NCBI RefSeq assembly: GCF_030052815.1
Contig: NC_079504.1
Coordinates: 56,981,502-57,045,501 of the forward strand
DNA from: Hevea brasiliensis
Lineage: Eukaryota > Streptophyta > Magnoliopsida > Malpighiales > Euphorbiaceae
Length of the DNA stretch: 64,000 nucleotides
Direction of reading: 5' to 3'
The position numbers and the translations under genes were made by a program. Shown here piece after piece: positions 1 to 64,000 of the stretch. The notes under the pieces were generated by a model. The model was given only the letters and a program-made list of their open reading frames with translations, did no database searches and had not been told where the DNA came from. Within the stretch, counting starts at the first letter, position 1. Each line of letters starts with the position of its first letter.

Positions 1-677
1 ATTTTTGGCACCACTAAGTATTATTGCTTAACGCGTTATTTTTGCCACGCGTAGGTTCTGGAGAGATCGACCGAGAGCCCAGTAGACCACAGACTGGGTG
101 AGACCTTTTGCAGCTCTGCATAGTGTCCGTGTCACCTCACCGACATCAGTGCATTGGTAGGATACTAGGTTTCATTTTGGGTATTTTGTAATTAACTTTT
201 ATTTTCTCATGTGTAATTAAGACTTATGTAATGTATTTTGGTATTGATGTAAATAGTCGAAATTGTGCTTCTGAATGAAAAAGTGAATATTTATTGGTGA
301 CTTTTACATAAATATTATATTAAATGAATGATTGAGAAATGGAAATATTGTTGAAAAATATTGAGATTTTTTTGATGAAATGGAGTTTGGGATTGATTGA
401 TTAAAAATTTTGGAAGTGTTTTAACAGGTTCCGAAGAACTGTTTTCTTCATTTTCAGCCGGTACTTTACCGGATTTTCTATAAAATTTGTGGAACCTCAA
501 ATAAATTGATGTTTTCCATATATGACTTAAATAAATTATACTTCACTAATTGTATTTCATAGCTATGATAAAAATAAATAAGAAAGGATAAAAAGGATTA
601 AAATAAAATAGGGTGTTCCGGTACACTGTGTGACATATCTTACTCGACTATACTACAGACGGGTAAGGGGTGTCACA
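1..677 (+). mobile_element. 3' end of an LTR from off-window element H (A/F family)
   Basis: This stretch is the reverse complement of the first part of the LTR at 7473 onward, so it is the last 677 bases of an LTR whose sense strand is plus. It ends at 677 in the family terminus GGGGTGTCACA. No primer binding site follows. The sequence goes straight into the interior of another LTR of the same family, so this is the 3' LTR of a plus-strand element or a solo LTR, inserted into the LTR of element A. The conserved hairpin region lies at about 5-30 but is mutated here. Confidence 0.8.
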
Positions 678-682
678 CTAAT
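678..682. repeat. Right copy of the presumed target duplication of H (CTAAT)
   Basis: The five bases after the LTR terminus are CTAAT. In uninterrupted family LTRs the matching site reads TTCTAATACTCCC (near 46830), so CTAAT belongs to the target. The left copy is outside the window. Confidence 0.5.
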
Positions 683-2623
683 TCTCCCAACATACCACAT
701 TTTGCATTCTAAAGTTGATGGTATTGGTTGCCAATACCATTTTTATGCTTAGTGTTAGTTATTCACAATTTTCAAATTTCAAGCATTATATTTACTATTC
801 CATTGGTCATTTCTACAGTAGGAATTTGGCAAAGTTGTCTTCATAAAAGTTGTTCCTTATTGTGTCTAGTTACATTTATTTTTTTGAATTAGTCCATTTG
901 GAGTTTTGTAGCTCAAGTTATGGCCTAAACACCATAACTGGCCGGATTGTAAATTTCCAGAATTTTCTGTACAGAACCAAATCTACAGTGTTTTGTACAC
1001 TGATTGCAAGTTAATTTTTGAACATGTTATCATCAAAATTTGGGTTTGAATTCTCCATAAAAGTTGTAGTTCTATGTCTCAGCTTTCTTCTAGTAAAATT
1101 TTAGGTCAATTGGACCTTTCTACACTGAGTTATGACCAAATGAATAGACACTGTTCATTTGGTCATTTTGCCCAGGTAGAATGCAAGTCACCCGGATTAG
1201 GGCAATTTTTAGGTCAACTTGTTTGGTTTTATGGGTAGGGTTTCTTCACCAAAGTTGTGCCATTATGTGTCTAGTTTCATTTCCAATTGGCCTTGTGCCA
1301 ATTGAACCTCTACAACTCTATTTATAGCTGCCCAAACCTGCTGGACTCACACCCAGTCCTGCAGGTCACCAAGGGCAGCATGACTAAGTTCCACTCCAAC
1401 ATCATTACTCACTTCAATTCCTCCTCACACACATTCAAATGGTCACTAATTGACCATTACAAGGTTAACATACCATTACATAAGCAAACCCTAATGTTAT
1501 TCAAATGTCCAAGTTCTCATGTTCATTCATGCACTATACTTGCATTTCACTTACACAATCATGTTCAAGCACTCATCTCATGCTATGGGTAGCTCGTAAA
1601 TACTTTACTTCAAGTAAATTCATCAAACCCTAACCACCCTAGGCTGTTGAAATTTATAAGGATGGATACACATGATTTTTATTTTGTTTTTCTTATATTT
1701 CCTACTTGTCTCATGGCATTAAGCATAAATCAACTAAAAGTGCTAAGAGATTGGACACTAACCTCTTTTCCTCACCCTTCCTAATCTCCAAAACTTCCTT
1801 CTTTCTTCTTCTTTTTGCTGGCTAGAGGTTGTTCAAGATGCAAGATCACTTTTTTGTGAAGCAAGGTAGTGGTTTCAAGGTGAGATGAGGTGAGGTTTGA
1901 AGCTTTCATTAAACTTCCATGGAGGAATGGGTTTGGGAAAGGGAAATGTCTGGTTTGGGGTGAAGAAGAGAAGATTGTGTTTTGTTAATTATTACCTCAT
2001 TTTACCTCTTTTTAATTGGTTTTTAATAGCTTATTTAAATGTAATTGGTGGGAGCACTTTTAATGACCTCATGGTGATGTCATAATTGACATTTTTCTTA
2101 TTTTCTTTTCCTTTCTTCTCTACTCATTTTCAATTTAATTTTTAGCAATATTTATTCATATTTTGTGTCATGATAATTATTTACTTAACTGGAAAAGTAG
2201 GCCAAAAATCACTTCTGAAGGCTAAATGACCAAAATGCCGTCCGTTTGGCTTAACAGACTAAAATTGTCTATACCGATTGAAAAATTTTTCTAAGCATTT
2301 TCTTGGCACTCTAATGCCATAGAAACCTCAATGACTTTTCTCTGGAGTCCCAAAAATTATTTTATGAATTTTCCCCTGGGTCTAGGGCTCCTAGTTGCGA
2401 GAACTGCAACTTCCCACTGAGTTACCCATCGATAGGGCACCGGGTCATTTAACTTGATTGTATTTTATTTCTAAAAGTTTTTCTAAATTTTTTTTATTAA
2501 TATATGAGTTAATTATGGTTCCTCACTTTAGTTTAAATATTTTCCAGACGTTCTAGCTATCCGGACTGACACCGGTCATCGGAACAGTAAAATGTACGGA
2601 GTTGCTACAGTGAGGGTGTTACA
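678..2623 (-). repeat. 3' LTR of element A, remainder after insertion of H
   Basis: It aligns along its length with 8694-10647 and ends at 2623 in GGTGTTACA, which is TGTAACACC on the sense strand, where the LTR begins. The other roughly 1.2 kb of this LTR lie left of the window, beyond H. Open frames here, such as 1287-1592, are antisense to the element and recur in the other LTR only because LTRs are duplicates. Confidence 0.85.
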
Positions 2624-2636
2624 ACTCTTCCCCTCT
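2624..2636 (-). other. Polypurine tract of element A
   Basis: The sense strand reads AGAGGGGAAGAGT directly before the LTR start TGTAACACC. The same tract sits at the same place in F (40847-40859) and D (58511-58523). Polypurine tracts prime plus-strand DNA synthesis. Confidence 0.8.
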
Positions 2637-2658
2637 AATTTAAATTTCATCCTCGAAA

Positions 2659-4122
2659 TTAACCTGATGCAAACAGTTGAGGGAACTGTTGCCTCATCGT
2701 CTCTTCACTTTCCAAAGTTTCCTTCTCAGTGTTGTGGTGCCTCCAAAGCACTTTCACCAGTGGAATCTGCTTATTCCTCAACTTTTTCACTTCCTGAGCC
2801 AGGATCTGTATGGTTTCTTCTTCAAATGTGAAATCTGGTTGTACTTCAATTTCTTCCATGGAGATAACATGTGAAGGATCTGAGCGGTATTTTCTTAGCA
2901 TAGATATGTGGAACACATTGTTGATCTTGTTCAGCTCTGGTGGTAAAGCTAGCCTGTAGGCCACTGGACCCACACGTTCAATGATTGCATATGGGCCAAT
3001 GAACCTAGGGCTCAACTTACCTTTTCTTCCAAACCTTAGTACCTTCTTCCACGGTGATACCTTGAGGAACACTTTGTCGCCAACTGCATATTCTATTTCT
3101 TTTCTCTTCAGGTCGACATAGGATTTTTGTCTATTTGAGGCAACCTTCAAATTGGCTTTGATTAGTTTTACTTTCTCCTCAGTTTGTTTCACCAGGTCTG
3201 GCCCTACCAGTTTATCTTCACCCAATTCGGTTCAGCACACTGGAGTTCTACATTTCCTCCTATACAGTGCTTCATACGGGGCCATTTGGATGCTAGCTTG
3301 GTAGCTATTGTTGTATGCAAACTCTGCCAGTGGGAGGTATCTATCCCAACTTCCCTCAAACTCAATGACACAACTCCTCAGCATATCCTCAAGGACCTAA
3401 CATATATTTCATGTTATTATTATCATTTCAGTTCAATATTTGTATTAGTTCAATTGGTTTCAATTGTTTACCTGGATTACTCTTTCTGATTGCCCATCCA
3501 TCTGAGGATAGAATGCTGTGCTGAAGTGGAGTTGTGTACCCAAGGATTTATGTAATTTCTTCCAAAATCTCAATGTAAACCTTGGGTCTCGATCAGATAT
3601 GATGGAAAGTGGAATTCCATGCAGTCTAACTATCTCACTGATATACAATTCTACTAACTTTTACAGTGAGTAGTCAGTCATAGATGGCAGAAAATGTGCT
3701 GACTTCATCAATCTATCTACTATCACCCATACTGCATCATGCTTCTTCTGGGTGAGAGGTAGACCACTTACAAAATCCATGGTGACCCGATCCCATTTCC
3801 ATTCATGTATGCCTATTAGCTGTAGCAAACCCAATGGAACTTAATGTTCTGCCTTGACTTGCTAACATGTCAAGCATTTAGTCACATAGTCAGCTATGTC
3901 CTTCTTCATACCAGGCCACCAATACTGAAGCTTCAGATCATGATACATTTTTGTACTTCCTGGGTGCATAACATAAACACTGATGTGTGCCTCTTTCAGG
4001 ATACTGACTTTCAATTCCCCATCATCTGGTACACATACTCTTTCTTTGTAGTACAGACACCCATCTGCTTTCACCTTATAGTCAGTTGCTTTCCCCTCTG
4101 AGATTTTACTCACAGTACTCAT
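2659..4122 (-). pseudogene. Integrase of element A, broken, with chromodomain-like C-terminus
   Basis: Integrase joins element DNA to the host chromosome. The N-terminal zinc finger is at 4122-3862: two His in AHISVYVMHPG and the Cys pair CLTC. The core shows ISDRDPRF and GQSER, carrying the second Asp and the Glu, at 3648-3460. The C-terminal part at 3225-2659 includes GPVAYRLALPPEL and VFHISMLRKY, then a tail with VKVLWRHH and EETMRQQFPQLF that resembles the chromodomain-like end of Tekay integrases. Damage: stops just after CLTC where F has Gln codons, and a TGA at 3229-3231 for the Trp of a CWTELGE motif. An intron-like insert at 3397-3471 brings a stop unless it is removed. It follows RNase H in the same polyprotein. 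Confidence 0.85.
3397..3471 (-). other. 75-bp GT...AG intron-like insertion in the integrase of A
   Basis: Relative to F (near 41621), A carries 75 extra bases in the integrase core. On the sense strand the insert starts GTAAAC, ends ATGTTAG, is preceded by ATCCAG and followed by GTCCTTG. Removing it restores Q-V-L-E-D in frame (phase 0). Retained, it adds Val-Asn-Asn and a TGA stop at 3460-3462. It is about three quarters A+T. AGGT occurs at both junctions, so it could also be a 71-bp insertion with a 4-bp duplication. It contains repeats of an AATTGAA motif. Presence, termini and frame effect are seen; splicing is inferred. Confidence 0.6.
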
Positions 4123-4155
4123 TAATTTCTCATCTACCTTCTGCCCATCTAAAAT

Positions 4156-5788
4156 CTACTGTAGCAGGTTTGGCCTCACTTGCAACTCAGTCAAAATAGC
4201 TCCATCTCGAGCTAAGGATAGACGGGCATTCAATGATCTCAAAGCTGTGATCGATTTTCTACTCAAAGCATCTGCAACTACATTTGCCTTCCCAGGATGG
4301 TAGTCAATCACACAATCATAGTCCTTCAGAAACTCAATCCATCGCCTCTGTCTAAGGTTGAGCTTCTTCTGGGTTGGCAAGTATTTCAGACTTTTATGGT
4401 CTGTGTAAATGTAGCACTTTTCACCATACAAGTAATGCCTCCATATCTTCAGTGCGAAGATAATTGCTGCAAGCTCTAGATCATGGGTAGGGTAATTCTG
4501 TTCATGTGGCCTTAGCTGCCTGGAAGCATAGGCGACCACCTTCCCCTCTTACATCAACACACACCCTAACCCATTATGAGAGGTATCACTGTAGACCACA
4601 AAGTCCTTTCTCGACACTAGCTGTGTTAACACTGGTGCCTCTGTCAATATAGCCTTCAACTTCTCAAAAATGGCCTGACACTTGTCATTTCAGTCAAATA
4701 TGACATTCTTGGGTAATAACTTGGTCATTGGAGTAGCTATTAAAGAAAATTCCTTCACAAATCTTCTGTAATACCCAGCTAGCCCTAAGAAACTTCTGAC
4801 CTTAGTTGTATTTCTGGGAGGCTTCCATTCTATCACTGCTTCTATTTTCTTGGATCCACTCTAATCCCATCTGCTAACACTATGTGTCCAAGAAATGCAA
4901 TTTTATCCAACCAGAAGTCACACTTGGACAACTTAGCATACAGCTTCTTTTCTCTCAGGGTTTACAGGACAATTCTCAAATGCTCATCATGTTCTTCACT
5001 GGTCTTGGAATACACCAAAATATCATCAATAAAGACCACTACGAACCGATCTAGGTATGGATGAAGATATGGTTCATAAGGTCCATGAATGCTGCTGGTG
5101 CATTTGTTAGCCTAAAGGGCATCACCAATAACTCATAATGCCCATACCGGGTCCTCAATACAGTCTTTGGCACATCTGCATCCTTCACCCTCAACTGATG
5201 ATATCCTGATCTTAGATCAATTTTGGAAAATACTCCTGCTCCCTTCAGCTAATCAAACAGATCATCAATTCTAGGCAACGGATATTTGTTCTTCACAGTC
5301 ACTTTATTCAACTGCCGGTAATCGATGCATAACCTTAAAGTCCCATCCTTCTTCTTTATAAATAGCATTGGAGCTCCCCATGGTGACACACTAGGGCATA
5401 TGAACCCCTTATCCAGTAACTCCTGTAACTGGATTTTCAGTTCCTTCAATTCTATGGGTGCCATCCTAGAAGGAGTAATAGAGGTTGGTGCTGTACCCGG
5501 CAGTACTTCAATAGCAAATTCGACCTCCCTTTCTGATAGCAAGCCACGCAATTCTTCAGGGAACACATCTGGGAAGTCTCTTACTGTGGGTATGTCACAC
5601 AAATTTGGCTTAGCTTGCCTAGTATCCACCACATGTGCTAGGTAGGCTTCACAGCCTTTTCTCATCAGTTTTCTTGTAACTGTGGCTGAGATGATATTGG
5701 ACAAGAAATTTATCCTTTCTCCCACAACTGTAATCTCATTACCCTCAGGAGTTTTTAATGAAATCCTCTTCAACTTACAATCAACCAT
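4156..5788 (-). pseudogene. Reverse transcriptase and RNase H of element A, broken
   Basis: It copies element RNA into DNA and removes the RNA template. The 5788-5249 part has the fingers motif [20 protein letters not shown] and ends at a stop after RIDDLFD. The polymerase motif FIDD is at 5022-5033. RNase H is at 4539-4156, with AYASRQL, the helix [18 protein letters not shown] and VVADALSRK. Breaks are a TAG at 5249-5251 (for Gln in E), a 1-base loss near 5060, a TAA at 4962-4964, another 1-base loss near 4850 and a TAA at about 4551. The first and third stops recur in F. Confidence 0.88.
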
Positions 5789-5806
5789 TGCCTAATGACG
5801 TAACAA

Positions 5807-6049
5807 CTAGTCCATTCCCAAAATCACGTCAAACTCATGGAAAGGCAACTCAATCAGGTCTGCGAAGAATTCATACCCCTCAATCCTTAACGGGCAACCT
5901 TTGTACACTTTGTTTACCACTACACTGTGGCCTAATGGATTAGTGACCAGGATGTCTTGGTCACTCTCCCCTACTAGTATCCCCCTTTTTACGGGTAAGT
6001 TGATGCAGATGTATGAATGAGTGGATCCTGGATCCACCAATGCATGCAC
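5807..6049 (-). pseudogene. Aspartic protease of element A
   Basis: Retropepsin-like protease that would cut the gag-pol polyprotein. The active-site motif is ALVDPGSTHSYI, with the Asp six residues into this open stretch, and the second conserved motif DVILGMD is at the end. It lies in the same frame as gag upstream and reverse transcriptase downstream, so the family uses one gag-pol frame. This domain itself is undamaged, unlike in F, where the Gly after the Asp is Arg. Confidence 0.8.
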
Positions 6050-6106
6050 AGATGTGTTGTAGAGGGAGAACGTACCCCTGATGATGTCCGAGGCATCTTG
6101 TTCCTC

Positions 6107-7345
6107 CTAAGCTCTTATGGCATAGGCTCTGGCAGGTGCTCTGCCCTCAGGCCTCTCTACTGGCTCAGATGCAAGTCTCTGCGATGGTCCCACTACCTCA
6201 GATTTGCCAAATTTCCTACCCCTTTGTGGTGCAGGAGCAGGTCTATCCACTTGTGTTAGAGCAGCTGTAGCAGTTCTGTATGGACAGCTCTTTAACTGAT
6301 GCTCTGTTGACCTACACCTTAAGCAGGAACCCGTCAATCTCCAACACTCCCCCTTTTGCCACTTCAGGCAATGCAGACATGCAGAAGATGCTGGGGCTGG
6401 TCCCCTGAACTCCGTCCCTGGAGAGCTGCCCACTGATGGTGTGGACTGACCTCTCCTAGGGGTGAACTGTGGCCTGAGCCCCTAGGACTGACCCTGACCT
6501 TGTGGTTGACCTGAACTCTATGCAGGTGGACCTTTAAACTTTTTTCCTGGTGCAGGAGATGAGCTAGACTGACTCGAGCCCCTCTTCTGCTGTCTCTCCC
6601 TTCTAGTCTGCTCACTTATTCTAACCTTTTCAACTTTTATTGCAGCTTCCACTAACTTGGTAAAGTTTGTGATTCCCAAGGTAGTAATCATGATCTTTAT
6701 GTTGTTATTTAATCCCTCTTCAAATCTTTTACAGCTCTCGGCTTCATTAGGGACTATCTCCCTTTCATAATGACTCAGTCTGATAAATTCCTTTTCATAC
6801 TCTGCCACTGTCAACTGTCTCTGCCTCAGATTAATGAACTCTCTTCTTCTCTCTTCTAAGTATACACTACCCACATATTTCTTCTTGAATTCTAAGAGGA
6901 AGAAGTCCCAAGTTATTAATTCTGGTTGTACTTCGCTAGACACTGTATCCCACCATTGGTAGGTATCAACTTGCAGCAGAGATACAGCGGCTTCTAGATT
7001 TTGCTCTGGAGTGCAGTGGAGTTGTTTTAAAACCCTTCCTATTATGTTCAATCAGTTTTCGGCTACAACAGAATCATCTTCGCTCTTGCAAAAGAAATCC
7101 ACTGCTCCAAATTTTCCCAGTCTTTCTAGATGTGATTTTTGCTGTGGAGGTGGAGGTGGTGGTGGCATTACCTCAGCCATTTGTCTGAAGAACTCGGCCA
7201 TTTGCTAGAACATGGCCTGTGGAGGCTGAGCAGGCTCTGCTGGAGGTGGTGGGGCAGGTTCTCCCCTACCTCCAATCTTAGCTGCTGCAGGTGGAGCATG
7301 ACTCTCCACTTTCTCCTCAACTGCCCTCTGAGATGTGGGGTCCAT
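6107..7345 (-). pseudogene. Gag of element A, broken by stops
   Basis: Capsid/nucleocapsid polyprotein. I start it at the ATG at 7345 (MDPTSQRA), also present in F, 128 bases inside the 5' LTR boundary. A proline run (MPPPPPP) follows, then a retrotransposon gag domain with WWDTVSSE, EFKKKYVG and AEYEKEFIRLSHY. Two Cys/His knuckles are at 6379-6284: CLHCLKWQKGEC, where Gln replaces the His seen in F, and CLRCRSTEHQLKSC, a canonical CX2CX4HX4C. Stops fall at 7206, 6518-6520 (shared with F) and 6107-6109. The frame continues into protease. Confidence 0.85.
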
Positions 7346-7455
7346 ATCCTATTCAAAATAACAAAGACCAAGAAATCTGCATTAGTGTCGCCTCGACTCT
7401 TACAAATGAAATGCATGGTATGGACTTGATCTAGACCCAGAAACGCCTAAACAGT

Positions 7456-7467
7456 ACTCTGATACCA
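7456..7467 (-). other. Primer binding site of element A (initiator tRNA-Met type)
   Basis: On the sense strand, five bases after the LTR end, the sequence reads TGGTATCAGAGT. This matches the complement of the 3' end of plant initiator tRNA-Met, TGGTATCAGAGC, except for the last base. It sets the minus orientation of the element. Confidence 0.85.
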
Positions 7468-8118
7468 CTAAATGTGATACCCCTTACCCGTCTACAGTAT
7501 AGCCGAGTAAGATATGTCACACAGTGTACCGAAACACCATATTTTATCTCAGTTATTTTTATCTTTCCTTATTTATTTTTTTTTTCATAGTTATAAGGTA
7601 CAATTTGTGGAATATCATTCATTTAAGTCATTTATTGAAACATAAATTCATTTGAGGTTCCGCAAATTTTATAAAAAATCCAGCAGAGTACCGGCTAAAA
7701 ATGGAGAAAACAGTTCTTCGAAACCTGTGAAAAACACTTTCAATATGTTTTCAATCATTCCGAAACTCCATTTTATCAACAAAATCTCAATATTTTTCAA
7801 CAACATTTTCATTTCTCATTCATTCATTTCACATGATATTCATATACAAGTCATAAATAAATATTCAATTTTTCATTCATAAACACAATTTTCACTATTT
7901 ACATTAATACAAAAATACATTACATAAGTCTCAATTACACATAAAAAATAAAAGTTAATTACAAAATACTAAAATAAAACCTAGTGTCCTACCAATGCAC
8001 TGAAGTCGATGAGGTGACACAGACACTATGCAGAGCTGCAGATGGTCTCACCCAGTCTGTGGTCTACTGGGCTCTCTATCGGTCTCTCCAGAACCTATAC
8101 GTGGCAAAAAGCCACGAG

Positions 8119-8136
8119 CTAAGCAATAATGCTTAG
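8119..8136 (-). promoter_or_regulatory. Conserved LTR hairpin (copy in A)
   Basis: The sequence CTAAGCAATAATGCTTAG has a perfect 7-bp stem and a 4-base loop. It lies about 650 bases from the LTR's 3' end. Equivalent hairpins occur in F (38341-38358, 46245-46262), D (54994-55011), C (21165-21181) and, with changed but pairing bases, E (35102-35121, 53898-53914). The role is unknown. Confidence 0.6.
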
Positions 8137-8470
8137 TGGTGCCAATAATAAAATAAAAAATTAACAAGAAATAAATATGCAGTGAATGTGTTGATGTCTT
8201 ATGCAGACAAATTTTCAATAATTATTTGTGGTCTTATTTATTTGGTACTTGTTATCTTCATTATTTCATTAAATTTATCAACTTTCATTTTTGGTTGCCA
8301 AGTAACCTATACTGGATGACTGGACTGGATAAATGAGTAAACTGGCACTGGGTATCAAGTACCTCGAGCCATCACACCATTGATCACATATGTATCTCCC
8401 GGTGTGCAACAGAAAGCTAATAAGCTATAATAACATTAGGCACAAGGCCAAGTATCATCACAATGTCAAA

Positions 8471-8523
8471 ATGGCTAAAAGCCATGAAATTACAGAATGG
8501 CATAATGCCATGTGCAGTACTGC
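8471..8523. repeat. Cluster of three short palindromes in the LTR of A
   Basis: In 53 bases there are ATGGCTAAAAGCCAT (8471-8485), ATGGCATAATGCCAT (8497-8511) and the perfect palindrome GCAGTACTGC (8514-8523). F repeats the cluster at 38686-38738 and at 46601-46641, the third member being mutated in the latter. D carries an expanded version at 55541-55680. Confidence 0.65.
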
Positions 8524-10647
8524 CAAGTGAACCCTATTGGTATGCCAACCTATCCAAACCAATCTTACAAGGTGTACTAGGGCATGTTACACTTTTAAAT
8601 TTTACAATTCTTGAAATTTAAGTTTAGGTGTTACTATTTATTTCATTAGTCAACTAAAATGTTGACTTTTGCATAGACAATAAGTACATTGGTTCTAATA
8701 ATCACAACATACCACATTTTGCATTCTAAAGTTATTGGTATTGGTTGACAACACCATTATTAAGCTTAGTGTTAACTAATTCACAATTTTCAGATTTCAA
8801 GCATTATATTTACTGTTCCATTGGTCATTTGTACAGTAGGAATTTGACAAAGTTGTCTTCATAAAAGTTGTTCCTTATTGTGTCTAGTTATATTTATTTT
8901 TTTAATCACTCCATTTGGAGTTTTTTAGCTCAAGTTATGGCCTAAAAACCATAACTGGCCGGATTGCAAATTTCCAAAATTTTCTGGATAGAACCAAATC
9001 TACAGTGTTTTGTGCACTGAATGCAAGTCAATTTTTGAACATGTTATGATCAAAATTTGGGTTTGATTTCTTCATGAAAGTTGTAGGTCTATGTCTCGGC
9101 TTTCTACTGGTAAAATTTCAGGTCAATTGGATCTTTCTACACTGAGTTATGACCAAATGAATAGACACTATTCATTTGGTCATTTTGCCCAGGCAGAATG
9201 CAAGTCACCCGGATTAGAGCAATTTTTAGGTCAACTTGGTTTGGTTTTCTGGGTAGGGTTTCTTCACCAAAGTTGTGCCACTATGTGTCTAGTTTCATGT
9301 CCAATTAGCCTTGCACCAATTAGACCTCTACAACTCCATTTATAGCTACCCAAACCTACTGGACTCGCACCCAGTCCTGCAGGTCACCAAGGGCAGCATG
9401 CCTAAGTTCCACTCCAACATCATTACTCACTTTATTTCCTCCTCACGCACATTCAAATGGTCACTAATTGATCATTACAAGGTTAACATATCATTACATG
9501 AGCAAACCCTAATGTTATTCAAATGTCTAAGTTCTTATGTTCATTCATGCACTATACTTGTATTTCACTTACACAATCATGTTCAAGCGCTCATCTCATG
9601 CTATGGGTAGCTCATAAACACTTTACTTCAAGTAAATTCATCAAACCCTAACCACCCCTAGGCTGCTGAAATTTATAGGGATGGATACACATAATTTTTA
9701 TTTTATTTTTCTTACATTTCCTACTTATCTCATGGCATTATGCATGAATCAAGTAAAAGTGCTAAGAGATTGGACACTAACCTCTTTTGCTCACTCTTCC
9801 AAGTCTCCAAAACTACCTTCTTTCTTCTTCTTTTTGCTGGCTAGAGGTTGTTCAAGATGCAAGATCACTTTTTTGTGAAGCATGGTAGTGGTTTCAAGGT
9901 GAGATGAGGTGAGGTTTGAAGCTTTCATTAATTAAGCTTCCATGGAGGAATGGGTTTGGGAAAGGGAAACGTCTGGTTTGAGGTGAGGAAGAGCATATTG
10001 TGCTTTGTTAATTTTTACCTCATTTTACCTCTTTTTAATTGATTTTTAATAGCATGTTCAAATGTGATTGGTGGGAGCACTTTTAATGACCTCATGGTGA
10101 TGTAAGAATTGACATTTTTCTCATTTTCTTTTCTTTTCTTCTCTACTCATTTTCAATTTAATTTTTAGTAATATTTATTCACATTTTGTGTCATGATAAT
10201 TATTTACTTAACTGGACAAGTCGGCCAAAAATCACCTCTGAAGGCGAAATGACCAAAATGCCCTCCGTTTGGCTTAACAGACTAAAATTGTCTGTACCGA
10301 TTGAAAAATTTTTTTAAGCATTTTCTTGGCATTCTAATGCTATAGAAACCTCAATGACTCTTCTCTGGAGTCCCAAAAATTATTTTATAAATTTTCTCTC
10401 GAGTTTAGGGCTTCTAGTTGCGAGAACCGCAACTTCCCACTGGGTTACCCATCGTTAGGGCACCGGCTCATTTAACTTGATTGTATTTTATTTCTAAAAT
10501 TTTTCCTAAATTTTTCTTATTAATATTTGAGTTAATTATAGTTCCTCACTTTAGTTTAAATATTTTTCTAGACGTTCTAACTGTCCGGACCAGCACCGGT
10601 CATCGGAACAATAGAATGTACGGAATTGTTACAGTGAAGGTGTTACA

Positions 10648-12096
10648 GAAGGAATAGACTTAAGAATAAAATCTAAGAGATCAAAATGGTCAGCAGTGTT
10701 GGAGAAAGGAACATTGGATGAGTCCAAGAACTAGAAATACTAAATTCAGGTTAAGTGAAGTTTGTTTCCTATCCCTAAGATGGAAATGAGGCAAAATTCT
10801 TATTAGCCTGTTGGCAGAGCCAGTCCAATGACTTCAATAAGTTTGAGGAGAGAGAAGAAGAATGGACAAAGACACAAGGGCTTTAGCTTGGATTATAGAA
10901 GTGTTAGACAAACGTTATTAGTTTGGCCAATAGTGTCACATTGTAAGGAAGCATTAGGTGATAAAACAATAGAAAGGCATAAAACAAGTAGGAGATCAAT
11001 AGAAATGGTAGTCCTAAACCATGGAGATAAGAAAGATTTTAGTAGTGACATTAGGGAGAGATAGGGAGAGAAATGACTATTTAATTATATTTATTTTTTA
11101 GGAATATTTAAGTAATGTTATTATATTATCATTGAGAAACCTTTTATCATAAATCAGAAGTACTTTTAGCTATTGAATTGTTACAATGCCTTGCATTCAA
11201 GTACCATCCATAAACTTTATCCATTATTCTTGTACTTCATTAAGAAAAAAATTAGTTGAGAGTTAACGTAATCTGAAGAGTTAAATTTGAATATATAAAT
11301 TATAATAGCGTTATTATTCTTAATTAATTTTTTTAGTTATTAAATATATATTTTTAAAATCAATTTCATGAAGAATATAAAAATAATAAAATATATTTGC
11401 AAAGATAAAAATAATTAGTTATTTTAAAATATTTAATATAACAATTAAATAAATAATTCCATTACAAATGATTGAAATTTTTAAATTGGACTCGTTTCCA
11501 ATTGAAGTAGAAAACAAATGCAGTCATGCGAGTTAGCGTAAATAAATGGTGCAAAATGGGTTTGCATTGCATTGCATTGCAACGTATCAGAATTGCCCCC
11601 ATTTTTGTGGCCATAGAGACTAGAGAGAGCTACAAGCAATAAGCAGGGCATGTGGGTGGGTGGGGTGGCTTCATTGGTTGCAATATTAGGGCCCAAATAA
11701 ACAAGCAATATATTCTTCTCAATCCCACACGCCAATAACAATACCTGCCACCCCTCTCTAGTAGTGGTCCTAGACTATCGACTAGACTACTGCATACTTT
11801 ACAAAAGAACACCCTGTACCCTCCCACTTGTCTCACTCTCTCATGCTACAATAAAATAAGTGCAATTCCTCCGTGCCAAAATTCTACGAATGCTTAAATA
11901 TAGACTAATTTATCAAAATTAATAATTTAATTTTTAAATTTGTATGAATCACTCTTTCTTTATTTTTAAAAGGTGTGAATCACTCTTTCTTTTCTTTATT
12001 TTTATTAATTTTATTATTAATTAAAAAATTTTTAAAAATTAAAAAAATAAAAAGTATTAATAATAATACAAATTTAGTAATAAAAATATTTATAAT
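10648..12096. other. Intergenic, no supported gene
   Basis: Between A and the LINE there are purine-rich sequence (10648-11070), then AT-rich sequence. The 78-codon open stretch at 10828-11064 has no motif I recognise and no flanking signals. A TGCAT-type pentamer run sits at about 11560-11582. I see no RNA gene. Confidence 0.5.
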
Positions 12097-12108
12097 AGTA
12101 AAAATTTA
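12097..12108. repeat. Left target-site duplication of the LINE
   Basis: AGTAAAAATTTA here is repeated exactly at 15375-15386, directly after the LINE tail. Confidence 0.85.
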
Positions 12109-12382
12109 ACTTCGTCTAAGTAGTTTGCGCTTAGCCGATCCTAAGCCTGGATAAAAGAAGATAGTTGCGGTAGGTGACAATCAGCATAAAAATTTCATCA
12201 CATCTTATGATATGGATTCAAATGATATAAACGTTAAAGCGTCCTCTACTTATGACGCGCTACATCGGAGCCCGAGTGTAGTGAGAAATATGTAAGGGTA
12301 TAGGGCGTTCACCGAAAGAGACACGCCATGCCGGCACCCGAGTGTGGTGTTAAATGAGTAAGGGTTCCCACATCATAGACAG

Positions 12383-13280
12383 GTGTGTGTAAAGAAGTTA
12401 GTCCATAGAACAGAAAGTAGAATAGATAGTGGAATAGAATACAAGATAGGCATAGAGAACAATAAAAGATATTATAGAAGGAGATCAATTAAGAAGGAAC
12501 AGGATAGGAGAAGAACCAGGGCTGGTACTTGGAATATTAGATCACTTACAGAAAAATTAATAGAGCTTGTGGATACCTTGTAAAGGAGAAGGGTGAATAT
12601 TGCTTGCATTCAGGAGACTAAATGGGTAGGAGAGAAAAGCAATGAAGTAAATAATTCAATGTACAAACTGTGATTTACCAGAAAGGAGAGAACTAAGAAT
12701 GGAGAGGGCATAATCATAGACAGGACATTGAAAGATGCTGTAATAGTAGTGAAAAAAGTAGGAGATAGAATTATACTAGTAAAGTTAATACTAGAAGGAG
12801 AAACAATAAATGTAGTTAGTGCTTATGCCCCACAAATAGGACTAGATAGTGAGAGTAAACAAAGATTTTGAAAAGATATGGATGATCTAATGCAAAGCAT
12901 ACTGAATAAAGAGAATGTTTTCATCGATAGAGATTTGAATGGACATGTAGGAAGTGATAGGCAAGGTTATGAGATTATTCATGGAGGTTTTGGATTTAGC
13001 AACTGAAATGAGGAGGGAAAAAGCATTCTAGATTTTGCTATGGCATACGACCTAATACTAGCAAATACCTACTTTAGAAAAAGAGAGTCACATTTAGTGA
13101 CATTCAAAAGTGGGCAACATAGAAGGCAAATTGACTTCCTCTTAACCATGAAGACAAACAGAGCTTTGTGCAAGGATTGTAAGGTCATTCCGAGAGAGGC
13201 TTTAATAAGTCAACATCGGTTAGTGGTCTTGAGTGTCAAGTTTAGGAACAATTCAAATAAGGTTAAAAGAAATAGTGTAG
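12383..13280 (+). pseudogene. LINE endonuclease domain (APE type), broken
   Basis: Apurinic-like endonuclease that nicks the target to prime reverse transcription. Visible motifs in order are AGTWNIRSL, ACIQETKW (metal-binding Glu), VSAYAPQ, DLNGHVG and RRQIDFLL. The frame is cut by a TAA after LVDTL (12581-12583) and by TGA codons at about 12671, 12869 and 13007. The first two of those TGAs stand where related elements have Trp, the third where they have Arg. No start codon could be assigned with confidence; translation may begin near 12383. Confidence 0.75.
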
Positions 13281-13299
13281 CTTGAACAAAGTGGTGGGA

Positions 13300-15300
13300 G
13301 TTCAAAGGAGTAAAGCAAGTGAAGTTCAAAAATGAGCTTCTCGAGTCCGAAGCATGAAAGCTGGATATGGAGGCCAATGGTATATGGATATAGATGGCAT
13401 CAAAGATTAGAGAAATAGCTAGAAAAGTACTTAGGAAGTCTAGAGGACATGGACCACTCTTAAAAGAGAAATGGTGGTAGAATGAGGAAGTACAAAAGGC
13501 AGTTAAGAGAAAGAGATAATGGTAGAAGAAATTACCTAAGTGTGATAATAAAGAGACATATGAATAGTACATAAGAGCAAAGAAAGAAGCAAAAAAGTCA
13601 GTTAGTCAAGCAAGAGCACAGACCTTTGAAAAGTTATATGAGAAACTTGAAACTAAAAAAAGGGAGAAAGATATTTATAGATTAGCAAGGAGGAGAGAAA
13701 AGAAATACCAATATCTCAATCAAGTTAGGTGCATTAAGGATAAAGAAGGAAAAGTGTTAGTGAAAGATGAGGACATTAAAGAAAGATGGAGAGATTATTT
13801 TGATGATCTCTTTAATAATAGCTAAAATGGTAATAGCGTGAATATAGACTACAGAGCAATAGAAAATAATGTGAATTATACTAGAAGGATTATATCTTTA
13901 GAAGTAAATGAAGCACTTAAGAGAATGAAAGTGGATAAAGCCTGTGGATCCAATAGAATACCAATTGAAGTGTGGAAGCGTTTGGGAGATATGAGAGTGG
14001 CATGGTTAACTAAATTATTTAATAAGATTCTAAATTCAAAGAAAATACCTGATAAATGAAGGAAGAGTATTTTAGTACCTATTTTTAAAAATAAGGGAGA
14101 CATAACAGAGTTTCTCAAACTATAGGAGAATTAAACTCATGAGCCATACTATGAAGTTGTGGGAGAGAGTTGTGGAACATCAACTACATCATGATACTTC
14201 TATCTCTCTCGATCAATTTGGCTTCATGCATGGTCGTTCAACTATGGAAGCGATCTTTCTCATTAGAAGCTTGATGGAGAAATATAGAGATGTGAGGAAA
14301 GATTTATACATAGTTTTTATCGATTTGGAGAAGGCTTATGATATAGTTTCAAGAGATGTCTTATGGAGAGTGTTAGAACAAAAGAGGGTATCTATTAGGT
14401 ACATATAAGTATTGAAAGACATGTATGAAGGAGCAACTATTATTGTGCGCACAGTAGGAGGATACACAAGAGATTTTCCTATCTCAGTTGAATTACACCA
14501 AAGTTCAGCTGTAAGCCCTTACATTTTTACATTAGTTTTAGATGAATTAACGAAACATATACAAGAGAGTATCCCTTGGTGCATGATATTTGTGGATGAT
14601 ATAGTTATGATAGATGAAACGCAAGAAGGAGTCAATAGAAAGCTAAAACTTTGAAGAAATACTCTAGAGTCAAAGGGTTTTAAGTTAAGTAGAACAAAAA
14701 CAGAATACATGCATTGCAAGTTCAGTGAAGGCCGAACTAGTGATAGGGAAGGAGTCAGTTTGGATGGAGTGGTACTGTCCCAAAGTAATCACTTTAAATA
14801 TCTCGGCTCAGTACTTCAAGTAGATGGCGGATGTGAGGAGGATGTTAGTCATAGGATTAAAGTCGGATGGTTGAAGTGGAGATGTGTCACGAGAGTTTTA
14901 TGTGATCGCAAGATTCCCAATAAGTTAAAAGAAAAATTCTACCGTACAGCCATACGACCGACCATGCTATATGGTAGTGAGTGTTGGGCACTGAAGGAGT
15001 CGTATGTGCCTAAGATAAGAGTTATAGAGATGAGAATGTTAAGGTGGATGAGTAGTCATACTAGACTAGATAAAGTCCGTAATGAGAGTATTAGAGAAAA
15101 AGGTAGGAGTAGTGCCAATTGAGGATAAGTTGAGAGAAAGGAGATTGATGTGATTTGGTCATGTGAAGCGTAGTCATATAGAGGCTCCAGTTAGACAAGT
15201 AGAGCACATTAGGGTAGGAGTTGTACTAAACTAACTTGGAGGAGAGTAGTACAACATGACCTAGAAATATTACACATCTCCGAGGATTTAACCTAAAATC
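13300..15300 (+). pseudogene. LINE reverse transcriptase and C-terminal domain, broken
   Basis: Non-LTR reverse transcriptase. Visible parts are RWRDYFDDLFNNS-like sequence near 13790, MKVDKACGSNRIPIEVW at about 13930, DQFGFMHGRSTMEAIF at about 14210, VFIDLEKAYD at about 14320 and the catalytic FVDD at 14589-14600 (usually FADD). The C-terminal part includes YLGSVLQVDGG and LYGSECWAL. A frameshift near 14105-14120 moves the frame, and another falls near 15100. TGA codons at about 14056 and 14653 lie at expected Trp positions. Confidence 0.8.
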
Positions 15301-15374
15301 GTTTAGAGTGGAAAAAGAGAATCCATATAGCCGACCCCAAATTTTTGGGATAAAAGCTTAGTTGAGTTGAGTTA

Positions 15375-15386
15375 AGTAAAAATTTA
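15375..15386. repeat. Right target-site duplication of the LINE
   Basis: AGTAAAAATTTA is identical to 12097-12108. Confidence 0.85.
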
Positions 15387-18017
15387 TAAATAAAAAGTAC
15401 TTATAAAATCATAAAAAGATGAAAGTATACGGTTAAATTAAAATTTAAATATTAATTAATATATTTTTAAAAATATAAAAATTAAATTATTAATTTCATT
15501 ATAAAAAACTAAAAAATAAATTTTCTTTAACTATTTAAAAGATTGGAAAAGAAATTACAGTATATCAATGGGATCACGAAATAAAATATTTCATTAATGA
15601 TTAAGGCTAGCTAGTGATTTTTGGACTTACAATTTTAATCATTAATTAAATTACTGATTTTTAAAATGTTTAACTACTTAACAGACATCTTATGTTGTTT
15701 ATTCTAAACAACAAAATCTGTTTTCCAAATGCTTAACCCAATTACTTGATCAATCCAATACTTTTACTTATAAACTTGCTAGATAAAATAATACTAATAA
15801 TAACTCGTTGAATATGCTTAGGTAAGTTTTTATTGATATTTTTTTTTTTAATTAGACTTCCACTAACATTTAAACCAACATATAGCATCAAAATATAAAT
15901 ATTGGATTTAATATCTAAAAATAACACTAAATTTTAAATAATTTCTAAATATTAGAATTAAATATTTAGACATATACTTGTAAAAATTAATTGAATTTTG
16001 CGTTAACCTTCAATCTATCACAACCTTTTTTTTTTTTTCTGTCTTAAATTTGAGACTGATTATACTTTTGTTAAACTCACGTACGATTCAGGCATATAAA
16101 TTGTGAGACTGATAAATAAAATTATATGATAAGAATTCTTATGTAAATTTGATTTATTGTAGATTTGAAATATAATATATATAGTAAAATTTTTATATTA
16201 AATATGTGAAATTCTCATATTTATATCTAATTTTCCTAAAATTATATATATATATATATATCTTCTTGATAGTCCAGACAAAAGAGAATTCTTCAATGTC
16301 GTATCTTTAACAAAACTGGAGCAAAAGGCCCTCCTTACGAAAATTTGTCTCGCCCGGGGGCCTAGCTTCTCACTTTTTTTGCTTGAACATATTTGCGTAT
16401 TGTATTATTTTTCCTTTTGCATTCAACTTATTGCCTTTGATACCCTGACCCACGTACTTGTATTTTTCTCTCAAAAAAAGCATCAAAATGAGCCTTTCTT
16501 TTACCACCATTCTCAAGAATATATCCACAGTAAATAATATAAAGGAGAAGAAGAAAGGCTCTCAACACAGAGAACATATCCATACCATATTTCTTTCTTC
16601 ATTGACTTTTATGGATCAGATATGGCTCTAGTTACAGACACACACACAAAAAGAAAAGATAAATAAAGTGAAAATTAATAAAATATTATAATTAATAACA
16701 TTCTAGAAAAAGCCACAAAGTTGCTGCAATAGGCTGATATGCAAAACAATTAATTTCTTTTAAAATGAAAAGAAAGAAAATAATATAAAAAAGAAAAGAA
16801 GCCAGGAACGGAAGAACCACAGAGAAAAAAACAATACTTAAATATAAATAATTTAAGATCATCTGAGTAAGGCAATGAATGTTGCTTAATGTCATTGGGC
16901 AATTGAATATTATGAATCTGGAAATGAAATTAATTTATATTGAAATGGGGTTTTGTTTGGGAGTGAATGGTGGGTCTCTGGGATAATTAACAATACAGAA
17001 TTATGATATCCTAATATATTAATATATACATCAAAATGGAAAATAAGGGTTGGCTACCGGTCCTTTTCATACTGAGGTGGTGATTGCCATAATAAAATAA
17101 GTGTAGCAATCACAAGCATATTTTTTCTTCCCTTCTTCTTGATGCTTTGCAGGTATCCTCTATCCTCTTTTTTCTTTTTTCTTTTAGCTGTTATCATATA
17201 ATTAAAGAGATGTTCTTTTCATTGGGAATAGGAAGACACAGAGAGAGATCCAAGTGATGCCTGATGCATATATCAATAGTGTACAAAGAAAACCCAGAAC
17301 CCAAAATCTAAAAATCTGAAACCAAAATCTAAGATCAAAGTGGATAGCTTAAAGAAGAAAAAGCACCTGAAACTGTTAAGTGCTAAATGCATAATTCAGA
17401 GACGGACGTGTGCATCATAGCAGAAACTAAATTTGGCCATGGTAGGGGGAGTCCAGCAGATCAAGACAGCCAGGACCTGAGAATTAAGGAATATATAGGC
17501 AAGATTTAATGTGGCCCTTCTCGCCAACAAGCCCTGCATCCTCCACTGTATCAAGAATTTTTTATGCTACAAACCAAATCTTTAGCAAACACTAGGGCTA
17601 GTAAACAAAACAAGAAATAGCTAGAGAGGAATCACACAGTAGTCTAAAAATTAACATGATCTTAAAATAATGTACCAATTACATTAATTTAAGAAAATAT
17701 TAGTCAATTCCATCAGCAAGGTGTAGCCATACTCAGTGGAGAGATCACAGGAGAAAAAAAAAAGATAGGTAATAAATTTCACACATATGCATTACTGTTA
17801 CTGGATTTTACCAGGTCAGAAACCAGAAGCAGAAGCAGAAGCTGAAAACTGGAAAATCTTGGCATTTAGGTCAGATTCCTTGGTCGCATGCACATTTATG
17901 TCAGATTTTAGTTTTCTTGCAGCTGAAGAAGAAGAAGAAGAAGGGTTTTGCGTAAACTCAACAAGTTAAAATTAACATGACAGGGAGGGAAATAATAAAC
18001 AATGCATGCATATGCTA
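15387..18017. other. AT-rich intergenic sequence with microsatellites
   Basis: No gene is recognised. There is an AT dinucleotide run at about 16246-16262, a T run near 16027-16039 and a GAA run near 17925-17944. An 8-bp inverted repeat (GTGATTGC/GCAATCAC, 17080-17113) has no supporting context. The part nearest 18385 is downstream of the ALOG gene and may hold its 3' UTR. Confidence 0.5.
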
Positions 18018-18069
18018 AAAATGATTGAAACTTCTCATCTGCTAGAAATGATTGAAACGTCTCATCTTA
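18018..18069. repeat. Tandem duplication of about 30 bp
   Basis: ATGATTGAAAC(T/G)TCTCATC occurs twice in a row, joined by TGCTAGAA. It lies about 320 bp downstream of the ALOG stop codon. Confidence 0.6.
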
Positions 18070-18140
18070 TCCTTCCTTCTACCCTTCTGTTTTCTTTGTA
18101 TTGATATATAGCAAAACTTTCTTATACTCAAAGTGGTTTC

Positions 18141-18243
18141 TGTCACCAGACATGTCCATGGAAGAAGAAGCACTAAGTTCTAAGTTGCTGTCACAAGACA
18201 TGTCCATGGAAGAAGAAGAAGAAGAAGAAGAAGCACTAAGTTC
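18141..18243. repeat. Direct repeat with an expanded GAA run, downstream of ALOG
   Basis: Unit 1 (18141-18180) and unit 2 (18189-18243) share TGTCAC, then AGACATGTCCATG, then a GAA run, then CACTAAGTTC. Unit 2 carries about five more GAA triplets. It lies within 250 bp of the stop codon on the 3' side, so it may be transcribed as CTT repeats in the 3' UTR. Confidence 0.65.
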
Positions 18244-18384
18244 GTTCTAACTAGATTTCTAGCTAAAGTTTGATCAATGGTTTCGATCCCAATTGTAAAG
18301 AGAGTTGGCAGATTAATTATATATATATAACTCATAATCACAATTAAGACAGATATTCAAATGAGAAGATTATAAAGTAAAAAA

Positions 18385-19113
18385 CTATACGGCTGTCGTA
18401 GTAGTAGCAGCAGCGGGGGTAGTACTGGTGGCAGCTACCGTACTAGTTTCACCAGCACCACTACCGGTCCCATCTCCAACACCACCACCACCACTTGAGG
18501 AACCGCCACCGACTTCAACACCTTGGCTTACTGATACCGAAACATTAGCCGGAACAGCTGCCGTAGTAACTGCAGCAGGCCGTTTCCGTTTCTTCTTCTC
18601 GTAGGGTATCCCTCTGGCTTTGGCTTGTCCTTCTCTGACTTCCCTGAGATAAATCCTCACCGCTCTTGCTCCAAAAGGATTAGATTCTGGTCTTCCACCG
18701 TTCTCTTCGTAGGCCGCTCTCAGCCGTCCGATTAGCGCGTCGAGGCTACCCCACGCCTGCTTGAGAGGACAAGCACAGGGTGCGGGTGGATTCGGGTGCC
18801 CAAAATACGGACAACCCGTTATGTGGACCTTGGTCTTGCCAAATTGATCCAAATACTTCAAGAACTCGATCACATGTGCCCCACTGCAGCGAGCCAGAGT
18901 TAATGGTGGCTTGTGATTCTTTAAGTATTGTAAGAACGTGTTCCAGTCTCGTCTCTTCTGTGACTCGTACCTGCTCGGTGGAGCTTGAAATGATCCCTCT
19001 GCTTGTCCTTGCGATGCTGAAGATGCTCCCGTTGGAGCAGCTGCTGCTGTTGATGGAATCGGTTCTCCACTATTCGGGTCGGATGCTCCAGTCCCTCCTG
19101 ATGCTGACTCCAT
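18385..19113 (-). CDS. LSH: ALOG-domain (LSH family) nuclear protein
   Basis: This intact single-exon gene of 242 residues encodes a plant-specific ALOG/LIGHT-DEPENDENT SHORT HYPOCOTYLS protein, a DNA-binding regulator; relatives act in organ boundaries, light response and inflorescence architecture. The start is the ATG at 19113 (MESASGG). The frame runs upstream only as far as a TTG without another ATG. Residues 1-46 are low complexity (Ala, Ser, Gly). The ALOG domain is about 47-174, with [46 protein letters not shown] and [16 protein letters not shown]. Its zinc-ribbon insert has likely ligands His97, Cys101, His106, Cys113 and Cys115. A basic nuclear signal KKKRKR is at 173-178. The C-terminus is Gly/Ser then Thr/Ala rich. 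The length fits the family. The exact subgroup cannot be told by eye. It is the only intact host gene in the window. Confidence 0.95.
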
Positions 19114-19500
19114 GAAAATCAAATATACTAATCTACTATCTTTAAGGTGATAATATGGTGACGAACGATCTGCTTCAATTTTACCTATTTTCTTATCGTC
19201 TTGAGCTCCCTTTTAGACCTATCAGGTGGGGTACTGTGCTTCCTGTTCTTCTTCAAAGTTCACAGTTTGAAGAAGCCAATTGGGTTATTGTTAGCGTGGA
19301 TTGATCTTTTCACGGGCAAGAGATTATGCTTTGGTGTTTTCTTTATTCATGAGACACGGAGGGCTTTCAGGGAGAGAAGACGAAGAAGAAAAGAAGAGAG
19401 AGAAAGAGAAAGAGGAAGATCAGTGATGGGACGTTAAAAGAGATGAGTGAATGAATGCGTGAACTGTGGAGAAAAAATAATAATAATAATAATAATAAAA
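19114..19500 (-). promoter_or_regulatory. Presumed 5' UTR and proximal promoter of the ALOG gene
   Basis: On the minus strand the region upstream of the ATG contains a long CT-rich tract (complement of 19370-19425), a kind of pyrimidine patch common in plant core promoters and leaders. An AAT microsatellite is at about 19477-19500. I could not identify a TATA box or start site with confidence. The plus-strand open stretch 19201-19437 is antisense and its Arg/Glu-rich end is just the purine tract translated. Confidence 0.45.
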
Positions 19501-20623
19501 AGAATTACACCGAGAAAAATAGCGAATATTTATTGCGGAGGTGGTGGCAATGGAGAACCGGTGGTATTTGAAGAATTTTCACGTGGTGGCCCCCTGTAGA
19601 AGAGACATGTTTACTATTCATTCCGGCGGCCTGGCCCCTCGTTCTCACAACAAGTGCCTGTCACCTGCGTGCGGTTACTGTGGCTCCTAAGGAACCCACT
19701 TTTGAATCGACCAATAGGTTTCTATAGTGAAAGGGCATGCGTGGTGGCCACTGCCCCAGCTGGTGCGTTGGCTTACTGGCGGTGGTGGAGGATCGGACGG
19801 GCATTTAATTAGGAGTCCACCTAAGTTCAAACGAGACATTTCCACATCACTTTTATTATAAATAATAGCAATAAAATAATAAATAATATGAGTTAAAATT
19901 TAAAATAGTGTTCTGTGCGGGATCGACTGTTGTCTCTGACTCTGTTTTCACCGTTATGGGCTAATTTCAACAACGTGAATCCTTTTTTTTTTTTTAACTT
20001 TTATTTGCAAAATAATTTTTATTTCTTTATTTCCAAAATAATTTGAGTAATTTAATATTTAAAGGTTAAATTATGATAAGAATTTTTTTTTTTTTTACTT
20101 TTTAAAAAATATATGATCTATTGATAATTGTGAGATTTATTGAGCTATTAGAAGGGTGTCACATGGGCTCAACTATACAGATGGCTAGAAAGACTTCTGA
20201 CGTGTATTTTCTTTATCAAAATTTATTTAATTTTTAAATTTTTATAATTAATTAAAAATTATATTTTTTACAATTATTTATTCTTTTAAAATTTAGTTAA
20301 AATGTAAATTAACCAAATGTTGAAATATTGCTTGCTTTTTTAAAGTCATATTTAATATTTTTATATATTTTAAATTTATAAATAATTAAAATTAAAGTGT
20401 AAATTTTATATAAAACATTATTTTATAAAAATTAAAAGTGTTGAGTTGTGCCAAATGAGTTTTGTTGGTTCATGCCAAACGTGTTAAATCAGTTAAATTG
20501 TGTTAAATTATATTAAATAAATCATATCATGTTGAATTAACTTAATATAATTTAATATTAATTATATTATGCTCTATGACCAGTGTAATAAAAAGGATAA
20601 TATTTATGTTTAAATTTTCAGTA
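19501..20623. other. Intergenic, upstream of ALOG
   Basis: The section 19503-19830 is less AT-rich than its surroundings and may hold distal promoter sequence. From 19850 it is AT-rich with T runs at 19983-19995 and about 20084-20096. No gene is seen. The last 200 bases, rich in GTTAAAT-like words, look like decayed repeat and resume after the solo LTR at 24343-24406. Confidence 0.45.
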
Positions 20624-20628
20624 CGATT
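20624..20628. repeat. Left target duplication of solo LTR C (CGATT)
   Basis: CGATT here pairs with TGATT at 24343-24347. One C/T difference separates them. Confidence 0.6.
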
Positions 20629-23600
20629 TGTAACACACCTCACCCGTCTACAATGTAGTCGAGCAAGGTGTACTACATTCGGTGTCGGAGCACCCTATCC
20701 TGTCTTTTCGTGTACAATATTAATTTAATTGTCTATTTAATTATATTATCTTACGTATAGAATTTATTTATTTATTTATATCACATCTTATTTTTGTGAA
20801 GACCCAAACAGGGTCTCCTATGTTTTATTAGTGCATGGCGGGTTTCCTTATTTACCTGTTAAATAGTCCATATTTATTTCATGTCATCATAATACTCATA
20901 ATCATTTCAAATAAATAAAATACTTTATTTCATTCATATAAAATCAAATACAATATTTACAATTCTGTTTGCAATCACAAAATGATTTACATCATTTAAT
21001 TATATATAATACCCAAAATGCAAAATTTAACTATACATGAGCCCTACCAAAATAACAGTCTGAGATGACAATCTACACTGTAGCAAATCTGATCAAGGCC
21101 CTGTCTAAGCTCTACTATGACTACTAGTGGTCTCCTGTACCTACACGATGGAAAAATCAACGGGCTAAGTATAACGCTTAGTGGTGCATAAATTGAAATA
21201 AAAATAACTATGTAATTAAAATAATTATTTCACATATAATCTTATAAAGAAATATAGAATTTTAGGAGTTAAAGTCTTTTACGTGTTTATAAAACTTTGG
21301 AACAATTAAATTAATCGGAATCTTTTCATCATGTATTGTATGTTTGATCTTATTAAATTCATATTAATAGCCTTCTCATGTATTTATTTAAATTTTAGAT
21401 TTCTTACTCATATTTGTGCCCAAGTAACCTATGACAGACTATAAAGACTAGATACACAAGAGTATACTAGTTAGATATCCGTATGTCTAACATGTATACA
21501 TCTGTCATGTCAGGCACAAGGCCAGCGGGCAGGCATAAAGCCATAAATAAAATTAGGCACAATGGCTAACGGGCAGACATAAAGCCTAAGGAACAATTAT
21601 ATCAGACATATGTTGTCTGTCAATGATCATTCCTGTGGGTAGTACTGCAATCTGTAGTCCCTGATTGGTATATCAATTGATCTGTGCTATATAAATAAGT
21701 CTATGTGTACTTTGGGCAAATTAAATATTTCTAATTACTTATGATCTTATCATTTCATGTCATGCACTGTTAGTACTTTATAATAGTTTCATGTCAATTT
21801 ATAGTAGGAAAATAGGTTCCCCTTTTATTTTCATGTAACTTATGCAATTAGTAATTCATATAGGTACTTTACATGTCATGTATCACATAATATATTAAAC
21901 ATTTCTTTAGGTCCAGATTTAGTATCTTATTTTCTCCTAGCAAATTGGCTAAGATGTGGCCACTGTTTGACTACACTTCCTTCATGGAAGTTGTCTCTCT
22001 ATATCTTGTCTTTGTTTTTCTTTTTGAATCATGTCATTTGGAGTTTTAGAACTCAAGTTATGGTCAAATAACTAAAACTAGTTCATTAACTCACTCAAGT
22101 TCCAAAACTAGGCAGATTCTGGAGTTAATTTTTTCCAAATTATTTGGACATGTTACAGCCACTTTTAGGCCTAATGTTCTTCCTAGAAGTTATTACCCTA
22201 TATCTTATGATTACTCAAAATTTCGAATTACAATTTTTCAGGTCTTGCAGAATTAATTATAGCAAATTAACTGGCCTGGACTCAGGTGCCCTGTGTCTAC
22301 AAGATTTCAGGTTAAGGTAACTGGCTTTAACTCTAATTTTAGGGTTTCTACACTCAAATTTTAAGAAAAATTTCTAAATCAAAGTTGAAGCTCTATCTCT
22401 TAAGTTTTCAGAACAGTTTGTCTCATCCCATTTGGGATTTCCTAGTAAAAGTTATGATATAAATTCTATTCTAGGGTCAGGTGGTAGTTGAGACAAATTC
22501 CCGGATTTGGTGTACTAAATTATTCTAACAATTTGACTTAGTTCACTTGGGTTCTGGGTTCTGGTCAAAACATCAATATTGTAGATCTATGTCTTATAAA
22601 AACTTTAGCATTTGTTTCATTGTATTTGCAATTTTGTAGACCAAGTTATGACACTTTTGCCAAAACTGGTTGGGTACGTAATTATGGGCAGATTGGTTCT
22701 AGACAGTTTTGTTGATCTAAGTTTTACTAACAATTTGACTTGGTTAGAGGCAGATCTGGGTTCTATGTTCTTCATGAAAAATGTGTTTCTATGTCTTACC
22801 TTTCCAATGGTTCAAGACTCAGGTCATTCTGACCTTCCTAGTGTGAGCTATGGCCATTTGAACATTTACTGTTCATTTGGTCATTTTTCCAGGTCTAAAT
22901 TAAGGTTACCCAGATTCAAGTCAATTTTAGGCCAGGTTAAGGATAGTTTTTGGGAATGGTTTCTCCATGAAAAATGGGACATTATGACCCTAGTTTCATC
23001 TCCAATTGGCCTCATACCAATTGGAGCAACAAAACTCTATTTATGGTTCAAAAACCTCACTGGACTCATAGGTCTGAATTTCCTGCAAGAGAAATTATAC
23101 TCCAAATTTCAAATCCTCCCAACTTTCAAACTTCATTTCATATTCATAGCACTTCAAATAATCAACAATTCATCTCAACATACTCAATTTCAAGCCATAA
23201 TGCAAAAGTACTAAAATTAGATCAAAACTCTAACTCAAAGTTACAATTTCAAGCATATCACTTACAATTCAATATATATATCATCTCTACTTATTAATTA
23301 ATACCACTTATTATAATTTTGTTCATAGTTTCATCAAATCCTTACATCTCCTAAGGTTGCTGAATTCTAGGATATTCAATTGGTAAGAGTTTCTTTTTTA
23401 TTTTATGAAATTTCTACTCCTATTAACTCCAATTCAATGTTTAATTAAAGAAAAGAAGGATTAGCACTAACCTCTTGTAGTTCAATTTTAGACTTATCTA
23501 AACTTTGGAGTTTCTTTACTTTTTGGCTGCCCTTGTCTTCCTCAAGGTGTAGAATTAAATTTTTGAGAAGGACTTAGGGTTTTGGGGTGAGAAAAGCATG

Positions 23601-24342
23601 GAAAATTCAAGCTTAAGGAAAAGAAAAATGGTGGAAGGTGAGCTCCCATGGAATCCGGCTAAGGTAGAAAAATGGGAAAAAGAAGACGACTTGATAAATG
23701 TTAATTTGTCTTATGTAGTCATATTTATCTTATAGCAATTTGTATTAAATTTTTATGAGGTCATTTTGTAGTCATGCTTAGGTTAGCATGATGTAATGTT
23801 TAGGTAATATTTTTATTTCTTTTTCTTTTTCTTTTCTTTCATTTCTCATTTCCATTGCATAATTCAAAATTTTAATTCATTTGATGTGTTTTAATCTCTC
23901 TCATTTTAATTGACATTTAAATCAAAATTCAACTCTAGGGTTGCAATGACCAAAATGTCCTTCATGGTGCTTATCAGGAATTTCCCTTTACAGATTAGCA
24001 AATTTTCTTAAATTTTCTTTAACATTTTTAATGTCATTTAATCTTCATAAAATTTCTAATTTAGTCCCAAAAATTATTTCCTAGGACTCCCAGCGGGTCT
24101 GGGGTCGGCAACTGACTTTGCAGTTACTTTCCTGTACGGTCACCCATCGCTGTGACCCCAACTCATTTAACTCATTTTCAATTCTTGTCTTTTATTTTCT
24201 CTTAATTTTTCTTAGTCTTTATTCAGTCAATTTATGCTTCCTCACTCTAGTTTGAGTGTAGTTCTAGACATCCTAATTGTCCGAATAGACATTAGTCGTC
24301 GAAACAGTAGAATGCATGACTACCTAAAGTGAGGGCGTTACA
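20629..24342 (-). mobile_element. Solo LTR C, 3714 bp, related to the LTRs of D
   Basis: It starts TGTAACACACCTCACCCG and ends GAGGGCGTTACA, with 5-bp flanks matching at 4 of 5 positions. It contains no gag, pol, primer site or polypurine tract. Its first 75 bases closely match the LTR start of D at 54324, and it shares the orientation of A, D and F. The hairpin CTAAG...CTTAG is at 21165-21181. Solo LTRs arise by recombination between the two LTRs of one element. The open stretch 22612-23214 lies within the LTR, has no recognisable domain and is antisense. Confidence 0.82.
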
Positions 24343-24406
24343 TGATTCATTAATCGTGTCGTGCTTGTGTAAAATATCAACCCAAACATGACCCACTAAC
24401 CTATAT
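24343..24406. other. Short host segment between C and E
   Basis: It holds the right duplication of C (24343-24347) and the presumed left duplication of E, TATAT at 24402-24406. The middle, with CGTGTCGTG and AACATGACCC words, resembles an older dispersed repeat into which C inserted. Confidence 0.4.
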
Positions 24407-25954
24407 TGTAACACCCCTAATTGCAAAGCCTGGTATATTTCACTATTCCGGTGACCGGTGTCGATCCGGATAATTAAGGGAATTAGAACCTTGTCTAAGA
24501 CACCTAGATAAGCCCTGAACATAAATAATTAGTAATTGTCAAATAGTTAAGTATAAAGAAGAAAAATAGAACACAAAAAGTTAAATGAGCCGGGAGTCAT
24601 AGTGATGGGTGACTTTCTCTGGAATGACTGCGAGGTCAGTCTAAACCCAAATTTCGAACCATAAAATGTGACGCTGTGGTCCTTAGGACTATTGCGAACA
24701 CAGTGGAAAAGAGAAAATCACGAAAAAGAATTGTTAAGCAGGTTAAATAATTAGGTTAGGGATCCAGAAGAAATATCGAATAACTTATAAACCGGATTGA
24801 ACCAGCGAGGGGAAATTTGGTCAATTCACCCCTAGAGCTGACTCCTGACCTAACTGTCCAATAAAATAGGAGAAAAAGAAATTTCAGGATCAAGAATTAA
24901 ATTAAAGAACTAATGTAAAAATAAATATAAAAGAAAAAGAAAATTGAAAAAGTTTATTACCTCATGCTTACCTCATTGGATGACATCATCATGATGTCCA
25001 AATACAATTTTAATTTGCCTAACTAAATTGACTAAGTCAAAAGCATTTTTAAAGACTTAAAAATAAAAAAAAAATTGAAAAATTAAACCATTTTTCTTCT
25101 TCTTTTTTTAAGTGTGCCAGCTCCCATTTTCTTCTCTCTCTTTTTTCTCTCATCTCTTCCATCTTTCCACCATGAAAGCTTATTTTAAAGCTTTCTAAAC
25201 CAAAAATTCAGCCATAGATTTTGATGTTTCCTTGGTTAAAATTTGTCCTTGGGTCTTGATTTGAAGATTGAAAGTGAAAAAGAAAGGAAAATTGGAGAGT
25301 TGAGAAGATAGAAAAAAGCTTCATTTGAGGTAAACTTTCTTTTAAGTTAATTTAATTATGTATGCATGGAAGTGAACTTCAAGATGAGGATTTAAATTTA
25401 GGAATTACAAAAATTATGCATGTCTTGGTAAACCATGGAATTTTGGCCAGCCATGGTATTTAAGGTTTTGATAGTGTTTATTTAAATTAAACATGAATTG
25501 TGATGTGTTAAGAGGTGTTGAGCATGGTTAGTGAAGTGAATTTGAATGAATGGTGTTAATTGGAAAATTAGGGTTCTTAACTTAGAGTTTGGAAGAAAAA
25601 TTAGAGAATTGGCCAAATCATATTATTGACCTTATTTGAGTTGAGAAATGGTCAATTGTGACCATTTGTGGTGTGTATGAATTGTTGGAAACAAGTTTAA
25701 ATTCGGATTGGTGAGGGTTAATCTACAGGCAACTTGACCTAGGTCCCTTTCAGGGACCAAAACTGAAAATTTACCAACCCAATTGGTGTGAGGCCAATTG
25801 GGAATGAAACTAGACACAAAATGGCACATTTTTCATTTAGGAATCATGCCCAGAAAGTGACCATAACTTAGTGAACAATTAGGCCAAATCCGGAATTAGC
25901 AAACTTACCTATACAAAAATGACTAAATGAACAATAGTTATGTAAATGACCATA
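24407..25954 (+). repeat. 5' LTR of element E, first part
   Basis: It starts TGTAACACCCC at 24407 and aligns with 50841 onward. It is cut at 25954 by element G; the last five bases CCATA (25950-25954) are the target duplication repeated at 33854-33858. The LTR resumes at 33854. Without G it is about 3.5 kb. Confidence 0.85.
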
Positions 25955-26870
25955 TGATGAGGATCATCATGGAGCACCACCACCCTTCAAAAGGGCAATC
26001 ACTAGGGTGAGAGCTAAGCAACTTCAAAGCATGCTCATGGACCATAAAAGGATTTTCGGCTTAGGAGGGGAGCTGCATAAGGAAGGCCTAGCTTGCTTGC
26101 TCCAAGAATCTAAGTGGATCACCATATGCCAAGTTGGAGCTTCCATTGCCACATCACCAGCCATGTCAAATTCCATTGCCACGTCACCGACCACGTCACC
26201 AGCCACTTTGGACATGCCTCATGCCACCCTGGAGTCCACTTGGCAGCCACCTTGGTGTTTGTAGGGTTCACGCCACGTGGAGGGAGCTCATTGGTTCATT
26301 TGAATTAAAGAGAGCTACTTTTTGACCAAGTGGGCCCTAATATTCTGCCACAAAGAGGGACTAATTGCTGCCACCTTCTGCCCATTTGCAATAAATGTTG
26401 CTGCCATCTTTTGTCTTTATAATTAATGCACTTACTATTCTTATTAGGATAGCCAACATGGCATAATTGTTTGTAACTTTTGTCTTAACAAATTTAGCTT
26501 GTGTTTCTGTAACCCTAGGTTTATAAGGAAGAGAATACCATCTTCTTCCTTCAGTTTTTCATTGCTGCTGTACATGAGAGCCTCCCTTGGAGAGAGTTTG
26601 AGTCTTCTTTCTTGCTAGTTTCTGGAAGAAGTAGAACTTAGGCAACTTGATCACTTGCCTATTTTACTTGATGATCAATGTAATCTCCCACAAGTTGGGT
26701 TATTATGTTGACACTTGATCTGTTCCTTTTTGAAATATATATTCTGGTGCTTCTTTTTCCATAGAGATTGCATCTTATTTTGTTCAAAGAAAACTTATTT
26801 TGGTATTAATGATCCTTGGGTTCCATTAGAGGTCTGCATCCTTAGGCAATGTACATTTGGATGCTTATCA
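25955..26870 (+). repeat. 5' LTR of element G, 916 bp
   Basis: This is a direct repeat of 32938-33853. A subrepeat built on CATTGCCAC and GTCACC words lies at about 26144-26210. The frame that encodes the integrase tail in the 3' copy is open here too, up to the same TAG at 26262-26264. It ends at 26870, two bases before TTGGTATCAGAGC. Confidence 0.9.
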
Positions 26871-26873
26871 TAT

Positions 26874-26885
26874 TGGTATCAGAGC
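26874..26885 (+). other. Primer binding site of element G (initiator tRNA-Met type)
   Basis: TGGTATCAGAGC begins three bases after the LTR end, a perfect match to the plant initiator tRNA-Met complement. Confidence 0.9.
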
Positions 26886-26903
26886 ATTAAGGCATCAAAT
26901 CAA

Positions 26904-28181
26904 GTAAGTGTCCTTCATTCCTTATCTTCCTTTAGTTGATTTTTCTGTTTGGTTTAAGCTTCTAAGGCATTCTGCCAAAGAGGACATTTCTAGGGTTTTT
27001 GTTTTTCTTCATCTTCCATGCTTTCAATTTTTGTTTCTAGTACTTGCTGCTGAAATCTTCATCTAGGGTTTTAGAGAAGTTTCTTTAGATCTGTCTTTGA
27101 TTCCAGTTTTGTCTTAGGGTTTAATCTATATTTTAGCTTATACCATCTTTGTGCTAGCTAATTTCTTTGAACTCTTGCATAATATCAAGCATGTTGAGCC
27201 TACTGCAGTAAATTTGATTTATGAGAGATTGATGAATTGATGACTAAAATTGGGAATTGACATGATTAGTAACTGATAGCAGTGCAATTTTGATGATATA
27301 TCTACTGCACTATTGGAGTTTGTGGTGTTTGTGCTGGAAATTGTGATTTCTTACCATTGTTGAATTGGGGAAAATTATAGAAACGTGGGGTTAAAGTTTG
27401 AATTTGGTTTTGAAATTTCACCTGAATCATTTGGGTATAATTATTGTGCATCATACCAAATTTGGGGTGAAAATACCACTGTTTGCCTATTGAACCAAAT
27501 TTTGCGAAGAAACTGGACTATTTTTAGTTCACATATCAAACAAACCCAGAAAACTCTGAAAATTTGTAGGCTATTTATACCCCATTTTAGTAGTTCCCAT
27601 GTCAATTTTGGGGGTCGTTTGACACTGTTCTCTTGCTGAACCAAAATTTTGCGACAAACCTGATCAAATTTAGTTTACATAGTAAAACCCCTCAGAAGCT
27701 CTTGAAATTTTTCCAGTAGTTAGTCTGTATTGGGTTTCCTGTGTGTACCAAATTTTAGATCAAAATAGAGTCGTTTGTGTGGTGAACCAAAATTGGAGCA
27801 TATTTTTAGTAAATTATGTGAACTGCTGGTATCTGTTCTGCATTGATTATGAAATTTGATATTTGAGCTTGATATCATTTCATTAGGTTGTCTTCATTCT
27901 AGTTTACTAACTCTTCATTTGGTGTCTATATCTTATTTTGACCCCAGTGTCACATTGCTTGTTCTTGTGTCACGTCTTGTTCCTTGTCGTTCTTAATCAT
28001 TTTGTTTAAAATTTGTGAGTTTTTTAATCTCCATTGGTATCTTAGTTCCAAGGGAACCAAGCAAGAAGAAGTGAGTGGTAAAAGGCTTGAGGGTGTGAGT
28101 GCATTAGAGGGTAAAAGCCATATGTTTGTGTGAAACACCTAGAGAGGGTTAGCCATTTCCTACTAACTTATTTTCTTACAG
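26904..28181 (+). other. Candidate leader intron of element G
   Basis: GTAAGT begins at 26904 after ATCAA, just past the primer site. TACTAAC at 28161-28167, then TTATTTTCTTACAG ending at 28181, stand nine bases before the gag ATG at 28191. This is a strong donor, a textbook branch-point sequence and a pyrimidine-rich acceptor. The 1278 bases between are U-rich, as plant introns are, with no conserved coding frame. Splicing would place the cap-proximal leader directly before gag. The signals are seen; the splicing is inferred. Confidence 0.55.
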
Positions 28182-28190
28182 CTCAAAATC

Positions 28191-29390
28191 ATGTCAAATG
28201 AAACTGGTAGTAGTGGGGAGAGAGTCCTAGTTGATAAAGCTATGTATAGGGATACCGTGGCTGCACAATTTGAGAGGTTGACCTTGGGCATGAATACATT
28301 GAGGGATGACATGAATAGGATTTTAGAGGAGATGATAAGGGATAGGGAAGAGAGAGCAAGGGCTAGAGATGATGCTAGGGACAGAAGGCAAGAAGTGAGA
28401 AATATAGGGGAACCAAGAGTGGAGAACCTTGAGGGTGAAGTGCATGTTGAGGAAGAGTTTGAGGAAGCAATAGAAGAAGAATTTGAGGTTGGGAACTATA
28501 ACTATGGTGGTAGGGGTTATAGACCACCTAGGGCCAGGGGAGCTAGAGGTAGAAGAGGAGGTAGGTTGCCTAGATTTGGGGAGTATAGATATGGTGATTA
28601 TGGATATGGGGGCCCAGAAGAGAGGGTAGACACTAATGTGGGTAGTATTAAGATGAAAATTCCTCCCTTTCATGGGAAGGAGAATCCGGATGCTTACATG
28701 GAATGGGAAAGGCAAGTTGAGCTAATTTTTGAGTGTCATAACTATAGTGAAGAAAAGAAGGTGAAGCTTGCAGCTGTAGAGTTTAAGGAGTATGCTATAG
28801 TGTGGTGGGACCAGTTGATGGTTAGGAGAAGGACTTTAGGTCTTAGACCCATTGCTTCTTGGGAGGCTATGAAAGAAGTAATGAGGGAGAGATTTGTTTC
28901 CCAACACTACTTTAGGGAACTCCACCAAAGGTTGTAAAGGATGACACAAGGAGGGAAGAGTGTAGAGGAGTACTATAAGGCAATGGAGATAACCTTAGCA
29001 AAGGCACAATTAGATGAATCTTCAGAGGCTACTATGGCACTTTTCCTAGCATGTCTTAACATAGAGATTGCACATGTTGTTGAGTTGCACTCTTACACTA
29101 ATTTGACTAAGTTGGTGCATATAGCCATTAAAGTAGAAAAACAATTGAAGATGAAGAGAGCTTTGAAGTATGGTAGTGGTGTCCATTCAGCTCCAAAGGC
29201 CCTTTGGAAACCAAATGTAGAGAAGACTTCTAAGGGTGAGAAAGAAATTCCTAAGAAAGAAGAGTGGAAGGGGAAAGAAAAGGTAGAAAGTAAAGATAAG
29301 GAGAAGGGGAGTACTATCAGTACTAGGACTAGAGATGTGAAGTGTTTCAAGTGTTTGGGATATGGGCATTATGCTTCCCAAAGTTCTAAC
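28191..29390 (+). pseudogene. Gag of element G
   Basis: It starts at the ATG at 28191 (MSNETGSSGE). A charged coiled-coil-like start with RDREERARARD is followed by an Arg/Gly/Tyr-rich segment at about residues 100-145, suggesting RNA binding. The gag domain has PPFHGKENPDAYMEWE and ECHNYSEEKKVKLA. A TAA at 28935-28937 interrupts it and the same frame resumes with QGGKSVEEYYKAME. The zinc knuckle CFKCLGYGHYASQS, at about 29342, has Ser in place of the last Cys, so it has lost a zinc ligand. Confidence 0.82.
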
Positions 29391-31067
29391 AAGAGAGTCA
29401 TGGTGATTAGGGAAGATGGGGAGGTGGAGAGTGAGGAAGAAAATGAATCCGAACCATTGATGTTAGTTGAGGGGAATGAAAATGAAGAGGATGTGCACGT
29501 TGAAGAGCCATCCGATGGGTATGACTTTGCATTGGTTACCATGAGGACCTTGAGTGCTCAACCTATTGTGGATAGTGATGAGTTGCAAAGGGAAAACATC
29601 TTTCATACTAGGTGTGTGGTGAAGGAGAAATTGTGTAGCATGATTATAGATGGGGGTAGTTGTTGCAATGTGGCTAGTTCCTTACTTGTGGAGAAATTAG
29701 GATTGCCTACCCTTAAGCATCCTAAACCTGATGGGTTACAATGGATAAATGATTGCAACAAAGTGAAGGTAACTAAGCAAGTAGTGGTACCTTTCACTAT
29801 AGGGAGCTACCATGATGAGGTCTTATGTGATGTAGTGCCCATGATAGCTACACATATCTTGCTAGGTAGGCCATGGCAGTATGATAGGTATGTGATTCAT
29901 GATGGGAGGAAGAATCACTACAATTTGAAGAAAGATGGCCACACACATGCCTTGGTGCCCTTGTCACCAACACAAGCACATGAGGACCAAATGAGAATAT
30001 TGAGGGCTGTTTAGGGGAGAAAAGAGAGTTGGAGTGAAAAATTAAGAGAGGCCGAGCACAAGAGTGAAGAAAGTAAAGAAAATAGTGATGGGAAAGAGAA
30101 AAAGAAAGAAGTGAAAGAAAAGAAAGTGAGTGTAATGGAAAAGGGAGAGGGCTCGGGACAACAGGAGAGAAGAGAGAAAAAGATGAGCTTGTATGTTGGG
30201 GGAAGGGAGTTGAGAGGGGCTTTGAGGGGTGGGATGCCATTGTGCATTCTCATGTATAGGGAGAATTATTTAAATGTTTCTGACCTTGACCCCAATCTTC
30301 CTTCTTCTTTTGTGTCTCTTTTGCAGGAATACCAGGATGTGTTTCCGGATGAGATACCTTCGGATTTACCACCTATTAGGGGTATTGAACACCAAATAGA
30401 TTTCATTCCTGGTGCTCAAATTCCTAATAGACCAGCCTATAGGAGTAGTCCAACTGAGACTAAGGAGCTTCAAAGATAGGTAGATGAGCTTTTGGCTAAG
30501 GGACATGTCTGTAAGAGCATGAGTCCTTGTGCGGTTCCTGTTTTGCTTATGCCAAAGAAGGATGGAACATATAGGATGTGCATGGATTATAGAGCTGTGA
30601 ATAAAATCACTGTAAAGTATCGCCACCTTATTCCTAGATTGGATGATTTGTTGGATGAATTGCATGGTTCTTGTTTTTTTATTAAGATTGATTTGAAGAG
30701 CAGTTACCATCAAATTAGAATGAGAGTTGGTGATGAATGGAAAACTGCCTTCAAAACAAAACATGGTTTATATGAGTGGCTAGTGATGCCTTTTGGTCTC
30801 TCTAATGCCCCTAGTACTTTCATGAGGCTTATGAATCATGTTTTGAGAGCTTTTATTGGACAGTTTGTTGTTGTCTACTTTGATGATATTCTTGTCTATA
30901 GCAAAAACATTGATGATCATTTGCATCATTTAAAACTTGTGTTTGATGTGTTGAGAAAAGAAAAATTATATGCAAATGTGAAAAAGTGTTCTTTTTGCTT
31001 AGAAAGAATTGTGTTTTTGGGATTTGTTGTGAGTAGCAAAGGTGTTGAAGTAGATGATGAAAGGTTA
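29391..31067 (+). pseudogene. Protease and reverse transcriptase of element G, N-terminal frame
   Basis: The frame continues from gag. The protease motif SMIIDGGSCCNVAS is at about 29640, then LLGRPWQYDR. A Lys/Glu-rich linker follows the TAG at 30012-30014. Reverse transcriptase has [46 protein letters not shown] and the catalytic YFDD at 30876-30887. A TAG at 30477-30479 stands at a Gln position. The frame is lost by a 1-base deletion near 31065, after which pol continues in another frame. Confidence 0.86.
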
Positions 31068-32434
31068 AGGCAATTAGAGATTGGCCAACACCTAAAAAAG
31101 CATCTGAAGTTAGGAGCTTTCATGGATTAGCAAGTTTTTATAGGAGATTTGTACCTAACTTTAGTTCATTGGCTGTTCCATTAAATGAACTTGTCAAAAA
31201 GAATGTGACATTTGTTTGGGGTAAAGAACATGAACATGCATTTCCCATGCTTAAAGAGAAATTGTGTTCTGCAGCTTTATTAATTTTGCCTAATTTTGAC
31301 AAGACATTTGAGATTGAATGTGATGCATCAGGTATAGGGATTGGAGCTGTTCTCATGTAAGAGAAACATCCAATTGCTTATTTTAGTGAAAAGTTGCATG
31401 GTGCCACATTGAATTATTCTACATATGGCAAAGAATTATATGCATTAGTTAGGGCATTAGAGACATGGCAATATTATCTATGGCCTAAGGAATTTGTCAT
31501 ACATTCTGATCATGAGTCTTTGAAGTATATCAAAAGCCAACATAAGTTGAGTAGGAGACATGCTAAATGGGTAGAATTTATAGAGTCTTTTCCTTATGTT
31601 GTGAAATATAAGCAGGGCAAAGAGAATGTGGTAGCTGATGCACTCTCCCGCAGGTATAATCTTCTTACTACTCTTGATTCTAAATTATTGGGATTTGAGT
31701 ATGTTAAAGAATTATATGAGTATGATGATGACTTTGCTGCCATATTCCATGCATGTGAGAAATCTGCATTCCAAAAGTACTTTAGGCATGATGGATATTT
31801 GTTTAAAGAAAATAGATTTTGTGCACCTAAAAGTTCTTTGAGGGAATTGCTTGTAAATGAGAGTCATAGTGGAGGCCTTATGGGCCATTTTGGTGCTGCC
31901 AAAACACTAGATGTCCTTAGGGAGCATTTCTTTTGGCCTCACATGAGAAAAGATGTTGAGAGACTATGTGCTAGATGTGAGACTTGTAAGAGAGAAAAGT
32001 CTAAGGTGATGCCTCATGGGCTATACACACCTTTACTCATGCCTAAGCATCCTTGGGTTGATTTATCCATGGACTTTGTCTTGGGATTGCCTAGGTCACA
32101 AAGGGGTCATGATTCAATTTTTGTTGTTGTGGATAGGTTTTCAAAAATGGCTCATTATATCCCATGTCACAAAAATGATGATGCTACATATGTTGCTAAT
32201 CTATTCTTTAGGGAGGTTGTTAGGTTACATGGTATACCTATAACCATTGTGAGTGATAGGGATGTCAAGTTCTTGAGTCATTTTTGGAAGGTTCTTTGGG
32301 GAAAATTGGGAACTAAGCTACTTTTCTCTACTACTTGCCATCCCCAAACTGATGGCCAAACAGAAGTAGTGAATAGGACCTTAGTCACACTTTTGAGAGC
32401 CTTAGTGAAACAAAATTTAAAGTCTTGGGAGTAA
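31068..32434 (+). pseudogene. RNase H and integrase core of element G
   Basis: After the frameshift the connection and RNase H continue: [13 protein letters not shown], then [38 protein letters not shown] and VVADALSRR, with the acidic residues in place. A TAA at 31358-31360 falls where a Gln is expected after VLM. Integrase has its zinc finger in [10 protein letters not shown] and CARCETC, and core residues in [19 protein letters not shown] and [15 protein letters not shown] at 32432-32434 cuts the core. Confidence 0.86.
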
Positions 32435-33247
32435 TACATACCATACATAGAATTTGCATATAATAGGGTTCTGCATTCATCTAGTGGATACTCTCCTTTT
32501 GAGCTTGTTAATGGTTTTAATCCACTTACTCCCTTGGATTTGTTACCATTGCCTATTGATCATGTTGCTTCATTGGATGGTGAGAAAAAGGTTGAAATGG
32601 TTAAAAAGATGCATGAACAAGCTAGGTTGCATCTAGAAAAGAAAAATGAGCAATATGCATCTCATGCTAATAAGGGGCGAAAGCCTATGATTTTTGAACT
32701 TGGTGACTTGGTATGGATCTATTTAAGAAAGGAAAGGTTTCCTAACCAAAGGAAATCTAAGTTGCTTCCTAGAAGTGATGGCCCTTTTCAAGTGCTTGAA
32801 AGAATTAACAATAATGCTTATAAGATAAAATTGCCTAGTGATTATGGTGTTAGTAATACTTTTAATGTAACTGATCTAACTCCTTTCCTTGGTGCAGAAA
32901 CAAATTCGAGGAAAAATTCTTTTCAAGTGGGAGAGGATGATGAGGATCATCATGGAGCACCACCACCCTTCAAAGGGGCAATCACTAGGGCGAGAGCTAA
33001 GCAACTTCAAAGTATGCTCAAGGACCATAAAAGGATTTTCAGCTTAGGAGGGGAGCTGCATAAGGAAGGCCTAGCTTGCTTGCTCCAAGAATCTAAGTGG
33101 ATCACCATGTGCCAAGTTGGAACTTCCATTGCCACATCACTAGCCACGTCAGATTCCATTGCCACTTCACCGACCACGTCACTAGCCACTTTAGACATGC
33201 CTCATGCCACCCTGGAGTCCACTTGGCAGCCACCTAGGTGTTTGTAG
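32435..33247 (+). pseudogene. Integrase C-terminus of element G, running into the 3' LTR
   Basis: The frame is open from 32435 to the TAG at 33245-33247. It holds GDLVWIYLRKERFP, NAYKIKLP and FNVTDLTPF, then passes through the polypurine tract and about 310 bases into the 3' LTR, encoding ITRARAKQLQ and a Ser/Thr/Ala-rich tail. CRM-clade integrases are known for a C-terminal motif partly encoded in the 3' LTR; the arrangement here fits that. The 5' LTR keeps the same tail open. Confidence 0.78.
32925..32937 (+). other. Polypurine tract of element G, inside the coding frame
   Basis: AAGTGGGAGAGGA directly precedes the LTR start TGATGAGG. It is translated as part of the integrase tail. Confidence 0.8.
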
Positions 33248-33853
33248 GGTTCACGCCACGCGGAGGGAGTTCATCGGTTCATTTGAATTAAAGAGAGCTA
33301 CTTTTTAACCAAGTGGGCCCCAATATTCTGCCACAAAGAGGGACTAATTGCTGCCACCTTCTGCCCTTTTGCAATAAATGCTGCTGCCATCTTTTGTCTT
33401 TATAATTAATGCACTTACTATTCTTGTTAGGATAACCAACATGGCACAATTATTTGTAACTTTTGTCTTAACAAATTTAGCTTGTGTTTCTGTAACCCTA
33501 GGTTTATAAGGAAGAGAATACCATCTTCTTCCTTCAGTTTTTCATTGCTGCTGTACATGAGAGCCTCCCTTGGAGAGAGTTTGAGTCTTCTATCTTGCTA
33601 GTTTCTGGAAGAAGTAGAACTTAGGCAACTTGATCACTTGCCTATTTTACTTGATGATCAATGTAATCTCCCACAAGTTGGGTTATTGTGTTGACACTTG
33701 ATCTATTCCTCTTTGAAATATATATTCTGGTGCTTCTTTTTCCATAGAGATTGCATCTTATTTTGTTCAAAGAAAACTTATTTTGGTGTTGATGATCCTT
33801 GGGTTCCATTAGAGGTCTGCATCCTTAGTTAATATTCATTTGGGTGCTTATCA
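32938..33853 (+). repeat. 3' LTR of element G, 916 bp
   Basis: It pairs with 25955-26870 and is followed by CCATA (33854-33858), repeating 25950-25954. Confidence 0.9.
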
Positions 33854-35788
33854 CCATAACTTAGTCTAGGAAGGTCCAAATGACCTGAAATTTTACCAGT
33901 AGAAAGCTGAGACATAGCCCTACAACTTTCATGAAGAAAACAAACCCAAATTTTGACCATAACTTGTTTGAAAGCCATCTATAGTCAACGCATAAAAACT
34001 GCTATTATCCAGTGAATGCCCAGAATTTTAAGTAAAACCAAATCCAGCCAGGTATGTTCAAGTGGCTATAACTTAGGCTACAAAACTCCAAATAGAGTGA
34101 TTCAAAAAGAGAAATAAATTTAAGACAATAGGGAACAATTCTATGAAGAAAACTTAGCCAAATTTTCACAGCAACATGACCAATGGAACAGTACAAAATA
34201 GGACACTAAAACTGAAAATTTGAAATTTGACTTAAGATTTGAGAAAACAACCAAAACCAATAAAATTGGTAACCAAAATATGGTATGTGGTTATAATTGG
34301 ATTTCCCATACCTTTTAAGCATAAGAAAGTCAATATTTTGACTTGAATAGTGCCATAAATAGTAACTCCGACATGAAAATTTCTAAGAACGTAAGTTTAA
34401 GCATATTGGGGCAATAATTGAGCATATATGAATTTAATTATTGGATTTATTGTGAGACAAGATACTAAAACACCGTCAATTGTGTATTTCAGCTGAAAAA
34501 GACCTCGAAAATCTAAGAGACTGAGTCAAGGCTTAGAGGCATTTCACTTCAGGTTTGTGTACAATAAATTGTATAATTATTTTCTAAGTGAAAATTTGAC
34601 TTGTTATGCTTTATGGAAACGCTGAATTATTTATAAATTGTGTTGCCATTTTGTGACTGCAAAAATGACTTTAGAAATTGTTTGGGATTTTTCTTAAATT
34701 ATTTGAGTACTTTGTTTTGAATTGATTTTATGTTCACACTTAGCATGATAGTACCATATTATTCCTCCTCTATTTATGGGGTTGAGATCCTTTATTTTCC
34801 TCCCTCTCTGGCTTACCAGTTAACGTTGTAGATCGGATGAGTACTCATTAGCTAGCTAGCCACCTCCCTCATTGATTTCGATTAGTGGGGTTGTAGATTG
34901 TTTTGTCATGGTGTACAACGTGACATTGATAAAAAATTTTGTGTCATGGCTTAAGTTGTGTATGAATTGGCAACAATGTATTTATTAAATTATTTGACCA
35001 AAATTGTGCTATAATGAGTTTTGATAATTTGTGAAATATTTAAATTGTGATTTATCAATGAATATTTTATGTACTGCATTTCAAATTTTTATTGTGCATT
35101 ACTGAGTATTTTTATACTCAGCAATAGCTTATTTTGCTGTCGCAGATAAGGGTAAGGAGAAAGCAGTAGAGTGAGCTGCTATTGAGATAGAGGTCTACAT
35201 TGACCTTTTTGGTACGGGTATTTATTTATACCCTTGTAGTTATTTTGATGTAAATATTGTAATATCATATGTATTAATGTAAAGTTGAGCAGTTGTACAG
35301 TAAATTGTAATAATATTATTTTGGATTTTCTTTTTGTAAATTAAGACCTGTATATGTAAATTAAATTTTAAATGCAATGTGAATGAAATTATGAAATATT
35401 GTGAGATGACAAACTTTGATTGAATTATGAAATTGATTTGAATTATATTGAACTGACTCATTTTAGTGGTTTGGAGTTGTGGAAACAATTATTGGAAGTG
35501 TTTTTACAGGTTTTTGAAGAACTATTTTCTCAAAATACAGACGGTACTCTGTCGAAATTTTTTCAAAAATTACGAACAAATAAAAATGGACAAAAATTTT
35601 TACTAGTTTTAAAACTTCAATTAAATGTTTTTAACTCCTACTAAAATGCTTACCACTTCCAAAATGTAAGAAAATGGTTTTAAAATCCCTTGTAGTGTAC
35701 TTAATGAGTTATCGGTAAGTGAAGTTCGGTAGTTCATTAGGTATTATACGGGATCATGTTATGCCTTACAAAGGGGTAAGGTGTGACA
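33854..35788 (+). repeat. 5' LTR of element E, second part
   Basis: This continues the LTR interrupted by G and ends GGTGTGACA at 35788. It aligns with 52370 onward. It contains the palindrome ATGAGTACTCAT (34837-34848) and the hairpin CTGAGTAT-TTTT-ATACTCAG (35102-35121), about 670 bases from the LTR end. Near the end CCTTAC/GTAAGG (about 35763-35780) forms another small stem. Confidence 0.85.
35102..35121 (+). promoter_or_regulatory. Conserved LTR hairpin (copy in E)
   Basis: An 8-bp perfect stem with a TTTT loop. Compared with A, the third stem pair is G-C instead of A-T and the sixth is T-A instead of C-G, so both strands changed together. The flanks (CACTA or ATTA before, then GC) are also alike. 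E's second LTR copy keeps a 6-bp version at 53898-53914. Confidence 0.6.
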
Positions 35789-35796
35789 TGTTTTAG

Positions 35797-35808
35797 TGGT
35801 ATCAGAGC
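35797..35808 (+). other. Primer binding site of element E (initiator tRNA-Met type)
   Basis: TGGTATCAGAGC lies eight bases after the LTR end at 35788 and sets the plus orientation. Confidence 0.88.
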
Positions 35809-35977
35809 ATGGTTTTGCAATAAATTTTGACTATGTATGTGAATATTTCTTTGATAAGTACAACTGCTCAAGTGTCTTTAATTGATACATATGACATATT
35901 TACATCATGAATATACACTAACGGAGGTCAACCTCCTTGTGTTTGATCTCAGGAAGTAGGAAATTTCTGAAAACGGA

Positions 35978-37200
35978 ATGGAAGAGGGAGATCATTCCGT
36001 GGAGCAATCTGTTAAGGCTGAGGTCCAAGGGGAAGCCCCAACACTCCAGAACGTGAGTGGATCAGCCACTCTAGCTCCTACTCTAGCACCGCAGTTTCCT
36101 GCTCAGTTTGCACAGCAGATGACTGCATTTTTTCAACAAATGACGGGAAATGTGCCACCCCAAGTTCAGATGCAAGCACCTGCAGTACAATCACAACCCC
36201 CAGCTCGACAATATGAAAAATTAATGAAATTTGGGGCTACCGAGTTTAAGGGTACTGTGGATCCACTGGAGGCAGAACAGTGGCTAGAAAGGATGGAAAG
36301 GGTATTCAGAAAACTGCAGTGTGCTGAAGAATTAAAATTTGAATATTCAGTATCTCTACTGCAAGGGGATGCATATGAATGGTGGAAGACTATCCCCCAC
36401 AGCCTGGTTGAGCCAGCTATGCTGACATGGACAGACTTCCTGAGGGAATTCGGGCAGAAATGGGTTCCTGATGCTTATGTAGATATGAAATTGCAAGAAT
36501 TCTTAAGCCTGAAGCAGGGGGAAAGAACAATAGCAGAATATGAGTGAGACTTTTCAAGGCTAAGTCACTATGCTGAAAGCTTAGTCTTCACCCCCAGAGA
36601 CAGATGTAAGAGGTTTGAGGCTGGGTTGAGGCCTAGCTTAAGAATACAAGTTGTGGGATTCAGACACTAGAAATTTTCTGAGCTGATTGCACAAGGCCTA
36701 GAACTGGAAAGGATAGAATCAGAAGGGGCGGTGAAGAAGGGCACTCAAGAGAAAGAAAAGACTGAAAAGGCTATGGGCCAGCCTACTGAGAGTGGTTCTG
36801 GGAAGAGGAAGCAGTTTGGGGGATCCAGCTCTCGCAGATCTGGCAAAGGCAGATTCTCTGGCCAAAGACGACCTCGCTCTGGTTAGTAGACCCAGCAGGC
36901 ATCTCGAGGAGCTTTATCAGTCTAGCAGTGTGAGACTTGTGGTAGAACACACGGTGGGGTGTGTTTCAAGGCCACCGGTGCATGTTTCAACAGTGGAGAG
37001 AGTGCACATTTTGCTAAGGATTGTACTAGTCCACGCTGATCTGGACCTCCTGCCACATCTGAGGGATCAACCCAAGTCTCTACACCTAGAGGGTCACAGC
37101 CAGCTGGTCGAGGTAGAAGCAGAGGTAGGGGTCCTGGTAGCACTCCTGGAAGTTAGAGTACTATTAACCAGCCAGAACCAAGTGGTGCACCAGTTAGAGT
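35978..37200 (+). pseudogene. Gag of element E, broken by stops
   Basis: It starts at the ATG at 35978 (MEEGDHSVEQ). A Pro/Gln/Ala-rich start is followed by a gag domain with KFGATEFKGTVDPLEAEQWL, LLQGDAYEWW and EFLSLKQGERTIAEYE. Stops in the same frame are TGA at 36545-36547, a TAG at about 36668 and two consecutive TAG codons at 36884-36889. The zinc region has CETCGRTHGGVC and CFNSGESAHFAKDC, where Ser replaces the second Cys. No frameshift separates it from the protease. Confidence 0.82.
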
Positions 37201-37207
37201 CTATACA

Positions 37208-37703
37208 ATGCGTCAGAGGGAGGAGACTGAAACATTAGATGTAATAGCTGGTATTTTCTCTATCCTTGACCAAGATGCATATGTGTTGTTTGATCCTGGC
37301 TCCACACATTCATATGTCAGTGCTAGTGTGATGTGTTCTACTGCTATCCAGTGTGTACAAATGGACTATGATGTGCTAGTAACTAGTCCATTAGGTCAGG
37401 AGGTTAGGGTCAACAGAATCTATAGAGACTATCCTTTGGTGATCCAAGGACATGTTTTTCTGTCAGATTTGATTGAAATGCCCTTCAGAGATTATGATAT
37501 TATCTTGGGCATGGATTGGTTAGCCAGGCATCACGTAATGATTTATTGTAGATTGAAGACAGTCACTTTTGGTCTCCCTCTGTACGGTGATGTGGTAATA
37601 CATGGGGAGAGGCAGTTACTGCCTTCAAAAATCATTTCGGCTACACTAGCCAGAAGGATGATCAGAAAAGGGTGTGAAGCATACTTGGCACATGTGATAA
37701 ACA
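37208..37703 (+). pseudogene. Protease of element E, interrupted by F
   Basis: The aspartic protease motif YVLFDPGSTHSYVS is about 25 residues in, followed by DYDIILGMDWLARHH. The frame stays open through EAYLAHVINTQ and is cut at 37708 by the insertion of F; the bases CCCAA at 37704-37708 are the target duplication. The frame resumes in register at 48760. Confidence 0.85.
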
Positions 37704-37708
37704 CCCAA
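37704..37708. repeat. Left target duplication of F (CCCAA)
   Basis: CCCAA is repeated exactly at 48760-48764. Confidence 0.9.
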
Positions 37709-40700
37709 TGTGACACCTCTTACCCGTCTACAGTGTAGCCGAGTAAGATATGCCACGTAGTGTACCAGAACACCCTATTTTAATTCAATCATTTTTATTC
37801 TTCCTAATTTATTTTCTTCATAGATATGAAGTACAATTTATGAAATATAAATCATTTAAGTCATTTATTAAAATTATAATTTATTTGAGGTTCCACAAAT
37901 TTTATAGAAAATCTGGCAGAGTGCTGGCTAAAAATGTATAAAACAGCTCTTCGAAACCTGTGAAAAACACTTTCAAAATTTTCAATCAATCCCAAACTCC
38001 ATTTCATCAACAAAATCTCAATATTTCTCCCATTTCTTATTCATTTATTTCATGTGATATTCATATAAGAGTCATAAATAAATATTCACTTTTTCATTCA
38101 TAAACACAATTTCCATTATTTACATCAATACCCAAAATACATTACATAAGTCTTAATTACACATGAGAAAATAAAAGTTAATTATAAAATATTAAAATAA
38201 AACCTAGTATCCTACCAATACGCTGATGACGGTGAGGTGACACAGACACTATGCAGAGCTGCAGAAGGACTCACCCAGTCTGTGGTCTACTGGCTCTTGG
38301 TCGGTCTGTACAGAACCTACGCGTGGCAAAAAGCAATGCGCTAAGCAATAATGCTTAGTTGTGCCAATAATAAAATAAAAAGAAATAACAGAAAATAAAT
38401 ATGCAATGCATGTCCTGCAGATAATTTTTCGATCATTATTAGTAATCTTATTTATTTTGTACTTGTTATATTCATAATTTCATTAAATTTATTCACTTTC
38501 ATTTTGGTTGCCCAAGCAACCTATACTGGATGACTGGACTAGATAAACGGATAAATTGGCACTAGATATCAAGTACCTCAGGCTGTCACACCATCGGTCA
38601 CATATGTATCTCCCGGTGTGCAACAGAACAACTAATAAGCTGTAATAACATTAGGCACAAGGCCAAGTATCAACACAATGTCAGAATGGCTAAAAGCCAT
38701 GAAATCGCAGAATGGCATAATGCCATGTGCAGTACTGCTAACTGAACCCTATTGACATGCCAACCTATCCAAACCAATCTTGCTAGGTGTATTAGGGCAT
38801 TTTATACTTTTAAATTTTATAATTCTTGAAATTTAAGTTTAGGTGTTACTACTCATTTCATTAGTCAACTAAAATGTTGACTTTTGCATAGACAATAGGT
38901 ACATTGGTTCAAATACTCCCAACATACCACATTTTGCATTCTAAAATTGTTAGTATTGGTTGCCAATACCATTTCTAAGCTTAGTGCTAGTTGTTCAAAA
39001 TTTTCAGATTTCAAGCCTTGTGTTTACTATTCCATTGGTTATTTTTACAGTAGGAATTTGGCAAAATTGTCTTCATGAAAGTTGTTCCTTATTTTGTCTA
39101 GTTACATTTCCTTTTTTGAATCACTCCATTTGGAGTTTTGCAACTCAAGTTAGGGCCTAAATACCATAACTGGCTGGATTGGACAGAATCCAATTATGGG
39201 CAAAACTAGTTCTGCCAGATTTGGTAACCTAAGTTTAGTTGGCAATTTGACTAGGTTATGGTCAGAATTTGGATTTGTGTTCTTCATGAAAGTTTTAGGT
39301 CTATGTCTTAACTTTCTTTTTGTAATATTTCAGGTCAATTGGACCTTTCTACACTGAGTTATGACCAAATGAATAAACACTGTTCATTTGGTCATTTTGC
39401 CCAGGCAGAATGAAAGTCACCCGGATTAAGGCAATTTTTAGGTTAACTTGGTTTGGTTTTCTGGGCAGGATTTCTTCACCAAAATTGTGGCATTATGTAT
39501 CTAGTTTCACCTCCAATTGGCCTTGCACCAATTGGAGCTACACAAGTTCAGTTAAGGCTCTCCAAACACACTGGACTCCAAGAGTCCAGACTGCAGCACA
39601 CAAGGCAGCCTACCCTTTCTAACATTCAATGACTCAATTCACTTCATATTCAGTTTAAAGCTTACCAAATGGTCACTATTTGACCATTAAAATGTTCCTA
39701 CAGCATTATAAGAGGTAAACCTCAATATGCTCAAAACCCGAAATTCTTAATTTCTCTATTCTTCTATTAACATACAATTTAATGTACGAAATGTTACATT
39801 CATATCAAGGGAAGCTTATATACTCATTTAATCCAAAAAAAATCATCAAGACCCTAATAAGTCCATGGCTGCTGAAATTTGTAAAAATTCAACCATGCAA
39901 AATTTATTTAAATTAGCTAAATTTCACTCTCAATTCATGTTCTCCATGATGTATACACAAAATAAATAAGATTAATTGGCACTAACCTCACTTTAACCAC
40001 TTCTTGCACTTGTAGAAACCTTGGAATTTCCTCACTTTTTGATAATCAAAATATTCCTCTTGATGTGGGGATAAATTTTAGTAAAGGGGCTTAGGGATTT
40101 TGGTGGATAGATAAAGAGAAAATGTGAGCTTAAAGCTTGAAAATTTGATAAAGAAAAATGGCCATGGAGATTCGGGGAAGAAGTTGAAGGTGAGCAGATT
40201 GCTTTTTCCTATTTTGACTTCTTTTCTCTTATTTAATGTCTTATAAATGTATTTGTTAAATTTTGATTGGCTAAGGGGTTTTAATTACATCAAGCTTATG
40301 TCATAAATGCCTTTTTATTTGATTTTTCTTTCTTCTTTCTTTAACTCATTTCTAATTAAATTTTTACCAATATTTATTCATTCTTTAGATCATAATAATT
40401 ATTTACTTAACTGAACAAGTTGGCCAAAAATCATCTCTAAAGTCAAAATGACCAAAATGCCCTCCGTTTGGCTTATTGAACCAAAATCATCTGTACTGAT
40501 TGAAAAAAAATTTTAAGTCTTTTCTTGGCATTCTAATGCCATAGAAACCTCTATGACTCTTCTCTGAAGTCTCAAAAATTATTTTATGAATTTTATCCCG
40601 GGTTTAGGGCTTCTAGTTGCGAGGACCGCAACTTCCCACTGGGTTACCCATCGCTAGGGCACCGACTCATTTAACTTGATTGTATTTTATTTCTAAAATT

Positions 40701-40846
40701 TTTCCTAAATTTTTCTTATTAATATTTGAGTTAATTATAATTCCTTACTTTAGTTTAAATATTTTTTCGGGCGTTCTAGCTATCCGAACCCACACTGGTC
40801 AACGGAACAGTAGAATATACGGAGTTGCTACAGGGAGGGTGTTACA
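37709..40846 (-). repeat. 3' LTR of element F
   Basis: On the plus strand it starts TGTGACACCTC and ends GGTGTTACA. The hairpin is perfect at 38341-38358 and the three palindromes are at 38686-38738. The open stretch 38960-39160 recurs at 46875-47075 only because the LTRs are copies. Confidence 0.88.
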
Positions 40847-40859
40847 ACTCTTCCCCTCT
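40847..40859 (-). other. Polypurine tract of element F
   Basis: The sense strand reads AGAGGGGAAGAGT before TGTAACACC, identical to A. Confidence 0.8.
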
Positions 40860-40899
40860 AATTTAAATTTCGTCCTTGAAATTTACCTGATGTAAACAG

Positions 40900-42250
40900 T
40901 TGAGGGAACTATTGCCTCATCGTCTCTTCACTTTCCCAAGTTGCCTCTTCGGTGTTGTGGTGCCTCCAAAGTACTTTCATCAGTGGAATCTTCTTATTCC
41001 TCAACTCTTTCACTTCCCGAGCTAGGATCCATATGGGTTCTTCTTCATATGTCAAATCCGGTTATACTTCAATTTCTTCCATGGAGATGACATGTGAAGG
41101 ATTTGAGCGGTATCTTTTTAGCATAGATACGTGGAACACATCGTGGATCTTGTCCAGCTCTGGTGGTAAAGCTAGCTTGTAGGCCACTGGACCCATACGT
41201 TCAATGACTTCATATGGGCCAATGAACCTAGGGCTTAACTTACCTTTTCTTCCAAACCTCAGTACCTTCTTCCATGGTGACACCTTGAGGAACACTTTGT
41301 CGCCAACCGCATATTCTATTTCTTTTCTCTTCAGGTCGGCATAGGATTTCTGTCTGTCTAAGGCAACCTTCAGATTGGCTTTGATTAGTTTTACCTTCTC
41401 CTCAGTCTGTTTCACTAGGTCTAGGCCTACTAGTTTGTCTTCGCCCAATTCAGTCTAGCACACTGGAGTTCTACATTTCCTCCCATACAGTGCTTCATAC
41501 GGGGCCATTTGGATGCTAGCTTGGTAGCTATTGTTGTATGCAAATTCTGCCAGTGGGAGGTATCTATCCCAACTTGCCTCAAACTCAATGACACAACTCC
41601 TCAGCATATCCTCAAGGACCTAGATTACTCTTTCTGATTGCCCATCCATCTGAGGATGGAAAGCTGTGCTAAAGTGGAGTTGTGTACCTAAGGATTCATG
41701 CAACTTCTTTCAAAATCTCGATGTAAACCCTGGGTCTCGATCATATATGATGGAAAGTGGGATTCCATGCAGTTTAACTATCTAACTGATATACAATTCT
41801 GCTAACTTCTTTAGTGAGTAGTCAGTCCTAACTAGCAGAAAGTGTGCTGACTTTGTCAATCTATCTACTATCACTCATACTGCATCATGCTTCTTCTGGG
41901 TGAGAGGTAGACCACTTACAAAATCCATGGTGACCCAATCCCATTTCCATTCAGGTATGCGTATAGGCTGCAGCAAACCCAATGGAACTTGATGTTCTGC
42001 CTTGACTTGCTGGCATGTCAAGCATTTAGTCACATAGTCAGCTATGTCCTTTTTCATACCAGGGCACCAATACTAAAGATTCAGATCATGATACATTTTT
42101 GTACTTCCTGGGTGTATAGCATAAACACTGGTGTGTGCCTCTTTTAGAATACTGGCCTTCAATTCCCCATCATCTGGTACACATAATCTTTCTTTGTAGT
42201 ACAAACACTCATTTGTTATCACTTCATAGTCAGTTTCTTTCCCTTCTAGG
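40900..42250 (-). pseudogene. Integrase of element F, broken
   Basis: The zinc finger uses [11 protein letters not shown] and CLTCQQVKAEH; the latter is intact here, unlike in A. The first core Asp is in VTMDFVSGLP. The second Asp and the Glu lie in 41640-41760, which has further breaks. The C-terminal part at 41448-41062 has SPWKKVLRFGRKGKLSPRF and VFHVSMLKRY, then a decayed chromodomain-like tail. There is no intron-like insert: the sense sequence runs ATCTAGGTCCTTG near 41621, with its own TAG for the Gln codon. A TAG at about 41455 replaces the Trp of CWTELGE. Confidence 0.8.
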
Positions 42251-43922
42251 ATTTCGCTAATAATAGCCTTTAGCTTCTCATCTACCTTCTGCCCATCTAA
42301 AATCTGCTGTAATAGGTTTGGCCTCACTTGCAACTCAGTCAAAATAGCTCCATCTCGAGCCAAAGATAGACGGGCATTCAATGATCTCAAAGCTGTGATG
42401 GATTTTCTGCTCAAAGCATCAGCAACTACATTTGCCTTCCCTGGATGGTAGTCAATCACACAATCATAGTCCTTCAGGAACTCAATCCATCGCCTATGTC
42501 TAAGGTTGAGCTCCTTCTAGGTTGGCAAGTATTTTAGATTTTTGTGGTCTGTGTAAATGTAGCACTTTTCACCATACAAGTAATGCCTCCATATCTTCAG
42601 TGCGAAGATAATTGCTGCAAGTTCTAAATCATGGGTAGGGTAATTCTGTTCATGTGGCCTTAGCTGCCTAGAAGCATAGGCGACCACCTTCCCCTCTTGC
42701 ATCAATACACACCCTAACCCATTTTGCGAGGCATCACTGTAGACCACAAAGTCCTTTCCCGACACTGGTTGTGTTAACACTAGTGCCTCTGTCAACATAG
42801 CCTTCAACTTCTCAAAACTGGTCTGACACTTGTCATTCCAATCAAATCTGACATTCTTGTGTAACAACTTGGTCATTGGAGCAGCTATTAAAGAAAATCC
42901 CTTCACAAATCTTCTATAATACCCAACTAGCCCCAAGAAACTTCTGACCTCAGTTTTATTCCTGGGAGGGTTCCATTTCATCACTGCTTCTATCTTATTG
43001 GGATCGACTCTAATCCCATCAGCTGACACTATGTGTCCAAGGAATGCAATCTCATTCAACCAGAAGTCACACTTGGATAACTTAGCATACAGCTTCTTTT
43101 CTCTTAGGATTTACAGAATAATCCTCAAATGCTCACATGTTCTTCCCTGGTCTTGGAATACACCAAAATATCATCAATAAAGACCACTATGAACTGATCT
43201 AGGTATGGATGGAAGATACGGTTCATAAGGTCCATGAATGCCGCTGGTGCATTTGTTAGGCCAAAGGGCATCACCAGAAACTCATAATGTCCATACCGGG
43301 TCCTGAATGCAGTTTTTGGCACATCTGCATCCTTCACCCTCAACTGATGATACCCTGATCTGAGATCAATTTTGGAAAATACTCCTGCTCCCTTCAACTA
43401 ATCAAACAGATCATCAATTCTAGGCAACAGATATTTATTCTTCACAGTTACTTTATTCAACTGCCAGTAATCTATGCATAACCTCAAAGTCCCATCCTTC
43501 TTCTTCACAAATAGTACTGGAGCTCCCCATGGTGACACACTGGGGTGTATGAACCCCTTATCCAGTAACTCCTGTAACTGGATTTTCAGTTCTTTCAATT
43601 CTGTGGGTGCCATCCTATAAGGAGCAATAGAGATTGGTGCTGTACCCGGCAGTATCTCAATAGCAAATTCGACTTCTCTTTCTGGTGGCAAGCCAGGCAA
43701 TTCTTCAGGGAACACATCTGGGAAGTTTCTTACTATGGGTATGTCATACAGATCTAGCTTAGCCTGCTTAGTATCCACCACATGTGCTAGGTAGGCTTCA
43801 CAGCCTTTTCTCATCAGTTTTCTTGCAACTGTGGCTGAGATGACATTGGACAAGAAATTTATCCTTTCGCCCACAACTGTGATCTCATTACCCTCAGGAG
43901 TTTTCAAGAAAATTCTCTTCAA
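42250..43922 (-). pseudogene. Reverse transcriptase and RNase H of element F, broken
   Basis: The fingers have [17 protein letters not shown], then a TAG stop at 43398-43400 after RIDDLFD. The next part (43397-43125) has [24 protein letters not shown] and the catalytic FIDD at 43170-43181. A 1-base loss near 43134 and a TAA at 43111-43113 follow. The connection and RNase H (43059-42517) keep [34 protein letters not shown] and TDHKNLKYL, with the first RNase H Asp present. The two named stops match stops in A. Confidence 0.85.
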
Positions 43923-43999
43923 TTTACATCAACCATTGCCTGATGACGTGACAACCAGTCTATTCCCAAAATCATGTCAAACTCATAGAAAGGCAACTC

Positions 44000-45490
44000 A
44001 ATCAGGTCTGCCAAGAATTCATACCCCTAAATCCTTAACGGGCAACCCTTGTACACTTTGTTCACCACTACACTGTGGCCCAATGGATTAGTGACCAGAA
44101 TGTCTTAATCACTCTCCCCTACTAATATTCCCCTTTCTATAGGTAAGTTGATGTAGATGTTTGAATGAGTGGATCTTGGATCCACCAATGCATGCACATA
44201 TGTATTGTAGAGCGAGAACATACCTCGATGACGTCCAGGGCATCTTGCTCCTCCTGAGCTCTCATGGCATAGGCTCTGGCAGGTGGTCCGCCTCGTGCCT
44301 CTCTCACGGCTCGGATGCAGCCTCTGTGATGGTCTCACTGCCTCAGATTTGCCAGATTTCCTACCCCTTTGTGGTGCAGGAGTAGGTCTGTCTGCTTGTG
44401 TTGGAGCAACTGTAGTAGTTCTGCGTGGACAGTTCCTTAACTGATGCTTTGTCAACCCACACCTTAGGTAGGCACCTGTCACTCTCCAACACTCCCCCTT
44501 ATGCCACTTCAAGCAATGCGGACATGCAGAAGATGCTGGGGCTGGTCCCTTGAACCCTGTCCTTGGAGAGCTGCCCACTGATGGTGTGGACTGATCTCTC
44601 CTAGGGGTGAACTGTGGCCTGGGCCCCTGGGACTGACCCTAACCTTGTGGTTGACCTGAACTCTATGCAGGTGGACCTTTGAACTTCTTCCCAGGTGTAG
44701 GAGATGAACTAGACTAACCTGGGCCCCTTTTCTGCTGTCTCTCTCTTCTGGTCTGCTCACTTATTCTAACCTTTTCAACTTTTATTACAACTTCCACTAA
44801 CTTGGTGAAGTCTGTGATTCCCAAGGCAGTAATCATGATTTTTATGTTGTCATTTAATCTCTCTTCAAATCTTTTACACCTCTTGGCATCATTAGGGACT
44901 ATCTCCCTTCCATAATGACTCAGTCTGACAAATTCTTTTTCATACTCTGCCACTGTCAGCTGTCTCTGCCTCAAATTAATGAACTCTCTTCTTCTCTCTT
45001 CTAGGTATACACTACCCACATATTTCTTCTTGAATTCTGAGAGGAAGAAGTCCCAAGTTATTACTTCTGGCTGTACTTCACTAGACACCGTATCCCACCA
45101 TTCATATGCATCATCTTGCAACAAAGATACAACAGCTTCTAGGTTTTGCTCTGGAGTGAAGTGGAGTTGTTTTAAAACCCTTCCTATTCTGTTCAACCAA
45201 TTTTCAGCTGCAACAGAATTATCTTCTCTCTTGCCAAAGAAATCCACTGCTCCAAATTTTCTTAGTCTTTCCAGGTGTGATTTCTGTTGTGGAGGTGGTG
45301 GTGGTGGTGGCATTACCCCAGCCATTTATCTGAAGAATTTGGCCATTTGCTGGATCATGGCCTATGGAGGCTGAGCAGGCTTTGCTTAAGCTGCCCGAGC
45401 AGGTTCTTCCCTACCCCCAGTCTCAGCTGCTGCTGGTGGAGCATGACTCTCCACTTCCTCCTCAACTGCCCTCTGAGATGTAGGGTCCAT
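44000..45490 (-). pseudogene. Gag and protease of element F, broken
   Basis: Gag starts at the ATG at 45490 (MDPTSQRA). Stops precede MAGVMPPPPPPP; the capsid part 45325-44714 has DDAYEWWDTVSSE and AEYEKEFVRLSHY. Stops are at 44714-44716 and 44663-44665. The zinc region reads CPHCLKWHKGEC, complete here, then CGLTKHQLRNC, where the Cys three residues earlier is Tyr (YLRCGLTKH). The protease site is ALVDPRSTHSNI: Arg replaces the catalytic-loop Gly, which should kill activity. A 1-base loss near 43931 separates it from reverse transcriptase. Confidence 0.82.
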
Positions 45491-45595
45491 ATCCTATTTA
45501 ACAAAGACAAATAGATCTGCATTAGTGTCACTTCGACTCTTACAAATGCAATGCATGGTATGGACTCGATCTAGGCCTAGAAACGCCTAAATCGT

Positions 45596-45607
45596 GCTCT
45601 GATACCA
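45596..45607 (-). other. Primer binding site of element F (initiator tRNA-Met type)
   Basis: The sense strand reads TGGTATCAGAGC, five bases after the LTR end. Confidence 0.88.
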
Positions 45608-45612
45608 CTAAA

Positions 45613-48600
45613 TATGACACCCCTTACCTGTTTACAGTGTAGCCGAGTAAGATATGCCACGCAGTGTACCGGAACACCCTATTTAATATAATTATTTTTA
45701 TTCTTTCTAATTTATTTTTTTCATAGTTATGAAGTGCAATTTGTGAAATATAATTCATTTAAGTCATTTGTTGAAATTATAATTTATTTGAGATTTCGCA
45801 AATTTTATAGAAAATCCGGCAGAGTGCCGGTTAAAAATAAATAAAACAGTTCTTCAGAACCTGTGAAAAACACTTCCAAAATTTTCAATCAATCCCAAAC
45901 TCCATTTCATCAACAAAATCTCAATGTTTCTCCCATTTCTCATTCATTCATTTCATATGATATTCATATAAGAGTCATAAATAAATATTCACTTTTTCAT
46001 TCATAAACACAATTTCCATTATTTACATTAATACCCAAAATACATTACATAAGTCTTAATTATATATGAGAAAATAAAAGTTAATTACAAAATATCAAAA
46101 TAAAACCTAGTGTCCTACCAATGCACTGATGACGGTGAGGTGACACGGACACTATGCAGAGCTGCAGAAGGTCTCACCCAGTCTGTGGTCTACTGGGCTC
46201 TCGGTCGGTCTCTCTAGAACCTACGCGTGGCAAAAAGCAACGCCCTAAGCAATAATGCTTAGTGGTGCCAATAATAAAATAAAAAGAAATAACAGAAAAT
46301 AAATATGCAGTGCATGTCTTGATGTCTTATGCAGACAATTTTTCTATCATTATTAGTAATCTTATTTATTTTGTACTTGTTATATTCATAATTTCATTAA
46401 ATTTATTCACTTTCATTTTTGGTTGCCCAAGCAACCTATACTGGATGACTGGACTAGATAAACGGGTAAACTGGCACTGGGTATCAAGTATCTCGGGCCG
46501 TCACACCATCGATCACATATGTATCTCCCGGTGTGCAACAGAACAGCTAATAAGCTTTAATAACATTAGGCACAAGGCCAAGTATCAACACAATGTCAGA
46601 ATGGCTAAAAGCCATGAAATCACAGAATGGCATAATGCCATGTGCAGTACTACTAACTGAACCCTATTGGCATGCCAACCTATCCAAACTAATCTTGCTA
46701 GGTGTACTAGGACATGCTATACTTTTAAATTTTATAATTCTTGAAATTTAAGTTTAGGTGTTACTATTCATTTTATTAGTCAACTAAAATGTTGACTTTT
46801 GCATAGACAATAGGTACATTGGTTCTAATACTCCCAACATACCACATTTTGCATTCTAAAATTGTTGGTATTGGTTGCCAATACCATTTCTAAGCTTAGT
46901 GCTAGTTGTTCAAAATTTTCAGATTTTAAGCCTTGTGTTTACTGTTCCATTGGTCATCTTTACAGTAGGAATTTGGCAAAATTGTCTGCATGAAAGTTGT
47001 TCCTTATTTTGTCTAGTTACATTTCCTTTTTTGAATCACTATATTTTGAGTTTTTTAGCTCAAGTTATGGCCTAAACACCATAACTGGCCGGATTGGACA
47101 GAATCCAAAATTCTGGGCAAAACTGGTTCTGCCAGATTTGGTAACCTAAGTTTAGTTGGCAATTTGACTAGGTTATGGTCAGAATTTGGATTTGTGTTCC
47201 TCATGAAAGTTTTAGGTCTATGTCTCAGCTTTCTGCTGGTAACATTTCAGGTCAATTGGACCTTTCTACACTGAGTTATAATTAAATGAATAAACACTAT
47301 TTATTTGGTCATTTTGCCCAGGCAGAATTCAAGTCACCCGGATTAGGGCAATTTTTAGGTCAACTTGGTTTGGTTTCTGGGCAGGGTTTCTTCACCAAAA
47401 TTGTGGCATTATATATCTAGTTTCACCTCCAATTGGCCTTGCACCAATTAGAGCTACACAAGTTCAGTTAAGGCTCTCCAAACACACTGGACTCCAAGAG
47501 GCCGGACTGCGGCACACAAGGCAGCCTACCCTTTCTAACATTCAATGACTCAATTCACTTCATATTCAGTTTAAAGCTTACCAGATGGTCACTATTTGAC
47601 CATTAAAATGTTCCTACAGCATTATAAGAGGAAAACCTCAATTTGCTCAAAACCCTATATTCTTAATCTCTATTCTTCCATTAACATACAATTTAATGTA
47701 CTAAATGTTAAGTTCATATCAAGGGCAGCTTATATACTCATTTAATCCAAAAAAAATCATCAAGACCCTAATAAGTCCATGGCTGCTGAAATTTGTAAAA
47801 ATTCAACCATGCAAAATTTATTTAAATTAGCTAAATTTCACTCTCAATTCATGTTCTCCATGATGTATACACAAAATAAATAAGATTAATTGGCACTAAC
47901 CTCACTTTAACCACTTCTTGCACTTGTAGAAACTTTGGAATTTCCTCACTTTTTGATAATCAAAATATTCTTCTTGATGTGGGGATAAATTTTAGTAAAG
48001 GGGCTTAGGGATTTTGGTGGATAGATAAAGAGAAAATGCAAGCTTAAAGCTTGAAAATTTGATGAAGAAAAATGGCCATGGATATTCGGGGAAGAAGTTG
48101 AAGGTGAGCAGATTGCTTTTTCCTATTTTGACTTCTTTTCTCTTATTTAATGTCTTATAAATGTATTTGTTAAATTTTTATTGGCTAAGGGGTTTTAATT
48201 ACATCAAGCTTATGTCATAAATGCATTTTTATTTGATTTTTCTTTCTTCTTTCTTTAACTCATTTGTAATTAAATTTTTACCAATATTTATTCATATTTT
48301 ATATTATAATAATTATTTACTTAACTGAACAAGTCGGCCAAAAATATCTCTGAAGACGAAATGACTAAAATGCCCTCCATTTGGCTTATTGAGCCAAAAT
48401 CGTCTGTACCGATCGAAAAAAATTTTTAAGCCTTTTGTTGGCATTCTAATGCCATAGAAACCTCTATGACTCTTCTCTGGAGTCCCAAAAATTATTTTAT
48501 GAATTTTTTCCTGAGTTTAGGGCTTCTAGTTGTGAGGACCGTAACTTTCCACTGGGTTACCCATCGCTAGGGCACCGGCTCATTTAACTTGGTTGTATTT

Positions 48601-48759
48601 AATTTGTAAAATTTTTCCTAAATTTTTCTTATTAATATTTGAGTTAATTATAATTCCTCACTTTAGTTTAAATATTTTTTCGGACGTTTTAGCTGTCTGG
48701 ACCCACACTGGTCACCGGAACAGTAGAATGTACGGAGTTGCTACAGGGAGGGTGTTACA
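45613..48759 (-). repeat. 5' LTR of element F
   Basis: It begins TATGACACCCC, with the terminal TG changed to TA, and ends GGTGTTACA. The hairpin is at 46245-46262 and palindromes at 46601-46641. It is followed by CCCAA. Confidence 0.88.
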
Positions 48760-48764
48760 CCCAA
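48760..48764. repeat. Right target duplication of F (CCCAA)
   Basis: It matches 37704-37708 exactly; E coding resumes here in the same frame. Confidence 0.9.
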
Positions 48765-50150
48765 GTGGGGAGTATAGCACTGAGGGACATCCCTACAGTA
48801 TGTGACTTTTCGGATGTGCTTCCTGATGAATTGCTAGGATTACCACTAAAAAGAAAAGTGCAGTTTTAGATTGATGTTATGCCTTGTGTGGACCCAATCT
48901 CTATAACACCATATAGAATGGCACCAGCATAATTGAAAGAATTGAAAGTGCAGTTGCAAGAGCTGCTTGACAAGGGCTTTATCTGCTCTAGTGTGTCACT
49001 TTGAGGAGCGCTAGTGTTGTTTGTTAGGAAGAAGGATGGCACTCTCCATTTATGTATAGACTATCAGCAATTGAATAAGGTGATAATAAAGAATAGATAT
49101 CCATTACCCCGCATTGATGACTTGTTTGATCAGTTGAGGGGTGTAGCTGTGTTCTCCAAGATTGACTTGAGATCGGGTTATTATCAGCTGGAAGTACAAG
49201 GGCAGAGTGTTTCTAAAATTGCCTTTAGAACCCGCTATGGCCATTATGAGTTTTTGGTCATGCCATTCGGGTTAACTAATGCTCCGGCTGCTTTTATGGA
49301 TCTGATGAACACTATCTTCAGACCATACCTCGACCAGTTTATAGTGGTGTTCATAGACGATATATTGGTTTATTCGAGGAGTGCAAAGGAGCATAATAGA
49401 CACCTACGTATTGTACTGCAGACTTTGAGAGAGAAATAGCTATATGCAAAACTATCAAAATGTGAATTTTGGCTGAAGGAGATATCTTTTTTGGGGCATA
49501 TAGTATCAACAGAAGGTATTAAGGTAGATCCCAGCAAGATAGAAGTTGTTCTTAATTGGAAGCCACCCATAAATATCATAAAGATTCGCAGTTTCCTGGG
49601 GTTAGCTAGATACTACCGTCGTTTTATGAAAGGGTTCTCCATGTTGGCATCTCCGCTGACCAAGCTGCTTAGGAAAGATGTGAAATTTAAGTGGAAGGAT
49701 AAATGCCAGCATAGTTTTAATGAATTGAAAAGGTGTTTAACTAAGGCTCCAGTCCTTACTTTACTTGCCCCGGGTAAAGAGTATATTGTTTACAACAATG
49801 CTTCTCATAATGGGTTAGGCTGTGTATTGATGCAAGAGAGGAATGTCATTGCCTATGCATAACTCCAGCTGAAACCACATGAGAGGAACTATCCAACACA
49901 TGACTTGGAGCTTAGAGCTATTATATTTGCTCTTAAGATCTGGAGACACTATTTGTATGGGGAGAAGTGCTACATCTGCACAGATCATAAGAGTTTGAAG
50001 TATCTGGGCACTCAAAAGGAGTTGAATTTGAGACAGAGGAGATGATTAGAATTAATAAAAGACTATGATTGTCTGATAGACTATCAGCCAGGGAAAGCTA
50101 ATGTGGTGGCTGACGCTTTAAGTCGCAAGACTATGGAAAGTCTATGAGTT
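48765..50150 (+). pseudogene. Reverse transcriptase and RNase H of element E, broken by stops only
   Basis: This continues the protease frame after F. It shows [41 protein letters not shown] and the catalytic FIDD at 49350-49361. Stops in frame include 48867-48869, 48930-48932, 49002-49004 (at the Trp of an SPWGA motif), 49437-49439 and 49860-49862. RNase H reads [13 protein letters not shown], where the first catalytic Asp of the usual YSDAS is Asn. The Gln codon that is a stop in A and F at DLFD-Q is CAG here. Confidence 0.86.
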
Positions 50151-50840
50151 ACTCCTTTGTCTATGGTACATGAGTTGAGAGTATTATATGCCAGCTTAGA
50201 AATTAATGATGAGGGGCAAACAGCAGTTGCATGGCATGTACAGCCAATGTTGATTCATCAGATCAGAATGGCTGCACAGAATGATCAGAAGTATCAGAAG
50301 CTGTTAGAAGAAGTCAGACAGGGCAAGAAATCTAAACTCTCAGTGAGAGATGATGGCCTACTACTTCACTAGGGTAGAATGTGTGTTCCTAATGACGTTG
50401 ACTTGAGACAGATTATTTTGAAGGAAGCACATGAGTCTCCTTTTGCTATGCACCCTGGTGGCACAAAAATGTATGGAGAGCTAAAGGAGCATTACTGGTG
50501 GATGGGTATGAAAAGAGATGTGGCAGAATTTGTTTCCAAATGCCTAACTTGTCAGCAAGTGAAGGTAGAGCATCAAGTACCAGCTGGTTTGTTGCATCCA
50601 CTACCAGTACCGGAATGGAAATGGGAGAGAATAACTATGGATTTTGTAATGGGCCTTCCGAGGACACAGAAGAGTCATGATGTAGTATGGGTTATAGTTG
50701 ATAGACTGACCAAGTCTGCTCATTTTGTGCCAGTACGGATGGACTATAGCCTGGAAAGATTGGCCAAGTTGTACATTAATGAGATAGTAAGACTGCATGG
50801 AGTGCCAGTATCCATCGTATCAGACAGAGATTCTAAGTTC
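50151..50840 (+). pseudogene. Integrase of element E, truncated in the catalytic core
   Basis: The zinc finger is present (AHESPFAMHPGG, then CLTCQQVKVEHQ), as are ITMDFVMGLP with the first Asp, VDRLTKSAHFVPVR, and VSDRDSKF with the second Asp. There the coding stops at 50840 and LTR sequence starts at 50841. The catalytic Glu, the C-terminal domain and a polypurine tract are missing. A TAG at about 50370 precedes the zinc finger. Confidence 0.85.
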
Positions 50841-53800
50841 TATAACACTCCTATTTGTATAGCCTAGTATATTTCACTGTTCTGGTGACCAGTGTCGGTC
50901 TGGACAATTAAGGGATTAGAACCACACTTAAGACAACTAGATAAGCCATAAACACAAATAATTAGTAATTGTCAATTAGTTAAGTATAAATAAGAAAAAC
51001 AGAACATAAGAAGTTAAACGAGCTGAGAGTCACAGCGATGGGTGACCTTCTCGGGAACGACTGCGAAGTCGATTTAAACTCGAATTTCAAACCGTAAAAT
51101 GTGACGCCGCGGTCCTTAGGACCCTTACGAACACAGTGGAAAAGAGAAAATCATGAAAAAGAATTGTTAAGTCAGTCAAATAATTAGGTCAGGGAGCCGA
51201 AAGAAATATTGAACTATTTGCAAACCGGGTTGAACCGGCGAGGGGCAATTTGGTCAATTGACCCCGAGAGTTAACTCCTGACCTAACTGTCAAATAAAAT
51301 CGAAGAAAAGAAAATTTTGGAATCGAAAATTAAATTAAATAACTAATAGAAAAATAAATGAAAAAAAAAGAAAAAGAAAAGTAAAGGGTGATGACATCAT
51401 GCACGACATCATGCATGATGCAATAAATGTATAACTAATAAATTTAATTAATTCAATTTTATGGTCTTTCAAGAGCATAAATTGATAAAAGAAAAGAAAA
51501 AAAAATAAACAAAAAAAGTCTTCCTCATTTTGTCGCCTCTCTCCTCTCTCCCTCATTTTGTCGCCTCTCTCCTCTCTCCCTCACTTCATCCTCCATTAAA
51601 GCTCATTTTGAGCTCCAGCAAACCCTAAATTCCACCATAGAAAGTTAAACCTCCAACATTAAATCTTGATTTCAAGCTTTGGTAGAGAACTTGACAATGA
51701 AAAGAAGAAAAAAGGAAGAGTTTTAAAGGGAAGAAAATTCTGCATAAGGTTAGTAATACAAGTTTAAAAAATTTAGTTTATACTTTGTGTGTTTAGCTCA
51801 ATTAACTTAGATTTTCACTTAAAAATGAAAGAAAACAATTGTTGGGGGACTTTTAGTGAATGGTTTGCTATGAATAAGCTTATGTTTTGATTGAATTCAA
51901 TATGTATGAAAGCCTAATGGAGTTGAGGAATGATATTGATATGCTTAGAATTAATTGAATGTAACAAATTGAGAATTAGGGTTTGACACTTAGGGTTTAG
52001 AGACAAAAATGTGAAAAATTGGTAAATGATATCTTGGACCTAGTTTGAAGTGAGAAATGGTCAATTGTGGCCAAATGGAATGTGTTAGAAGTGTTTGAAC
52101 CAAAACCAAATTCGGATTCAATTTGGTCATGCTGTTGGCAGCATGACCAAGGTCCCTTTGAGGGACCAAAAATGAAAATTTACAAGTCCAATTGGTATGA
52201 GACCAATTGAGAATGAAAATAGACACTAAATGACACAATTTTCATTCAGGAACCATGCCCAAAAAGTGACCAAAACCTAGTGAACAAATTGACCAAATTC
52301 GGAAAATCTTAGTCTGCCCTGTACAAAATGACCGAATGAACAGTATTTGTTCATTTGGCCATAACTTGAGTTAGGCAGGTCTAAATGACCTGAAATTTTA
52401 CCAGTGGACAGATGAGATATAGACCTAAAACTTTCATGAAGAACACAAACCCAAATTATGGTATTAACCAAGTCATTTGGCCACCCAAAATTGGTGACCT
52501 AAAACTGCCAGAACCAAAATCTGCCCAGAAATCTGGGTTAAGTCCAATCCGACAGCCATGGTTCAAATGGCTATAACTTGAGCTAAAAAACTCCAATTGG
52601 AGTGATTCAAAAAGGAGAATAAACTTTAGACAATAGGGAACATTTTCTGTGAAGAAAGTTTTGCCAAATTCCAACAGTAAAATGACCAATGGAACAGTGC
52701 AACCTTAGACACTAAAACTGAAAATTTGCAAATTTGCCTAAAGGACTTAGAATTTGAGTAAACAACCAAAACCAACAAATTTAGTGACCAAAATGTGATA
52801 TGTGGGTGAAGTTGGAGTTCCCATACCTATTAGGCCTTAGAAAGTCAACAATTTGACTTGAATAGTATAGTGAATAGTAATCCCGAAACACAAATTTCGA
52901 AGAACGTCAGGTATAACATATATAAGCTAGATAAAAGTGAATTTGAGTTTATTTTGGATTTATGATAAGTTATGATAATGAAACAATGTGAAACTGTGTG
53001 TTTCAGTGGAAAAGAACACTGGGAAAGAACCCGAGGAATCAAGTCAAGGCCAAGAGGCGACTCATTTAAGGTTTGTGCACAACTAACTCTTTTGTTATTT
53101 TTCAATTCCAAATTGATTTGAAATAAATTTATGGTATGATTTATGATTTTTGTTGTGTTGAGAATTTTAACTTATCGAATGAAATTATACAATTTGAATA
53201 TAAATTTTCTTATGCATTTAAGGATTTATTGCATTGTTTTGAGGATTGTAAATTTTAAGTTTGATGTATTGCCAACCTTGAGCATAAAATTATGATGATT
53301 AAATATATTGATGATTTGTAAACACTTTGTGAATAGAAATTATTTTCAATATGATTTGAAACCACAGTTGGCATGGCAAAATTTGTTCTGAATTCTCATT
53401 AGCTTATCTAGTGAGATATCTCCTCCACTAGATGGGGCGAGTTACTTCCTCTCTGGCTTGCCAGTTGGGGAAGAATTTGAATGAGTACTCATATATACTA
53501 GCTAGTCTTTGTTTCTCCCTTTTAGCCTCGGTTATTGGGAGAATGTGAAATATCGTGGTGTACAATACGGCATCTATTTGAATTTTGGGCCATAAGATAA
53601 ACTATGTGAATTGTTGGCAACGCCCTTTAAATTATGCATAATTTGATAATTTATGATTGAAATAAATAATTTGTTAGTGATTCGAAATATTTTTGTATTG
53701 TTTCGAAATTTAAAAGAAACGTAAATAAATAGTTATTAATTGATCAAAATGTTATTCCAACGAATAATTTGCATGAATGAAAATAATGATTTTTGTATGT

Positions 53801-54323
53801 CATGGATTTTAAAGAATTTAGAAATTTTAAATTTTTATTCATTATGAATTGTTAAGAATAAATTATATTCAGTTTTAAATTATTAGTTTATGCACTACTG
53901 AGTTCACCACTCAGCGATAGCTTTGTATGCTGTCGCAGATATAGAGACTAGAGGAGCAGCAGATTGAGCTGTTGAGGACAGGGGAGCTACCTGCTTGAAG
54001 TTATCGGGTACAATTTATACCCTGACTGTAAATATTCATTTTGATGTATGTATTGCACGTAATTGTATGGACATGTAAAATCGGTCTTGAGCAGTTTGTA
54101 CAAAGTTTATATAAAGTTGTAATAAATTTTAGTTTGGATTTTCTTAATATAAATTTCTAGTATAATGCATATATAAATTATTTTGTCATTAATGAAATAT
54201 GATTGGTAGTATTTCATTTTAAATTGAATGAAATTCATTAATGGTATTTTGATAATTATTGGATATTGGAAATGGTGAATTTGAATTTTGGAAGTTGATA
54301 AATGTGTTGGAATTGATTGAGAT
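50841..54323 (+). repeat. Second E-family LTR, cut by element D
   Basis: It aligns from TATAACACTCC (TG changed to TA) with the LTR at 24407 and is open to 54323, where D begins; the last part of about 300 bases is missing or beyond D. It includes a 27-bp tandem pair of CTCTC-rich units at about 51522-51577, a doubled GACATCATGCA near 51394-51412, the palindrome ATGAGTACTCAT at 53481-53492 and the hairpin at 53898-53914. It is either E's 3' LTR after a deletion or a separate insertion into the integrase. Confidence 0.82.
54319..54323. repeat. Presumed left target duplication of D (GAGAT)
   Basis: These are the five bases directly before the LTR start. I could not find the right copy because the right end of D is decayed. 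Confidence 0.4.
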
Positions 54324-57300
54324 TGTAACACCCCTCACCCGACTACAGTGTAGCCGAGCAAAGTGTGCTACATTCGGTGCTGGAGCACCCTATCTTATCT
54401 TACTTTATTCCTTTCATATTTTGATCTCATTATATTTTAATATTAATTATTTTTCGACGGAGAAACCAATGAGTTTCCCTATTTTATTACCAGTTGACGT
54501 ATTTTACTATTTACCTGTTTGAAAGTTTCAATAATATTTTACAAATAAAATCTCATCAATTATTTTCATAACTATCTCATAATTCACATCTCATTCATAT
54601 ATCTCAATTTCATATTCATTTCCATGCATTATCTATATATTTCAAATCTGTCTTCGAATCCATACAATCTCATTCTTGCACAAATCACTTAAGTAAAATT
54701 TTCAAATTTCTTTAATTTACATAATTTCATAATTTATATGATATATAAATTAATTACATATGAAAAAGCTAATTTATTAAATTACATTACATTTTTATTA
54801 ATTACCTGTTCATAATCTACATTACAATATAATATCTAGCATTTTATACTTAAATACAAAATATGATCTATATGGGCCCTATCTACATGCATTGCTGAGG
54901 AGATGACAACCTTGAATACTTCAGCCACTTCTGCAGATCTGGACTCCAAAAATCTTAGTCAAAGTACCTGCGCGAGGAAACAAATCCATCGCGCTAAGCA
55001 TTGCTGCTTAGTGGTGCAATAATAGAATAAGAAAATAAAATATACAAATAAAGAAAGAACGAAGCATAATTTGAATATTTAAGAATCAATTTAATTTAAT
55101 ACAATATGTCTAATATTAATTATCTTTTGTTCTCATTTGTTTCGCTTTGGAAGCATTTAATTCCTAAATTCACAGAGATAATGTACAATATACAGAATTA
55201 ATAAAAATACTCAGTTTATATTCATATGGCAATAGAAGGTACATTTAAGACATTTAGTTAAGTTATACCTAATTTTGCAACTCTTTTATCATTTTACTTA
55301 ACAATTTTTATGTGGTTTGGATCATTTCATAATTCTAACTAATTCTTTTGAAGTCTTATTAACTCATTTATTTGATTTCTAATATTTTTAAATACTAATA
55401 GTCTTAATTTATTTCAATAAATTACACTGCCCAAGTAACCTACGACAGGCTGACTAAACTGGATAACAAGTCGTTGCACTGACATGCGGTGCCTCGCCGC
55501 CATATCATGGGATGCGAACGCCAACCACGTATAAAACAAGATGGCTAAAAAGCCATGATACACATAATCAGGCATAAAAGCCATGAATGTTGGCATAATG
55601 CCATGAATACGGGCATAAAGCCATGAATACGGGCACAAAGCCATAAATACAGGCATAAAGCCTTTTGCAGTACTGCTAAAACAATACCCTATTGGCATGC
55701 CAAACTATCCAATCTGGCACACATGTCTAGGCAATACAAGGGATCATTAAATATTAATATATTGTGTTTTATGACTTCATTATTTCATGATAAATTTCAA
55801 TTATAATTCATACATTCATTTGATCATTTATATGATCACAATTCACATCAATTATCCTTTTTTTACCATTGTACTCAAAATACTTCTCCTCTCTACAATA
55901 ATGAGAACTAATGTCTCATTCATACATTAATATGGTTCATTTATTCATTCATTATGTTATTCATATTGATCACACTTCTAAACAATGGTTCACATGTACC
56001 ATTGTATTCAAAACATTTTTCCTTTCTCATTTATACATTCAAGAATCTACTTATGTAGTCACAAATTTTATATTTCAAGTTGAGTTATTAATATTTTATG
56101 AATTCCATTTGTGATGGGCATATAAGCCTTAACTATCTATTCACATCCATTAGGTGACTTATTTTTCATGTTTCAAGTAATCCATGAATATTTCATGGAT
56201 TTCAAATTTATGGTCTTAATTTCCTTTTAACAATTTGACTAAGATACATAGTCCACATTTGTCATACAATTCTAAGCATTTAAGCTTAGAATTGGTTCTA
56301 GGTCTTCATCTTAGTTTGTTACTCATTTTGATTACTATTCACCTTACTAGTCAACCAAAATGTTGACTTTTTCATACTTAAGGGATATGTTAATTCTAAT
56401 TACACCAAGATCCCATATTTTGAGTTTTACATTTGCTAGTATTAATTGCCAATTGCAATTTAAAGTCCCCTAGATGCATTTCTAATTTCAAATTTTGAAT
56501 TTCAAGTTTTGGTGTCATTATTCACCTCATTGGTCAACAAAAATGTTGAATTTTGGATAGAAATTAGGTATATTGGTTTTAACACTCCCAATGCACCACA
56601 TTTTACATTTAAAACTTGTTGGAATTGATTACCATTACCATTTCTAAGCTTAAAACAAGAGGGCAGAATTTTTAGTTTTTGAAGCCTAATTTTACTGTTC
56701 CATTAAGCACTGTTGCAGTGGGAATTTGAGGAAATGGTAAACATGAAAGTTGTTCCTTATTTTGTCTAGTTGAATTTCCTTTTTTGAATCACTCCATTTG
56801 GAGTTTTGTAACTCCAGATATGGTCCAAAAACCACAGCTGGCCGGATTTCCATTCTGCAGAAATTACCATATCTACAGTAACATGAACAGTAACTAGAAT
56901 CACTTGGTTGGATGGGTTCTGGCCATAATTTGGGGTAGGTTCCTTCATGAAAGTTGTTTGTCTATGTCTTAAATTGTTGCTGTAAAAATTTCAGGTCAAT
57001 TGACCATATCTACAGTGAGTTATGGCCAAATGAACAGTACTGTTCATTTGGTCAATTCTGCAGGTGCTATTGCAGGGTATCCGGATTGGGGCCAACTTTT
57101 GGTCCTCTTGCTTTGGTCTTTTGGGCATGGTTTCTTCAGCAAAAATGTGCCATTATAAGCCTAGTTTCATGTCCAATTGGCCAAACACCAATTGGACCAA
57201 CACAGACAAAGATATGGCAGTCCAAGTGGACTGAAATTTTAGTCACCCTGCTGCACTCACAAGGCAGCATACTCATTCACTTTGCCATGCTACATTTCAG

Positions 57301-58510
57301 TCCAAATTATGGTCAACTTACCTAAAATGGTCACTAATTGACCATTAAAATGTCCTCTAACAATTTCCTAAGCCAAGTCAAATTTTCACTTCTCAAAACC
57401 CTAGTTTCCATTTCAATTCACCCATACACCTAGTTAAGCACTTTCATTCATTATATATGTGTATATACACCTTAAGCATAATCTTTAATTCATTCTAAGT
57501 CCATTAAAGCCATCACAAACACTCCTCCTTTGTTCCTTCCTTAGGGCAGCCGAAATTTATGGCATACACACACATAGTTTTTATTCATTTTAGTTACAAA
57601 TTCTTACTTATTTCAAGTCTCTAACATAGAAATAAAGAGCTTTAGGTGTATATGTGCACTAACCTCTTGTAGGGCAGATTTTTCCAAGCTCAAACTTCAC
57701 TTTCTTTCCTTTTCTAGGCTGCCAAACACTTCCCCAAGTTGTATGGACAAGTTTTAATGAAAGGTGTCTAGGGTTTAGTAGTGGAAATTCATGGGAAAAT
57801 GGAAGTAATTGAAGAAAGTTTTCATAGAGGGTTATGGAGGAGAGGTTCACGTTTTGGCTGAAGAAGAAGAAGAAGAGCATAATTTTTTTGGTCTTCTTTG
57901 TCTCTTTTAAGTGATTTAAGAAAGCTTGTTGAATGGTGATTGGTTGGGAGAAAGTGAGTGACATCATAATATATCATATTTGGCATTTTATTGTATTTTC
58001 ATTTTCTTTTCTTTTCTACTAGCTTCAAATTATTTTTTCATCAACATTAATTCATATTTTATGTCATAATAATTATTTACTCAACTGGACAAGTCGGCCA
58101 AAAATTGCCTCTGAAGGCGAAATGACCAAAATGCCCTCCGTTTGGCTTAACGGGTCAAAATTGTCTGTACCGATTGAAAAATTTTTCTAAATATTTTCTT
58201 GGCATTCTAATGCCATAGGAACCTCAATGACCTTCTTCTGAGTCCCAAAATTATTTTATTAATTTTTCCCGGGTCTAGGGCTCCTTGTTGCGAGAACCAA
58301 CTTCCTCTGGTTACCCATCGCTTGGGCAATCGCCTTAACTTGGTTGTATTTTATTTCTAAAATTTTTCCTAAATTTTTCTTATTAATATTTAAGTTAATT
58401 ATGGTTCCTGACTTTAGTTTAAATAATTTTCCGGATGTTCTAGCTGTTCGGACCGACACCGATCACCGGAACAGTAGAATGTACGGAGTTGCTACCGGGA
58501 GGATGTTACA
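54324..58510 (-). repeat. Left (3') LTR of element D, 4187 bp
   Basis: On the plus strand it starts TGTAACACCCC and ends GGATGTTACA. The hairpin CTAAGCATTGCTGCTTAG is at 54994-55011 and a 20-bp tandem array at 55571-55662. Much of 57000-58200 stays close to A's LTR, but from about 58230 small losses appear. Confidence 0.85.
55571..55662. repeat. 20-bp tandem array in the LTR of D
   Basis: Four units with an exact 20-base period and a partial fifth, consensus GGCATAAAGCCATGAATAC plus one base, starting at 55571, 55591, 55611, 55631 and 55651. Each contains the GGCAT...GCC arms of the palindromes found once in A and F. There are no unique spacers. Confidence 0.8.
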
Positions 58511-58523
58511 ACTCTTCCCCTCT
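58511..58523 (-). other. Polypurine tract of element D
   Basis: The sense strand reads AGAGGGGAAGAGT before TGTAACATCC, identical to A and F. Confidence 0.75.
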
Positions 58524-58684
58524 TATTTAAATTTCGTCCTCGAAATTTATTGGGTGTTTTGGGTTCTGAGATAATTCTTTTACCTTTCTATTGCTCCCTC
58601 TGTCTACTTCTTTTATATATATGGTACTATTTAGTCTTTCCGAATATATCATTATGCACTTAGGCATATCATAAAGGAAATACT

Positions 58685-59529
58685 TTACCTCAAATTCATA
58701 TTTGGGGCTTCTTGCTCCTCTCCGGCTTGGGTGACATTTGGAAGTGGTGTTACTGTTGTGTTTGATCCTTCCATTACCTCTGTCTGGGTCCGTGGTAAAT
58801 TCCTCTTAGGACAATCTTTCAAACGATGGTCTGTGGCCCCACATCTATAACAGCTCCACCAATCCCTACATTCACCTTTATGCCACTTGTTACAATGGCC
58901 ACATTTTCTTGCTAATCCTGGCGCACTCACTACTAGTATTTCTGGTTGATCTCTTCTGGGTATAGGCCTAGGCCTAGATCTCCTACTTTGATCAGATGTC
59001 TGACTTAACTGTTCTCTTGGCCTCTTGTTACTAGATCGCCCAAATTTCCTTTGCCGATCACCTCTCCTCTTCTCACTCTTCATGAACACAAATAGTATAT
59101 TTCTTCCGAACTCTATCGTAGAATTCCCAAGTTACGACCGTGGCACTACCTTGGTTACGACATCCCACCATCGATATGCAACTTCTTGTAACAATGAAAC
59201 TGCACACTCCAAACTCTGTTCTGGTGTGCAATGGAGCTGCAGCAAGACTCATTCTATCTAACCAATACACAGCCGCAGCAGAATCGTCTTCCTTTCTACT
59301 ATTGAAATCTAAAGCTCCATACTTCCTAATTTTTCCTAGGGGTGATTTCTGCTGAGATAATGGTGGAACAACCCCACTATCCGAAAGAATCCACTATCCG
59401 CTCAAACAAAGCCTCTGGGGTTGTATGCACCTCTTGCACTAGTGGAGCAGATCTCCCGATTTCCAATATCACTCCCATCGAATGCGGCTTACTACTTCTT
59501 CTTCTACCGCTCTGCGATTCTCAGTCCAT
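58685..59529 (-). pseudogene. Gag remnant of element D
   Basis: The start, by analogy with A and F, is the ATG at 59529, but the frame is broken at once. A middle part at about 59270-59073 matches the gag domain out of frame. The 59089-58685 part is open: a basic stretch with EKRRGDRQRKFGR, then two zinc knuckles CGHCNKWHKGEC and CYRCGATDHRLKDC, both with all ligands. Then the coding ends and sequence unrelated to protease leads to the polypurine tract. Confidence 0.75.
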
Positions 59530-59656
59530 ACCTTAACCTTAAATAACCAAGAAAATAGATCTCGCATTAGTGTCACCTCAACTCATATGAATGCAATGCA
59601 TGTTATGCACACTATCTCATTCTATCTATCTATGCCTAGGAATGCCTAAACTGTGC

Positions 59657-59668
59657 TTCGATACTAAT
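59657..59668 (-). other. Degraded primer binding site of element D
   Basis: The sense strand reads TAGTATCGAAGC where A and F have TGGTATCAGAG. The position relative to the LTR is the same. Confidence 0.6.
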
Positions 59669-59671
59669 AAA

Positions 59672-62600
59672 TGTAACACCCTCACCCGACTACAGCAGTA
59701 CCGAGCAAAGTGTGTTACATTCGGTCTGGAGCACCTCCTCTTCTTATCTTTTTATTCCTTCATATTTTGATCTCATATTATTAATTATTAATTATTTTTT
59801 TTTTTGAGACCAAAAATGGTGAGTTTCCCTATTATTATTTGACGTATTTTACTATTTTTACTTTGAAAGTTTTTCAATAATTTTTAAATATAAATCTCTC
59901 AATTATTTTCATAACTATCTCATCATAATTCATCTCATTCATATATTTTTATTTACATATCCATTATATGGTTATATATTTATACTATCTATATCTTTCA
60001 AAAATCATATTCTCACTCACATCACATTCACCAAATTTTAAAATTTTTTTTTTTTTTTTATTTTTATAATTTAATTTTTTATATTATATGATAATTAATT
60101 TATTAAAAAACATTACATTTCTATTAATTTTACATTACATTTCTATTAATTACCTACTATCACATTACAATACACATCTCTACATCTATAATTAAATACA
60201 AAAATCTATCTATCTATATGGCCCTCTACATGCTGCGGAGGTGAGAACCTTCTGCCTGAATACTTACAAACTTCGTTACAAAAATCTCCTGCAAAAAAAA
60301 CAAATCCACAGCTAACAAAATCATCGCTTTAAGCAGCATTGCTAGTGTGGCGATAAATAAAAAAGAAAAATAAATATACAAATAAAAATAGAAAGTAAGA
60401 TTATAATTTGAATTTAATACAATGTATTTAATATAATATGTCTAATATTAATTATCTTTTGTTCTCATTTGTTTACGCTTTGGAGCGAAGAATCTAATTC
60501 CTAAATTCACATATGTAATATATATAAATACAATAAATGTGCACTATAATATATTAATATATTTATAGAAGGTACAACATTTATATTTAATATAATTTAT
60601 CTTTTATTTTTGCAATTTTTTTATCATTTTTACTTTTTTTTTTTATGTGGTTTTATTAAATCTCATTATTAACTAATAATTCAAGTATTATTTACTCATT
60701 TATTTGATTTCTAATATTTTTAATATATTTTATACCATTTTATTTCACAAATTACACACAACGAACCAAGTGACCTCTGGACTAAACTGATTGACATGTC
60801 TGACAAACGACCCTCAGAACCGCGTTATCACCAGATCTGTCATGAATGCGTACGCCAAACGTGATACCAAATATGCAGTCAGTAAATAATCAGTGATAAT
60901 AATATAAGATACAATTGGCATAATGCCATGAATAATAAAACGAATAATACGGGCATAAGCCATTGGCACAAAGCCATAAATACAGCATAAAGCCTTTTGC
61001 ATATACCTAACAAAAACATCGTATCGCATGCCACACATGTCTACACACTACAACACATGTCACAATATTAACATCATTAAATATATGACTATTGTGTTTT
61101 CATTTCATTATTTCATGATAAATTTAATTTATAATTCATTTATGCAATTGATCATTTTTTACATCACAATTCACATTTTTTATCCTTTTATTAAAATTAC
61201 TCAAAAATGCAATAAATAAACTAATATCCTCTCAATGTTATATTCATACATTTCATTTAATTTCATTTTATATTTTTCATTTATTCATTCACTTCTAAAC
61301 AATGGTTCATGTCACTTCTAAACAATTCAATTCATTTTCAATCATTTTTCTCATCATTTAAATCTACTTATGTAGTCACAAATTTTATATTTCAAGAGTT
61401 ATTATTTTATTATTATAAGTTTTTTGATTAATATTTAGGGATTATATTTATTGATGGGCATATTCCATGAAACTTATTATTCACATTTCTTTGGTGAGAA
61501 TTTTTCATGTTTCATAAATTTCATGATTATTTTATGGATTTCATTTGATAGTCCTAATTTGAGTTTTATTAATTATCAATTTTTAATTTGTCTTATTTTT
61601 TCATATAATTCTGCATTTAATTTTAGACTTCATTTTATTTTGTCATCTTATACTGTTACTAAATTATTACTTTTTCATACTTAAGGATATATCAAATTGT
61701 AATAAGGGATATGTTAATTCTAAGTACACCAAGATCTTACATTTTGAGTTTTTTAATTTTTTGAGTTTCTAGATGCATTTAATTTTCCAATTTCAATTTT
61801 CAGTTTTCAAATTTAAAATTCTTCATTTTTTTTTGGTTTTCAAAAATGTTGGATTTTTTACAGAAATGTTGAATTTTTAACAGTTAAAATTTGGAATTTT
61901 TTTTTAACATTTGTTTAACACAATTTATATTGATTGCTTACATTTTAAAAACAAGTTTAAAAATTTTCTAAGCTTAAAACAAGCTTATTTTGCACTGTTT
62001 TAATTTTCAGTTTTTGAAGTTGAATTTTATTGTGTGGGAAGTACTGTGAATGTTGGGAATTTTTGGAAATGGAATCTCCTTTTTGTATTCTTCTGAGTGG
62101 GTTCGTTTTTTAGATAACCCAAAAACCTGCAGAGATTTCATTTCCATTCTATGATCCAAAATCACATGGAATCTAACATAATAAATGCTTGGTATCATAT
62201 GGTTGGGCAAACAGTAACTGGAATCACTTGGGTAGGTTCCTTTTGAAAGTTGTGTTTGTTTGTGTCATTCCTTCATATCTGTAAAAATTCTATGTCTTAA
62301 CAGCATAAAAATTTAATTTCAGGTCAAAATGAACAGTACTAAGATTATAGCCAATTGAGCAATCTTATATTCATTTGGTCAATTTGGCTCTTGCTTATTT
62401 CAGGTTTATTTAGTCTTTTACAACATTTTTCTTCAGAAATTTAATCTTCCAACATGGCCAAGATCCATGTCAAAAGTGTCATAAGATTATACAAGTCCAA
62501 GTTCAAAAGTCAATGGACCTTGGACCAACACAGACATGGCAGTCCAAGTGGAAGTGGATACTAATTCCCTGTCACACTCACAAGGCAGCATACATTTTCA

Positions 62601-63790
62601 CTTTGCCATGCTAATTTTCATGTCAAAACAATTTCCTAATCAACCCACAAATTGTCCTCAAAAATTGATTTAGCCTCAATTTCAATTTCATTTCAAAAGC
62701 CAAGTCAGATTTTCACTTCTAAATTCATTATATCACCCTATATCATTTATAAGCACTATAAGCACTATCATTCATTATATACTTGTATATATTCCCTTAA
62801 CATTATAATCTTTATTTCATTCTAGTCACATTAAAACCATTACACACATAGTTTTTATTCATTTTACCTACAGGCAAATACTCATTTAGCATACTCAGTC
62901 ATTAGTATTATTCTTACTTATTTCCACAATCAAATTTTATTTCTCTTCTCTAACATGAACCTCACTTTTTTTAGTTTCTAAGCTTTAACTTGCCCTCTTC
63001 CTTTTTGTTTTTGCCAAAACTTTTCAAGGTGTTTAGTTTTCTAGGCTGGAAAATTGTGTAGGGTTTAGAAGGACAAAAGTTATGTTTTAAGGGAAGGGTT
63101 TGAAAGTGGAAAAGTAATGGTTAAAAGTGAAGAAAGAAAGAAGGATTTTCGAAGAGGTTTATGGAGGAGAGGTTCATGTTTGATTTGAAAGAGAGAAGAA
63201 AGTGCAGCAAATTTTTGGTCTTTGTTGTTTCTTTAAGTTTCATAAGAATTCTATTTGAAATTTGATTGGTTTTGTATTTTCATTTACATCTCTTTATATC
63301 TCATAATTTTTTTTATTTTATTTTTCTTTTTCTTTCTAATTACTCAACTATATTAATTTACTCAACACATTAATTTATATTTGCATCTATATGGATTGAA
63401 AATTGAAAATTTTTCTTCTCAAAAATTTTGCTAAAATTAAAATAAGCCAAAATGCCCTCAGTTTGGCTTAGCGGTCAAAAATTATTCTCTGGAATTTTCA
63501 AATTTTTTTTCCCTGTTTCTGAGTATTCTAATTATGAAGGAACACGAATGACAAATCTTCTAACCCAAAATTATTTATTGAATTTTCCGTTATACGAGGC
63601 TTCTCGCATTTAACATAACTTCCCTTTATTAATTTTATTTAACAAAATTTTCGTTCTTTTTAACCAATATATTTTTTATTTCTAAATTTTTCCTATTTTT
63701 TGAGTTAAATATTTAAGATGTTCTAGTTTAATACTTTAGATTAAAAAATTTTCGAGACTTCTGGCTATCCGAGGTGCTTTAAGGAGGAAG
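59672..63790 (-). repeat. Right (5') LTR of element D, heavily disrupted
   Basis: It starts TGTAACACCCTCACCCG and follows the left LTR in order, but with very many short gaps, homopolymer runs (for example T runs near 60045-60060) and local scrambles; the hairpin region near 60325-60350 is rearranged. The 3' part from 62000 is recognisable only in patches. The end is set at about 63790, after a CTTCTGGCTATCCGAGG stretch that matches the last 80 bases of other LTRs. Confidence 0.6.
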
Positions 63791-64000
63791 TTCTTGGGAT
63801 GAAATACAATTAGCACCGAGAATTTTGAGAAAAGTTATTGATTGAACTTTTGAAGAAATTAAAATTTTAAATTTATAAAAAGTTTACGGGGAATATGAAA
63901 AATAAATTTCTCAAAATTAAAATACTTTTAATACTGGAAAAATAATTTTATTAAATTTAAATTAAATAAATAAATTATTTAAATAATAATTCCTTATAAT
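63791..64000. other. AT-rich end of the window
   Basis: If D ends near 63790, the remainder of the E-family LTR should follow, but I could not align this sequence with 35490-35788. Nothing else is recognised. Confidence 0.35.

Follow-up and report, generated by a model that had tools for sequence, protein, structure and literature searches.

A short intron-like insert in the integrase of an abundant rubber tree retrotransposon family, and its repeated exact absence

A 75-nt insert interrupts the integrase of an LTR retrotransposon, element A, in a window of 64,000 nucleotides of the rubber tree genome (Hevea brasiliensis, NC_079504.1, positions 56,981,502 to 57,045,501; positions below are counted within this window). 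The insert is very probably a short spliceosomal intron of the U2 type. It would have been gained once in a Del/Tekay-like element, would be retained in most of the genomic RNA, and would be lost when spliced RNA is reverse transcribed. The original prediction had proposed an intron on the basis of A and of a related element, F. This reading is now strongly supported by genome-wide DNA evidence, namely the copy counts, the exactness of the absence, the GT–AG ends and the tree of the copies. The features of both elements are collected in Table 1.

Table 1. Coordinates of features of elements A and F in the window
Feature	Position	Strand	Remarks
5' LTR of element A	7473..10647	(-)	92.6% identity between 8695-10647 and 678-2623
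3' LTR of element A, directly oriented part	678..2623	(-)	
TGGTATCAGAG, presumed primer-binding-site motif, adjoining the 5' LTR of A	7457..7467	(-)	
gag of element A	6518..7051	(-)	PF03732
Intron-like insert in the integrase of element A	3397..3471	(-)	75 nt; donor CAG/GTAAAC, acceptor TGTTAG/G
Upstream integrase exon examined (3'-most 143 codons, with the DDE core)	3472..3900	(-)	
Downstream integrase exon: core end, SH3-like domain (PF24626) and chromodomain-like tail, up to the stop codon	2659..3396	(-)	
Empty site of element F	41619..41620	(-)	Read as an exact intron loss

On the sense strand, the insert starts with GT and ends with AG. Its A+T content is 79%, as compared with 60% for positions 3200–3600 (insert included). 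In the integrase frame of A, it is preceded by GTAATCCAG and followed by GTCCTTGAGG, and the two exons join in phase 0 (SERVIQ/VLEDML). The length, the GT and AG ends, the AT-richness and the phase had all been predicted, and all were borne out. So was the stop expected from a retained insert, which is read through as VNN before a stop codon. The codon at 3484–3486, the fifth before the insert, is the one that we take to encode the catalytic Glu of the DDE motif. The donor GTAAAC is a good, imperfect match, and CAG/G is an ordinary splice context according to the consensus. The AGGT repeat claimed for both junctions is real and exact in A. Folding of the insert RNA gave two small hairpins (z = −2.1), one of which, judged by eye, is broken in other subtypes.

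Element F is without the insert. The original prediction that removal of the insert restores the reading frame as in F was right about the frame, which is intact across the F junction at 41620/41619, yet the junction codon of F is itself an in-frame stop. The description of the insert as absent from a sister element was likewise correct for F, but it was misleading: thousands of copies are filled at the same site, and F represents the minority form.

The counts were obtained from the 1.88-Gb rubber tree assembly. Exact short flanks were required on both sides, which makes the counts lower bounds. The flanks were separated by 0 nt in 473 copies, by 1–30 nt in none, by 31–60 nt in 12 and by 61–91 nt in 5332; reversed-pattern controls yielded zero. 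As 5332 of the 5817 flank-matched copies (92%) are filled, the insert is the normal state, and its exact absence is the sole common alternative within the 0–91 nt searched. The 12 copies with 31–60 nt have lost part of the insert, in several different ways. When the insert sequence itself was used for searching, 1314 first-look candidates were obtained, and the best 40, which were scored, were all 99–100% identical. Twenty-eight of these 40 (A included) were fetched, and every one carried the insert at the same integrase site. The same search in prokaryote genomes and viral contigs gave no match. A private microinsertion in A, which had been the plain alternative, is ruled out by these candidates together with the 5332 filled copies: the insert clearly does occur outside A, and thousands of copies carry it at one and the same site.

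One group of filled copies deserves separate mention. Five close relatives (L007–L011) lie within approximately 104 kb (C2: 60.81–60.92 Mb) and form one clade (100/99), an arrangement that suggests local duplication rather than retrotransposition.

The splice-site dinucleotides are kept across the family. Among the 100 filled places listed, the exon is followed by GT in 98 and by GTAAA in 95, and two are without GT. Twenty-one inserts (L059–L079) were picked by hand from these 100 for subtype spread, and all of them start with GT and end with AG. The end is TGTCAG in 15, TGTTAG in five and TGGTAG in one; in the 15 with TGTCAG, the repeat at the junctions becomes CAGGT. Seventeen inserts have 75 nt, three have 74 nt and one has 86 nt. 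The 86-nt insert (L060) contains an extra run of TAA-like units and keeps both GT and AG. If the insert is retained, the reading frame first meets a stop at codon 4 in 19 of the 21 inserts and at codon 7 in the remaining two. YTRAY is taken as a branch-point motif. It was seen about 48 nt before the acceptor in 18 of the 21 inserts (the exceptions being L071, L072 and L079), as an unscored match found by eye and not a proven branch point.

The interior of the insert has drifted like non-coding sequence. Among 19 copies, the insert diverged by 0.116 per site, which equals the pace of third codon positions in the flanking exons (0.119) and is about twice that of first and second positions (0.056). 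The distances between inserts were correlated with the distances between flanks in 19 copies (Mantel r = 0.41, p = 0.011). The correlation was 0.42 (p = 0.006) for the downstream flank, and 0.30 (p = 0.054) for the upstream flank alone.

The exact absence of the insert in other copies apparently arose by many separate losses. In a first tree (53 of 59 rows), five empty copies, including F, were placed between filled ones. A larger tree, from which the insert columns were excluded, was calculated from 1140 flank columns of 94 of 100 rows (six short rows were dropped). It contains 49 empty and 45 filled copies, the latter comprising A itself, 25 copies chosen by insert similarity to A and 19 from the flank-defined list; relative to the filled copies, the empty ones are heavily over-sampled. 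At least 18 changes of state are needed on this tree, as compared with 17–19 on the bootstrap trees and a mean of 31.6 after shuffling; seven are forced by well-supported branches alone. F is the sister of a filled copy (support 96/88), and a single empty clade was rejected (lnL −270, AU p = 0.00014). Trees of the flanks alone (FastTree) gave 17 changes for the left flank and 20 for the right. The 94-row tree is weak in places, with 38 of its 91 branches open and the bootstrap not fully settled, and recombination between co-packaged RNAs could add state changes to it.

Intronless copies can multiply too, because the empty copies cluster. The nearest row of an empty copy was another empty one in 39 of the 49 cases and a filled one in 10, and some empty copies form clades of their own. 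Two further calculations were set aside. A tree built from the central 200 columns was too weak (24 changes; after shuffling, the mean was 31.3 and the lowest value 23). The sister copy L100 is too distant to provide a reliable root (first inner branch 67/74), and the 29 losses obtained in this way, which hold for the best tree under the assumption of a single gain, were not relied on.

Exact loss may also be sought in processes other than splicing. The insert could be an inert insertion inherited within the family, removed exactly by slippage of the reverse transcriptase or by DNA deletion between the bounding CAGGT repeats. The junctions of the main family share 4–5 nt, and slippage across them gives the same product as splicing. 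With such an origin, most members of the family would have a truncated integrase, and we consider this origin unlikely. GT and AG persist while the interior drifts, and this includes a second subfamily, in which AG is all that the junctions have in common. No partial loss with 1–30 nt left was found. The flanks of A offer 111 direct 5-mer pairs at a spacing of 40–120, yet deletions in the flanks are scarce: in the 1140 columns of the 94 copies, five of at least 12 bp were detected, each in a single copy. Two of them overlap but differ in their ends, and in no case was the same pair of ends seen twice. We also examined the linkage between the empty state and the flank alleles. The mean r2 over all rows was 0.034 within 60 bp of the site and 0.021–0.092 further out; the corresponding values were 0.020 and 0.014–0.024 for a 68-row set (49 empty and 19 flank-listed filled copies). 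Because flank deletions are rare and non-recurrent and linkage does not rise near the site, neither repeat slippage nor a local exchange that spreads a single empty haplotype appears to explain the exact losses well, whereas reverse transcription of spliced RNA would.

The flat linkage profile also speaks against the proposal that the empty state is ancestral and that an insert of single origin was shuffled among lineages by recombination of co-packaged RNAs, with no need for repeated loss. Retroelement RNAs recombine, the sister copy L100 is empty, and the predominance of empty copies as nearest rows of empty ones is in line with shuffling. Nonetheless, the left-flank and right-flank trees each demand many changes by themselves, the insert distances track the flank distances, and we regard this proposal as very improbable. 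An introner or a MITE-like piece, as a small mobile element with many insertion sites, would account for an A+T-rich sequence of about 75 nt bounded by AGGT, which resembles a target duplication. The 28 copies fetched by insert sequence nevertheless share one integrase site, and no long terminal inverted repeats were noticed in an inspection by eye; we give a mobile element a very low probability. An intron lost through spliced RNA is thus the reading that we prefer.

More distant relatives bear on the age of the gain. According to the original prediction, the intron had been gained by insertion in A. The insert instead appears to be older than the sampled copies, and F would have lost it. The second subfamily (L102–L104) has an intron at the same site. 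L102 is 82–89% identical to the integrase pieces of A, and the intron of this subfamily is identical to four main-family introns at 53–56 of 72 aligned bases. GT and AG are kept in all three copies. This subfamily is multi-copy as well, with 1362 candidates, the best 40 of which were scored at 99–100%. The sister copy L100, with 71–73% amino acid identity to the integrase pieces of A, has no intron; it reads GATTCAG/GTACTTGAG and carries CAGGT at the site. The simplest explanation would be that the intron was gained once, when L100-like elements had already diverged but the two subfamilies had not yet separated. The intronless state of L100 could be an old loss.

Variation in the downstream exon points to purifying selection on the C-terminal part of the integrase during the history of the family. 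In the 45 filled copies, the downstream variants common to at least four copies comprised 64 synonymous and 34 nonsynonymous changes and 3 stops, whereas the singletons comprised 54 synonymous and 147 nonsynonymous changes and 8 stops (Fisher p = 3e-10, stops left out). Downstream variants exclusive to filled copies (at least three copies) showed no synonymous excess, with 7 synonymous and 14 nonsynonymous changes and 2 stops; 3 synonymous and 3 nonsynonymous changes were left after removal of C-to-T and G-to-A. These private variants were too few and unsupportive, and an argument for selection from them was abandoned. As the filled-only variants lack a synonymous excess, the argument for selection draws on variants shared with empty copies. 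In the sampled rows, the empty copies had fewer stops per copy (0.67+0.39) than the filled ones (1.24+0.93), and both flanks were stop-free in 17 of 49 empty copies as compared with 6 of 45 filled copies, which indicates that the empty copies are less decayed. For these two reasons, the exon variants taken alone are no proof of selection in lineages made up only of intron-bearing copies. When the sister C-terminus was used as a protein query, 142 of the 150 scored places had an open frame of at most 310 aa. These include the filled copies L101 (257) and L102 (253), and also the empty, stop-bearing L100 (218); short open frames seem only suggestive as a sign of filled copies.

Element A carries PF03732 (gag) and PF24626 (a Tf2-like SH3 integrase C-terminus), so that this feature of Del/Tekay chromoviruses is present. 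Both domains are also found in other Ty3/gypsy lineages. PF00385 (chromodomain) was detected in the C-termini of several near relatives, and the exon of A itself gave no PF00385 match at E 0.001. Judged from the relatives of the C-terminal integrase and from the published make-up of Hevea, the family of A is probably a Del/Tekay chromovirus family (Ty3/gypsy). In passages of PMC7353026, Del/Tekay accounts for 9129 of 11,989 RT domains in Hevea, and its spread is dated to 2–10 million years ago. The chromoviruses described there probably belong to the same lineage as the family of A, and these passages mention no intron in the element.

The LTRs of F (37707–40846 and 45611–48759) are about 3.15 kb long and 94.0% identical. 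Because the LTR identities are 92.6% for A (direct part) and 94.0% for F, neither insertion looks very recent. At 677/678, the 3' LTR of A (678–2623) is joined to a stretch (1–677) that resembles, in inverted orientation, the terminal part of the 5' LTR (7473–8149; 86.5%). This stretch is due either to an inversion within the LTR or to a second element of opposite direction. Two further integrase sequences were found in the window on the plus strand. The piece at 50517–50840 belongs to a related element (68% amino acid identity to A), and its match stops short of the intron site; a pol-like stretch beside it matches F at 72%. The sequence at 31952–32887 is a distant Ty3/gypsy integrase (43% and 28% amino acid identity in two pieces) that spans the site without an insert.

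From this record we infer splicing in the RNA, retention of the intron in genomic RNA, and control of the integrase output by splicing. A single gain would have taken place in an ancestor of the present rubber tree family, just behind the catalytic Glu. Because most copies keep the intron, the RNA that is reverse transcribed should be mostly unspliced; packaged genomic RNA would usually keep the intron, which would lead to the approximately 92% of filled copies among those with intact flanks. With the intron kept, its stop codons would end Gag-Pol a few residues past the catalytic Glu, and with the intron spliced out, a full integrase with the SH3 domain and the chromodomain-like tail would be produced. 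One transcript would then serve as the genome and as the source of the bulk proteins, and the spliced minority would be the source of integrase. Occasional reverse transcription of spliced RNA would create an exact intronless copy, such as F, and some of these copies would found small intronless lineages. As a tentative extension, regulated intron retention might act as a built-in switch. One RNA would be both the genome and the message for a Gag-Pol whose integrase is cut short, and the chromodomain integrase would come from spliced RNA only. The 473 empty copies might then be viewed as a natural retrotransposition-indicator record of the frequency with which spliced instead of unspliced RNA was reverse transcribed during the lifetime of the family.

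Comparable arrangements are known in other LTR elements. Splicing has been shown experimentally for Ogre (Ty3/gypsy, Tat lineage), whereas it is predicted from DNA for the rubber tree insert. The Ogre-type intron lies between GAG-PROT and RT; the rubber tree insert, in contrast, has 75 nt and is located inside the integrase of a chromovirus-type family, just behind the catalytic Glu. In the Ty1-copia element EVADE of Arabidopsis, as in our proposal, spliced and unspliced RNAs of one element have different uses, according to passages of PMC8892269. The difference is that splicing of EVADE gives a short GAG (shGAG) mRNA and the unspliced RNA codes for GAG-POL, whereas here the unspliced RNA would lack the full integrase and splicing would restore it. 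For the Ty3/gypsy-related Cer1 of C. elegans, passages of PMC10309623 likewise describe an unspliced genomic RNA with working splice sites that must exit the nucleus, but there splicing yields a separate regulatory protein, an export factor (cerv mRNA). Plant LTR elements lack introns as a rule, and passages of a review single out Ogre and EVADE as notable departures from it (PMC12786077). Among the matches listed in the open-licence literature, titles and abstract beginnings described no intron in a chromovirus integrase or in a Hevea retrotransposon. We rate the intron of an LTR retrotransposon as known in kind, and its place and the very large natural record of exact losses as new.

Elements that are copied through RNA should not hold on to introns, since every template that has been spliced erases them. 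In the family of A, which is very common in the rubber tree, thousands of copies keep an intron-like sequence. As the erased copies can be counted, the loss of introns by reverse transcription, a process mostly deduced from individual host genes, may become measurable in nature. The family would also offer a testable case in which splicing sets the amount of integrase of an LTR element.
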